This document shows, one piece after another, positions 1 to 64,000 of a stretch of DNA of 64,000 nt; within the stretch, counting starts at the first letter, position 1; the number at the start of each line of letters is the position of its first letter. The notes under the pieces are model-generated. The model did no database searches, was not told where the DNA came from, and saw only the letters and a program-made list of their open reading frames with translations. The translations under genes were made by a program, and so were the position numbers. Origin of the DNA: Liolophura sinensis (lineage: Eukaryota > Mollusca > Polyplacophora > Chitonida > Chitonidae); the NCBI RefSeq assembly GCF_032854445.1, contig NC_088295.1, positions 77,034,028-77,098,027 on the forward strand. The letters run 5' to 3'.

Positions 1-372
1 GATCGGCTCGACTCAACCCGGATACAAAATGCAAGCTCACGTCACACGCTATACTCGGGTATGACCTGACTGAACTCCACAGTCGTAGCATATGAGATAT
101 GCAATAGCCAACTCCGCCCAGTATTATACCAAGCTATAGGACATCCATTTTACCGGTTGGCATCGATGTAACAGCCCCCCTCCCCCCCCCCCCCCTCACC
201 AAATATAGGCCTACATGTATTGGCATATATAGGCCTCCTACAGCCCTGTTGTAGCTAATTTAATGGAGGAATTACATGTGCTTGCAGAATTGTTAAGTAT
301 GGGTATAGGCTGTTATAAGGAATCAGATTTTGTGACACATAATTAACTTGTAAGCCTAGACCCATACGTATA

Positions 373-520
373 CAGTGGCGGATCCAGAGGTACCGCTTTC
401 GAGAGTGAGGGGGAGGGAGAGAGAGAGAGAGTTGCGCGGATGTCCAGCGAAACGTCTAGCGCACAGGAGGAGAGACCCGGCAGACCCCACCCCCACCCAA
501 CACTTCTGAATCCGCCAACG
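373..520. mobile_element. MITE-like element with 15-bp inverted ends
   Basis: The element starts cagtggcggatccag (373-387) and ends ctgaatccgccaacg (506-520). The reverse complement of the right end, cgttggcggattcag, matches the left end except at three positions. The pentamer gtata flanks it on both sides (368-372 and 521-525), which fits a target-site duplication. The 148-bp interior contains a GA-rich run near 405-431 and a C-rich run near 484-499 but no transposase, so it would be non-autonomous. Ends starting CAGTGGCGGATCCAG recall DNA-transposon termini of the hAT type, but a 5-bp duplication is not typical of hAT (8 bp), so the superfamily is left open. Confidence 0.55.
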
Positions 521-2670
521 GTATAGGCCTATACATGTGATAACACACAGGCTACTTAGATATTTTACCTTTTTAACGGAAGTTATGAAGTTACAATGGT
601 TCACTGAGTTAGGGTATGATTTTCTAGGAATCCTTTCCATTTCTTACTTGCTAATGACGCCACATGTTGGGTTAATTGTTAATTGTGGACCCAGGCGATT
701 CATTGCTTTTTGTTCTTTAGAATAAGTTTCGCATATATATGCGTAAGGACCAACACGGATGTCCAATGGAGGCCATTTCCTCCTTTCCAGAGGAAGTTAA
801 AAAATACACTTAAGTCCTATAACTGTTTTATTTTAGAAGAAATTCTGACTCAAAAGGCTAGGTGTGCGTATGCCTAGATTTACGAAGAGTGCTTATTTAT
901 ACAACATCCAAATAGTTGTTCTTCTGCTTGATTGCTTTTTAATGCCATACTCAAGACTTTATCACTTGTACAACGGCTGTCAGTTATGCGCTACAACCGG
1001 GTTAAAACGATGAACTTTGGCAAGTTAGTGACGAACTTTCCCACGCGTGACCAGACGTAACTGAAGAAGTTACATACCATTAAAACGGTAACACTGGCCT
1101 ACCTGAGCTTTATTTTCCAAGTTTTTGGCATGCATTGTGTTTTGTTTATGTATGAGAAAGGCGTATGAATGTATACAGGAGGTAAACTTATGCAGATGAC
1201 GTGCACTAACTCTATGTTAGCAGAGCGAACAAAAAGAGCTTCATCACGGGTTGCTTTACACCACATGTACATCGGTAGTAGCATTATAGGATATCTAAAT
1301 ATTGACAATGCCATCCATGTAACTACTGCTGTCAACAGGGAAAATATGTTAGAGTATAGGGTGTTAGGAGGAACAATCAACCCACCTGTTTTCTTACGGA
1401 AAGTCGAAACAATCGACAAAAAATAGTGGTAGGTGTATATAAAGCTGTACACAAATAGGAACACGCTTCCATATACGCAAAAGTGCGTTTCCACAGTCAG
1501 TGCACAAAGGGGAACCCAAAAACAAATACTTAAGTGATGACAGAAAATTTCGTTATATACGGTTGAGCCATGGGGTTGAGCTCGCTAGCGTGCACAAATC
1601 ACTAGACTTAGTATAGTGGACAACTCCACGTCCTAAAACGCGCGCGTTAATTACCGGCACAATGATATTCAAATAAATAATTTAAAGGAAAGTTTCACAC
1701 CAATTTATGGCTATATTAAAAACTTGGCTGCTATAAACCGAACATGCCAACAAAGATAATTTGCTATAAATTTAAACCATACATGTCATAACGGCACAAT
1801 ATATACGTGTTTTGTTATCTTATAATCCTCCAATGGCTCAGACATGTATCTCTGTGGCAAATGGAGGGGAGCAGAAATAGATAAGTCTGAGTTATATTAA
1901 ACGGCACAGAGCGATAATTCCTGGTCAGTCTAAGCAGAAATGTCTAGAATGCAGATTATGGACGACGTCTTGAGTCATGAATAGCCAGGTATCTTTTCCT
2001 TGAGGGGCCCGACACTGCGTGCCTTGTTGACAGGTAAAGGAATGAGGCACTTTAGGGGGTCTCCTTCTGTGGTTTGACCCGGACAACGAAGGTCGTGTTA
2101 AACAACGCTTTAACACAACACGATACTACAGCCAGGTAATGATCAATTAATATAATGCGGATACATACGCTCAGTCTGATCGTTCAGTATGCGATATTCT
2201 TTAATTTTGTTTAATTAACTTGATTATAAAACAAATTATAGTTTTGTATTACTGTAGTTATTTAAAATAGTTTGCAGCAACGCTCAGTGAACAAATCTTT
2301 ACATTGAATAGCACTGAAGTGTGATTAGGATGTTTGCACACTCAAAAAACTATTCTGATAATTTCAACACAGGTCTATTGTCTGAGTAATGCTAGAATGT
2401 GTTCTATTATTATAACATAATATTTTCTCACGAGAGCAAAATTTCTTCTGTAAGGGACTGTTTTGTATAAGATACATGCATGCACTCTTTAAAGATTCCA
2501 ATGTTCCTAGTACCGCCATCTAACTGTTTGTATCGTGCTATACATACCATTGCACAAGTATATGTACAGTATACTCCATTCCCTACCCTTCAATTTGGTA
2601 GAAAGCAATTTGACATTGCACCGCTTCACCGTACTGGAGAATGAATTTCTTGAAGTATTCGATATGGATA
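521..2670. other. Intergenic DNA, no gene recognised
   Basis: AT-rich sequence without a convincing coding region on either strand. The longest open frame (reverse strand, 1099-1494, 131 codons) has no recognisable domain and low-complexity hydrophobic composition. About 926-1060 resembles a very diverged reverse-strand copy of the common SINE tail (atactcaag, cacttgtacaacgg, then aactttcccacgcgtg). Nothing else stands out. Confidence 0.4.
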
Positions 2671-2840
2671 TACGACGTACACAAGAATATTTTACTTATA
2701 CGACAGGGGCTATCATTATGGTGGGAGGAAACCGGACACAGGTTGGGGGAAATCCACGACCATATTGCTGACAGGCCTTTCATGCAGAGCGGAAGCCAAC
2801 ATGAGTTGGACTTGAACTCACAGCGACGGCATCATATTCG
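2671..2840 (-). repeat. SINE family A copy, diverged and lacking its 3' tail
   Basis: Read on the + strand it shows the family's order of blocks: cgtacacaagaatattttac, then tatcattatggtgggagg, aaaccgg, aatccacgacca, aagccaacatgagttggact and ttgaactcacagcgac. This is the reverse complement of the well-preserved copy at 45166-45430. Divergence is considerable, so the insertion is old. Open frames overlapping it are repeat-derived, not genes. Confidence 0.75.
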
Positions 2841-5149
2841 GTACAAAAGACGAGAAAACTGATGGATAGATATGTGGATAGAGGTAACTTATTGGTCATA
2901 GAATGTCCATTAATCACCTCTTCAGTCTCGCTCTAAGTTTTCTGACGATTGTCAGTTTTCTCGCCATTTGTACTGAATACTATTATACGGTGAATCAGTC
3001 ATGCAGCAGAGTATGCACACTGCATGTAGTCCCCGTTTCTAAAGTGCCACTGGTATGTGACTGTGCAGAGGATACAAGAAATGGCGAACATTCTCCGACC
3101 ATGCCTTTTTATTGTTCCTTGCTATAAAGGAAAATTATATTTATGGATTATATGTTCTTGTAAAAGCAGATATACACACAAATCAAGAGACTCCCATGTA
3201 GGTCAGCGATACCGTAACATAGCGTATTGTACAGTTCACTGTCCACAAACTACACTTAGATATATACACAACATATATTGGTATAAGGTCACTCGATCTA
3301 TTGACATGTGTCACGGGACCTGATCCACAAACACATTTATAGCAGCGCCATCTAGTGTTACATGTTTCACGTTCTTGTCATCTTGAAAAACTGAACCATT
3401 TCACAGACTCGTAAAACCATTTGTATGTGTGTCAGGTAACCGACAGCATATTCTGTTGTGCAATAAATCATAGAGTGACATTGACTGATATACACAGAGC
3501 TCGATTACTAATGCCCTATAGTCTTTAATGTCCTATGTTGTAGTAGGTTGTATTACACAGTATTTTCTTGCCCAGTAAAGAACAAAGTAGCCTATACATG
3601 TGTTCTGTTGTCCGGTAAATCAGAGTAATATAGTATCCCGTAGTCCATTCAGCAACTAACAGAGTATTCTACTGCCTATAATTACAAGGGATAGAATTGA
3701 CAAATAATCCCCCGCTGTTTGACCAGATCGTCTGATCAGGAATTCCTTTTAAGATAGGTCGGTTATCAACAGTTCAACAAATATTTAAGTCTTGCGTACT
3801 CTTTCTTTGCACTTAATAACGGTATCTGTTCCACCAATCAGTGTGCATCCACAAGACCGTGTGCATGGCATACTATGTCATTGTTAGCTTTAATTTTAGT
3901 TTGACTAAATGCACATGATGATACTCATACATAAGAAGTTAAAGCATTCCCAACCCTCAACTCCCTTTACCACTCATAACTACACAAAGTTAACGTCTAT
4001 AGGAACACGGCTGGCCAAAAGTAATCCAACTTCCAAGAAAAGTTAATACCGGTAATAACTGAGTAAATTATATTCTGTGTAAATCCTTGTTTAAATAAAG
4101 TTTGCAACAGGTGAGAACTTTTAACCAAAAGTAAAGCGGATTTCCCTGTACAGACGACATGTTCAGGCACATCCGTTAAACAGTTCTGCTTAACAGCTTT
4201 GTCGAAATTATTAGTGCTAATTAAATCAGATTTGAATTTTTAGTCTGTTTTTATCCCCTCGTATCCCATATTTTTAAAATATATTTAGAGCATTTTAACT
4301 GTAGTCCTGGTTTATGGCTTTATGCCGCCTAGGCAATATTTTAACAATTGTCGCGAATAAGCCCAATGTACATGTACTGCCAAGAGGTGATAATTACACA
4401 TAAAATCTGAACGGAGTCTGTTTGTCACGTTCACAAATGTGACGGATGTGCGTGACTTCAGTGCGTGTGTATGCCTTTTGTTCTGCACGTAGATCTGAAT
4501 AGCCTTGATTCCTAAAGGGCCCTTTACTCCACCATGCAAGATTTGCTGCTGCAACCTTTTACCGTGGCATAACATGCAAGTTACAGTACACAACATGACC
4601 ATTTTACGCAATAAGCAATCAAGACCAATTGTCAAAACATCATATCCACACACATGAATTCCAACAACGTATGAACTGATCAGTTTTACAGCTATATGCC
4701 AACACCAAATTATCGTTTAATGTAGGACACCAATGCATTTTTGTGGCCTTTAGTCCGTGCTTAATCTCGTGTTGAAATATCACAGATATACACGAAAAAT
4801 TACAAACTAAATATTCTGTTCTATTCCAAAATGCAAGACCATTTTAAAAAAACTGGGGCTCTCCCGGAATTCATTGCAACACTGGGACTAGAGGCTAACA
4901 CTGCGACTATTCATGTGTGGTGCATAATCTGCACGCGATTAAGTAATAAAGCGTATCGCCAGCTGCTTTTCTAGAAGCCATTACAGCGAAGACTATTACG
5001 TGAAACACTGGAGTAGACGAGGGAATCTTTCATATGTCCCAGTACATTTTGTTATTGTCCGAAACGATTAAACAGCATGTATGTGAAGAGTGAGGGAAAC
5101 CATCCGGCAGTTGAATGGGTCACTGCATGCTGTCACACACAACGTTTTG

Positions 5150-5380
5150 TTGAGATGTTTTGTTCACATTTATGCCCAATGACGTATTTGCATCCTTCAC
5201 CTTGTTTCATCCACTGACAAGGGTGACAACAGATTAACCACATGCTGCCAAGACATCAATTCTGTTGAGGTGTTTTGTTCACATTTATGCCCAATGGCGT
5301 ATTCGCATCCTTCACCTTGTTTCATCCACTGACAAGGATGACAACGAATGAACTCCATGTTGCCAGTACATCAACTGTAC
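5150..5380. repeat. Two-copy tandem duplication, 115-bp period
   Basis: The word tgttttgttcacatttatgc occurs at 5156 and again at 5271, 115 bp apart. The following sequence (cccaatgacgtatt / cccaatggcgtatt, then catccttcaccttgtttcat and ccactgacaagg) matches with a few substitutions. Similarity decays near the second catgttgcc at about 5358-5366. Non-coding. Confidence 0.8.
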
Positions 5381-6438
5381 AGTTCTAGACCCCACAAAGT
5401 TTCAAAAGTCACAGCCAACTCGCTTTGAGGTCAGACGTTTCTCCAGTTTTCAGCTTCAGGTTTTATTGTGCCCCAACCCTTGCGTGCACTGAGCAATATG
5501 CGGATAATTGAAGAACCTCTTATACAATTGCAAACTTTACAATCCGAATCTCACTGTATACTGTCTCAATGCTTGAAATGACTCCGAGATTTACAAATTT
5601 ATACCGACAAACGTAATTCAAATTTACTGCAATTTCTTCAATCAAAATTCAACATACATGTGAAGAAAAAAATCGGGACACACAAGATGAGGATTTAATC
5701 CCTGACATGGACAGGTGCTCTCGACAGCGATATTTGAAGTGTTTGCGCGATATTACGTTCGTTGAAGGTAATTTGTTTCATATACTAATACAGTGCGCAA
5801 GTCTGCACATCACACGTAAGAAAGTTTGCCATTGGCTGTACATTTCACGATGCAACGGCGGGAATTTTCGTGGAAGGGGAAACTAAAATGTCGGACGTTT
5901 ACTGTACCAGGCTTTGGTAAGTAACTGCTAAACTTGTTCCAAAGGGTGCATAGATTTCCATCCGCAGAGCGTGGATCCAATGTGGTCGCCATACGACCAT
6001 AAGGTCATATAAACGGCCACAATAGCGACGTTAACCATGCACTTTACTGCAACCAAGGGCATGACAACAGAAGGGGGCACAGGGGAATTACATGTACCAA
6101 TCCCTGGCTGAGAATGAGCCAACATCTCTTGTACCAGAGACTGAAAGACAAACATTTTGACCACGCTGCTCTAAACGCAGCCACCACCACCCACCCCGAA
6201 CTCGCTCCCCGCGTGGGTGTTAAGTTAAAGTACTTTTTGTATGTATAATATACCACATGAATAGATCAATTGTTATATATCACTGAGAGGTAGAAATACC
6301 GTCATATCCTGATAATTTCCACTGAACATACATGGATTCACCTGAACGACTGTTTTTTTATTTTGTTACGCTGTCTTGTGAAGAGATGCTCACACAGGTA
6401 GCGGCCATGGGCTCTCCTTTTGCGGTGAAACTACAGGT

Positions 6439-6494
6439 GAGAATTTGGCTGAGCTGCCTGCCTCGAAAAACTTGTAGCTCAGCCAAATCCTCTC
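6439..6494. repeat. Short hairpin (inverted repeat)
   Basis: The left arm gagaatttggctgagct (6439-6455) and right arm agctcagccaaatcctctc (6476-6494) are complementary over about 16-17 bases with a 2-base bulge, around a 20-nt loop. It could be the core of a tiny foldback element or a chance palindrome; no flanking duplication was seen. Confidence 0.55.
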
Positions 6495-8984
6495 GTGTGC
6501 GCCTGGCTTTAGTGCACATAGACTGAATAGGTTTAAATGAAAAACAGTTATATAAATGTATATATTAAGAGTATATTGAATACTCAGACGTATTGCGACA
6601 TAAACACTGAAAAAAAAAGAAATGCTGGGATATGAATCCCATTAAAAGAGTCTCATGGGCATTGCCCCTGAGGTATCGTATAAACTTAGCCCACAACAAT
6701 GTTCACAGAAAATGTTATCACCAGACGACAAGCAGGAAACGTTATGCGTTTAGCAAGCATTGTAGTAACATTGGAATCAATTTTCCTTATTTGTGGTGAG
6801 CACGCCCCCACTTCCTTGTTTCCGTCCACTGTTTAGTCATTTGTGCTTCACGTCCTATGTATCCTACACGTCATACGAAATGTACGTGTATAGAGAGTCC
6901 TGCTTCAAAGGAAAAAGGTCAACACACATATACATGCACGGATCTATGTCGAACGACAATCGCTCTATCCTGCAGTAAATCTCAGTTCGGCTGTCCTGTT
7001 TTGTGGAGTTGATATATTACTATAGCATAGATCGCTATCAAATTCAGTTTCGTACCACAATAGCCTAAGCCATAAGGAAGTTTCAGTGTCTCTTTGACGA
7101 CATTTTCATAGGCTTACTAGTTTTATGTGAACGAGGCTTACATGTCGTATTGCCGCACACATTAATAACAAAACTTCACGCAAATTCACACACACACTAA
7201 ATGGTTATATTTTCCTGCTTTATTAGAAAGCAGTATCTTTTTTTTTTCAAAAATTTTCAAACTTAAACCGATAATGTATTATCAACACATTCACACATTT
7301 TTTGCTATGTTTCAAACGTAGTCATAATTGATTCAAATATAACGCTATAAATGAAGTTTACAACACATAATCATGATTGATTCTGTCATTCGATCACAAT
7401 TTTGTAAACTTGAAAAAGTTTCAAAACGCAGCCATGATTGACTTTTATGTCAAAAACAATTCCATAAATAAATTTGGCATTTAGTCATGAATGATTATTT
7501 CTTTTTTAAATGAAATTTTTAACACATGCTAAGCCCTCACTTCGATCATTATTCTATCATGAAGCTTACAATTGGTTAGTCGAGACTGATCTCCGTCTAG
7601 GTTACAATTCTGTCAATGTAGTTGGGCATAAGTACGTTGTCATTATCAGTTTTTCTTTGATAATACAAAACCCTCTAATCTGTGGATCATATATTCAATC
7701 ATAATACATGCAAAATGGCCGTTCCAGTTACACAGCGATGAAGATCTTCCAGTCACAGTTATTTTGCCTAGAGCAGAAATCATATCAGATATGGGGCTAT
7801 ATGATGATAGCTCTCCCTGGGTGGTCCTGTTTACAGGTTTTGATATTGTGTAAATACATCTGGGTTACGTAATGCAACATGGGTTGACCTCAGGTGTTCT
7901 TTCCGATAGAAGAAGGCCCACTATCATCCTTGGGTTAACTGATATAGAGTTCAATAAATAATAACTTACATGCAATTACATAATTTTTCTTTCTTTTTTA
8001 TCTATCCATAGGAAATCTTCAGTTGCTCATTGTGCCTTATATGTGTTCAGAGACATACATTTGTTAGACTTACAACGTTCGATTGGCCGTTCATTGAAAA
8101 CAAAGGTTACTTTTATGAGTGGAGAACACCAGGGTGCCCCCGATAAACCGTCCACGCTTGGCAGGTTACTGACGAACTTTCCGAACATATCCCTTTTATA
8201 TTAGGCTACAGCCTAAAAGCTTTCGACATGTGTAAGGTAAAAACGTTTTCATAAGTTGCCACATATAGCTCTCCGTCAATCACAGGCCCATATATCTTCA
8301 AATTCTTCATATCTCTTATGGTGCGTGTTCCAATTGTTCTTCCAATTGTTCAAAGGGATACGGATCTGACACGTAGTGAAGAAGAGGAAGATAATTTTCT
8401 CCCATACAGTTTGGAATGAAATTCTACCCCATCAAGATTAGTCTGAGTAGAAAATGTAAATGTCCCGTCACATTCAGTTTACATAGGATTATGAGATAAC
8501 TGGAACATGTAGTTACTTTACGATTTTTACATTCATGGCTGCCGTTTGATTCTTTTATATGATATCCCAGATGTCATATGTTACACTTGTCGCACTGGAT
8601 GGAGACTTTAATCATATCCCTTTCTTCATTGATGCTCAGTTACATTTTTTACCATCAACTATCCTCGATATCCATGTGCCAAATCACGACCAAGCTTCCT
8701 CGGATGCCAAGGTACCAATTCTTCCACAGCCTTGCCCCCTGCGTGTTTATTCGATATCGCTGTAACGTGCCACGTGATACTTGCTCTGATATTTTTATAT
8801 GAGGTATTTATAGAAAGATTTAATGGAAACAGACTGACTGAGGTTACTTCGTTCGTAATTTGATAAATTCTGTCAGAGTAATTTGATCAATGAACTATAT
8901 ATTTAAGATAACATCGAGCTGAAAATTCCACTGCTTCTTTTTTCTCATGTAATATCAAACGACATCTATCGTCATATTAACTGT

Positions 8985-10190
8985 GGAATTCCAGTGGCAC
9001 GTGTACCACTGTACTATGATCTGTGTATTAAGGTGGATTAAGGTGGCACTTGTATCACTGTACTATTATCTGTGTTATTAAGGTGGCACTTGTATCACTG
9101 TACTATGATCTGTGTTATTAAGGTGGCACTTGTATCACTGTACTATGATCTGTGTTATTAAGGGTGGCACTTGTATCACTGTACTATGATCTGTGTTATT
9201 AAGGTGGCACTTGTATCACTGTACTATGATCTGTGTTATTAAGGTGGCACGTGTATCACTGTACTGTGATCTGTGTTATTAAGGCGGAACGTGTATCACT
9301 GTACTGTGATCTGTGTTATTAAGGTGGCGCGTGTATCACTGTACTGTGATCTGTGTTATTAAGGTGGCACTTGTATCACTGTACTGTGATTTGTGTTATT
9401 AAGGTGGCGCGTGTACCACTGTACTGTGATCTGTGTTATTAAGGTGGCACGTGTATCACTGTACTGTGATCTGTGTTATTAAGGTGGCACGTGTATCACT
9501 GTACTGTGATCTGTGTTATTAAGGTGGCACATGTATCACTGTACTATGATCTGTGTTATTAAGGTGGCACGTGTATCACTGTACTGTGATCTGTGTTATT
9601 AAGGTGGGCGCGTGTATCACTGTACTGTGATCTGTGTTTATTAATGTGGCACTTGTATCACTGTACTGTGATTTTGTGTTATTAAGGTGGCGCGTGTACC
9701 ACTGTACTGTGATCTGTGTTATTAAGTTGGCACATGTATCACTGTACTATGATCTGTGTTATTAAGTGGCACATGTATCACTGTACTGTGATCTGTGTTA
9801 TTAAGGTGGCACGTGTATCACTGTACTGTGATCTGTGTTATTAAGGTGGCACGTGTATCACTGTACTGTGATCTGTGTTATTAAGGTGGCACGTGTATCA
9901 CTGTACTGTGATCTGTGTTATTAATGGTGGCACGTGTATCACTGTACAGTGATCTGTGTTATTAAGGTGGCAATTGTATCACTGTACTATGATCTGTGTT
10001 ATTAAGGTGGCACGTGTATCACTGTACTGTGATCTGTGTTATTAAGGTGGCGCGTGTATCACTATACTGTGATCTGTGTTATTAAGGTGGCACGTGTATC
10101 ACTGTACTGTGATCTGTGTTATTAAGGTGGCACGTGTCATCACTGTACTGTGGATCTGTGTTATTAAGGTGGCGCGTGTATCCAATGCAG
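8985..10190. repeat. 40-bp minisatellite array (array 1 of the satellite block)
   Basis: About 29 head-to-tail units of the type ggtggcacgtgtatcactgt + actgtgatctgtgttattaa, with 1-3 substitutions or single-base indels per unit. Each unit contains the interrupted palindrome ATCAC-tgtact-GTGAT. Subtypes (cacttg, cacgtg, gcgcgtg; actatg or actgtg) are interspersed, with the cacttg/actatg type enriched at the left end. There are no unique spacers between units, so this is a minisatellite and not a CRISPR-type array. Confidence 0.95.
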
Positions 10191-11566
10191 TCTTAACTGT
10201 GATATCACAGTGTCATTTATATCATTGTTATCTGATATACAATATTGAGAGGGGAATCCATCACTGTAAGTTCATCTGTGGTATTGAGATGGTATTTTTA
10301 TCACTGTAATTTCATCGGTGATACTGAGATGCATTTCTATGATTTCAATCACTGTTATACTCATCTGTGATATTCAGGTAGTATTTCCATCACTAATCTA
10401 ATCTGTGATATTGAGATGGCATTTCTATCACTGTAATTTCATCTGTAATACTAAGATGGCATTTCTATCACTGTAATTTCATCTGTAATACTAAGATGGC
10501 ATTTCTATCACTGTAGCCTAATCTCATCTGTAATACTGAAATGGCATTTCCAATCACTGTAATCTCATCTGTGATATTGAGATGGCATTTCTATCACTGT
10601 AATTTCATCTGTAATACTAAGATGGCATTTCTATCACTGTAGCCTAATCTCATCTGTAATACTGAAATGGCATTTCCATCACTGTAATCTCATCTGTGAT
10701 ATTGAGATGGCATTTCTATCACTCATGTAATTTCATATTACACTGAGATGGCACTTTCATGATTCTATCCCTATGATCTAACCTGTTGTATTCAGGTGCC
10801 ACATTTCTATCTTTTCAACCGCAATTGTGGTATTATTCACTGTATCACTGTATTAACTGTGATATTGGAATGGCACATTTGCAACTGTGATATCAAGGTG
10901 TTTCATCTTCTTTATCAACAATTTCAACTGTGGTATCCGAGTTTTATTGATTCCAGTGTTCTGGCATCTGTACTTCTATGCACTTCTGTCATTGCAATCT
11001 CAGTTATGATTTATGGCCATATTCAGTTGTTCCACACATATATGTTAAATGTAAGGCATCATCACACATCTTACCCACCAAATCTGACTTTTAATGTTGT
11101 TCTAACAATTGTGTGTAGACAGTGCAGTTATCCTGACTGAGGCATTGGCTTGCTAGTACTGTCTCTTGAGTATAAATGTGGTCTTCAGGTTATAAGTGCA
11201 TTTGCTGTCATCTCATTTGTTATACCCAGACGGTGCCTTATACGTACTTCCATGACATTTATATCACTATTATCAGAGATGATAGTTGTATAAATTCTCA
11301 TTTCAGATATCCAAATTGCACTGTTATCTCATTTTCAGGTTCAATTGCTCGCTGTCATCAGTTTTGTTTTCAAGCTATATTGCGGTAATCTGTATTCTCA
11401 AACCATGATATTCAGCGTATATTGTTATCTTTGTTGTCTCTCATATGATATTCAAGTTAAATTTCTATAACTATGAGTTTTTTCCTGATATTCAGTTTGG
11501 ACTGATATGTCTTCTATTCCGTGATATGCAACCCATACTGCTGCTTGAATCTCTGCCATCTCATTT
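10191..11566. repeat. Degenerate middle of the 40-bp satellite block
   Basis: From about 10261 to 10760 the units become gatggcatttctatcactgt + aatttcatctgtaatactaa (again 40 bp), with indels. From 10790 to about 11560 only scattered echoes remain (tatcactgt, tgtgatatt, tctcatttgt, attcaggt). Words shared with both flanking arrays (atcactgt, ctgtgat / catctgtgat) suggest that the whole region is one ageing satellite. No gene is seen; the 114-codon frame at 10796-11140 is repeat-derived. Confidence 0.75.
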
Positions 11567-12120
11567 GTGATATTCAGGTTATATTGTTATCACTGTCATC
11601 ATCCAGGGTATTCCAAGTTATATTGTTATCAACTGTTATCTCATCCAGGGTATTCAAGTTATATTGTTATCACTGTCATCTCATCCAGGGTATTCAAGTT
11701 ATATTGTTATCACTGTCATCTCATCCAGGGTATTCAAGTTATATTGTTATCACTGTTATCTCATCCATGGTATTCAAGTTATGTTGTTATCACTGTCATC
11801 TCATCTACGGTATTCAAGTTATATTGTTTATTCCTGACATCTCATCCAGGGTATTCAAGTTATATTGTTATCACTGTCATCTCATCCAGGGTATTCAAGT
11901 TATATTGTTATCACTGTCATCTCATCCAGGTATTCAATTTATATTGTTATCACTGTCGTCTCATCCAGGGTATTCAAGTTATACTGTTATCCCTGTCATC
12001 TCATCTCGGGTATTCAAGTTATATTGTTATTCCTGACATCTCATCCAGGTTGTTCAAGTTATATTGTTATCACTGTTATCTCATCCAGGGTATTCAAGTT
12101 ATATTGTTATTACTGACATA
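11567..12120. repeat. 40-bp minisatellite array (array 3 of the satellite block)
   Basis: About 14 units of catctcatccagggtattca + agttatattgttatcactgt, 40 bp each, 85-100% alike by eye. Because 40 is not a multiple of three, a translated frame repeats every 120 bp (40 codons). All three forward frames are partly open, producing apparent proteins of up to 212 codons that should not be annotated as genes. Weak decay continues to about 12300. Confidence 0.93.
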
Positions 12121-12300
12121 TCACCCATGCTTTTTAAGTCATATATTGTTACATATATCTCTGTCATCACTCCGTGATATTCAAGTCTTATTTCACTGTT
12201 GTTAACTCACCCGCGATATACAAGTTATATTATGTTATTGATGTAATGTCAACCATGATGTTACCAACAATGTCATTTCAAATGTGATATCCACATACAT

Positions 12301-13914
12301 AGTGGTGGCTTGTAATACAAAACTTATGTACATTCACCCTGTGGTATGAGAGGCTGTTACACATCTAATACACTCAGACTACTCCTCTGCTTAAGTTAGA
12401 AATGTCAAGCTGTTAAGCTAGCCTGCGGGGAGTCAGCCCTAAACTTAGGTGTAGATGAACTCTGTGTTAACATAAAACTCACCTGGACGATATGGGTAGG
12501 ATCGCCTAAACTTGTTTCCACTTCCATCATTATACAAAACAGGTAAAATATCCGTTAATGTCTTCGACAAAATTCACCAAAAAGTGTCAAATCGTAGTCT
12601 GAAAATTCAGTGACGACTTTGAGGACGATATGTCCATGGGAAGAAACGCTTGGGTTTCACTAGTCCTATCCCAGCGGGCCAGATGGCCTATATCCGAGTT
12701 TAGACTGAAACGAGCTCTGCTATGCCTTGTGGTGTTATGAATGGCCGCACAGTATGGCTGTCACCGCAGAGCTATGTTACAGTCACGCAGTACGAGGATA
12801 TCCGAGCTATTTCACCATTAAACCTCTCCAGGATGTTGTCTGTATTAACAGTATAGGATTAGCGAAGAGGTTTAACATTAAAATCTCGTCGACACTCGAA
12901 ATTTAAGAGACCTATAGGCTGTGTACACGGATCTCACCGCGTTACGCCGTCTATACGAATTGACTACAATCCATCTATCGGCTATGTTCTAGGTCAGATG
13001 CATAGAAAATTAAGGTCAGCCTATACCCAATGGCAGGCTATCTTACTATCACATGTTGATAAGGTTAACATAGAAGGAGCTTCTAGGCGGATACTCACGT
13101 GTTGGTGAGGCTCTCTAGTGCACCGAACCTCACAAACTTACCGTGTTTATATATAGTCGTTTGGTTCGCAACTAAAGAGAGTTAGTATTGAATTGCTGCC
13201 GGTTTGTAAATTTCTAGACATCCCAAGAGAAGTCCATGTGTATGACTGTAATAGTTTTCCACAGAATATTTTTCTGTTGGTTAAAATTCCATATTTGTAC
13301 ATGTTTTTGACCTATACATGAATTTTTTTTCAAGGAAATATACATGCGCAATTAGTATAAATGTGGATTGTCTACTTTCAGCTTTCGTTTGTGCATGATG
13401 TCCAGTTTGTGTTTGTAAATACACCTACACTATCAGCTGACAAACGCACTGACCTACAGAATGTGATCATCGGAGCGGATCAAGAGCTCGAAAAACCAGT
13501 CCGAGTGGAACACATGAACTAAAACGTGATTCCAAAGGTACACACGGGCGCATGTGCAATTACTGTTAACAGTTCTCTCTGCTTAAAGGAATATTGTCAA
13601 AAGTTTTCAGTATTGTCTGTGTTTACTTTATGCTCATGTAGAAAAAATTAAGCCTTCATTGTTTGACGTATAACTTCTTCGTGACTTATAATTCATTGAT
13701 GCTTTAACTGTGTTAACCATTCGAGTAAAATAATGCATCTATAGACCATGTCTGAATGGCGTCTGAAATGGCGTCTGTAATTAAATTTATTTTTATACGC
13801 CAGTTTTGTAACTACATAGTCAGTTCGCATGTCTGTTCGTCCTTAGCTCTTCTTTGCTTAAATTTTCTTGTGTTTGAAAGTAGAGTTAAATGCAAACAAA
13901 TTCCAGAGTTACAT
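12301..13914. other. Intergenic DNA, no gene recognised
   Basis: No open frame of useful length and no repeat family I could identify. A 10-bp stem (ttaaacctct near 12818, agaggtttaa near 12865) is the only local structure noticed. Coding capacity appears absent. Confidence 0.35.
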
Positions 13915-14000
13915 TTTATTTATTTATTAATTTGACTGATGTTTTACTCGGCAGAATAGAATATTTCACTTGTACGACGGCGGCCCGCACTATGGTGGAA
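13915..14000 (-). repeat. SINE family A fragment (3' part)
   Basis: The + strand reads ttatttatttattaatttga, then tgttttactc, gaatatttcacttgtacgac, ggcggcccgcactatggtgg and aaggaaa. This is the reverse complement of the family A tail. Only the 3' end of the SINE is present, as expected of 5'-truncated retrocopies. Confidence 0.75.
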
Positions 14001-14444
14001 GGAAATTGAGCTACAGTTTGAAAAGAAGGTTAACGCATATTTGTTTATCATAAAGCAGATCACTGAGCGTATGATTGCAGACCCAACTACTAGTTTGAAT
14101 CAACTGGAATTTACGTGCCCTTGACCAATGACCTCTCAAGTCGTCTCGAACGCAGTTACCGCTTTTTCGGCAGCGCCTCCAAGTCAGAGGGTTTCACTGG
14201 CGCCTAGCGGGAGGCGGTGCTTTAATTACGACAATTCTATTTATAATCAGGTCGGTTAATCAAGTCAATTTTGTTATAATCAAGAGGGTGACTGCCGGTT
14301 AATCAAATCTATTCAAGTAAATTCAAATCAAAGAAAACCTGATCCGTTATCAGAATTTTTGTCTTCAAGTAATTCTGTATGATATGAATTCAGTGTGTAT
14401 GAATGCACGGGTTTTACATTTTTCTTAACAATTTTTTAGTCAGA

Positions 14445-14670
14445 TAACGGCGAGTAGTCATGTCGAAAACACCAAGGAGACATGTACTCCAACAAGTCAT
14501 ATTATACTGACACCGGGCCAACAAGTCCTGTTTACTTGCTCTAACCTCTCAGTGCTGAGGGCTAAGCGAAGCAGCACGTGCCATTTTTAAAGTTTGGGGT
14601 AAGAACTAATCCCAGGTCTCCCGACTTCGAGTCGGACACTGTAACCATTAGGCCACCGTCTGCATGGTGC
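14445..14670 (-). repeat. tRNA-headed SINE, family B type
   Basis: On the reverse strand the element opens with a tRNA-like head (ggtggcctaatggttacagt as the A-box region, then gactcgaagtcgggagacct). It continues cactgagaggttagagcaag, aacaggacttgttggcccgg, tgtcagtataatatgac. The same body occurs on the + strand at 19095-19310 and in part at 55375-55440 and 60480-60600. The head is not a functional tRNA: no acceptor stem pairs across it. Confidence 0.7.
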
Positions 14671-14876
14671 GAGGTACAATGGCAAAACACATATACATAA
14701 ATATCGTTGCTTTTCATTATTATTATCATTACAGAGCAAAGTGCTGACTAGGTTTTATGACTGACAATGACCTAAGTGACGAAAAATTTTCCCGGGTAAA
14801 CTCAAACAGCGTGCCATGCAATCAGGTCACCGCAGAAATGAATGATGTCACATGCTTGACATGACTTTAGAATTTA

Positions 14877-15065
14877 TTAATCTGCTTTAATCAAGAACTT
14901 TCCGTTAAAAAGGCTGGATCTTGACTTTTTATCGTCTGCTGGATGAACCATTCCGATCCATTCGTCCTCATGAATCGTGATGGACCGGGTCAGGTGGACT
15001 AGCTGTCGAATGAATGATGCAAGTCTGTCGTTTTCGTGCATGCTATACGGTGCTGAATTCTCCAT
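14877..15065 (-). CDS. Possible small ORF, 62 codons, unrecognised
   Basis: The frame starts at a favourable context (gccATGg) and ends TAA; residues begin MENSAPYSMHEND and end NGKFLIKAD. It is hydrophilic and mixed in composition, unlike most random frames here. A TATA-like word (tatataaatag on the reverse strand) lies about 34 nt upstream of the ATG, which would leave almost no 5' UTR if used. No family is recognised, and it may equally be a chance frame, a lone exon or a degraded retrocopy. No splice partner was found. Confidence 0.2.
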   Translation of the reverse strand: MENSAPYSMHENDRLASFIRQLVHLTRSITIHEDEWIGMVHPADDKKSRSSLFNGKFLIKAD

Positions 15066-16105
15066 GGCGAATTAAATAAAAAAAATTACTATTTATATAC
15101 AGGTTATGTTCTGCATCACAGAGCGATGTTAAATGTTTACATATGGCATGTTACTTAATTGTTTGTTAGTAGACTTGTCTGTATGATTTTAGAGTTACAA
15201 GTAGCAGAAGGTTTGGACGCATAATGTGTACGTAATAAACAACTGTAGTACATACCAACTATATTAACGTACAATCATCTGTTAATTTGAACAGAAAGTC
15301 TATCGTCTGAGTGATGTTGTATAATGTACTCTGTTATTATAACACAATATTATGTCATATTCCACAAAATATCCTGTTAGCCTAATAGAATTTTTATGTT
15401 GTCTTATTAGAACGTGTGTTATATTTAACAGGATAACCTGTTGGTATAACAGAATATACTCTAGCACCACTCACACTACAGACTTCCTGTCAAAACGTGA
15501 GTGTAACCGTCATGACCCTCTGCAATTTGACTACCCCTTTAGATCTCGATATCGTCACATTTCTTCATTGTCGAGGTCTTCACACTGCCAAATAGGGGTT
15601 TCCTCCTTGTCAGCTATTAGCTCGACGCTAAAGTGTTTCTTGATACTTACTTTTATTTCAGTATCACTAAATTAAGTCAAAGTCAAATGCACATGTAGTT
15701 GCAGTTTCCTATTGGCATATTTTCCTACCTAGATCTGAAAAAAGAACTACACCAAACCGCCAGATCACCTTTGGTTATAAAGAGGTGAAACCTTAGCGCA
15801 GCCAATCTGAATCGTTTATTCAGTTCACACAAAAAAAATGCCGGAAGCAAAAATTCGATTGGACGAACAAAGGGTGGGCTGAGAGTAGATTTTTCTTGAG
15901 ATCTGTTTAACGACATGAATGCGAATAATAGCTATCTTGAGTGAGATTACTTTGAAATCTATATTAGCGTGAAAATATCAAGAATGGTATACTCATTTAC
16001 ATCCTGAATTATCCCTCCTTGTACATAATTCACCAAAAATTCTAACACCTGTTGATTTCAAAATTTAATTCAAAATATATGGTGAATGCATGATACATAT
16101 GGTGT
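15066..16105. other. Intergenic DNA, no gene recognised
   Basis: AT-rich, with words such as cctgttagcctaatagaat and cctgttggtataacagaat repeating loosely near 15371-15450. No coding region with a recognisable motif; the 107-codon forward frame at 15352-15675 has no domain signature. Confidence 0.35.
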
Positions 16106-16235
16106 ACATACGAGACTTAGGTGTCGCAAGCAGACAATTTGTTAGACTGAGATATAACTAGTAGACACCTACACCGGCGTGTCACCAACAGCTCGTTACA
16201 CTGAGTCGGTTACACCATATGCGGTGAGATAACTT
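16106..16235. repeat. Dispersed repeat segment paired with 17651-17805
   Basis: This stretch (tgagatataactagtagaca, cctacaccggcgtgtcacca, acagctcgttacactgagtc, ggttacaccatatg) recurs with few changes at about 17715-17795. Both contain the short motif tgagnngtcacnnncag, which is also the degenerate tandem unit of the 17155-17960 region. It looks like an outlying piece of the same repeat. Confidence 0.75.
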
Positions 16236-17154
16236 AGCAGCTTTTAAATTCATTTACTTTCTTAGTGTATGTCTGCATTAAGATTTAGGAGCCGTGGAAA
16301 CGACCCGAGCGGAGACAAAGCCATCTCTTCAGGTATCAACCTGTCGACACAAAGACGCATGCAGCTGAACCCGCGAACTCGCAGAGTCTGAGCGTAGTAG
16401 AAGACTTCTGGTTTCATCAACGAATGTTGTCGTAAATATAGATCCAGTGAGGGTCTCCTTCTAAGACAATTATATGCATACTTCTTAGACAGTATCGCTT
16501 ATTCTTACGTCAAAATACAGTCAAAAGACATTTGAGCCTGTTGGTATGTATAGTCATGAACAACCGATCTTTTTTTATTTGGGTTGTTACATTTATACTC
16601 CGGTTTCTGTTTAAGTTGGCATGAAAACGGAATTAATATTTTTTTCTAAGACCAACCACACTGAAGGCCATTAAAAGAGGGACTCTTGGCATGAGAGCTC
16701 ATGAATCCGTCGTAAATCATACTTCTCTTAACCTTGCTCGTAAAAGATGTTGTCTTCGAGAAAACTGATTTACTAAGTTTTGTGAAAGTAGACCCAGAGA
16801 GATGTCCTTGCATCTTTGTCTCTATGGTCAAACCCAAGTTGTATATCTCGCTTCCGCATATTGTGTTGTACACATTTTTGAAACCATAGAATTTTGCACA
16901 TTGGTACGCGGACATGGAGAAAAGAGTGCTGGGAATTGCGGTTGATGAAGAACAATGAAGATGAGTGGATCTGTCTCCTGCAAGATGTGCCATAGGGTGG
17001 TCTAAACATCATCGGTATGTATTGGTAGATTTCAACCATGTACATGTACGACCACAACACCGGTGTTGTCTCTGATGTTTCACTGTATATTTTGCGTTCC
17101 TGATAAGTCGATTGCTCCTGCATGAATACCTCCATATAGTGACGAGCAACTCCG

Positions 17155-17960
17155 GACCTTTAGGTATGTGCCTTGACATAGACGAGATCTCACCAGCACT
17201 CAGCTCAACTAATTGCTTGTGACATCTTCAGTTACATTGAGGTGTCAGTAATAGTCAGTAACAATGATATAGCAATGCTGACCAATTAGAGTGACGAGTC
17301 ACCAGTCGTCAGCTAGGCTGACAAATGGTCATCAGCAATATTTATTTATTTATTCGATTGGTGTTTTATGTCGTACTCAAGAATATTTCAGTTATTCCAT
17401 GGCGGGCAGAATTGTTGTGGGAAGAAACCGGGCAATTTGCTGGAAGATCTTAACATGTACGGCCGGAAAGAAGCCTGAACTGGACTAAAACTCACAGCGA
17501 CCACATTGGTGGGTTATTGTGTTGCGGTGGCATGCTCAACAGCAATAAGCTGCACTGAGGTGTCAGCAGTGATCATACAATGAGGTATCACCATAAGCCA
17601 GTTGCACTGCCGGTTACCCCGTGATATAACCAAATGCTATATACCCCAGCCAGACTGAGGTGTCACAAGCAGACATATACACTGAGTTGTCACCAACAGC
17701 TAGTTGGTTACAATGAGACATAACTAGTAGACAGATACACCGGCATGTCACCAACAGCTCGTTACACTGAGTCGGTTACACCACATACGCTGAGATATCA
17801 CGGGCAGACACATACACCAAGATCGCGCCAGCAGATACACTTACTGAGGTTCCATCAGCAGTAAGATACGCTGAGGTGTCACAGAGCTATTAGCTACACT
17901 GTAGCGTTATCAGCTGTCAGTGAACACCAGCTCTCAGTGACGAGCATATATCAGCAGTAA
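17155..17960. repeat. Degenerate short-period repeat region interrupted by a SINE
   Basis: Recurring, strongly diverged units of roughly 25-35 bp around the motif actgaggtgtcaccagcag (for example ttgaggtgtcagtaatagtc, actgaggtgtcagcagtgat, actgaggtgtcacaagcaga, gctgaggtgtcacagagct). A SINE family A copy sits inside at 17341-17539. The unit also occurs at 16106-16235. Non-coding. Confidence 0.6.
17341..17539 (-). repeat. SINE family A copy with short flanking duplication
   Basis: The + strand shows tttatttatttattcgattg, gtgttttatgtcgtactcaa, gaatatttcag, atcttaacatgtacggccgg, then aaactcacagcgacc, the reverse complement of a nearly complete element. The octamer cagcaata flanks it (17333-17340 and 17540-17547), consistent with a short target-site duplication in the degenerate repeat around it. 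The tRNA head is degraded. Confidence 0.75.
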
Positions 17961-18633
17961 GTGACGCCTGAATAGTTATCAGCATTCATTAAGATCTGTG
18001 TTCGCACAGTTTGCTCGTGCAAAATATTAAGAACGAACCAAAATAACAATAAACGAGCTTATACATATAACATAAACATATGGTTTATTTGAAATAAAGT
18101 GGAAGCCACAAGGTCTTCAGGGGGTCATAAAAGCAGACAACTTAGCGAGAAACGTCAGGTGTTGAGACGTGTGTAGCCTCTCAAAATTTATCAAAATTCC
18201 TATGTTGTGCTGGTAAATATTTCTTCAGTGTCGCTTCATATAAGATGTTCAGATGTTCTGGTTTAATTGACAACCATCGTATACACTTTCACACAAACCT
18301 ATATATACACAGTTCAAGCAGTACGCTCTCAACGTTTACATTACCTTGGCCTATGTTAATGTTCTTCAAATATTGTGAAATACCCCGGCAGCCCTACTTA
18401 CCTGTAGGCCGGGTCAGACTAGGGAGCACACGATCTAGGTCTGGTGGTCAATAAGCTGATGTGTGTGAAGACCAAGTCTTAATTGTTTGGTAGTGTGTAC
18501 CAAAATACCACCGGCGTGAGTGTACTGGGGTATATAACAGGAGTACTTGAAATCTCTTAACACAACTGGGTAAAAGTGACTTACAGTAGAAACATAAGTC
18601 CTCTTCAACGGTCTGTGAAAATTCACTGCTACT

Positions 18634-18635
<2 letters not shown>

Positions 18636-18708
<73 letters not shown>
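18636..18708. repeat. (TA)n microsatellite, about 36 repeats
   Basis: An uninterrupted run of alternating T and A of about 73 bp. It is followed by two direct copies of tcctgcgtcatttatact. Runs of this length are usually highly polymorphic and can extrude cruciforms. Confidence 0.97.
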
Positions 18709-18710
<2 letters not shown>

Positions 18711-19094
18711 TGCGTCATTTATACTCCTGCGTCATTTATACTCAACAGTTTGCTCATAGCAAACTCTTATTAATAAAAAAATTATTAATAGTTTTACAAT
18801 AGTGTTTCAGTTAGTCAATGTTATGCTCCCAAAGAACAAATTTAGGAACCGTAAGATTTTTTTTTTTTCACTCACCATATTACCATGCATTTTGTTTCTA
18901 TTGCTAACGTCTCTGGAAGCCTTAATCATCAAAATACAGATCAGATACTAAATAGAAACAGATTCGGATTGCCTATCATCCAAATCTTTGATTTACAACT
19001 TCAAACTTCTCAAATGACACACAAATTGTTATTTTGATTACGCTTTACACACAATGGCATCGGCTTAAACACAAATCTATTACATTCTGGTCCT

Positions 19095-19310
19095 GAGATC
19101 GCTTCGGTGTTCTGACGGCTAGAGCGCCCGCCCCGAACTCGCACCTGGTCACACCAAAAACTTTAAAAATGGTACTTCTTGTTGCTTCGCTTGTCGCTCA
19201 GAACTGAGAGATTAGAGCAAGGAATGATGACTGGTTGGTCGATCCGGTGTCAGTATAATGTGACTCGGAGTGGTGTCATGTCTGGGCGTCTTCCACATGA
19301 TACATGGGTT
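19095..19310 (+). repeat. SINE family B-type copy
   Basis: Shares with the reverse-strand copy at 14445-14670 the block aaaactttaaaaatgg, then cttgttgcttcgct, actgagagattagagcaagg, ggtgtcagtataatgtgac and gtgtcatgtctgg. The tRNA-derived head (ctagagcgcccgccccgaac) is degraded. The 3' tail typical of the family is absent. Confidence 0.65.
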
Positions 19311-19467
19311 AATTGTTAGCAGAACATCCGGTAGATTGTTTGACGATATCAAGCTGACAAGCGTCTCTGTTATCATAAATTACCACAAACATGTAGGAAA
19401 TGTTTTCTGCGTGGTGCCAAGATTATACCGTTAATTATTATATTGGCAATTATGAATACGTCTATGT

Positions 19468-19560
19468 TACTTGATTGATGTTTTACGCCGTTTTCAAAAA
19501 TATTTCACTCTCACAACGCCGACCAGCGTTATGGTGGGAGATCGAGACCTAATAGAGTCC
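19468..19560 (-). repeat. SINE family A 3' fragment
   Basis: The + strand reads cttgattgatgttttacgcc, gttttcaaaaatatttcact and gaccagcgttatggtggga, a diverged reverse complement of the family A tail. It is 5'-truncated after about 80 bp. Confidence 0.65.
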
Positions 19561-20075
19561 TAGGCTGATCTAGCTGAGATGGTTATGACATTTTCTTAAA
19601 TTGTTTTATCTTTCTTATAGTTTGATTGAGGATTATAAAAAAAATTATGGTTCATTTGTTTGTGTAAAACAACGTATATGTTATTTTGGATCGCACGGAT
19701 TTTGAAAATCGAAATGTTTATTCATTGCAGAATCAAACAAACTGTGACCAAGCAAAAGGTCATACATTAATACACACTCAAGATGCCCAATACAAAACTC
19801 TGTATTTACACATGGCAAGAGAGTATATACTTCACTCAACAGACTCGAATTAGCTGAGACATCGGCCAAGCAACTTTGTAGGAATGGACTTGTTTATTTG
19901 TCTAGTTTTATCCCGCTTCACCATATTCACACCATTACTTTGCCATATCGTGTAATATTTACTTCACTGGTGTCGTGTAATGACATGCACGGTATCTTTT
20001 ATTACACAGTCAGAAATACCGCAATTTCCCATACAGAAGGCTGAATATTTCACCCTAATATAAATATATATATAT

Positions 20076-20195
20076 TTTTTTTGATTGTTGTTTTACGATG
20101 GGGCCAGCATTACATGGTAGGAGGAAAGGGGGCGGAGCCCGAGGGAAACTCACGAGCCTCCGCACATTGCTGGCAGACATCCCCACCTACCTAAA
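20076..20195 (-). repeat. SINE family A copy with internal deletion
   Basis: The + strand reads ttttttgattgttgttttac, then directly gatggggccagcattacat, ggtaggagg, gagggaaactcacgagcctc, cgcacattgctggcagac and atccccaccta. The block around caagaatatttcacttatac is missing, so this copy has lost about 25 bp. Confidence 0.7.
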
Positions 20196-20830
20196 ATAAC
20201 TAAAATCAGGGATACGAAGTGGAGAAATTTTAAACTTTATTGCATTGTTGTTACCCATATGAAACGAGATAAACATATCCTAAAATTACATTTGATTCGC
20301 TTGATAGAACATTTGGGCTAAATGTATACATTTCATCCGTACTAGGCAACTCCCATATTGTGCTGCTCCTTTAATTACAAGCATAATTATCAAAGAGAGT
20401 CCTGAGGCTTCTGTGTTAATTTACTCATTTGGCATACTTTATATTTCCCATCTCACTTTATTTACAGGTAAAATTGACATTAGTAAATATTCCCTTTGAC
20501 CATTAGGTGCCGACATTAACCTAGGTATACAGTTACCTCTCTAAGAACACTCAGTAAATGTAAATCGAGACACGTTTCAGCACCTGTGACAGCAATGTTC
20601 ATTGTTTCACATACATACAGTCTGCAGGTATGTTCACAGAAAATAATTACATGTTCTACTTAATATGTAAAATCAATTGCTCATGACACATTGGAAACCG
20701 ATCCTTTAATGCGGCTGTAGCTTTGCATGAGGAAATTTGTACCTGGTGCGGCAGTTTCAGAACTATTGTGCATAGCTTCCTTCCACTAAGGATTGTGTTA
20801 CTGCATACGATAGATACTTTTGGCGTATTT

Positions 20831-21068
20831 GAGTGAGTGAGTGCTTGGGGTTTAACGTCGTGCTCAACAATTTTTCAGTCATATGACAATGAAGGAAACC
20901 TTAGGGGATAAGAATGTACCTCCTTGTTGCAGGACGGATTTCCACCGCTTTTTTTTTCTAGTGCTGCTTCACTGAGACGACTTACCGAAGGTAAGTAAGC
21001 TGCACCGCCCGAGCCATTATACTGATACAGGTCAACCAGTCCTTGTACTATTCCCTTCATGTTGAACG
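20831..21068 (-). repeat. SINE family B copy with 15-bp target-site duplication
   Basis: The + strand begins gagtgagtgagtgcttgggg and tttaacgtcgtgctcaacaa (the family B tail in reverse). It ends cctttccc-like sequence (ccttgtactattcccttcat) near the head. The 15-mer acttttggcgtattt flanks it exactly (20816-20830 and 21069-21083), proving a retrotransposition event and defining both ends. The body matches the + strand copies at 34922-35242 and 43823-44086, including cactgagacgacttaccgaa versus ttcggtaaggcgtctcagtg. Confidence 0.9.
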
Positions 21069-21083
21069 ACTTTTGGCGTATTT

Positions 21084-22580
21084 AATGCAAGATGCTCGGA
21101 TGTAATTGTTGTGTGCGATCTATGCCCTGTTTATATTTTTCCAATGCTTGTTTCTCATGGTGGAAAGTGAATTTGTCTAAACTCATCAGACCATTTGCAT
21201 TCATTTGTGGTGCGTGTGGTGCAAGGGGGTATACACGCAGCTTATCTAGTTTTACAATAAGTTTTATAAAATATGAAATATTAGAGTATGCAAAGATGCT
21301 TTTCCACAGAGCATCAATATGTCGATTGAATATACAACCAAAGTTATATGTATATTACCACTGAATCTGTTATTAGTTTTTGGCTCTTAGGAGCCGCAGA
21401 TCAAAGCTACACATTACATACAGTGCTAAACTAATCAGCTAACTGATTTGTCACAGGTGGATCTCAATAATATTCTCTCCATGTTATCTTTGATCTGACT
21501 GATCAATTACAGCTCATGTTTGGACGCTCCATACATAATCCACATACATGTATAATATATAAACTCCTATACACGGTGTGTGCACTACACGGTATATATC
21601 TTCCTAAAGACATAATTGCTACAGATCTGCGGACTTACAATTGTAGTCACGACTTTTTAAAGACATACAACACCAGTCCATTGTGTCTAACGAGGGGCCA
21701 TTGAAAACCCGTGTATACCGAAGGACGTAATTATGGCAGAGACTGGTCAACATACGATATGGCCAGTGTCATGAATTGTCAGGGAAATATGACGGTAACA
21801 AAGACTTGCTGTTGCTCACTGGTGAAGTAAAAACTCATGTGTATAGACTTACGTGTTTCGTGACAATCACTCTCGTCTGTCACACCAGACTGTAACATTC
21901 ACGAGGAAGTGAATATCTTAGATCTTCCCGGATTCTACCAGCTGGTTGAAGACATTGCACCATATGGCCAGGAAGGCCTGATGGGTACTTCGATAAGAGT
22001 AGTAAAACACTAGATGAACACTGTCTTTTAAACATTACATGCTGATCGCCAGTTAAAACCAAGTTTTGTTCCACTCAATCCATATTTTAGTCAATTTTAG
22101 GATACCACCATTTCCAGAAATCAGCCCACATGCATCCACTCGTTGTGAATACAGACGTTCTCTGTTAATATAATAAAACGCTCACAGAAAGGGGAGCAAA
22201 ACGAAAGCAGTGTCCACAGTATGATAATGAGCAACTGGTCACACTTAACCGATAAAATATGGCCTCAGTTAATTTACCTCAGTTATAATATTTTCTTGTA
22301 AGTCTTGTAAGTTTTATGTATACATAAAACATGATTGTACACTGTTGCTGACACCAGGATTTGACTACCGAGTTTTAAATTTGCCAAACTCTATAAGGTC
22401 TGTGCTTAAAGCACATATACAAATGATCATTGTTTTCTGTGTTTTTGTTGACACGGAAATTTGCATGTCCGTACTGGTTGATATATTGACTTACAATAAC
22501 CAGAAATGAGATCATGAATGAAAGCTATACACATGAAAGGTTCCTAGTTTACGGACAGATGCGCCATTGTTTATGTCTTC
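21084..22580. other. Intergenic DNA, no gene recognised
   Basis: Open frames of 62-90 codons here have no recognisable motifs. The 90-codon forward frame at 21092-21364 is cysteine-rich only at its start and is otherwise AT-rich. No repeat family identified. Confidence 0.35.
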
Positions 22581-22670
22581 CCATACTCCTCAACAGCGCA
22601 TGCGTTGCTCTCTTAACTTTCGTAAAGCGAAAAGTATAGAGAGCGGCGCGTGCGCTGTCGAGGAGTATGG
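22581..22670. repeat. GC-rich 35-bp hairpin
   Basis: The left arm (22581-22615: ccatactcctcaacagcgca, tgcgttgctctctta) pairs with the right arm (22636-22670: tatagagagcggcgcgtgcg, ctgtcgaggagtatgg) with about five mismatches around a 20-nt loop. Both arms carry gcgcatgcg / gcgcgtgcg words resembling NRF1 binding sites. The structure could be a foldback-transposon end or a promoter-like palindrome. Confidence 0.75.
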
Positions 22671-23124
22671 CCACAGACCCCCATTAGTTTTCCATAAGCG
22701 ACAATGTTAACGTTTAGCGCTGTAGCTCAGTCCCAAACATTCCGAGGCCAATAAGCTTTGGTGCATACCTGGCCCAGCCTGTGAGAAAGAAGCTGTAAAA
22801 ATCTTGACATAGGTTGACCGTCAAAATCTGGACCTTTCCATGCCGGCAGCTGGGAGGGGTGCATAGCAACGCCAAGGGGACGTCACTCGCAGCCTCATCA
22901 CCACCTGTCTCCTTGTGTCCTCTCGCCCAGAATTTCAAACTTTCACCATTAAAACTCATACCTGCCCAAAGCTTAGACAATTTCCATCATTTTGATACCA
23001 AGCATGCACCTGTACACCGAAAACGGCAGGCTGGCAGCAAAAAAAGACTTTACACCCTAAAATACACAGAACTACAATCGTCCCTACTGAAAAACGGAAG
23101 TTCTAATGGGGGTCTGTGTCCGTA
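22664..23124. other. GC-richer block bounded by a 19-21 bp inverted repeat
   Basis: tatggccacagacccccatt (22664-22683, then ag) reappears inverted at 23097-23118 as ctaatgggggtctgtgtccg (then tatgg). The enclosed 400 bp is less AT-rich than its surroundings and is open on both strands: 88 codons in reverse at 22714-22980, 129 codons forward at 22814-23203. I recognise neither protein. The inverted repeat plus the adjoining hairpin favour a foldback or MITE-like element over a gene, but an unrecognised first exon is possible. Confidence 0.45.
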
Positions 23125-23482
23125 TGGTGTCTTCCTTCTCTTCGGACAGACAACGAACAGACACGAACTGGAATTGTTACCACGCCTACTGCACACAACA
23201 TGAACAACATACCTATCTGACTATAATAAAAGAATGGCTCTAAAAATAACCTTGATTGGGTTTGTCCAGACTATAGGCCTACTTATAGCAGGAACAGATA
23301 CGTATAAATGAAGGATTGGGATCTGTACCACGAACTGAGCCGCTCCATTATTAGATCATATATCAAGTGGCTTTTCTGCCAAGATGTGATAATAAAACAT
23401 CACAATATTGTTATAATGACAAAAAAAATATGGTTATATTCTAAAGGGTCCTTCTTGCATATCAGGATATATTTAACACGTA

Positions 23483-23620
23483 TTTTATTTATTTATTGAT
23501 TGGTGTTTCACGCCGTACTAAACAATATTTCACTTATACGATGGCGACCAGCACTGTGGTGGGAGGAAACTCACGAACGCAGGTTGTTGGCACACCTTCC
23601 TACGTACGACCGGACCGAAA
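23483..23620 (-). repeat. SINE family A copy, 5'-truncated
   Basis: The + strand reads tttatttatttattgattgg, tgtttcacgccgtactaaac, aatatttcacttatacgatg, gcgaccagcactgtggtggg, then ctcacgaacgcaggttgttg and acgtacgaccgg. It ends before the tRNA-derived head. Confidence 0.85.
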
Positions 23621-23866
23621 TGCTGCCTATGTTGAGTGCAATGCTCAGCGTGTGTATCCTCTGGATATGATTTGATTGGTTGATAGAATGGGGACAATTT
23701 ATGAATGGAAGGTGGATGGTTGAAGGCAAAGGCGCATTGGTAGGCCTATAAGATATGACAGCACTAGATATAGACTCCAGGCCCGGAAACACGAAGACTG
23801 AACTCAAAATTCAATCATAAAATTTGGTTTCTTCTTTTCCTTTATTTTAGCTGAAATTTCTTGTAA

Positions 23867-24358
23867 AATAACTTACCAAGAATTTACGTTGTCAAGCAAA
23901 CTTTTGATATTTGTAGCATAAGAAACAAGAATTTTACAGTCATTTGAAATTTTGACTTAAGTCTAAGATCTTTTGGAGATCAAACATGTCTGGTTGAGTG
24001 CACAAGAAATGTTTACCCCATTTATGCCCGTAGAGGGCCCGTATTTATGAAATGCCTTAAGAGTTAAGTCAAATAACCAAACAGAACTACAAATAAAATG
24101 TTTTGCTCTAACAAGTTTAATATAGTATAATGGAAAAACTTGCAGTTTATGACTTAAGTCTTATGTTGCTTAATAAATACGAGCCCTGAGCACTAGATCA
24201 ATGTTAAGAGCACAAGAGCAGTGCGTACAAGCCCTGGCCACAGGGTCACGAAAGGTATCTTAGACTTAAGTAGAAATTTCAGATGACTTTAAAATTGTTA
24301 TTTCTTACGTAACAAGGTCAAAATATTGCTTGACAACGTAAATTCTGGGTAAGTTATT
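23867..24358. mobile_element. Foldback element with ~109-bp arms and a nested MITE-like core
   Basis: The left arm (23867-23975, starting aataacttaccaagaattta and cgttgtcaagcaa) is the inverted counterpart of the right arm (24250-24358, ending ttgcttgacaacgtaaattc, tgggtaagttatt), roughly 80% identical by eye. A second, inner inverted pair lies between: agggcccgtatttatgaaat near 24033 and ttaataaatacgagccct ending near 24187. The arms also share the gacttaagtctaagat / atcttagacttaagt core. No coding region lies inside, so it is a non-autonomous element, possibly one element inserted in another. Confidence 0.75.
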
Positions 24359-25724
24359 GAAAAAGCTGTGATATGCATTTCTGCTTTTTTAGTAAATTTT
24401 CTTCTGCAGTTGGTATATTTATAGAACATGTATAATTATACACACAGAAATATCTGTAACAAATAATTAAACATTACATCTCAGCTGCAGTCACGTAAAA
24501 CTCGATATATGAGAACACAAAGGGAAATGGTCCGTCAATATATACCTATAAATAGATAACAATGACAACATCGCATTTTAAATGAAAACTGCATGTAAAT
24601 GGTGTGCATGGATACACACAATTGAGCTTGTAAGTTGCAAAATGATTTTGTTAATTATTCGTTAAAAACTGTTTTGCCATTTGGTGTTTGAACAATTAGC
24701 CCCACAGCTTGTACCTTGATCCAATTTATAGACAACAGTATTTTATTATAATTACCATGGCTTTGGGCGAAAATCACGTGTTAATTTTTACATCCGTGTT
24801 TTGTCGTTTACATCTCTGTCGGCCAATGAGATGTCTTTGAAGAGACAGAGCTTGGTTATCTAGCCCCTTTCTAAACCAGAGCTCCAGGGGCCCCATACTT
24901 GTAAAACATGCATCACTTTGCAACAAGCTGGACTGTTTTAGCGACGTATCTTTCCAGTCTGAGTTTCCATGACAATTTCGTTTGTGAAGATCTGTGCATG
25001 CTTAGTAGAACGGGCCCAATGCAGGTTTCATGAACACACTGGATGGGGAAATTATGTACCACATTAAGTTTTCTTGCCTCGTCCAATGACGCCATTTTAC
25101 TTAAACTTTATATAAGCCTTGAGAACTTCCTGTCTGACATGATAAGGAGACGATAATCCGGTGTTTGTCAGTCTATATCGTTTACAATGAAAAGAGAGAT
25201 GATTGGGTGAATCTATATAGCCTTTACATATATGTATACGACTGCTTCGTGAAAAGTCAATTTCAAGTCAAAGCAGTAAATATACTAGCCCACACAGCAC
25301 ATCGCCTGTCCTCATAAAAGCTTAGCGTCCAGCGAGGGAGTATTGTGATTTTTTTTTATTGTTATAGGCATATGATCCGACCATAGTTGAACATCTAAAT
25401 CTTTGCACAGTGACATTGTGATTGTAAATGTAGAATTAACCGGTATATATACAAATGCATGTACGAAGATGTATCTCATTTAGCAGGCTTTCGTATATAA
25501 GAACACATACATCTATGTATACATATAGGCCAACTCCACAGCATAAGGCTGTGCTGTGGATGGAACTGAATAAAATGTTTATGTAATTTATGTCGAATAT
25601 AGTGGACATTTTAGCCTATATACGGTAGCTAATAAAGCGGCATTGGCCGTAAACATGTAGTTAGGCGATGATATAGGATCTATAGTACATTGTTAGAGTT
25701 ATTAATGTATATTTGAAGGATTAT

Positions 25725-25895
25725 GGTGCCCAACGACGTCTTCAAGACCTGTTCACGGATAGTATGATGCTGGACAGGTTTATGGATGGTGGAAACCGGA
25801 GTTTCAAGAGTAAATCACCGCTGGATTCGAACACGCAACCTCACTGATCAAGGACCTGACTCTCGCGGCGAGCCAGCGCTACATATTAAACTGAG
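25725..25895 (-). repeat. Third SINE family (C), tRNA-headed
   Basis: On the reverse strand the segment begins tgtagcgctggctcgccgcg, agagtcagg, then gttgcgtgttcgaatccagc, an A-box-like and a canonical B-box-like (gttcgaatcc) pair about 40 nt apart. It is followed by tttccaccatccataaacct and ctgtccagcatcatactatc. The head lacks a pairing acceptor stem, so it is tRNA-derived and not a tRNA gene. This is the only copy seen in the window. Confidence 0.55.
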
Positions 25896-27850
25896 CCAGC
25901 GATGGCCCTAGAATGTTAAACAAAGTGTTGAGCACATGATTTGGAGTATATCGAATTCACCACTAAAATTAAAACGATATATACACGTGTTCATGTAGAA
26001 AAACGTACACACTGAAAATGATGCTGTACTATCATTCCGTTATAAACTTTTGCGTATTTAAGTATTAGTCATACAAGGCTCTATTTATGAAGCGGCATTT
26101 TGCATTTCTTATATATGGTGTTGTGCATATGAATTTCGGCACGTCGATTTCACCACTTAAAGATCTAACTTGTGGTAAATTTAAAAAAGATAAATGGGAT
26201 GACATAGACAGAAACAGATGATGTGCTCTCTACACCGTTAAGCTAATGCATAGGACTATGAGTCATACACGGCAGTTATCACGGAGGAACAATTTGTGCT
26301 ATGGGAAATGACAATCTTTCTTTTGTCTGAAAGCAGCATAAAAGGGAAGTGGTTTTTATTTCTCTACAAATGGCTGCTCTGTGATAAATTTCCATATATA
26401 CCTTCTGCATAAGGCAGACCTATGGTGCTCCTGTAGGCCTATGTGGCGCATGCCCCCCCCCCCTCCCCATCCCCGTATGTCAATAAAGGCATCTCATAAT
26501 AGAAAAAAATAACAAACACAACAAAATGATACGGTAGTATAAGTGCATTCACTTGTATCAGACATTGGGAAGTGGTTAAGTGGGTGGGGTGGGGGTTGGG
26601 GGAGTGATGGTGGGCGCTGTAAGCTTCATAAATAAACTAAGCATGCAGGCACATAAACACAATTAAAGACATGCTGCGGATTCAGTTATAAACAATATGT
26701 ATGCCCGTTGTAGTTCATCGAAGTATACACTTTCTGGCTGTAATATAGCACAAATGCAGAACATTGGCTTCGTGGGACTGAGCCGAGCACTCTGTGCGTC
26801 TCCCCACATGTAAGTCCTGGGAAAACATTCTACATGTAGGACTATACACATGTATAGTCGCAGATAGGTTACCGGTATAGAAAATCATCACATGAATACA
26901 CATGGTTACGCCTATATACAGTCCATTGGCTTATCACAATGTTTTCATGTTATTGTTTATTAAATATGATGAGAACGCAAAATTTTGAGTACCGGTAATT
27001 GTAGACCAGTGTAATAAATTGTTATTAACTTGACAGCTGCATTTTTTTTTTACCTAACTGTTCTGTCATGGCGCTAGGGGGCTATAAGCCGCTACTGTAC
27101 TATTTAAGCATTTACAGCATCTGCAAAAATAAATAAATAAATAAAACATTAATTGAGATAAACTGAGGAGAGGCCAGATCTCACTGGTTTAATTTAATTT
27201 AATTCTTTGTTTATTTAGAGAGGATAACTCACAGCCAAATGGCGACCACACTGGTTAGGTCTGTAGGTGTGACCATTTACCAACTATCACACAGTCGTCA
27301 CTGCTCTGGTCTTACTATACATGCTGTAGTCTGTTCTATGTAGGCCCACACTTTGCCTATAGCCCAGATATGTAATATATAAATTAATATAGTAGGCCTA
27401 TTAGGCCTAAATTCAAATGATACTGGGCGTACATTTTCCAGATACATGTGTGGCAAATGCATTCTTCTGAATGCTTAGCGTTTTTACCAATATCTGGGAC
27501 TACTACATTAGTTTCATTTTACTATATTAGTTTTTCATTTTAAAGCGGTATGCCTGTTCTAAATACATACACATGATCTACAGTGTACATGTATTTGATA
27601 AATTCTGTATAATCTTGAGTCGTGCAATATTACATACATCAAATTAAATTGTATCACAGGGACTCTTATGTACTCCGGAACTCCACTCGCACTGCGTAAT
27701 ACGTGACACGCCTTTTGAAACAGGGGAGATAAGCCAGTCTGGCGACTCGATCCATGTGTCGCATGAAGGCTGACATATTGAAACCCGATGGTTGATGACA
27801 TTTATTCATAAGAAAGGTTCATTCCCTGGTTTTTCAAAGTTGTAATAACA
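25896..27850. other. MARS1 upstream region
   Basis: Intergenic sequence 5' of MARS1. It contains a poly(C)-rich run near 26452-26467, a G-rich run (26578-26612, ggtggggtgggggttggggg) and an ATAA repeat near 27129. No TATA box is obvious in the 150 nt before the MARS1 ATG, which sits in the context taacaATGA. Open frames on the reverse strand at 26663-26903 and 27559-27801 have no recognisable motif. The promoter must lie here, but I could not locate it. Confidence 0.4.
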
Positions 27851-30800
27851 ATGAAAGTCTTCAGCGATGCGGGGAATTTTCAGACTCTTAAACTCGAAAT
27901 TGCTTTGTTAAAAACGGACTTGGAGATAGCCAAAGAAGAGGTAGCTCACGAAGGTAAAGTTAGGGAAAACAACAACGACACAATGGTAAAGTGTTGGCGA
28001 TTTCATCATATCGAAACTGTTACACACTGTGTTATAAATTTTCTTTTTTAATCCTGTATGGAGTGATATTTGTAATTTAACAGGGAGGGAAACCCATTAA
28101 TGGTGTGATTAACCACAAGATCCGAACTGCTAAAGTCTACAAGAGATTCATAGTTTTGAGTACCGGTACCCGGGTTCCTCGCAACGAGCAGGAGGTGATG
28201 AATAACAAGGAGCCAAATGGGCGAAATGTTCATTTTTTTGTGTGTGCTGATGATTGGTTCAGAGCAACTATTGACATCACTGGAAAACTATGAATATTCC
28301 AATATTTTGTTGAAAGTGCTGGTTCAAATTACTACATGTGTCTGCGATTGTGCTCTAGAGCTGATATGTTATAATAATGTCGATCTTTTATTGCACTGTG
28401 ATCTACTTGGGTAAAAAAAATCAATCTTACATTCCAGCAGAGCCCTTCCACATTCTCAGGTGAATGTCCGTAAAGTGAATGTCAAAGAAAGCAAATGATG
28501 AATAACAGAACTATATTGTTATAATGAATGCTCCCTTACTACAGAAAAACGAATGACAGTAATATTACCTGTCACTTCAGCTTACCCAAAACTCTATGAA
28601 CCAGCCCTACTCAAGGGAAAAGGATTGACACTGATTATAACTTGGCATGATGGAATGTATGGTATAATTAAATATCTTGGATGATATAACTCCATATCTT
28701 GCACAATTTAACCAACTTTCTTAGATGATTAGTCTTGTACGATTTTGCTCTTGGACCATACCCCCAACATGGACAGTATTGGAAGAAGCTCTGAATTTGT
28801 TAAAATAAAAACAAACGTTAGGCTAATGCTCTATGGTTCTAATCATTATGGTGAATATATTATAGTAGCACATTATCAGAATAGTATAAATATCAGGAAA
28901 TGTATACTTAGTATCTAAGTTTGAAATCATAGCTTATAAAAATCCTTAATGAGAGAAAATGATGTTCTACTTACGTCGACATTGAATCACTCTGGTTGAC
29001 ATTAGCTTGAAAAGATGTACAACTTAACCTCAAATTCAAAATAAACCCTATTCTACCATGTTAAGAAATATTTATACACATAAATATATGTATATTATAC
29101 ACATAATATACATACTGTAGGTGTTTAATCTTTTTGCTTGTTTGCAAGATTTTTATTCAAACATAGTCTAAGGGCATCTTTTTGTGTAGGGGGATAAAAT
29201 TCTACTTTTTGTGAAGCCTGACATTGGACAACCCAACCAATGTTCTTTTGTCTCCAAAAGCAAATGTAAAAATGTGTGTGAATCACAATGAAAATAGCTC
29301 TTTCATACGGGAAAAGGTTATGGAATGTGGGTACGTGATGAATATGGCATTCTGCTCATAGCCTGTTGCAGGAATAGCACAATAAGCCTTGTGTATTTCT
29401 GTTTCAGCCAAAGTTGTGCCTTACCTGACAAGGAACAAACTGCCAGTTTTACAGCTGACCACAGGAGATTATCTATTTGTCGTCAACTCTGCTGTTAAGT
29501 AAGAAAATCAAATTTGCTAAACCTTAACAAACAGTGCAATTGGTTAAATTTGGCATTAAACAGTTGTAAGTCATTAAAAAGTATTAATCTCTTTTAACAA
29601 GCAGATTCTGTCCCTAAAAGCTGGCTTTGTTAACATTTTAAGCTGAGTGCAGTGGCCTAGGTGCTCGCCTTTCAATCTCAAGTATTCACAAGGTAGGGGA
29701 ACAGTCCAGGAATTTGTAGACTTGCACATCTTCTCCCCCAACCAACCCCACAACCACCCACCGCACCATGAAAAATGAGTAAAGCATTAAATATCAATAT
29801 ATAAATCAGATAAGTAAAGAATGGGGATGGCTTGTATGTGGGTAGGCTGTCGCTGGCTAAATTGTCTAGTGGGTTCTGATGTTTTGCTTGTTTTTTTTTT
29901 TTACTCATATCAGCCTAATGGCTGTGAAATATTCTGTATCACATACAACCAAAGAAGTAAACAACAGTGTGGAAGTAAACAACAGTGTGGAAGTAAACAA
30001 CAGCGTGGAAGTAAACAATAGTGTTGGAAATATCCAAAGCAACTTTTCCTGGTTTCAGGTTTATTCTATCAAACTGTGGAAAGGTAGCTGAAGTGTGCTC
30101 AGTAGATGAATGGATGGAATGGGAATCCTCACAACTGCAGGTTAGTATATTTGTACACCTATTACAGTGGTAGTGCAGCGGGTAATGGTAACCTCTACCT
30201 ACAGTATGGACCAATGTAAGGGCTGTATTTTAATGGTGTGTAACTCCATTAACCTACTATGTGCTGTTCAGTTGACTTACTGAAACTGAAAATAATCATC
30301 TTTAGTTGAAAGAGGGTTGGTTGTGGTGTGGTGGTGGGTGTGGGTGGCAGATGTAGTGGAGGACTGGGGTGGGGGTTGGTGTGTGGGGTGTTGGGGAGGG
30401 GTACAGCAACATTATTATGACATAAGAATGACTGTAAGAATATTTTACATACTACATGGATGTCCAGCAGAAAAGTGTCAATAGGACATTTTCAGCTTGG
30501 GAATATGGCTCTACTAGTATCAGTGACTTACTGTATTGTATAAGAGTATTCATTGCTAATTTTAATACCTGTATGTGCTTAGCATAATTTTAAGGTGAGA
30601 TGAAGAGGGTAACCTGAACATGTACAAATCAACACACCACATCAAAAACTGGAATAGATCTTCATGTTATATGTATAGATTCTGCCAGAATTTGAAATAC
30701 ACGTTTTATTTCCACTTTTCGCCTATTTTTCCTGTCTTTGGTATGTTGATTTTGTAAGAATAGGATGTCTTAAAGACACTAAGACTAAACCTATGCAGGT

Positions 30801-33800
30801 ATGTTTTGGAATCACATAGTTTACTTTGTAATTTCAGCCAGTATTATTTCCCTACCTTGTGAGTGCCATAGGACATGGTAAACCAGATGAGAGTCTGAAG
30901 ACATCTTTAGGTCAGCTAATAAAGAAGCTTGACCAGCAACTTCATGGAAAACAATTTGTTGTTGAGGTATGTAATGTTCTCTAGTTTCGTCATTGGTATA
31001 ATTGCATCGTTCACATATGTATTACTTATGTTTTCTCCTCGGAAGTTGCTTGATGAATCACTGACTCAGGTGTAGCTGGTTGAACATGTATGGCTTGTTT
31101 TCCAGGATATACTGTAACATCTGCTGTTAAACCATTGTCATGTTGTCTTACTCAGGGGGAGATAACTGGTGCTGATATAGTCATTTGGAGTTCACTGTAC
31201 CCAGCTCTCTGCCCTAAGGGAGCTTTTGCAGGTAAGTTCTGACCATGTTCATACCATGTTTTTCTATACCCCATCTAAAAAGGACCTGGATGGAAGAGGT
31301 TGTGGTGATTCTAGATTTGTCTGCCTGATTTTGTGTGTGTGTGGTGTGTGAGCAAGATCTCAAAAACTCAAATTTGGTGCACACTTTTGTAACACTGTGT
31401 TTTCAATCAAATGAATTTTCGTTGAAGATTTCTTAATATTTTAACCATTAACGATTTTTACCATTTTTAAAGGTTTTCAATGTTACACTGTGCCTGAACT
31501 AAGCCGTGAGTGTATTTCTCAGAATTCATGTTGAGAATGGGACACATGTTTTGAAAGGTCTCTAGTTACATTTAGCATCTTACTGAACTGTACATGTGGA
31601 AATCATTTTTTTTCTGTTTAAAAACATATCTGAAAAGTACAAATGTCACCATGCCACATTACCCAGTCATCCGTTGCTGCTTATACATATTTTGTATCTT
31701 AAATTACCTCTTTATGTTCAGAAATGTTGCCTGAATAAAATGTCAGTTTTTGATATAGTACATCCAGTTACATTTCCATTAATGGTGAATTACCTAAAGT
31801 GTTGCCAAAAATTACATTTTTATAGTATATTTATTGGTTTTCATCCTGAAACTCCTAAAATTTCCCATTGCTAACTTCCAGACACACCTTTATAAGATCA
31901 GCAGAATTCATTTACTGCACTGAGTACAAAAATCATATTTATGAACAAATTACTGGTTCAAATTGGACCCATGTTCATGGTACTGGGAACCAGGCTCGTC
32001 ATTGGTTCAAATATGCTGTGTAAATAAGGACATTTAAACTGTCTCATTAGAATATGAATTTATGAATTTTTTTGTTATTTACATGTACATGTATGTGATT
32101 TGCAAATAAATATGGTGAGATGAGGTGTAAACTGCTAGACTAAGAATGGATGTTGAGTTGATCATGACCATACTACATATACATCTTTGCAGGCATCAGC
32201 CAAACTGTGAATTTACATTTTATGTTAGATTTATTGTAAATATATATATATCATTAAATGCAAATATATTTATTGAGGTTTAAATATAAACTGATTTTAT
32301 CCATATCAAGAAAAAAAACCAATGTTTTGACTGACATAACTTCCTAATTTTGGATTTCAATGTACACATGTACACAATGCACAATGTCCGTATTTGTGCC
32401 TGGGCACTAAGTCCACCAGTATTGCACATTGAGTTGTAATTTTTGGTGGATAGATAGATACACAGGTGACTGTGTCGCTCCTCACATTTGTCCATTTTCA
32501 TGGCTGTCATGGTGGCCAGATAGCCGTTTTACTTACATATACTATATAAATAGAAATGATTTGTGTCAGGGCTATAACTCCAACCGTTTTCAGCATAAAG
32601 TTTTCATTTCTGATGGACACCATCGTCCACTTGTACGGTTGTCATAGTAACCACATACCTATCATCAACACCCATGAAGATTCTTCTCAGGGGTTATACT
32701 CACCACAATACTGCTGGTATTGTTTTATACATTTCAAACAATTCCATTTGTTGGGGCATGTGTTGCGCTCACCTGAAATCTTGTTGTGTATGTCACAGGC
32801 TGGGAGAGTGAGTTCAAGTCAGTGAAACAGTGGTTTGACAGGCTCCTTCAGTTACCTGCATTTTCAACTGCAGTTGAAACAGTAACGAAAGGAAAAGGTG
32901 TTTCTGCATTCAAGGTATTTACTGACAGCATATTTTGGATCTTACAGTTGGCATCTGCTGTACATGTATTTATTTATTTGATTGGTGTTTTACGCCGTAC
33001 TCAAGAATATTTCACTTATACGACGGCAGCCAGTATTATGGTGGGTGGAAACCGGGCACAGCCTGGGGGAAACCCATGACCATCCGCAGGTTGCGGCCAG
33101 ACCTTCCCACTTATGGCCGCTGTACATGTAGATTGCTGACTTGCCATCATCATTCATTCATATGTTAAACAAGGATGACCCTCCATCTGATCTCTGAGTT
33201 TTGATACTTGTCAATTTTACATCCTTGAGAAATGGTGGCATGACACATCTTGCAAACCTCTTACGAATGGGGGGCATTAATAATTTACTATGTTAATCAT
33301 AACGCAGAGTGGTAGTGGAACAGTTGTGGGAAAGAGAGAGCGAAAAATACAAAAACAAAAGAACATCCATTCATTTCCTAAATTTGAACAGTATTACTAT
33401 CTGGCTTTACCTGTCATAATGATATTGAGCTCAAATGTGGCATGCCAGTTGCTGCACTGCTCGGCTGACGAAGGTGTGGAAGGAGACTTCACTGCTGATT
33501 CAGTGTAATGTGATTACAGTAATGTGATTACAGTAATGTGACAGATTTTATTCCTGTCGTGTCCATGTGGTGTTCCAGTACCTTTAAAATGTCTTACTCA
33601 AGTAAAAAGTCGTAAAACGTTGTAACCAGTAATTCTTAAATGTGCGTGCATTGACCAGCTTTGTGCTGAATTGTGCCCATGATTCACTTTCTTTTCACTG
33701 AACATCCTTAAATATTTCACCACCTGCAGTGAATGTTGCAAGCCATGAGTTGTACATATTTGTAGTTGTCTCACACTTTGTGTTGTTCTTACCAGACACA

Positions 33801-34574
33801 TAATGGCTTGATGACATAAATCTGACATTTCTCGTTTTCTTTTAGACATCACTTTTGTCCCAGCCTGTGCCCCTGAGCTTGAAATCTGCAAATTCTGGGT
33901 TGTCAGCAGGTGTTAAAGCCATGTCAGTGGTGTCAACATCCCACACTGGAGAATCACAGGTACATTCTGTGTTTGATAATATAATTTACAATTTGAAAGT
34001 ACATTATATACTAATTTGTAATGTACAGTGTAGTAGGACAAACTTTACAGATAAATGTATGATGTTTTCAACGGTTAATGTGGGAATGGAAGATTGTCAA
34101 ATTCTGTTGGCAGAGCTATGCTGTAAGTAAAATACATGCTACTTATTTCGTACCCCTAAAACGAAATTCACATAAAATAACCAAAACAGGGTACTAGCTG
34201 TGTCTAGATATTTGTAAGAATGAAAATTTGAAGTTTATTAGTTGTAATTTATTCTATTTGTTTTTTTGTTTTTTTTGAATTTGTAAAATGCTTAGGAGTG
34301 TTGTGGATCCAGTGTATGTGTTGTACATATTCCACCAGCTTTCCCATGGTACACACCTGCACTTGTATTCTCTGTGACTTATGATGTAGGAGAGATTGAA
34401 AGGTAATGTATTAGGCTGAACTGTTACAGGAGTAATGTAATACAGTTACCTTGTCTTGCTGTAGTCAATATTTGGGACCAAAGAAGCAACAGAAGCTGAA
34501 GTAGAGGCAGCCATCAAGACCTGGGAACAAGGGAAGAAAACTTGCCCAAAACCTCTGAAAATTCAACACCCAAT
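27851..34574 (+). CDS. MARS1: MARS1 exons 1-8: GST-like domain and linker
   Basis: Residues 1-274. Exons 1-6 encode a GST-like fold (about residues 1-199). Its core shows [15 protein letters not shown] in exon 2, [11 protein letters not shown] in exon 3 and [15 protein letters not shown] in exon 5, the pattern seen in the N-terminal domain of animal MARS1. In vertebrates this domain docks the enzyme to the multi-synthetase complex; that role here is inference from family. Exons 7-8 are a serine-rich then charged linker. Intron 1 (27954-29407) and intron 5 (31232-32798) contain no other gene. Intron 6 holds a SINE (32969-33118). Intron 8 (34575-36090) holds a SINE (34922-35242). Confidence 0.9.
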
Positions 34575-37500
34575 GTAAGTGATATGTGTTGTTGAATAGA
34601 GCGTCTAGTTTCTGATGACTACTCTTATATTTCTTATGGGATAATCATACCCACTATTTATATGAACGCAGTGGGAAATAGTCTTGTCAGTTTTCTCTGC
34701 CTTCTTGCTACCTTCATAGATCTGGGATCTAAATGTAGTGAGTTTGTTTGATAACCTGTGTTTGATACATAAGGGAGCAATCAGTCATAGGGAAATACAA
34801 TTCTTAACAGGCTAACCCTACCTACCAACTCGTCATCCTTTAACCAGGCAGAAGATTAGATCTTATTGAAGCGCTTGCATCGCTCTATTAAGGTTAAGCC
34901 CTGAGTCTTCCTACATTTATATACCTGCCCCGATAGCACAGTTGGGAGAGTGTCTGCTTCGGGAGCGGTAGATCCAGGGTCACACCTAAGACCATATCGT
35001 TTGGCATTCAGCATGAAGGGGATAGTGCAACGACTGGTTGACCGGTAGCAGTATAATGGGTCAGGCGGGTCAGCTTACTTGCCTTCGGTAAGGCGTCTCA
35101 GTGAAGCCGCAGTAGATAAAAGAGAGGTGGAAATGAGTTCTGCAACAAGGAGGCACATTACATGCAGTCTAAGGATTTCTTCATCGTCATATGATGTAAA
35201 ATTGTTTAAGTACGACGTTAAAACCCCAAGCACTCATTCACTCCTACATTTATACTTAGTAAAACCTGCATATTGTTTGGTCCATGGCATACCTTGTTAG
35301 AACACAACCCAAAGATAAGTATCAAAACTTTGCTTTGATGATTCTCTCCATGATCATGTTTGGCCTTGTTTTTGACATCAGTAGGTCTACTCCAGGCAAA
35401 TGTTGAATTTCATAAGCTTCAATTCCTTTAGACTTATGTCTATCCCTAACAAACTTATGTTCATGCAATCAAGTTAGATCTAACCAAAAAATGAAACAGA
35501 TCATTTTGCCAGTAATTCATGCATGCAGGCTGGGAATATTGTCTTTGCCAAATTCTGTAAATGAGGGATAAATAGCAAAGCATCCTGTCATTTATTATTT
35601 TAACCTGAACCAAATGGCCTTAGTCCGTTGAACCTATCTTTTCAGTGTGTATATATAGGATATGTGGTTTGGGAGACCTTTCAGGGTTTCCATTGCAAGA
35701 GAGTATTATGCAACAAAAGTGTATTTATTACACGTCTGAGATATTGACTACCAAGTCTTGTAACCTTGACAGTGGGCAAATGACTAACAGTGAACAGGCA
35801 GAACTTTGTGTGATTAAATGCTCTCATTTAAAGGGCAGAACCATTTCTTTCAGAATAATTGTGGCCTCAGGCAACTAAAGATTGTTCCACCTGCAGCCGA
35901 GTGTCACCTGATCAGTAAAGGTACACCTGTGGATCCAGCTATCTCGGGCACAGCGGCTTTAAGTTAGGCAATGGTTCACTCCAGGTACTCTGGTTTCCTC
36001 CACCTGACAGATCTCATATAAGTGAAAAGTTCGTGAATACCAATGATGAGATGACTTGTTCTAATAATGATTTTTGTTTTGTTTTTCCAGCTTACCTCAG
36101 GAAGGGAAGAGAAACATTTTGATCACAAGTGCTCTCCCTTATGTGAACAACGTTCCTCACCTTGGTAATATCATTGGTTGTGTTCTCAGTGCTGATGTTT
36201 TCTCCAGGTAAGCTTAGCAGAGGGATAAACTATTCATATCGGTTAACTATTATTTCAGTTAATATTCGTATATTCCAGTATGTACATTTATTCTTACCTG
36301 TTCCCATTTGTTGGCTAGGAGCTATATGACCACTGATATCGTTTGCTGGAATCAAAGGCAACGCCATGTGAAAAGATTGGCATGATAGGTGGAGTCATTA
36401 TTGCCTAATTTGCACACACAATTATTTGACACTTGACACTGCAGTTAGTTGATTTTTTAGCAGGACATCCAGCAAGTTACTGACAGAGGGTTTTCATTTC
36501 AAGCTCGTAGCCGGCGGAGCTCCAACGGGGATTTGTTCACATACCGCCAGCTACTACCATCTTATCAAGCTTAACCACAGCAAAGTAAAGTTGTCAACTG
36601 CTCTTAATTGTCATTGGGCAGCTGGGTGTCATTTCAAAGCTGGTCTTGGTCAGCTGGTGTAAGAGATCAGTGCTGGTATCGCTGACCTAGTTTATGGCAA
36701 TCTGTAACCCTAGCAGGTGCCTGTGACCTCTCTGAGCACTGTAAGGTTTGGGAAGTGTTGTACTATGTGATATGCAGTGCCCATTTCCGACGATGACTTG
36801 TCCCATCGCACCTCACATCTTCATGGCAAGCTTGAATCACATGTTTCTGACAGAACACCGACGAGGTTTACTCGACAAACAAACACCCAACAAGAAATCA
36901 TGAATCAAACATCACCTCTTCGCTTCGGCTTCGGGACCAAGAGACAAGATTTGTACGTTTTTGTATCTTTTTACAAAAATTGATGGAATGACCAACAGAA
37001 ATGAATTTTGGATATCTACTCGAACACAAGGTTCTGGTATTTACATACATGTAGATATTTACATACATATATGTACATGTATGTAAAACTCAAAATAATG
37101 CACTCCAGAGACGGATTTCTCACTATGTGCATTACAAACACTGACTAAAAACCAGTTTTAAATGTTAATGTTAACTTTTGTCCATCTTTTTTTATTTCAA
37201 GGATTAAAAATTTAGGCGTGAAAATTAGGAATGATGTGAATTTGAAATGTGGTTTACCTTTGGAGTTTACGGTAATGCAACCCTACCCCCCCCCCCCAAA
37301 AAAAAAATCCAAAAAAAACAACAAAAAAACAAGAGTACAATTTGCAATATGTTTAGCATATGTAATTTGTTAATCTGTCGCATTGTGGGAATCTGACTAT
37401 TGCTTTAATTTTAGGGAATAGTGGTGAGTTGAACATCTACGTACGAAATCAAATACATAGCTTGGTAGTGCTTACAATACAAGTTTTCCACTTCACTATA

Positions 37501-40500
37501 TCAATAATGCATTTAAACAGACTATTTTCTTTTAGAAGATGTACATAAGTTACCAATACTCTTAACTATTTCCATGCATGTGAACTGTGCTTAAATCTTT
37601 ACTCACATTGTGGTTCTTTCTGCTGTTCATATCAGTCACTAGTGGAATGGAGGAGGCCAGTACTTCTGCTCCTGCTTTGTTAACTTTTAGAAACATACAA
37701 GCCAGATACATTTTGTGAATAGCACTTTTTCTGTGACACGGTTGTGATTTATGAAGCTTGTCTTTTCTGGCAATGTCTAAAATTACAACGATGGGCATTT
37801 TTTATTATCATTTGCTGGTGCAGTGCAGTGCTAAATCATATGCAGCTATTTTTCACTATTGACTCCCATCCTCAGTGTCAGCGCTTTGAAATGAAGTGCT
37901 TCACTGCAGTGCACTCACTGACATGGGTTCTTTAGCTTATCAGTGGAATACATTACAGGTACATAAGTATTGAAGAGTAATATATAATCTCTGGTGACAA
38001 AGCTGTTTCTGTGATTTAAGATACTGTAATCTGACATTTGGACAGAAATGAGCGATATGCCATGACTGAAATGTTTTATGAGAAAGTGTTTCATTGTTAA
38101 CTTTGTTCATTTAGTGGTTATGGTATTGTATGCACTCACATGCTTGTACTTAAGTTGGAACTTTTGAATTGCTGAAATGCGATGGCTGCATTTACTGCAT
38201 AGACAGTTTTTTGCTGTTAATTATTGAATGTCAGCACATAAGAGATGGACATGTACATCTATACTGTTTATGAGGAAGAAAAAAGAAACACACAAGTAAA
38301 AATGTCATTACTATATCTGAAACTTGCTTATGCGCTCATTTACTAATTAGAATTGTGTATATATATATATATATATATAGGCTCTAAAATAAACTCAGAT
38401 AGCATCTCAGAACATCTAGGCTGCCCCCGGACCGCAGCAAATGATGGATCATCAAACATCTGCCTACTTTTGGGCAGCAGCCTGCTACTTCAAAACTTCA
38501 AAACACCCTGTAGACATACATACATGCAGTTACATACATACATTCATTTATGCATATACATGTATTCATGCATACATTCACATATATAGTTACATACATA
38601 CAGGCAGGGATTCCTTCCATTATAGTTGGGTGACTTCTGGTGACTGCTATATAAGGAATTTTATTCTGCAGACTGCTGTCATTGGCTGAAATGTTGTGAG
38701 GTGGTAAAATAACTGTGATTACGTCTTAAATCTTTAATCCACAGATACTGTAAATTACGGAACTACAACTCACTGTATATCTGTGGAACAGATGAGTACG
38801 GAACAGCCACAGAGACAAAGGCCATGGAAGAGGGGATAACTCCGCAAGAAATCTGTGACAAATATAATAAGCTTCATAAGGAGATTTACGAGTGGTTCAA
38901 CATTGGCTTTGATTATTTTGGCAGAACATCAACAAATCAGCAAACAGAGTGAGTAGGCACAAGTCAGATCCTCTTGTGGTATTGAAACAGGCATTTTCAA
39001 GTGGCCTGGCCATTTTTAGAGTATATACCAGTAGCTCTAGCCATCTGTGACAAAACTTATCAGTAAATTATCAGTCAGAGTAATACAGGAAGTGTAAAGC
39101 ACAATGATATCCAGAGAAAGCTTTTTAAACTGTACCCTGTCCCTGGGTTTCCCCCTGGGTCTGCTCGGTTTCCTCCCACCATAATGCAGGCTGAAGTCAT
39201 ATAAGTGAAATGTATTTGAGTATGGCGTAAATTACCAATCAAATAAATAAATAAGTGAATAAATAAAATGTACTCAGCTATAGAAGAAATACAAAAGAAA
39301 ATTTTTCACTTGTATGGCCATCAGTGATAGTGACACCAACCTAATAATCCTTACTAACAGTAGGTTCTTTGGATATTTGATGAGAGTTTGTTATCTAGAT
39401 TTCTCTTTTAAGCAAGCCATCTGTAGTAAGAACATTATTGCATTATAGCATTATAGCATGAAATTTGGTGATGCACTCCATTGGTTAATTGCTCTTGCTG
39501 TCATGACTGCAGATGTAAATCAGGAGGTACAGTATGACTTGTAGCTGCTGGAGCTCAGTGGTTTACTACAGGGACTCCTATTTCCTCAACCCATAATCCT
39601 GACTGGTGTCATACAACAATATCTAATGGAGCTCAGTGGTTTACTACAGGGACTCCTATTTCCTCAACCCATAATCCTGACTGGTGTCATACAACAATAT
39701 CTAATGGAGCTCAGTGGTTTACTACAGGGACTCCTATTTCCTCAACCCATAATCCTGACTGGTGTCATACAACAATATCTAATGGAGCTCAGTGGTTTAC
39801 TACAGGGACTCCTATTTCCTCAACCCATAAACCTGACTGGTGTCATACAACAATATCTAATGGAGCTCAGTGGTTTACTACAGGGACTCCTATTTCCTCA
39901 ACCCATAATCCTGACTGGTGTCATACAACAATATCTAATGGAGCTCAGTGGTTTACTACAGGGACTCCTATTCCCTCAACCCATAATCCTGACTGGTGTC
40001 ATACAACAATATCTAATGGAGCTCAGTGGTTTACTACAGGGACTCCTATTCCCTCAACCCATAAACCTGACTGGTGTCATACAACAATATCTAATGGAGC
40101 TCAGTGGTTTACTACAGGGACTCCTATTTCCTCAACCCATAATCCTGACTGGTGTCATACAACAATATCTAATGGAGCTCAGTGGTTTACTACAGGGACT
40201 CCTATTCCCTCAACCCATAATCCTGACTGGTGTCATACAACAATATCTAATGGACTCAATGTGGTTTATTTTTGTTTTTGTTTATTTCAGGATTGCTCAG
40301 GATATATTCTGGAAGTTGTACAATAGACAACTGATTATAAAGGACAGCATTGAGCAGCTCTTCTGTAATATATGTGAAAGGTAAGAGTTATTAAAACAAA
40401 CTGAAACTGGCTCACATGGTAACTCCCACTAGTAAGTGGTAAGTAATTAAAAATACCTAGAAATATTTTAAGAATATTCAGTAATCACTGTTCTCTGAAA

Positions 40501-43500
40501 TTGTCTCACCATTACATTGTTTTAGACTCACACATGAACTTTTTGGATCAGATAGTTTTAACAGCTTTATTTTTTGCTTAAGTTTATGTTCACTGTTTTG
40601 CAGAGGGAATCTGTCATTAGTATAGTCATTAAAAATGTGTTTGTGTGGTGAAACTTAAACAATCGTGCAAAAAAGAGCCCTGTTCTAAAGTTTTCATTGT
40701 TTTAATATTCTCTAATTCTTCAACTTTTTCAACTGCCTCTGCAACCAATATTTTGAAACATTCTGAGATAACTGTGGGGTGAAGAGCAGTAATTTGCACA
40801 GTTAAATGATTTTTTTTTTTTTTTTTTTGATTGGTGTTTTACGCCGTACTCAAGAATATTTCACTTATACGATGGCGGTCAGCATTATGGTGGGTGGAAA
40901 CCCCCGGGGGAAACCCACGACCATCCGCAGGTTGCTGCAGACCTTCTCACGTACGGCCAGAGAGGAAGCCAGCATGAGCTGGACTTGAACTCATTGCATT
41001 GATGAGAGACTCCTGGGTCATTACGCTGCGCTAGCGCTTTAACCGACTGAGCCACGGAGGCCCCCACAGTTAAATGAAGCTTGCATTATTAATGGCCTGA
41101 ACAAATCGTTAATTAGTGCAATTATCTTGATAATTACATGTATATGTATAACTCCTACCGAAAAAAGTTCTTTAGTGGTTGAAAAGGTTCAAGATTTACA
41201 ATGATTTGTTTTGTTTCATTGTTAATATCTTCACATTCCCCATCTTTTTCATAGGCCAGAGAAAAAAATAAGAAAACAATTACCAACTAACAATCCCTAT
41301 TATTTCTTAAATAGGGTCAGGTTACATGCTGCAACAAGTTTTATAACAATATAGGGTCAGGTTACATGCTGCAACAAGTTTTATAACAATATAGGGTCAG
41401 GTTACATGCTGCAACAAGTTTTATAACAATATAGGGTCAGGTTACATGCTGCAACAAGTTTTATAACAATATAGGGTCAGGTTACATGTGAGTTTTGTAA
41501 CAATATAGGGTCAGGTTACATGCTGCAACAAGTTTTATAACGATATAGGGTCAGGTTACATGCTGCAACAAGTTTTATAACAATATAGGGTCAGGTTACT
41601 TGCTGCAACAAGTTTTATAACAATATAGGGTCAGGTTACATGCTGCAACGAGTTTTATAACAATATAGGGTCAGGTTACATGCTGCAAAAAATTTTATAA
41701 CAATATAGAGTCAGGTTACTTGCTGCAGCGAGTTTTTTAACAATATAGAGTCAGGTTACTTGCTGCAGCGAGTTTTGTAACAATATAGGGTCAGGTTACA
41801 TGCTGCAACAAGTTTTATAACAATATAGGGTCAGGTTACATGCTGCAACAAGTTTTATAACAATATAGAGTCAGGTTACTTGCTGCAGCGAGTTTTATAA
41901 CAATATAGAGTCAGGTTACTTGCTGCAGTGAGTTTTATAACAATATAGAGTCAGGTTACATGCTGCAGTGAGTTTTATAACAATATAGGGTCAGGTTACT
42001 TGCTGCAGCGAGTTTTATAACAATATAGGGTCAGATTACATACTGCAGTGAGTTTTATAACAATATAGGGTCAGGTTACTTGCTGCAGCGAGTTTTATAA
42101 CAATATAGGGTCAGGTTACATGCTGCAATGAGTTTTATAACAATATAGGGTCAGGTTACATGCTGCAGTGAGTTTTATAACAATATAGGGTGAGGTTACA
42201 TGCTGCAATGAGTTTTATAACAATATAGTTATGAAGATGTCTGGTGACTAGTGGTATAAATCATTATTGAAAAGTACACGTCGGTGACTTCTTCCAGGTT
42301 TTTGGCTGACCGTTTTGTGGAAGGAACTTGCCCTTTATGTGGTTATGAAGATGCCAGGGGTGACCAGTGTGATAAATGTGGTAAACTGATCAATGCTGTG
42401 GAACTTAAGACACCCAGATGTAAGATGTGCAGCGCAAGTCCTTCAGTAAAATCTACACAGCATCTCTTCCTGGATTTGCCTAAGGTAAAATGCACCCTAC
42501 TTCAAATCATAGTGTTGACCTCACCTCTAGAAAATTCAATGCAGAAACAAAAAGTAGTTAATTCATTTCAAGTCTCAGATTGCTGCATGTATTTTTATAT
42601 GTTTTACAATTTCAACATACACACACAAGATACCTGTACATGTAAATACCTGTGACTTCCATAGCATAACACAACGCAAAAAATCAGGGCTTCTTTAGTT
42701 AGCTCTGCTGATGTTGTTAAACATCTCAGTTGTGTGTACATGTGGGCAATAGTGAATTTTTAGGTACTTTACAGCTTTAATAGCTTCTACCTTAAGGTAA
42801 ACTAAGATGTCAGCTTGGCCAAGTCTGTGCAGCTTACATCAACATGTAAGTCTTTCATACTATCCATCACTCTATGGTTCATACTTTCATGGGAACATTT
42901 TGAAGGGTTTTGGGACATAGAGTATAGCAAACCTAGCTTTATCTTAAATGTCAATTTCCATAAAATCCACACATCAACTTGGACATTAACACGCTGAAAA
43001 GTAGCTTTTTTAGTCTCTGAAGTGGCTGTAATATGACATTTCTAAATACGCATGGAACACACAGTTATTAAGCCATTGTTTTATCTGTAGGTGATGGAAG
43101 AAAATTATTTACATTTTAAAATTTCTCCTCAGCATGGTGAGTCACTGTGTCTACTGTTTAGGTATTATTTGGAAGTTCTACACATCATTAATGCTGGAGT
43201 TTGGCACATGGTACTTTACAGATTGAGCCAGAATTGAGCAGACATCTTAATCGTGTATTCACATCTGGTACTTGGACTTCTAATTCCAAGACAATAACGA
43301 ACTCTTGGATACGAGATGGTCTAAAGCCGCGGTGTATCAGTCGTGACCTCAAGTGGGGCACACCTGTGCCGCTGGAGGGATACACTGACAAGGTAATATA
43401 ATATGGAGTTATGTGTATGTCCATTGCAAATGGTCGCCTGATTGGGAGAGGGTTTATCTAGTGAGTGAAAATGTCACAGATATTTTTTTAGTCTTCAAAG

Positions 43501-46500
43501 ATAAATCTTCTCAACCTAATACTGTAATAGTTTCTCTTCATACAATAAATAAATGACTTGCGTTTATGATGTTGTATTGTGTCCGTTGGCAGTGAGAGCC
43601 TTATCAGCCTGGTGTTGCATTAACTAAATGTGCATTTATAAGATGAAATATGCCTTGTAGAGCTTTTTTTTCACAGGCATATCTGATTTACTGTGCCTCT
43701 AAGTTTCTTGTGAGACACCAGTGTAGCTGAGACACTCCAAGTCTTGTCAGATGTCAAACAAGCACAGTGCTTTGCGACACTCCATTAACATTGAGTCACA
43801 ACTGAGACTTTAAAAGAGGAAGTTGTGACTTCCTCGCTTGGCATTAATGAGATAGTAGGAAGGGATAGTGCAACCAATGGTATAATGGTAAGAGCTCGGG
43901 CGGGGCACCTTACTTGCCTTGGGTAAGGCGTCTCAGTGAAGCAGCACTAAATAAAATAGAGATGGAAATTCGTCCTGCAGCAAGGAGGCACATTTCATGC
44001 ACTCTAAGGATTCCTTCGTCGTCATATGACTGAAAAATTGTTAAGTACGACGTTAAACTCCAAGCACTCATTTACCATTACCATTGTTTGATAAGATGCA
44101 TTTGCAGTTCACACTACTGTACACACTTTACAATCCATAGTATTCACAGCTCAGTGGTCATCACACTTTCTACACAAATGAAAACTTGATGATATAATTA
44201 TGCATGTGGTTTCTCACACAGAGCCTACACTAAAGCCATGTTACATTTAGTCATCCCAAGCTTGTTTGCCAAGGAAGTGATCATTTATGTTAATTTATCT
44301 GTTTGTATTTTAGGTATTCTATGTGTGGTTTGATGCTCCTATTGGGTATATTTCCATCACAGCAAATTACACTGACCAGTGGAAAAAATGGTGGAAAAAT
44401 CCAAACAAGGTAAGGAATTTCCACATTGAATTTGTCACAAAACATACATGTTCTGGCTGCATTTAGCCTCATCATATTGGATTTGCAACCATTAGAGACA
44501 ATAAACTGAAGTCACCAACATCAAGGTGCATTTCTAGAACAATTATATTCAATCACATAAAACAACAACTGCAAAGACAAGTACATGTGGCTCACACCAA
44601 CACAGACAATGGAACGTGCACATGATGTGCACGTTTCCCATCAGCCTATGCCATCAGGAGTTCATGTACGGTTACACAGTTACTTCCCCTAATTTGTCTG
44701 ATCATTAACATTCAGCAAATTCAAGTCATAAAAGGGGTGTGTCAAGACCCAGTGGTTTGTAAGGTGCTAACCTAAAATAGCCAGGTCACCAGATACATGG
44801 ATTAAACCCAGTTCTGAGTCAGGGGATTTTTTATAGATTCCCCTGCATTCAATTGTTCTCAAGACCTTGGTTACAAGATGAATTTGACGGTGCTCTCTTT
44901 TGTGATCTTCACTGGAGATCCCTTTCTGTGCACCAGTATGAAGTAAACACGACACCGGGGTTTCCATCACCCATAAAACTGCCAAGGTGTAAAATGAAAA
45001 ATTCTTCACTATACCTTTAAACAACCAAAAAAGACAACAGAATAAATCTTCATGAACAATCTGTTCCTGAAGTATATTCTGGAAGCAGCTGTTCTAATAG
45101 ATATATCATTTAATGGTAGAAATGTATGTCAGGTAAATTTTTGTCATTCTGTTTACAGTGTTTCCGGGGCCGCCGTGGCTCAGTTGGTTAGCACGCTAGC
45201 GCAGCGTAATGACCCAGGAGCCTCTCACCAATGCGGTCGATGTGAGTTCAAGTCCAGCTCATGCTGGCTTCCTCTCCGGCCGTACGTGGGAAGGTCTGCA
45301 GCAACCTGCGGATGGTCGTGGATTTCCCCTGGGCTCTGGCTGGTTTCCGCCCACCATAATGCTGGCCGCCATCGTATAAGTGAAATATTCTTGAGTACGA
45401 CATAAAACACCAATCAAATAAATAAATAAAATGCAATGTTTTCACAATTCGCGTAAGTTGCTGTGTAAAACTTAATCCACTTAGACATCAGATGTGCTTC
45501 TTTCCCCGTCAGAAAGTTTTATCAGGTGTGGTGATGTGCATGTGGGTTTATATACACATCAATAAACTTGACAAAATAACATTGACTGTCTTGTAGAAAG
45601 CGAGTCACGAAAATAAATTATAAATGACGTGTTTGTATGTTTTTCAGGTAGAGATGTATAACTTCCTCGGGAAGGACAATGTGCCATTCCACAGTGTGAT
45701 TTTCCCTTGTACCCTGCTAGGAGCGGACGATAACTACACAGTTGTCAGTCACATGGTTGCTACAGGTACTTAAACCCTGATTTGTTTTTAGATTGAGGTA
45801 ATCTCTCACAAATTCCTTCATGGACTAAGCAGTCAAAATTTTCCATTTTTCAGAACAACAGATCAAGCACATTCTTTGTAATTTCTGTACTCCTGTCTGA
45901 TTGAACAGCTTAATTAACTTGTTCTCTGTAATACCCCAATCTGGAAATACTATGTGTTCAAAAGTGAATTGCCAGTGTTATGTGTAAGCTGCGACAACTA
46001 AACCATAAGCCAATAGTCCCCTATTGATTTATCTCCCTTGAGGTTATTCTCCCATATAGGCATGTTTGTCATGTTTTATAGAGTATACTTCAGGTGAGAT
46101 TTCTGAAAATGGAAAATTGTGACATTTTGAAGGTTAAAATGCCATGTAAGTTGATGACCAGACTTCATTATAGAGATGTGCCTGTTCTTACAAATCTGGT
46201 AAATGAGCAGAGAGAACCTGTTCAGTCAGTGCACAGTTTAACTTGACCTCAGTTGGAGAATGAAGAGTGTGAATAATACCACAAACAGCTTTGGCATACT
46301 GTTGAATGAGAGCCAAAATTAAGACATCAACTTCATCCAAGAACTTGTGCCATTATTGTGGCTCATTTCTACATTTTGTTTTCCAGAAAACACTTGTTGC
46401 TGTTACAACATAACTACGAACAGTATGCTTCACTTAGATACTCTTCTTTCTTATATGCCCAAGGGAGATAATTCAGTGGAGACCTATTTAAGCACATGTA

Positions 46501-49500
46501 GATTTAGGTAGTTCAGCTAGGGTTTGAGAAACTTTCAACTAGTTTCAGGAAAAGCTGTAATTTGGCATCAAATCATCCTAGATATATTAACAAATGGCTG
46601 GATTTGGAGTTGTAAAATAAACAATGAAGAATGCATGACCACCTTTCCAGGGTTCTGCTTTCAGTCCTTAATCTCTAACTACTTCCCTCACTAACAGAAT
46701 CATGCCCGTCATTTGGCATTATGGAAAGATACATGTTTTTATGAATGTATGTTCAACTGTTCAGAGTATTTGAATTACGAGGATGGGAAATTCTCCAAGA
46801 GCAGAGGTGTGGGTGTGTTTGGGAATCATGCCAAAGAGACGGGAATACCTGCTGATGTCTTCAGGTTTTACCTGTTGTATGTACGCCCAGAGTCACAGGT
46901 AAGAGAACAGCCCGAAATCTTCATGTTTTACCTGTTGTGTGTACGTCCACAGTCATAGGTAAGAGAACAACTGACATCTTCAGGATTTACCTGTTGTGTG
47001 TACGTCCACAGTCACAGGTAAGAGAACATGCTGACATCTTCATATTTTACCTCTTGTGTGTACGTCCACTGTTATAGGTAAGAGAACATACTGACATCTT
47101 CAGGTTTTACCTGTTGTATGTACGTCCACAGTCACAGGTAAGAGAACATACTGACATCTTCAGGATTTACCAGTTGTGTGTACGTCCACAGTCACAGGTA
47201 AGAGAACATGCTGACATCTTCAGGTTTTACCTGTTGTGTGTACGTCCAGAGTCACAGGTAAGAGAACAGCCCGACATCTTCATGTTTTACCTGTTGTATG
47301 TACATCCAGACTCACAGGTAAGAGAACATGCTGACATCTTCATGTTTTACCTGTTGTATGTATGTCCAGAGTCAAATGTAAGAGAACATGCTGACATCTT
47401 CAGTTTCTACCTGTTGTGTGTACGTCCACGGTCACTGGTAAGAGAACATACTGACATCTTTAGGTTTCACCTATTGTATGTATGTCCACAGTCATAGGTA
47501 AGAGAACATACTGACATCTTCATGTTTTACCTGCTGTATGTACAGTCATGGAAAAAATTATTAGACCACTCATATTTTCTTTGGTTTCTTGTTCATTTTA
47601 ATGCCTGGCAACCCTAAAGGTGTATTAACCGAACATTACAATGAATACGACAAAAATCCAGCTGATTCCATAATACTTTGTCGCATTTGATATGCTTTAA
47701 GGTCAGTTGTATTCCTAGGGTGTATGTGAGGCAATTTCATGCTTTCCATTTACATGCAGACTTACATAAAGCGTGGTTTCCTGTTTACATGTAGGCTTAC
47801 ATAAATAGGGGTCTCTTGTTTATATATTAAGACGCAGCACAACTCGGTAGTTGTCAGCTCTCATAATGCCTAAAACGAAAGAATTATGTGGAGCCAGAAA
47901 GGCAGCCATCTTGGCACAGCTGGATACTGGATTGAGCGAGCGACAAGTGGCCAAAAAACTGAAGATCTCTAAGACAACAGTTCATTACACCAAGAAAAAG
48001 CAAGCCGAACATGGTACTACAAAACTGCTAGCTGGTCGAGGCAGGAAACGTCTTTCTACCCCTTGAGATGACCGAGCACTCATCCGGTCCTATATCAAGA
48101 ATCGTCGTCAGACCTCCAGAGACCTTAGAAATGAGGGGCATTGTCAACAAATGTGACTTGTTCAGCAAGAACAGTTCGAAACCGACTTCTTGAAGCTGGT
48201 CTAAAGTCGCTCAGGGCACGGAAGAAGCCCTTCATCAACGAGAGGCAGCGGAAGGCTCGCTTGCGTTTTGCGAGGGATCACAAGAATTGGACTGTTGATG
48301 ATTGGGCTAAAGTTCTCTTCAGTGATGAATCCAATTTTGAGTTGATGCCTACTCCAGCCAACTCACTGGTTAGGAGGAAGCCTGGGGAAGCCTACAAACC
48401 AGACTGCCTTGCTCCTACTGTAAAGCATGGGGGTGGATCAGTGATGATCTGGGGTTGTTTCAGTATGGGTGGAACAGGACAGATGCAGTTGTGTGAAGGG
48501 AGAATGAACCAAGTCACATACAGAGCTACTCTTGAAAACAGTCTTCTTCCATCAGCTACTAAACTCTTTCCTGGCTCGAATGACTGGATTTTCCAACAAG
48601 ACAATGCCCCTTGCCACACGGCAAGGTCAGTTAAAACCTGGATAGAGAACCGGAACATTCGAACCATGAATTGGCCTGCTCAGTCACCTGATCTGAATCC
48701 AATTGAAAACCTGTGGAATATTATCAAGTTCAAAATGGAGAACCACAAGCCCAAAAACAAAGCAAATTTGTTCGAATTTTTGCAACAGGAATGGGCTGCT
48801 GTGACCGCAGGGCAATGTAACAAACTGGTGGAGAGCATGCCAGGGCGCATGGCTGCAGTCATCAAAAACAATGGGCATGCAATCAAGTACTAACTCCCGT
48901 GTGAGACTGAGAGTCATGTGACTGCGTGACTAGGAGACAGGAGAAAAAATGAAATGCCAAAATGTTTTTGAGAATACAGTTGCCACATCTACAGATGTAT
49001 GAACTTAAGTGATTTTGGTCATTGTCAAGAAAGTCATAGAGAACTGATAGATATCACCTCTTAAATAAAACCCTTATGAACTATTTCTGTTTTCATCACT
49101 TTCTTTGCCCAAACAAATGTTCCTTCAGTTGTGCAAGGTTTTAAAATGAACAAGAAATGGGAGAAAGCAAGGGTGGTCTAATAATTTTTTCCATGACTGT
49201 ATGTCCACAGTCACAGGTAAGAGAAAATATTGACATCTTCAGGATTTACCTGTTGTATGTACATCCACAGTCACAGGTAAGAGAACACTCTGACATCTTC
49301 AGCTTCTACCTGTTGTGTGTATGTCCACAGCCACAGGTAAGAGAACATACTGACATCTTTAGGTTTTACCTGTTGTATGTACATCCACAGTCACAGGTAA
49401 GAGAACATGCTGACGTCTTTAGGTTTTACCTGTTGTATGTACATCCACAGTCACAGGTAAGAGAACATGCTGACATCTTCAGCTTCTACCTGTTGTGTGT

Positions 49501-52500
49501 ATGTCCACAGTCACAGGTAAGAGAACATACTGACATCTTTAGGTTTTACCTGTTGTATGTATGTCCACAGTCACAGGTAAGAGAACATGCTGACATCTTT
49601 AGGTTTTACCTGTTGTATGTACATCCACAGCCACAGGTAAGAGAACCTACTGACATCTTCATGTTTTACCTGCTGTATGTATGTCCACAGTCACAGGTAA
49701 GAGAACATACTGACATCTTCATGTTTTGCCTGCTGTATGTATGTCCACAGTCACAGGTAAGAGAACATACTGACATCTTTAGGTTTTACCTGTTGTATGT
49801 ACATCCACAGTCATAGGTAAGAGAACATACTGACATCTTCAGCTTCTACCTGTTGTGTGTATGTCACAGTCACAGGTAAGAGAACATACTGACATCTTTA
49901 GGGTTTACCTGTTGTATGTACATCCACAGTCACAGGTAAGAGAACATGCTGACGTCTTCAGGTTTTACCTGTTGTGTGTACGTCCACAGTCATAGGTAAG
50001 AGAACATACTCACATATTCAGCTTCTACCTGTTGTGTGTACGTCCACAGTCACAGGTAAGAGAACATACTGACATCTTCATGTTTTCCCTGTTGTGTGTA
50101 CATCCACAGTCACAGGTAAGAGAACATACTGACATATTCAGCTTCTACCTGTTGTGTGTATGGATTTACCTGTTGTAATTACATCCACAGTCACTGGTAA
50201 GAGAATGTGTTGGCATCTTCATGTTTTCCCTGTTGCCTGTACATCCACAGTCACAGGTAAGAGAACATACTGACATCTTCAGGATTTACCTGTTGTGTGT
50301 ACATCCACAGTCACAGGTAAAAGAACATGCTGGCATCTTCAGGTTTTACCTGTTGTGTGTACGTCCACAGTCACAGGTAAGAGAACAGCCCCACATCTTC
50401 ATGTTTTACCTGTTGTATGTACGTCCAGAATCAAATGTAAAAGAACATGCTGACATCTTCAGGATTTACCTGTTGTGTGTACGTCCACAGTCACAGGTAA
50501 GAGAACATGGTGATGTCTTTCAAGTTTTTACTGTTGTGTGTATGTCCAGAGTCACAGGTAAGAGAACATGCTGATGTCTTCAGGTTTTACCTGTTGCATG
50601 CATGTCCAGAGTCAAATGTAAGAGAACATGCTGACATCTTCAGTTTCTACCTGTTGTGTGTAGGTCCACAGTCAGGGTAAGAGAACAGGCTGACACCTTC
50701 AGATTCTACCTGTTGTATGTATGTCCAGAGTCAGAATTAAGAGAACAGGCAGACATCTTTCAGCTTGTACCTGTTCTATGTACGTCCAGAGTCACTAGTG
50801 GGAAAACAAAGTGATGTCTTACCTTTAGAATGTCCATGAACTAATAATGAAGTACACTTCTACCAAGGTCTGTTTCACTGTATGAGTACATATCCATGTA
50901 CATATAGTAGCTGTACATTTTTAGCTTCTTCTATTTAGAGGGTATTTTCTTAAATTACCCACACAAAGAAAAGGAGAAAAAAATCTTTCTATTTTGTATT
51001 GTAATTTCTCACAAATTTTGGTAGAGCAACTCGTTAATGTGGAATGAATTCTGTTCTCACATTTTAGGACAGCAGTTTTAGTTGGGATGACTTTCAGCTG
51101 AAAAACAACAGTGAGTTGTTGAATAATCTGGGTAATTTCATCAACCGAGGCCTGATGTTCCTCAGTAACAACTTTGGTGGGACAGTTCAGGAGATGGTTT
51201 TGACCGAGGAGGATCAACAACTTCTGGCACTGGTTAATTCTGAGCTGAGCACCTACGTAGAGAACATGGAGCAGGCCAGGTGAGTGTAGAGGTGAACTGA
51301 CTTCTCCTGGTGCTGGTTAACTCTAAGCTGAGCACCTACTTGTATACAGAGAAGATGGAGCAGGCCAGGTGAGTGTACAGGTGGACTGACTTCTCCTGGT
51401 TTTGGTTTGCTCTGATCTGAGCACCTATGTAGAGAAGATGGAGCAGGCCGGGTGAGTGTACAGGTGGACTGACTTCTCCTGGTGCTGGTTAGCTCTGATC
51501 TGAGCACCTATGTAGAGAAGATGGAGCAGGCCAGGTGAGTGTACAGGTGGACTGACAGCTCCTAGTCCTGGTTTGCTCTGATCTGAGCACCTATGTAGAG
51601 AAGATGGAGCAGGCCAGGTGAGTGTACAGGTGGACTGGCAGCTCCTGTTGATGGTTAGCTCTGAGCTGAGCACCTACATGTATACAGAGAAGATGGAGCA
51701 GGCCAGGTGAGTGTACAGGTGGACTGACAGCTCCTGTTGATGGTTAGCTCTGAGCTGAGCACCTACATGTATACAGAGAAGATGGAGCAGGCCAGGTGAG
51801 TGTACAGGTGGACTGACTTCTCCTGGTGCTGGTTAGCTCTGAGCTGAACACCTACATGTATGTAGAGAAGATGGAGCAGGCCAGGTGAGTGTACAGGTGG
51901 ACTGACTTCTCCTGGTGCTGGTTAGCTCTGAGCTGAACACCTACATGTATGTAGAGAAGATGGAGCAGGCCAGGTGAGTGTACAGGTGGACTGACTTCTC
52001 CTGGTGCTGGTTAGCTCTGAGCTGAACACCTACATGTATGTAGAGAAGATGGAGCAGGCCAGGTGAGTGTACAGGTGGACTGACAGCTCCTAGTCCTGGT
52101 TAACTCTGAGCTGAACACCTACATGTATGCAGAGAAGATGGAGCAGGCCAGGTGAGTGTACAGGTGGACTGACAGCTCCTTGTGCTCATTAGCTCTAAGC
52201 TGAACACCTACATGTATGTAGAGAAGATGGAGCAGGCCAGGTGAGTGTACAGGTGGACTGACTTCTCCCGGTGCTGGTTAGCTCTGAGCTGAACACCTAC
52301 ATGTATGTAGAGAAGATGGAGCAGGCCAGGTGAGTGTACAGGTGGACTGACTTCTCCTGGTGCTGGTTAGCTCTGAGCTGAACACCTACATGTATGTAGA
52401 GAAGATGGAGCAGGCCAGGTGAGCGTACAGGTGGACTGACAGCTCCTTGTGCTCATTAGCTCTAAGCTGAACACCTACATGTATGTAGAGAAGATGGAGC

Positions 52501-55500
52501 AGGCCAGGTGAGTGTACAGGTGGACTGACTTCTCCTGGTGCTGGTTAGCTCTGAGCTGAACACCTACATGTATGTAGAGAAGATGGAGCAGGCCAGATGA
52601 GTGTACAGGTGGACTGACTTCTCCTGGTGCTGGTTAGCTCTGAGCTGAACACCTACATGTATGTAGAGAAGATGGAGCAGGCCAGGTGAGTGTACAGGTG
52701 GACTGACTTCTCCTGGTGCTGGTTAGCTCTGAGCTGAACACCTACATGTATGTAGAGAAGATGGAGCAGGCCAGGTGAGTGTACAGGTGGACTGACAGCT
52801 CCTAGTCCTGTTTAACTCTGAGCTGAACACCTACATGTATGCAGAGAAGATGGAGCAGGCCAGGTGAGTGTACAGGTGGACTGACTTCTCCTGGTGCTGG
52901 TTAGCTCTGAGCTGAACACCTACATGTATGTAGAGAAGATGGAGCAGGCCAGGTGAGCGTACAGGTGGACTGACAGCTCCTTGTGCTCATTAGCTCTAAG
53001 CTGAACACCTACATGTATGCAGAGAAGATGGAGCAGGCCAGGTGAGTGTACAGGTGGACTGAAAGCCCCTAGTCACTTTTAGCTCTGAGCTGAACACCTA
53101 CATGTATGCAGAGAAGATGGAGCAGGCCAGGTGAGTGGACAGGTGGAGTGACAGTTCCTGGTACTGGTTAGCTCTAAGCTGAACACCTACATGTATGTAG
53201 AGAAGATGGAGCAGGCCAGGTGAGTGTACAGGTGGACTGACTTCTCCTGGTACTGGTTAGCTCTAAGCTGAACACCTACATGTATGTAGAGAAGATGGAG
53301 CAGGCCAGGTGAGTGTACAGGTGGACTGACAGCTCCTAGTCCTGTTTAACTCTGAGCTGAACACCTACATGTATGCAGAGAAGATGGAGCAGGCCAGGTG
53401 AGTGTACAGGTGGACTGACTTCTCCTGGTGCTGGTTAGCTCTGAGCTGAACACCTACATGTATGTAGAGAAGATGGAGCAGGCCAGGTGAGCGTACAGGT
53501 GGACTGACAGCTCCTTGTGCTCATTAGCTCTAAGCTGAACACCTACATGTATGCAGAGAAGATGGAGCAGGCCAGGTGAGTGTACAGGTGGACTGAAAGC
53601 CCCTATTCACTTTTAGCTCTGAGCTGAACACCTACATGTATGCAGAGAAGATGGAGCAGGCCAGGTGAGTGGACAGGTGGAGTGACAGTTCCTGGTACTG
53701 GTTAGCTCTAAGCTGAACACCTACATGTATGTAGAGAAGATGGAGCAGGCCAGGTGAGTGGACAGGTGGAGTGACAGTTCCTGGTACTGGTTAGCTCTAA
53801 GCTGAACACCTACATGTATGTAGAGAAGATGGAGCAGGCCAGGTTCATATGCAACATTAACACATTTGTTGAATTCGAGGTCACAACAGAGCAAATTGCA
53901 CTGTGTGAATGCAGCTTAATGCATCAATGTGTATCTCATACTGATGAAAAAACATCAAAACGTATTTCATTAATTTCAGGTTAAGAGATTCCATCCGTAA
54001 CATCCTGTCAATTTCTCGCTATGGCAACCAGCACATGCAGTACAACAAGCCATGGATCCTGGTCAAGGGGAGCAGTGAAGAGAAGTATGAACAGCTGTTC
54101 ACTTGAGAAAGTTTAAGGAGAGCACAGGGAAATGACATATTCAAGCATTTTCATCCACCCATTTCTGCTGTTACCTGTTTTAACAGATTGACATCTTCCC
54201 TATGATTAGTAATGTTATTGGGCATGAATTTGTGTCCAGCTATGGCTCCATGCCTGTGGCATTATGTCATGCTTCACACTCGTTCATTTCCTCATTTTCC
54301 ATGGTAACCAGATTTCAATTTTCCATGTCTAAGCCTGGACTATAACTCAGATTGTTTTGATTTTGGTGGTACATAATAAATACAGAGGTGATGATGTTCC
54401 ATTGGTTTACACAGTTGTTATGGAAACCAGATTGCAACTTTCCCTCTATATACAGCTGTATCTACTATATAAATGGGAATATTTTTGTTTAGGCATTAAT
54501 CCTGAAAGATAAAAACAGCATACTTGTGGTAAATCACTGAAGTTTACAAATTCTTGATGAACTGTGACAGTGTACTGGTAGAAGACAAGCAGTATTCAAT
54601 GAACATTAGACATTAGTGCATATCGCCGCACATGCACCATTGGCTGTTTTTTGTCACCAATGCATTACAGCCTATGAAAGTAGCAAAATACAGATAATTT
54701 TGCAGGGTTATATTATAATACAGACATAGAAGAATAAAATACTGGATCCATTTTTCCATTTTGCAGGTCTCGGGCAGGCACAGTGGTCAGTCTGGCATCT
54801 AACATCAGTGCCCTTCTGTCAGTGCTGCTTCGTCCTTACATGCCATCTGTGTCTGTGACAATACAAGAACAACTTCAACTCCCAGATGAAGCTGTCATCA
54901 TTTGTGATCAGTTTGTCTGTCAGTTACCACCAGGTCACAAGATTGGCAAGGTGAGAAATTGGCACTGACAGAGCTACAGTAAATCACCTATAATTTCATG
55001 AAATTTTCACCAACTATTCACCATTCTGCCCATGTATGCACTGTTGTACAGAAAGGTGATTAGGTGGTGAAATGCTTCATGAAATTACATGGGATTTACT
55101 GTACTTTCTCCATGTATTTGTTCACTACTGGCAAACTAAAAGAAAATTGGTACACACTTGTATTTATTTAAAAAATGATGGGGCGATTATTAACAGTGAA
55201 TATAGATTGTTTTGCACTGTAGTGCCACATGTTTCTACAGTGGGTGTTGATCATCTACAAATAGCATCTTTCGAAGTCAGGAGATCCGTGATCAAACCCA
55301 AGTTGAGTCATCCCAAACACGTTAAGAATGGTACTTGGTGCTCAGCACTGAGAGGTAAGAGCAGGGAAACAGGACTGTATAATGTGACTGGGTGGGGTGT
55401 CATGTCTGGTGTCTCCGGCATGATACTTGCTGCAGAGTTATATTGGCAGCCTGGACTCGCTCTAACCACAAGAAAACCCATGTATCTGTACACACCTAAT

Positions 55501-58500
55501 GATTCCTCGTTGTCATATGACACGTATGAAAAATTGTTAAGTACGATGGTAAACCCCAAGCATTCATCCTTTCATTATTGTATAGTACAAAAAGTAGTTT
55601 TGACTAGTTTTACCTGTCAGGTCCTTTAATTATGAAATAAAAAGCATGCTTATAAATTGTACTTTCAGTGTGGTAATGACTTTTTTTTTACCTCAATGTC
55701 TTCTTCATACTTCTAGTAACTTTAGCTTAAAGGATACAGTTTTACATGCTTTAGCATGAGAGTGGATTTGCTTTGCAGCCCAGCCCACTGTTCCAGAAGA
55801 TAGAAACAGCGACTATTACTGAACTGAAGAAAAGATTTGCTGGAAAGCCAGAAGTCAAAAATCAGCAGGTAAGACAAAGTGTGATGGCACTGAATGAACG
55901 TTCTTGTGGTGTTACTTCTTCTACTGTTATTTTTTTTTTTCTTTTCTTATTTTTTGAGGAGCAAACTTGTGGAAAACAGAGCTGATATTGTATGTGGGAG
56001 ACATACTGTCAGATAAGTTGAATCAAGATCACACGACAAGTCTTAACAGATCTTAACTAGCAAGATTTTCAACATTTATGTGGTTTAGTACACAAAGAAC
56101 ATGTCTATTTACTGTTGGCAATCCCTGCCATCCCGGTAAATATGACACACATTATGCCCAAATGTACACTCTAATTGCTCTCACACCATTGTGAGAATGG
56201 GTTTTATATCCTGAAGTTAATGATTGGTAGCCGAATTGAATTACCTGTTTTTGACGTCATCATAACGCTATTTCTCTGCTCTTGCGAAATATACATTGTC
56301 CTGTAGAAAAAGCTAATGAACCAAAGATAAAAAAATAAGTACGAATGTAATGACACATGATAAATGTTTTGTTTGGGTATGACGTAGGACCAATGTGCGA
56401 GAGGCATGTCTGTACTGCCTGTAGGAAGCTTTTTTGTTGACTTGTATTCTTTTCCATGTTCAGAAATTTTTATACAATTATGTGTGTATATTTTTGGGTG
56501 GTGTCCCTTGTGAAAACAGTTAATTTATTTTTTTATTTGATTAGCTGTTTAATACTATACTCAAAAATTTTTAATGTATACCATGACAGTCAGTTTTATG
56601 GGTGGAAGAAACTGGGGTAAACCACCCACCTTTGGCAGTTTACTAGCAAACTTTCCAACATATGATATAAAGATATGAACGCCATATTCAGTGAAGACAG
56701 TTGGTCTTCAATGATTTTTAGACTGTATAAATAGCCAGTTGTGCCTCATTTAGAACTTGTCGCCAAGGCTCAATGAATAATGACAGTATGGGAATCTACA
56801 AGCTCTCTGTCAAATGAAAAGTCTAAATCAACACCTCATACATATAGGTGTTGGTGAGTGAAAGGCAAAAACCATAACACATTCTACTGACTTTTATCAC
56901 ATTACCATTTAAGTTTAAAGACAATACTGCATAGTCTCTGAATTAATGGACAGGAAAAAGTAAGGAGCATTGCTTTTAATACTGGCACACAGAAACAGTA
57001 AGCAGTTGACGGCCCTCATAGAGTCAGTTACATAAGAGGTCTTTCACTAAAAATGCGTGCAAGTCGGTACATGCACGTCACACATAGATTAGAGTTTGTC
57101 AGTAACAGTTCAGGATTTGCTTATATCTCAAGTGTCATCCTCTGTTAACACTGTTTACTTTTACATACATGGAAATGGAAAATTCTGGATTTTGGCATTA
57201 AGCAATTGTTAAATAAAGAACATTTGACTTTTTTCTAAAAAAGACTCTATTTTTGGACATGCTGTGTACTCAGGGATGTGATCTTGCTATGTTGGCAACA
57301 TAAAGATGAGTAGCATAAAAACTTTAGTCATCAATAACAAAGGCGGTCAGAAAGATTATCTAAATGGTTCATAAGGACAACTTTTGAGTTAAAATATCTA
57401 AAACCTAGGAAATAAAAACCAAAAACAATATATAGTGAATTAAGACATGTTGTACAATTCCAGGGCAAATCTAATTGAGTATTGGCTACTAGCATAGAAT
57501 AGCCCAAATAATTACCTTTAAAAAAATACTGTCTTCGTCTGCACACGTTACCATTCAAAATTGTTAATAAATTCCTAACATTCATAAATGGGTCGCATTT
57601 TAACTTTTTCAAACTGTAGAATCATTTTAGCACTATAAATAGTGCATTACAAATGTGATATTTACTGAAAAGCAAAAATTTGAGCTGTTTTTGGTAAATC
57701 TGATTTAATTGTTGAATGTAGATTTTTACCTTAATTCTCTGGTATAGCTTGTTTTAATGATCTTTTATGTACTTCTTCCATTAAACAAATGATTGATAGA
57801 TCCCTATGTTAATCCAGCACGCTTAGTGCAGACTGCATGAAAGAGACAATCTTAATTGGTCGGTATAATGTGGCTTTGCATGGCTATGGTTTTTCGTGGT
57901 ATTTTTGCGGCTCTTCGTTGCCCACTGTTAAAGTTGTTAAAATAACATCTGTAGACCATTGGTGAATTGCGTGGTATTGTGATAAGATTTTCCTGGCTGA
58001 ACATGGTATATGTATGACTCTGTGTTATAGGCTGCCCCTACCCCAGTGCCTAGTCAAGCAGTGAATGGGCCTGTCAATCCAGCTGAGGTGGAGCGATTAA
58101 CCGAGGAGGTCATAAAACAGGTATCATGTTACATGTAACCCCCAAATAATTACTGGGTGGGACAGAAATAGGTCAGGTTATTGCACTAAATGAGCTAAGA
58201 GTTGGGACATTTTTCTGTAGACTCTGGTTTTAATACATGAATACACTTGTTCTCTGTCCTCTCAGATAAAATACAGATAGATGTGTAGGTTCATGAAGTT
58301 CACATTTGGCAGCATTCACAGTAAACCCAGATTGCCATTAAGCACAACTTTAGAACTGTTGCTTAACCAAACACCACCACCCCACCCCCCTCCACCCTCC
58401 ACCCATTGCTATTTCACAATCAGTAAAGGTGCCAAACTCCATTTTGAATTTTGTCAAAATTTGATCATGGTTTGTGTGTTTTCAGGTGTTTTAATGAGAG

Positions 58501-58998
58501 AAATCTATCACTGTTTGAACTTCTTTTGAGGTAACTGATTGCATCAAAATTTTAACTGAAGTTAGAAATCACTAGGTGAAATCTCCCTTTGGTGTGAATA
58601 TTCTTGGAGACAGTTTTAACAGTCTGCTATCATATTAATGAAAAATTCCTGCTGTTAATGATAAGGGCATAAATCTCCAATCAAATAATAAAATCACAGA
58701 GTGTTTCGTTGCATTGTCTCTGTTTTTGTATCAGATTTTTGACAATCAACCATACCTCCTTACCGACTCGTCATGTCCATTATAATTCTTGATTATTCTC
58801 TGAATTTTTTTTTGTCTTAATCTTCAGGGAAATATTGTACGGGAGCTAAAAGCACAAAAGAAAGACAAGGCGGAGATTGACACAGCTGTGTCAGGGTTGT
58901 TGCAGTTGAAGAAGCAGCTAGCCCTGGCCCAAGGACAGGACCCACTAGAGCTGGCTGCCGGGGCTGGCAAGAAACGCAGCAAAGGGAAAAAGAAATAA
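27851..58998 (+). CDS. MARS1: Methionyl-tRNA synthetase, cytosolic (22 coding exons)
   Basis: Charges tRNA-Met with methionine in the cytosol, for initiator and elongator tRNA. Coding exons: 27851-27953, 29408-29498, 30059-30140, 30838-30966, 31156-31231, 32799-32914, 33846-33959, 34465-34574, 36091-36207, 38745-38948, 40291-40380, 42298-42484, 43222-43392, 44314-44409, 45648-45765, 46765-46898, 51068-51279, 53980-54084, 54767-54950, 55779-55868, 58031-58120, 58828-58998. All introns are GT-AG, phases are continuous and the sum is 2790 nt (929 residues). Family members with the same domain plan are about 900 residues. Landmarks: HLGN at residues 297-300 (the HIGH motif), CxxC knuckles at 406/409, 422/425, 435/438 and 452/455, KFSKS at 610-614, WHEP near 861-908, lysine-rich end. 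The start was chosen because MKVFSDAG matches the position and style of animal MARS1 N-termini. Exon ends were set by eye and phase; transcript data would confirm them. Confidence 0.95.
29951..30026. repeat. 18-bp tandem repeat just upstream of a MARS1 splice acceptor
   Basis: Four units of gaagtaaacaacagtgtg with small changes in the last two, ending about 33 nt before the acceptor of exon 3 (AG at 30057-30058). The units carry several AG dinucleotides close to the acceptor. Because 18 is a multiple of three, apparent peptides repeat every six residues; they are not genes. Confidence 0.9.
30316..30405 (+). repeat. G/T-rich tract in MARS1 intron 3
   Basis: The + strand (RNA-sense) has many runs of 2-5 G separated by T (ggtggtgggtgtgggtggca, then ggggtgggggttggtgtgtg and ggggtgttggggaggggta). 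At least four G-runs of three or more are close enough to form a G-quadruplex in DNA or pre-mRNA. No function is shown. Confidence 0.7.
32969..33118 (-). repeat. SINE family A, 5'-truncated, with 12-bp target-site duplication
   Basis: gctgtacatgta occurs at 32957-32968 and 33119-33130, exactly flanking the element. The + strand body reads tttatttatttgattggtgt, tttacgccgtactcaagaat, gacggcagccagtattatgg and accttcccacttatggc. It lacks the tRNA head, as expected of incomplete reverse transcription. It sits in MARS1 intron 6, antisense to the gene. Confidence 0.93.
34922..35242 (+). repeat. SINE family B, full-length, with 12-bp target-site duplication
   Basis: cctacatttata flanks it (34910-34921 and 35243-35254). 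The head is tRNA-like (gatagcacagttgggagagt as the A-box region, then gtagatccagggtcacacc, a degraded B box). The body includes ttcggtaaggcgtctcagtg and the tail ends aagtacgacgttaaaacccc, aagcactcattca. It lies in MARS1 intron 8. Open frames across it are repeat-derived. Confidence 0.92.
36091..46898 (+). CDS. MARS1: MARS1 exons 9-16: class I catalytic core and zinc-binding insert
   Basis: Residues 274-646. Exon 9 opens the Rossmann fold ([13 protein letters not shown], then HLGN at 297-300, which binds ATP). Exon 10 carries the CGTDEYG segment (methionine/ATP pocket). Exons 11-12 encode the connective insert with two CxxC pairs each side (C406/C409 with C452/C455; C422/C425 with C435/C438), the four-cysteine zinc knuckles of this family. 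Exons 13-15 carry [23 protein letters not shown] and FHSVIFPC segments. Exon 16 carries KFSKS (610-614), the mobile KMSKS loop, and its last 48 nt are the seed of the 60-bp array. Intron 9 (36208-38744) has short poly(C)/poly(A) runs near 37288 and a TA repeat near 38358 but no gene. Confidence 0.95.
39136..39270 (+). repeat. SINE family A 3' half in MARS1 intron 10
   Basis: The + strand reads tgggtttccccctgggtctg, ctcggtttcctcccaccata, atgcaggctgaagtcatata, agtgaaatgtatttgagtat, ggcgtaaattaccaatcaaa and then an aaataa repeat. Same orientation as MARS1; the 5' half is missing. Confidence 0.85.
39549..40255. repeat. 78-bp minisatellite in MARS1 intron 10, nine units
   Basis: Units begin at 39549 and every 78 bp to 40173, with a tenth beginning at 40251 that breaks off. 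They are almost identical; only two positions vary (cctatttcc/cctattccc and cataatcc/cataaacc), so expansion is very recent. A 78-bp unit is 26 codons, so one frame stays open through the array (39626-40384) and runs in phase into MARS1 exon 11. That continuity is probably a by-product of period and not evidence for a protein. Confidence 0.97.
40810..41064 (-). repeat. Full-length SINE family A with perfect 13-bp target-site duplication
   Basis: cacagttaaatga lies at 40797-40809 and 41065-41077. The + strand starts with a run of about 20 T (the element's poly(A) tail), then gattggtgttttacgccgta, and ends aaccgactgagccacggagg at the tRNA head. Its reverse strand carries the A-box region tggctcagtcggtt and a B-box-like gagttcaagtcc. 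It is antisense in MARS1 intron 11, and the clean duplication marks it as one of the younger insertions. Confidence 0.97.
41312..42232. repeat. 40-bp minisatellite in MARS1 intron 11, ~23 units
   Basis: Units of gggtcaggttacatgctgca + acaagttttataacaatata, with one shortened unit near 41485-41510. Variants change along the array: the left third is nearly uniform (gcaacaagt), the right part mixes gcagcgagt and gcagtgagt. It ends about 65 nt before the acceptor of exon 12. Every unit contains a run tataacaatatag and a caggtta word, but no donor-like GTAAG. Confidence 0.97.
43823..44086 (+). repeat. SINE family B copy in MARS1 intron 13
   Basis: Contains agggatagtgcaaccaatgg, gggtaaggcgtctcagtgaa, gcagcaaggaggcacatttc, attccttcgtcgtcatatga and the tail aagtacgacgttaaactcca, agcactcattta. 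The tRNA head is mostly lost. Sense orientation relative to MARS1. Confidence 0.88.
45166..45430 (+). repeat. Full-length SINE family A, reference copy
   Basis: The tRNA-derived head has an A box at 45176-45187 (tggctcagttgg) and a B box at 45244-45255 (gagttcaagtcc), spaced like an internal Pol III promoter. A central part follows (ctggcttcctctccggccgt, acgtgggaaggtctgcagca, acctgcggatggtcgtgg). The tail is taagtgaaatattcttgagt, acgacataaaacaccaatca, then (AAAT)n. The head does not fold as a tRNA. It lies in MARS1 intron 14, sense strand. The consensus resembles molluscan SINEs known to me, but I did not compare it to a library. Confidence 0.95.
46899..47540 (+). repeat. Left part of a 60-bp array made of the exon 16 splice donor junction
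   Basis: Begins at the donor of MARS1 exon 16. Each 60-bp unit is gtaagagaacatgctgacat + cttcaggttttacctgttgt + gtgtacgtccacagtcacag: the first ~20 nt of the intron joined to the last ~40 nt of the exon. Almost every unit keeps an intact 5' splice site (tcacag|gtaaga), with about 12 units here. Because 60 is 20 codons the exon frame continues, but the second unit has TAG (46957-46959) immediately before its donor. The array is cut at 47541 by a Tc1-type insertion and resumes at 49202. Confidence 0.96.
47543..49199 (+). mobile_element. Tc1/mariner-type DNA transposon, 1657 bp
   Basis: Terminal inverted repeats of about 60 bp (47543-47602 and 49141-49199) start cagtcatggaaaaaattatt followed by agaccac, with a less conserved patch and then tttcttgttcattttaa. 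TA flanks both ends (47541-47542 and 49200-49201), the hallmark target duplication of this superfamily. Removing the element and one TA restores ctgctgtatgtatgtccaca, identical to neighbouring repeat units, so the insertion site is certain. It contains one disabled transposase gene in the sense orientation of MARS1. Confidence 0.97.
47866..48893 (+). pseudogene. Tc1-family transposase, disabled
   Basis: A cut-and-paste DDE transposase. The N-terminal part (from [19 protein letters not shown] at 47866) has the helix-turn-helix signature [20 protein letters not shown]. It stops at TGA (48064-48066), most simply a CGA-to-TGA change. After about 25 further codons a one-base deletion near 48135-48140 shifts the frame. 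The rest (48141-48893, 250 codons) carries the catalytic triad: D in LFSDESN, D in FQQDNAPCH and E in [11 protein letters not shown], with 34 residues between the last two (DD34E, typical of Tc1). Only these two lesions were found, so loss of coding ability is fairly recent. Confidence 0.95.
49202..50815 (+). repeat. Right part of the 60-bp exon 16 donor-junction array
   Basis: Continuation of the array after the transposon, about 26 more units, including one truncated copy near 50155-50175. Nearly all keep cag|gtaagag. Units differ mainly in the exon-derived part (ggttttacctg, gcttctacctg, ggatttacctg, catgttttacctg) and in gtacgtcc/gtacatcc/gtatgtcc. The last three (from about 50690) are clearly more diverged and lose the donor. 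A 219-codon open frame (49157-49816) is a consequence of the 60-bp period and is not a separate gene. Confidence 0.95.
51068..54950 (+). CDS. MARS1: MARS1 exons 17-19: anticodon-binding domain
   Basis: Residues 647-813. Exon 17 carries [17 protein letters not shown], the helical segment that opens the anticodon-binding domain of this family, and ends [11 protein letters not shown]; its last ~55 nt seed the intron 17 array. Exon 18 ([16 protein letters not shown], then [10 protein letters not shown]) ends at GAGAA|GTATGA (54084); reading on would reach a stop at 54104-54106. Exon 19 starts [17 protein letters not shown] and continues into [10 protein letters not shown] and LPPGHKIGK. Intron 18 (54085-54766) contains tggtaaccagattt-type words twice but no gene. 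Confidence 0.92.
51280..53845 (+). repeat. 83-90 bp array made of the exon 17 splice donor junction
   Basis: Begins at the donor of exon 17 and fills almost all of intron 17 (51280-53979). Each unit is intron start (gtgagtgtacaggtggactg, acttctcctggtgctgg) followed by a copy of the exon 17 end (ttagctctgagctgaacacc, tacatgtatgtagagaagat, ggagcaggccag). About 29 further copies of the end-plus-donor were counted; the last (53835) lacks gtgagt. From about 52400 a higher-order period of 534 bp (six units) is visible, for example gagcgtacag at 52421, 52955 and 53489. TGA overlaps the first donor in the exon frame (AGG TGA), so downstream donors would add a stop. Confidence 0.96.
55240..55572 (+). 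repeat. SINE family B copy in MARS1 intron 19
   Basis: Contains ggtacttggtgctcagcact, gagaggtaagagcagggaaa, caggactgtataatgtgact, ggtgtcatgtctgg and the tail tcgttgtcatatgacacgta, aaattgttaagtacgatggt, aaaccccaagcattcat. It links the body seen at 14445 and 19095 with the tail seen at 34922, showing these belong to one family. The 185-codon frame across it is repeat-derived. Confidence 0.85.
55779..58998 (+). CDS. MARS1: MARS1 exons 20-22: C-terminal linker and WHEP domain
   Basis: Residues 814-929. Exon 20 ([19 protein letters not shown]) matches the segment following the anticodon-binding domain in animal MARS1. Exon 21 is a proline/alanine-rich linker leading into [13 protein letters not shown]. 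Exon 22 continues [18 protein letters not shown] and [13 protein letters not shown], a helix-turn-helix WHEP domain (about 861-908), which in several animal synthetases assists RNA or protein binding. It ends with a lysine-rich tail (RSKGKKK) and TAA at 58996-58998. Intron 20 (55869-58030) contains an old SINE (56524-56665) and no gene. Confidence 0.93.
56524..56665 (-). repeat. Old SINE family A copy in MARS1 intron 20
   Basis: The + strand shows ttttttatttgattagctgt, ttaatactatactcaaaaat, ccatgacagtcagttttatg, ggtggaagaaactggggtaa and then gcagtttactagcaaacttt. Alignable to the family only loosely; it is one of the most diverged copies. Confidence 0.55.
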
Positions 58999-60115
58999 CC
59001 CATCATGACTGTTAGTGTGTAACTTATACTGTACTACAACAATATTTTACCAATATATGTGCAAGTTAAGATACATTTTCCGCAATGAAATAACATATGT
59101 ATTTATGTTGAAACACCTTTTAGGGGTTGTCCAACTTTATTCTTCTTTGAATGCACATCTTCAGTTTGCTAAAGAATCATGTAAGTTGTCGTGGCTGTGG
59201 TTTCTTCCGCAGAAATCTCAGAAGAACTGGAAAAAGTGTACCACAGCTCCAGTTCTACAAAAGCTTCTACTGTTATATATATTTGGTTCATTGAGGTAAC
59301 ATTTCTTAATATGTGTATTCAGTAAATGTCAAAATATTTTCTCATGCATGAAGCTGTGGCAGATGAAGCCCAGAGTACACAGAGCACTTTACAAACAAAA
59401 GTGCTGAAAATGTTGAATGCTCATTATGCTTATCATGATTATAACTATCAGCAGTCGTTTTTTGTGTTTGCATGGAAACAGCTTTTCATGAGCACTCATA
59501 ATGTACAAGCACATACAGATGGCATTTCAATGCATTTTCGTGTATAAATGTATACTCATCAGTGACCATGATTCATGTTTGTCTCAGGTAAAACAATCGT
59601 TGTTTACTCACATTAACAGATGTACAGATCTATTCAAAATGGTTTACATATTGAAATATGTACATACTTGTAGTTCTTCCCAGTGCTTCCTTTCATGCTT
59701 TATAAATTTATCTGCTATGATATGTTTTATCTTTGTATCATAATGAATTATTGATGTATGTAGTGGTGGTAGAAGTGTTTAGTTTTCAGTTGCATACATA
59801 TATTTTGCTGTAAAAGTAATGTGTTTAAATAACGTATTATACACGGGATGTATAAGCAGCAGTAACAGTGTAAATATGACACCATTAACCAAACCAGGAA
59901 GACATCCCATATACATGTAAGGCATTTTAATATGGTATGAAATAATACAGTACAGGTAAGTCATATTGCTAAAAAATAAATAAATAAACAAACAAATAAA
60001 CATTGTGCAATTTTGAATATGAATACTGACCCAAGACTACTGTCTCGAGTGCATTGCACTCTGTAGAATTTCAGATTATTGCAGGATTTGTGAAAATAAA
60101 TTTTTCCGGAAGCCT
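58999..60115 (+). other. MARS1: Probable MARS1 3' UTR
   Basis: No gene follows the MARS1 stop for several kilobases. The first sense-strand AATAAA in a plausible setting is at 60095-60100 (tgaaaataaattt); an earlier AATAAA run at 59975-59988 is part of an A-rich repeat. A 3' UTR of about 1.1 kb is inferred. Open frames of 73-94 codons in this stretch have no motifs. Confidence 0.4.
60095..60100 (+). terminator. Candidate MARS1 polyadenylation signal (AATAAA)
   Basis: Canonical hexamer 1.1 kb after the stop, followed by a T-rich stretch at 60122-60150 that could serve as the downstream element. Chosen over 59975 because the latter lies in a simple AAAT repeat. RNA ends would decide. Confidence 0.4.
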
Positions 60116-60412
60116 TAATCTTCTGTATTTCTTTTCTTTTTAAACATATTTGATTTGCATTCAGTTTAGAAAGTTAAAAACTTTTCAGAGATCACAAGGT
60201 TGTCTATTGCTACTTATGAACTTAATGCCTGGCCTTGTGCATGACCTTTAGTTGGATAGTAGGTTACTAATGGTTTTATAGACAAAGCGAACTTTTGGAA
60301 GTTAAGAATGTGTCTGAGCTAAGTTGTTCCTAGTGATGTGGCACTTACATTTAGCATAGTGATGTGCATGTATGTATAGTCTTGGCATTCTTCATCCTAC
60401 TTAAACATTTTT

Positions 60413-60600
60413 CAGTCATATGGCACCAAAGTGTCATTATGTGTGAGTGCTACCAAAGTGCCGCCTCATAGTATCTCGTCAAAAACACCAAACATAACCT
60501 CAAACCCAGTCACATTATACTGACACCAGGCCAACCTGTCCTGTTTCCTTGACCTAACCTCTCAGTGCTGAGTGCCAAGTGAAGCCTTTTGTATGACCCG
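60413..60600 (-). repeat. SINE family B remnant between the convergent genes
   Basis: The + strand shows tttttcagtcatatggcacc, tcaaacccagtcacattata, ctgacaccaggccaacctgt, cctgtttccttgacctaacc and tctcagtgctgagtgccaag, the inverse of the family B body at 19095 and 55240. Both ends are eroded. Confidence 0.7.
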
Positions 60601-61246
60601 GCCCTTATTTGCTTTTCACAGAAATTTTTATTCAACCTTAAAGGTGAAGAAAACACGAACATAAAGTATTCTCAGATGAAAGACCATTAAACACTGTCCA
60701 GGAAAATAGCTTTAATTATTGTTTTACAATTTTTCAAAGCAACTAAAATGCATTTAAAAGCTAGGATTCTATGGTGATTTGTTGGGATCCAGAGCATATC
60801 AATGATGTCACAGCCCCAATATTTTTGGTTTGAAATTTTTTGTTTCAACGTCCATTTGTTGAATGCAGAGAATCCAAAGTTTTAAAGGCATTTTACTATG
60901 TTGAAAATTATTCTAAAAAAATGAATCAAACTATTTTCCCAGACAATACATGATGGTCTTTGATTTGACGTACTTCGTGTGTAGCCTGTTCTTTGCCTTT
61001 AAATCTGGTTGCTATAGTGACAGATTAGTCAAGTAAATGTACTTACATTTTAGTCTGTGATGTGTAATTATAAAGTCCTCCTGCAAATACACTGTTTGGC
61101 TTTGAGCTGGCCTTCGTTTTATTCATGTAACACCACACCCTTATGACACACATGTAGGCCTAGATCAAGGACTGTACCCTATCTTATAGTATAGGCACTC
61201 TCTCACTTCTGTGCGTATAGTTGTTGTTGTATACTGAAATGTTTCA

Positions 61247-61365
61247 AATGCAATTATGGCATTGACTTCAATGCTCACAGTTACTGCAAACTTTAAGGAA
61301 TTCACTTCAATGCTCACAGTTACTCCAAACTTGAAGGCATGCAGTTCAATGCTCACAGTAATCCT
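61247..61365. repeat. Three-unit tandem repeat, ~45 bp
   Basis: Core acttcaatgctcacagttac at about 61264 and 61309, and a weaker third agttcaatgctcacagtaat at about 61351, with intervening tgcaaactttaaggaattc / tccaaacttgaaggcatgc. Old and small. Confidence 0.8.
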
Positions 61366-61962
61366 CTGATGTACAATACAGTACAATATATGCACGACCA
61401 ACCACTAAGACTAGCCCCCTTGTCCAGCTGTTTCAAATCAGCCTGTGCTTTAATGTGACTTGATAACTGTAGTATGTAAGCAAAATGAAATCCCAGCCAC
61501 TAGCATCTCACTGTAAAGTATTGACGTTGGACACAGTGACATCCATGCTGATTTTTCAGCAAACTGCTTGCATGTCATAAATATTACCTATTTAGCAGTT
61601 GAGAAACAGATCCCAATACATAACTTCTTCCACATATTTTCAAATCCAAAAGCAGATATGATTTCACTATTAACAATACTTACAATTTACAATAAGATTT
61701 TAGTGTAGGTTTATGTACTTTTTCATACGTTCCATTTTCCATGAAGACTTATACACCAAACTCATGAGTATTTCACTTAGATGACATGCATTATGAGTGG
61801 AGGAAACCATCACCTGGTAGAGATCCTCCCAAGTACGACTGGAGAAGCTCACATCAGGCCCCTGTGTTATTGTGCTGCATCAACATGTACCTAGTGGTTA
61901 GAAAAAAAAAAAGATTCTTAACATGTATTAAATGGCCATTGATATTTTTGATTGGTTATGTA

Positions 61963-62080
61963 TTTACTTATTTGATTTGTGTGTTTGTGCCGTGCTCACT
62001 TACATGATGGGGGTCAGCATTATGGTGGAAGGAAACCGGGCAGAGGGGAGAAACCCACAAACACCTCCACAGGTTTTTAT
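61963..62080 (-). repeat. SINE family A remnant
   Basis: The + strand reads gtatttacttatttgatttg, gtgccgtgctcacttacatg, gtcagcattatggtggaagg, aaaccgggcagaggggagaa, acccacaaacacctccacag, a diverged antisense family copy without head. Confidence 0.65.
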
Positions 62081-62950
62081 TTATCTGGTGTAACAATAAT
62101 TGCGGTCAAGTTTGAAAGTGGCCAGAGGGAGGGGGTGGGTGGTTGGGGTTGGTCAGGGTACTTTATACTTCTCAGTATTAAAGGAGAGCAATATTAAAGG
62201 GTTTTAAAGTATTGTCATGCACATGTATCACCTAGATATTCACAAGAACACAGGCCCTGCAGCCCTTAGTCTAATAATACAACGAACACTATATATCACT
62301 TCGCAGTCAGAGAGATTGGAGTTCAACAGTGGCATATCGAGTAGGAATTGGCAGAGTTCTGTTACACACAATTGACGTCAAATCACAGTTTACGTGCTCC
62401 ACCCAGTAAACACAAACAGAATGGGGCATACCATTCCAACAGGGCTGAAAAACATATTGGCCACAAATAACTGGAAATGTGTAAGACAATCCCCAAGGAC
62501 ATTTTTCAAAGTCATATAATTATTTTGGATCTCATTGTTCATGGGGCTGTTTGTTCAACTTCTTTCAACCCTGTCTGCCAGTGTGGCGTGTACAAGCCTG
62601 TAGGTCATGCAGGAGGAGAATTCCCAGGTCAGTGTTTTACCCTGGGCATTTAGGTTTTCTCCACGATACTCATAAAGCTCATCATTACATATATGATTCA
62701 AAAGTTTGAAAAGTCATCAGGCGACCTGCATTGTAAATGATGATGCTAATATTTTTGAATGGCAATTATTTGCGCTATTCTAAAACAATAGCACTAGATT
62801 GGATTTGCACTGATCAAATTTTTGGCCAAAAGTCTCTGGTATGGTCTTCTCTAAAAAACAAAACAACAAAATAAATACGTGACATGTGACACATACTGTA
62901 CGGTGGATAAAATGATCCAAAATTAATACCTGCATTATTAATACAGTTAA

Positions 62951-62956
62951 TTTATT
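62951..62956 (-). terminator. Candidate GTF2E2 polyadenylation signal
   Basis: tttatt on the + strand (AATAAA in reverse), about 770 nt beyond the GTF2E2 stop, and the only exact hexamer seen on that strand between the stop and this point. It would place the two convergent genes' 3' ends about 2.8 kb apart. Confidence 0.4.
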
Positions 62957-63727
62957 GAACAAACTTCCTAAACATATGTAGCACTGTAACAGTAAGTCAA
63001 AGTAAGAGTATATAAATGAACAATTCTGAGTTGACTGCACATATAGAAGTACATGTTGTAATAAGTGTTTGTCAGGGGGAAAGATAATCTTTTCAGCTAC
63101 AGCTGAGGACGAGAGCAGATGGAGCAGACTGGAAAACAAGAATGCTTTGTAAAAATCCACATAGACCTCAACACAAGAAAATACTGATGAGATGATTATT
63201 AAAGCAGTAAAGCCACATACAATTACATTGCTCTAAAATGTTGAAAACCAAATTCTAAAAGTGTATGCAGCAGTTGTACATGACCTTTTATGCTTATTTA
63301 AACAAGTTTCACTATCTTCACTGTTCAGTTCTAGCATTGTGGTGATCCCAAATACATTCATCAGTAAAGCTGTGACTCTTAGCTTACGCCTTAGGCCTTT
63401 TCTGTGACAAGGCACTGAGCTGCATAATTCTTACACAGAAATCAGTGGCACACCACAGAAACAAATTCATTCTGGATAAACCAGCAAATTAACAAAGTTT
63501 ACCACCTGAAATTCAGAAACATACATCTTTCAATATCCTTCAACACTGTAATATTAACCATCAACATTTGTTTATATTACTGGTATGTATTAAATTACAT
63601 GTGCATCTATGCCCATAACTGAGGAATGATATACTGGTATGTCCATCACAGTTCATGCTGTTGCTGGTAGGCCTATACATGTACTGGATGTACTGGTATG
63701 TCTCAACTTAGCTGAAAAAATAAGGCG
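62957..63727 (-). other. GTF2E2: Probable GTF2E2 3' UTR
   Basis: AT-rich sequence downstream of the TFIIE-beta stop with no recognisable coding region. The 126-codon reverse frame at 62780-63160 is hydrophobic and low-complexity and has no domain signature. Inferred to be 3' UTR from position only. Confidence 0.4.
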
Positions 63728-64000
63728 TTATTTTTCTGAATAATCTTGTAGAATGTCCTGTAAATGCTCATTGTGCTTTTTGAAATTGTTGTTCCGCTTT
63801 TTCCGATTAGCTTTCCTTCTTTTCTGTACGGGAGCAGTTTTCAGGCCAATGTCCTGCATGGATTTGATCCCTTGCTTCTCCAGATAGTCATCTATTTTCC
63901 CATCATCAACGCCTTCAACTGTTACACTTCTCCACAGCTTCTTAAACTCATCGTCCACTGTGAACTGACAGTCTGCGTCATTATAGAATATAATTTTCTT
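63728..64000 (-). CDS. GTF2E2: TFIIE beta subunit, C-terminal end (partial)
   Basis: The beta subunit of general transcription factor TFIIE, which with TFIIE-alpha helps bring TFIIH to RNA polymerase II promoters. The frame is open from the window edge (64000) to TAA (63728-63730), giving the last 90 residues. It reads [13 protein letters not shown], then [30 protein letters not shown], a basic stretch [11 protein letters not shown] and [15 protein letters not shown]. The LWRSVTV core, YLxxQGIxSMQ and the basic KxHNEHL end match animal TFIIE-beta C-termini as I know them. The start and upstream exons lie outside the window. An internal GTG at 63956-63958 is codon 15 of this fragment, not a start. 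Confidence 0.93.

Follow-up and report, generated by a model that had tools for sequence, protein, structure and literature searches.

Engineered duplications are the usual means of studying how the spliceosome selects one of several equally strong sites. In minigenes carrying a duplicated 5′ splice site, identical donors compete, and when they are equally strong the intron-proximal one is reportedly favoured. Human introns reportedly arose from tandem arrays, which Zhuo et al. in 2007 (cited in PMC3488318) are said to have described as an origin of alternatively spliced introns. In the potato RdRp gene, a short tandem duplicate crosses an intron-exon boundary and brings splice signals with it, and cases from ATP2A1 and fission yeast are likewise cited for splice signals supplied by tandem duplication (PMC4974935). 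The C. elegans repeat CeRep25B is an intronic minisatellite near alternative exons that has been discussed together with splicing (PMC4039745). Here we describe, in a window of 64,000 nucleotides of Liolophura sinensis DNA (the whole stretch analysed), two consecutive MARS1 exons whose ends and 5′ splice sites are repeated in tandem through the introns that follow, and similar arrays at other genes.

The first array (array A) adjoins the MARS1 exon containing KFSKS, here called exon 16; this name and exon 17 are labels taken from an earlier note on this DNA and not counted exon numbers. All MARS1-locus features described lie on the plus strand. Exon 16 spans 46765..46898 (Pfam tRNA-synt_1g, E=3.7e-9; alignment to PDB 5gl7; unit comparison), its 5′ end having been set by eye at an AG, and the homology-based junction places its authentic donor, gtaaga, at 46899..46904, where it is also donor 1 of the array. 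TRF and unit analysis showed 38 donor-bearing units of 60 bp, each with exon end and donor, from 46850 to about 50818, in agreement with the earlier note's count of about 38. They form a 5′ part (46850..47542) and a 3′ part (49200..50818), and their donor positions run from 46899 to 50798; a stricter anchor gives 37. Comparison of exon and unit divided the repeat into 49 nt of exon (46850-46898) and 11 nt of intron (46899-46909), which replaces the 40 and 20 nt proposed before. As had been noted, the donor is kept in nearly all copies: GT is preserved in 37/38 units and the exact 9-mer CAG/GTAAGA (slash, splice junction) in 24/38, neighbouring units being ~15% divergent. Between the two parts, inside a single unit, lies a Tc1/mariner-type transposon (47543..49199), recognized by Pfam matches (DDE_3, HTH_Tnp_Tc3_2) in one of two open frames, by its sequence ends and by its ORFs. 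It has terminal inverted repeats, is flanked by a TA target-site duplication (47541-47542/49200-49201), and its reading frame is interrupted. Array A (~2264 bp) and the transposon (~1657 bp) leave ~250 bp of the 4169-bp intron 16, the figure given in the earlier note, and the description of the array as filling most of this intron stands.

The second array (array B), absent from the earlier note, adjoins the next MARS1 exon (exon 17, 51068..51279; Pfam tRNA-synt_1g, PDB 5gl7). According to TRF and unit analysis it comprises 29 donor-bearing units of 83-89 bp (51220..53844), each with an exon end and a donor, and the last 60 nt of exon 17 (51220-51279) constitute the exon part of its unit. The authentic donor, gtgagt at 51280..51285, is donor 1 of the array, and the 2700-bp intron 51280-53979 consists almost entirely of array B; the following MARS1 exon lies at 53980..54084 (5gl7 alignment, exon joining). 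GT is preserved in 28/29 units, 24 of which share one exact 9-mer at the donor, and neighbouring units differ by ~8%. Thus each array holds 24 donors with one common sequence from -3 to +6, that is, 23 identical decoys. We considered whether array B was born through microhomology (ACTTCT at 51220 and at 51300) and rejected this, since the later ACTTCT already opens copy 2 and does not represent a known ancestral start of the intron.

The authentic donors are fixed by homology. The protein obtained by joining the MARS1 exons aligned without gaps to PDB 5gl7, 'Methionine--tRNA ligase, cytoplasmic' (E=6e-64), which we take to be the human protein, and the alignment ran through both the ESQ/DSS and the QAR/LRDS junctions with no insertion, bearing out the claim that the unit joins a genuine exon end to its authentic donor. 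In array A a TAG stands immediately 5′ of the second donor (46956-46958), as reported before, and donor 1 is the only one of 38 that is open when joined to exon 17, so that the predicted truncation of the protein at later donors holds; in array B a TGA at the donor means that any later donor reads into a stop. Many units of array A are open in frame at the period of 60. The suggestion that this period keeps the frame open was not borne out: unit 2 already contains a stop, the first in the array, so that the frame is lost there, variation over the three codon positions shows no coding pattern in either array (0.133/0.109/0.094 in A, 0.061/0.058/0.080 in B), and most array periods at the other exons confirmed are not divisible by three. 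The open frame of array A is incidental.

Both arrays are of local origin. Searched as DNA against the assembly, 50360-51640 returned 13 matches, all within the MARS1 locus (very common words may escape such a search), and the exon 17 protein had one match in the assembly. In this search the units did not behave as a dispersed satellite or transposon, which would occur at many loci. Arrays A and B consist of head-to-tail units within the range of ~10-100 bp, in several copies, within an intron and without sequence constraint beyond array turnover, as in intronic minisatellites; in addition, the duplicated segment bears splice signals (exon end and donor), as in intron gain by tandem duplication.

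MARS1 is not an isolated case: such arrays stand at donors in at least 11 further genes, and arrays resembling A and B occur on several contigs. Genome-wide, triplets of CAGGTGAG spaced 55-85 numbered 2046 versus 254 for the reversed word; per site, the excess over the one-base-broken CAGGTCAG was only twofold (2046/29766 = 6.9% versus 723/21492 = 3.4%), and matches inside one array are not independent. Triplets of CAGGTGAGTA numbered 126 versus 16. The raw excess over the reversed control was only about twofold for AGGTAAG (3318 versus 1639) and for CAGGTAAGT (314 versus 167). A first donor sample contained at least 33 distinct arrays among the matches listed (about the first 100 for each of three donor words, mostly from the start of C1). 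Of these, 31 were fetched, leaving out the paralogous array C2:176925 as well as C3:23271050, which ends beyond the matches listed. Peptides of 11 of these 31, picked by eye, were submitted to Pfam and 5 scored above the cut-off. A second sample, selected with a strict motif, contained at least 29 arrays among the matches listed (about 100 of 126, plus all 19 of a further search), all 29 of which were fetched; 4 of 30 peptides from 25 arrays passed in Pfam, and two of four submitted to PDB matched.

Altogether 60 donor arrays were fetched and 36 of them tested for homology; in 11, a confirmed coding exon ends at the first donor. By Pfam these are GH31, MH2, SUFU, AP5Z1 and Fe_hyd_lg_C in the first sample and RIBIOP_C, GNT-I, guanylate cyclase and Metallophos in the second; PDB added POLE and SGLT. 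Exons that resembled DERA (L014), an Arf-GEF (L015), triokinase (L062) and HELLS (L068), names given by eye, and that of L021 had no PDB match and were not counted, nor were L014 as DERA (NCBIfam only, E=0.0027, far below the cut-off) and L064 as NUDIX_4 (E=1.5e-4, below the cut-off). The strict-motif sample had long open frames at its first donors (median 55 versus 27 codons, p=3.6e-5, 25/29 arrays; in L061, L065, L066 and L071 the first donor is too near the locus edge). In the looser first sample the same test was not significant (p=0.32, 30/31 arrays, omitting L030, whose array reaches the locus edge), which indicates that many AGGTRAG arrays do not lie at exon ends; here the first donors of L012, L013 and L015 were shifted upstream by hand, L013 being entered at 2120 with its donor at 2138. 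Where the exon is confirmed, donor 2 would yield a stop or a frameshift in 11 of 13 donor arrays, L028 having a stop at its donor; an in-frame donor 2 is possible in GH31 (+39 nt) and guanylate cyclase (+42 nt). These results strengthen the earlier proposal that the first donor is chosen, and the choice itself we infer from the sequence.

Mirror arrays occur at acceptors. Of at least 21 such arrays among the matches listed, 20 were fetched (C3:5452661, not fully covered by the matches listed, was left out), and peptides of 4, picked by eye, were submitted to Pfam, where 2 passed: the DEP and YjeF_N exons begin at the last acceptor copy of their arrays. The stretch with the DEP array has 4 acceptors, of which only the last keeps the frame; for YjeF_N, two more acceptors are also in frame. 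A further acceptor array (L042) gave only an NCBIfam match to sss with E=0.034 and was set aside. The acceptor word TTTTKCAG showed no per-site enrichment (0.364% versus 0.379%).

We consider it probable that A and B are intronic minisatellites that arose by tandem duplication in place over an exon-intron junction and are tolerated through use of the exon-proximal site. A short segment across the exon 3′ end and the 5′ splice site would have been duplicated at its own place and then, judging from the anatomy, expanded and partly homogenised through unequal exchange or slippage. The arrays would owe their survival to the original exon-proximal donor having kept its place at the exon end; splicing there would remove all later copies, including their exon-derived sequence, as intron. 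The extra donors would then be decoys maintained by the youth and turnover of the array and not by selection, and the process would have struck MARS1 twice and other genes alike at donors and, mirrored, at acceptors. The rule common to both kinds would be that the exon-proximal site is used, which is what recognition of the exon, and not of the intron, as the unit would lead one to expect. More tentatively, and with real doubt, the spliceosome of this animal may take the exon-proximal site so strictly that dozens of identical decoy donors and mirrored acceptor arrays are invisible to it, so that junction-spanning minisatellites would accumulate genome-wide as a class.

Selection for the repeated donors themselves seems unlikely. 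Under that explanation they would recruit multiple U1 snRNPs and so strengthen exon recognition or suppress premature intronic polyadenylation, which would fit the nearly intact GT and the 24 exact 9-mers in each array, as well as the lower variation of the array B donor window (1.9% versus 6.6% in other non-CpG columns). However, the donor window ranks 15th of 60 in A and 23rd of 89 in B, 14 and 22 windows respectively being more conserved, and donor-bearing words are only twofold enriched per site over the broken control; unit conservation analysis of A and B revealed neither selection on donors nor coding constraint. Recursive splicing, in which each CAG/GT would act as a 3′ splice site and afterwards as a 5′ one and the intron would leave in jumps, would rebuild an identical junction at every jump. 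The mean pyrimidine content of the 20 nt before CAG/GTAAGA in array A (0.54) is close to that of the exon 16 acceptor (0.55) and above that of a later exon (0.50), five real MARS1 acceptors giving 0.50-0.75, but the value for array B is 0.25 and no such step is needed to explain the arrays; we regard it as very unlikely. Long tandem arrays are error-prone, and an assembly or collapse artefact might be suspected; given the ~15% and 8% divergence of neighbouring units, the transposon with its target-site duplication inside A and similar arrays on several contigs, we regard this as highly improbable. Translation of the arrays, with splicing at a late donor and a 20-residue repeat in the protein, as the period of 60 and the many open units of A might suggest, has next to no chance and is already contradicted for MARS1 by the stops, the single open donor of A, the insertion-free alignment and the lack of a coding pattern.

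If tandem duplication with exon-proximal splicing is the right reading, the cell probably must keep picking out the correct signal from a crowd of near-identical decoys. An essential gene here contains natural introns that each hold 20-40 near-identical donors, and the mirror case exists at acceptors. Should the choice be as strict as suggested above, exon definition, first-come choice and intron definition would predict opposite outcomes in such multi-splice-site introns; donor arrays alone cannot tell first-come choice from exon definition, and acceptor arrays can, because the frame-keeping DEP site is the last one made. The class also represents a tolerated route for intron growth from the 5′ end and a likely trap for gene predictors. 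Unlike what is reported for the duplicated-donor minigenes, most genes here need the exon-proximal donor. Tandem repeated units with splice signals are what these arrays share with those reported by Zhuo et al. CeRep25B is a 24-base repeat clustered at many loci (PMC4039745), whereas the MARS1 units derive from the adjoining exon and, in the assembly search, were found at the MARS1 locus only. In potato RdRp a new intron results from a single duplication, located at an acceptor boundary (PMC4974935); here no new intron is seen, and it is a donor boundary already in place that has reached up to 38 copies. With ordinary intronic minisatellites (VNTRs) the arrays share tandem units of tens of bp within an intron, here 8-15% apart, and they differ in that the units span the exon-intron junction, so that the copies bear exon-end sequence and a donor.

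Array A, the series of units that follows exon 16 of MARS1 (numbering of the earlier note), runs head to tail with a 60-bp unit from 46850 to about 50818 and is broken by a transposon. We counted 38 donor positions in it, in agreement with the ~38 copies of the earlier note. The unit does consist of exon end plus intron start, as had been proposed, but the split is the exon's last 49 nt and the intron's first 11 nt rather than ~40 and ~20 nt. All nine bases of CAG/GTAAGA were present in 24 of the 38 donors, the authentic one included. The transposon (47543-49199, 1657 bp) is of the Tc1/mariner type, with Pfam DDE_3 and HTH_Tnp_Tc3_2 matches and an interrupted reading frame. It was inserted at a TA, duplicated at both ends, inside one unit of the array, and is younger than that unit. 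Array and transposon leave ~250 bp of this 4169-bp intron, the same figure as obtained before.

Joining exon 16 to the next two exons at the predicted sites yielded a protein that aligned gap-free (E=6e-64) to a cytoplasmic methionine--tRNA ligase (PDB 5gl7) that we take to be human. This alignment fixes the authentic donor of array A at 46899. Eight MARS1 exons were read in the window: a MetRS or WHEP domain scored above the Pfam cut-off in five of them, and another matched an anticodon-binding domain below the cut-off. The exon 17 protein had one match in the assembly, and no signs of a pseudogene were seen in the part of the gene read.

The next exon likewise carries a donor-junction array, which the earlier note did not mention. 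This array B (51220-53844) comprises 29 donor positions in units of 83-89 bp, each containing ~60 nt of exon, the donor and the intron start. The exon ends at 51279 with the donor gtgagt, CAG/GTGAGT was found in 24 of the 29 donors, and ~135 bp of the 2700-bp intron remain beyond the array. A weak six-unit higher order was visible (6.1% difference at lag 6 versus 7.6-9.7% at other lags to 12). Two arrays in one gene are striking, although chance may account for them.

Additional minisatellites of 40 and 78 bp were observed at 9037-10758, 11571-12151, 39549-40268 and 41311-42228, the last two lying between MARS1 exons and stopping short of the visible exon as read. Open frames sharing a peptide at 32777-33079 (+), 39075-39305 (-), 40806-40988 (+) and 45259-45441 (-) probably represent a dispersed repeat.

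The idea that the units are a dispersed satellite that landed at MARS1 was not supported, since all 13 assembly matches to 50360-51640, which includes units of both arrays, fell within the MARS1 locus. As far as this search sees, the units are of local origin and derive from the adjoining exons. We then considered whether selection on donors or frame shaped the units. Variation in the donor window (-3 to +6) was 7.0% versus 8.8% in the other non-CpG columns of array A (rank 15 of 60 possible windows), and 1.9% versus 6.6% in array B (rank 23 of 89). Across codon positions 1, 2 and 3 it was 13.3, 10.9 and 9.4% in array A, with no third-position excess, and 6.1, 5.8 and 8.0% in array B, a slight excess. 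Adjacent units of array A were as divergent as distant ones. The frame kept open by the 60-bp period is incidental: unit 2 carries the TAG that had been noticed ahead of its donor. These patterns fit minisatellite turnover better than coding or donor selection. The highest variation in array A was at its six CpG columns (18.9%), the pattern predicted for a methylated gene body; the two CpG columns of array B showed no excess (5.2% versus 6.6%).

With the nine donor bases identical in 24/38 and 24/29 copies, strength at those bases cannot discriminate among sites. When joins were computed, only the first of the 38 donors of array A gave an open frame into the next exon. Reading on into array B meets a stop at the donor itself, and every later donor fails. 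The protein thus requires the exon-proximal donor in both introns, and we infer from these frames that this is the site used.

Donor words recur in arrays across the genome. Because a single array can contribute several mutually dependent hits, the counts serve as indications. CAGGTGAG formed 2046 triplets at 55-85 spacing versus 254 for its reversal in the same genome, that is 6.9% per site (2046/29766) versus 2.8% (254/9028). CAGGTCAG, which carries a single donor-breaking base, gave 3.4% (723/21492), and its own reversal 1.9% (252/12960). Raw triplets were 126 versus 16 for CAGGTGAGTA and 19 versus 2 for CAAGGTAAGT, and only about twofold in excess for AGGTAAG (3318 versus 1639) and CAGGTAAGT (314 versus 167). 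The acceptor word TTTTKCAG showed no per-site excess (0.364%, 436/119660, versus 0.379%, 221/58288).

We retrieved the flanks of 60 donor arrays and tested peptides of 36 for homology. In 11 arrays, a coding exon confirmed by PDB or above the Pfam cut-off ended at the first donor: GH31, MH2, SUFU, AP5Z1, Fe_hyd_lg_C, BMS1/Tsr1-type RIBIOP_C, GNT-I, guanylate cyclase and Metallophos by Pfam, and POLE (E=3e-12) and SGLT (E=5e-16) by PDB. Several more, including some that failed the homology test, looked coding by eye and are outside the 11. For arrays selected by words of 7 to 9 bases, open frames reaching the first donor did not exceed those at control GTs in length (p=0.32, 30/31 arrays). For those selected by ten-base words on several contigs they did, with a median of 55 versus 27 codons (p=3.6e-5, 25/29 arrays). 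Short words thus catch many arrays that are not exon ends, and long words are richer in genuine junctions. Use of the second donor produced a stop or frameshift in 11 of 13 confirmed arrays, MARS1 A and B included; the frame would stay open in GH31 (+39 nt) and guanylate cyclase (+42 nt). The 39-bp GH31 (alpha-glucosidase) array (L013, G000:C1:26351300-26354300) is open for 91 codons past the exon fragment, and its in-frame second donor is apparently nearer consensus (GTAAGT versus GTATGT), so that a minisatellite-encoded insertion in this protein is possible.

Mirror arrays occur at acceptors. Of 20 fetched with acceptor words, four with exon-like ends were picked by eye and tested, and in two a Pfam-confirmed exon starts at the last copy. 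In the DEP array (L034) all three upstream acceptors in the stretch cause a frameshift, so the last must be used. In the YjeF_N array (L050, G000:C2:25316070-25317570) two of five upstream copies are in frame (+45 and +90 nt). Donor arrays require the site that is transcribed first and L034 the one transcribed last, and in both cases that site adjoins the exon body. The frames of this single acceptor array thus favour recognition across the exon over a first-come choice.

Such arrays are probably born by tandem duplication across an exon-intron junction, grow by unequal exchange or slippage, and are tolerated because the exon-proximal site is used. No report of arrays made from an exon's donor junction was found in titles, abstract openings or passages of PMC3488318, PMC4974935, PMC4039745 and PMC12783039. 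In the closest precedent found there, a potato RdRp duplication spans the border between intron and exon (PMC4974935). Both components, minisatellites and duplications that cross junctions, are already known; a recurrent class of multi-donor arrays is, as far as our literature searches go, new.
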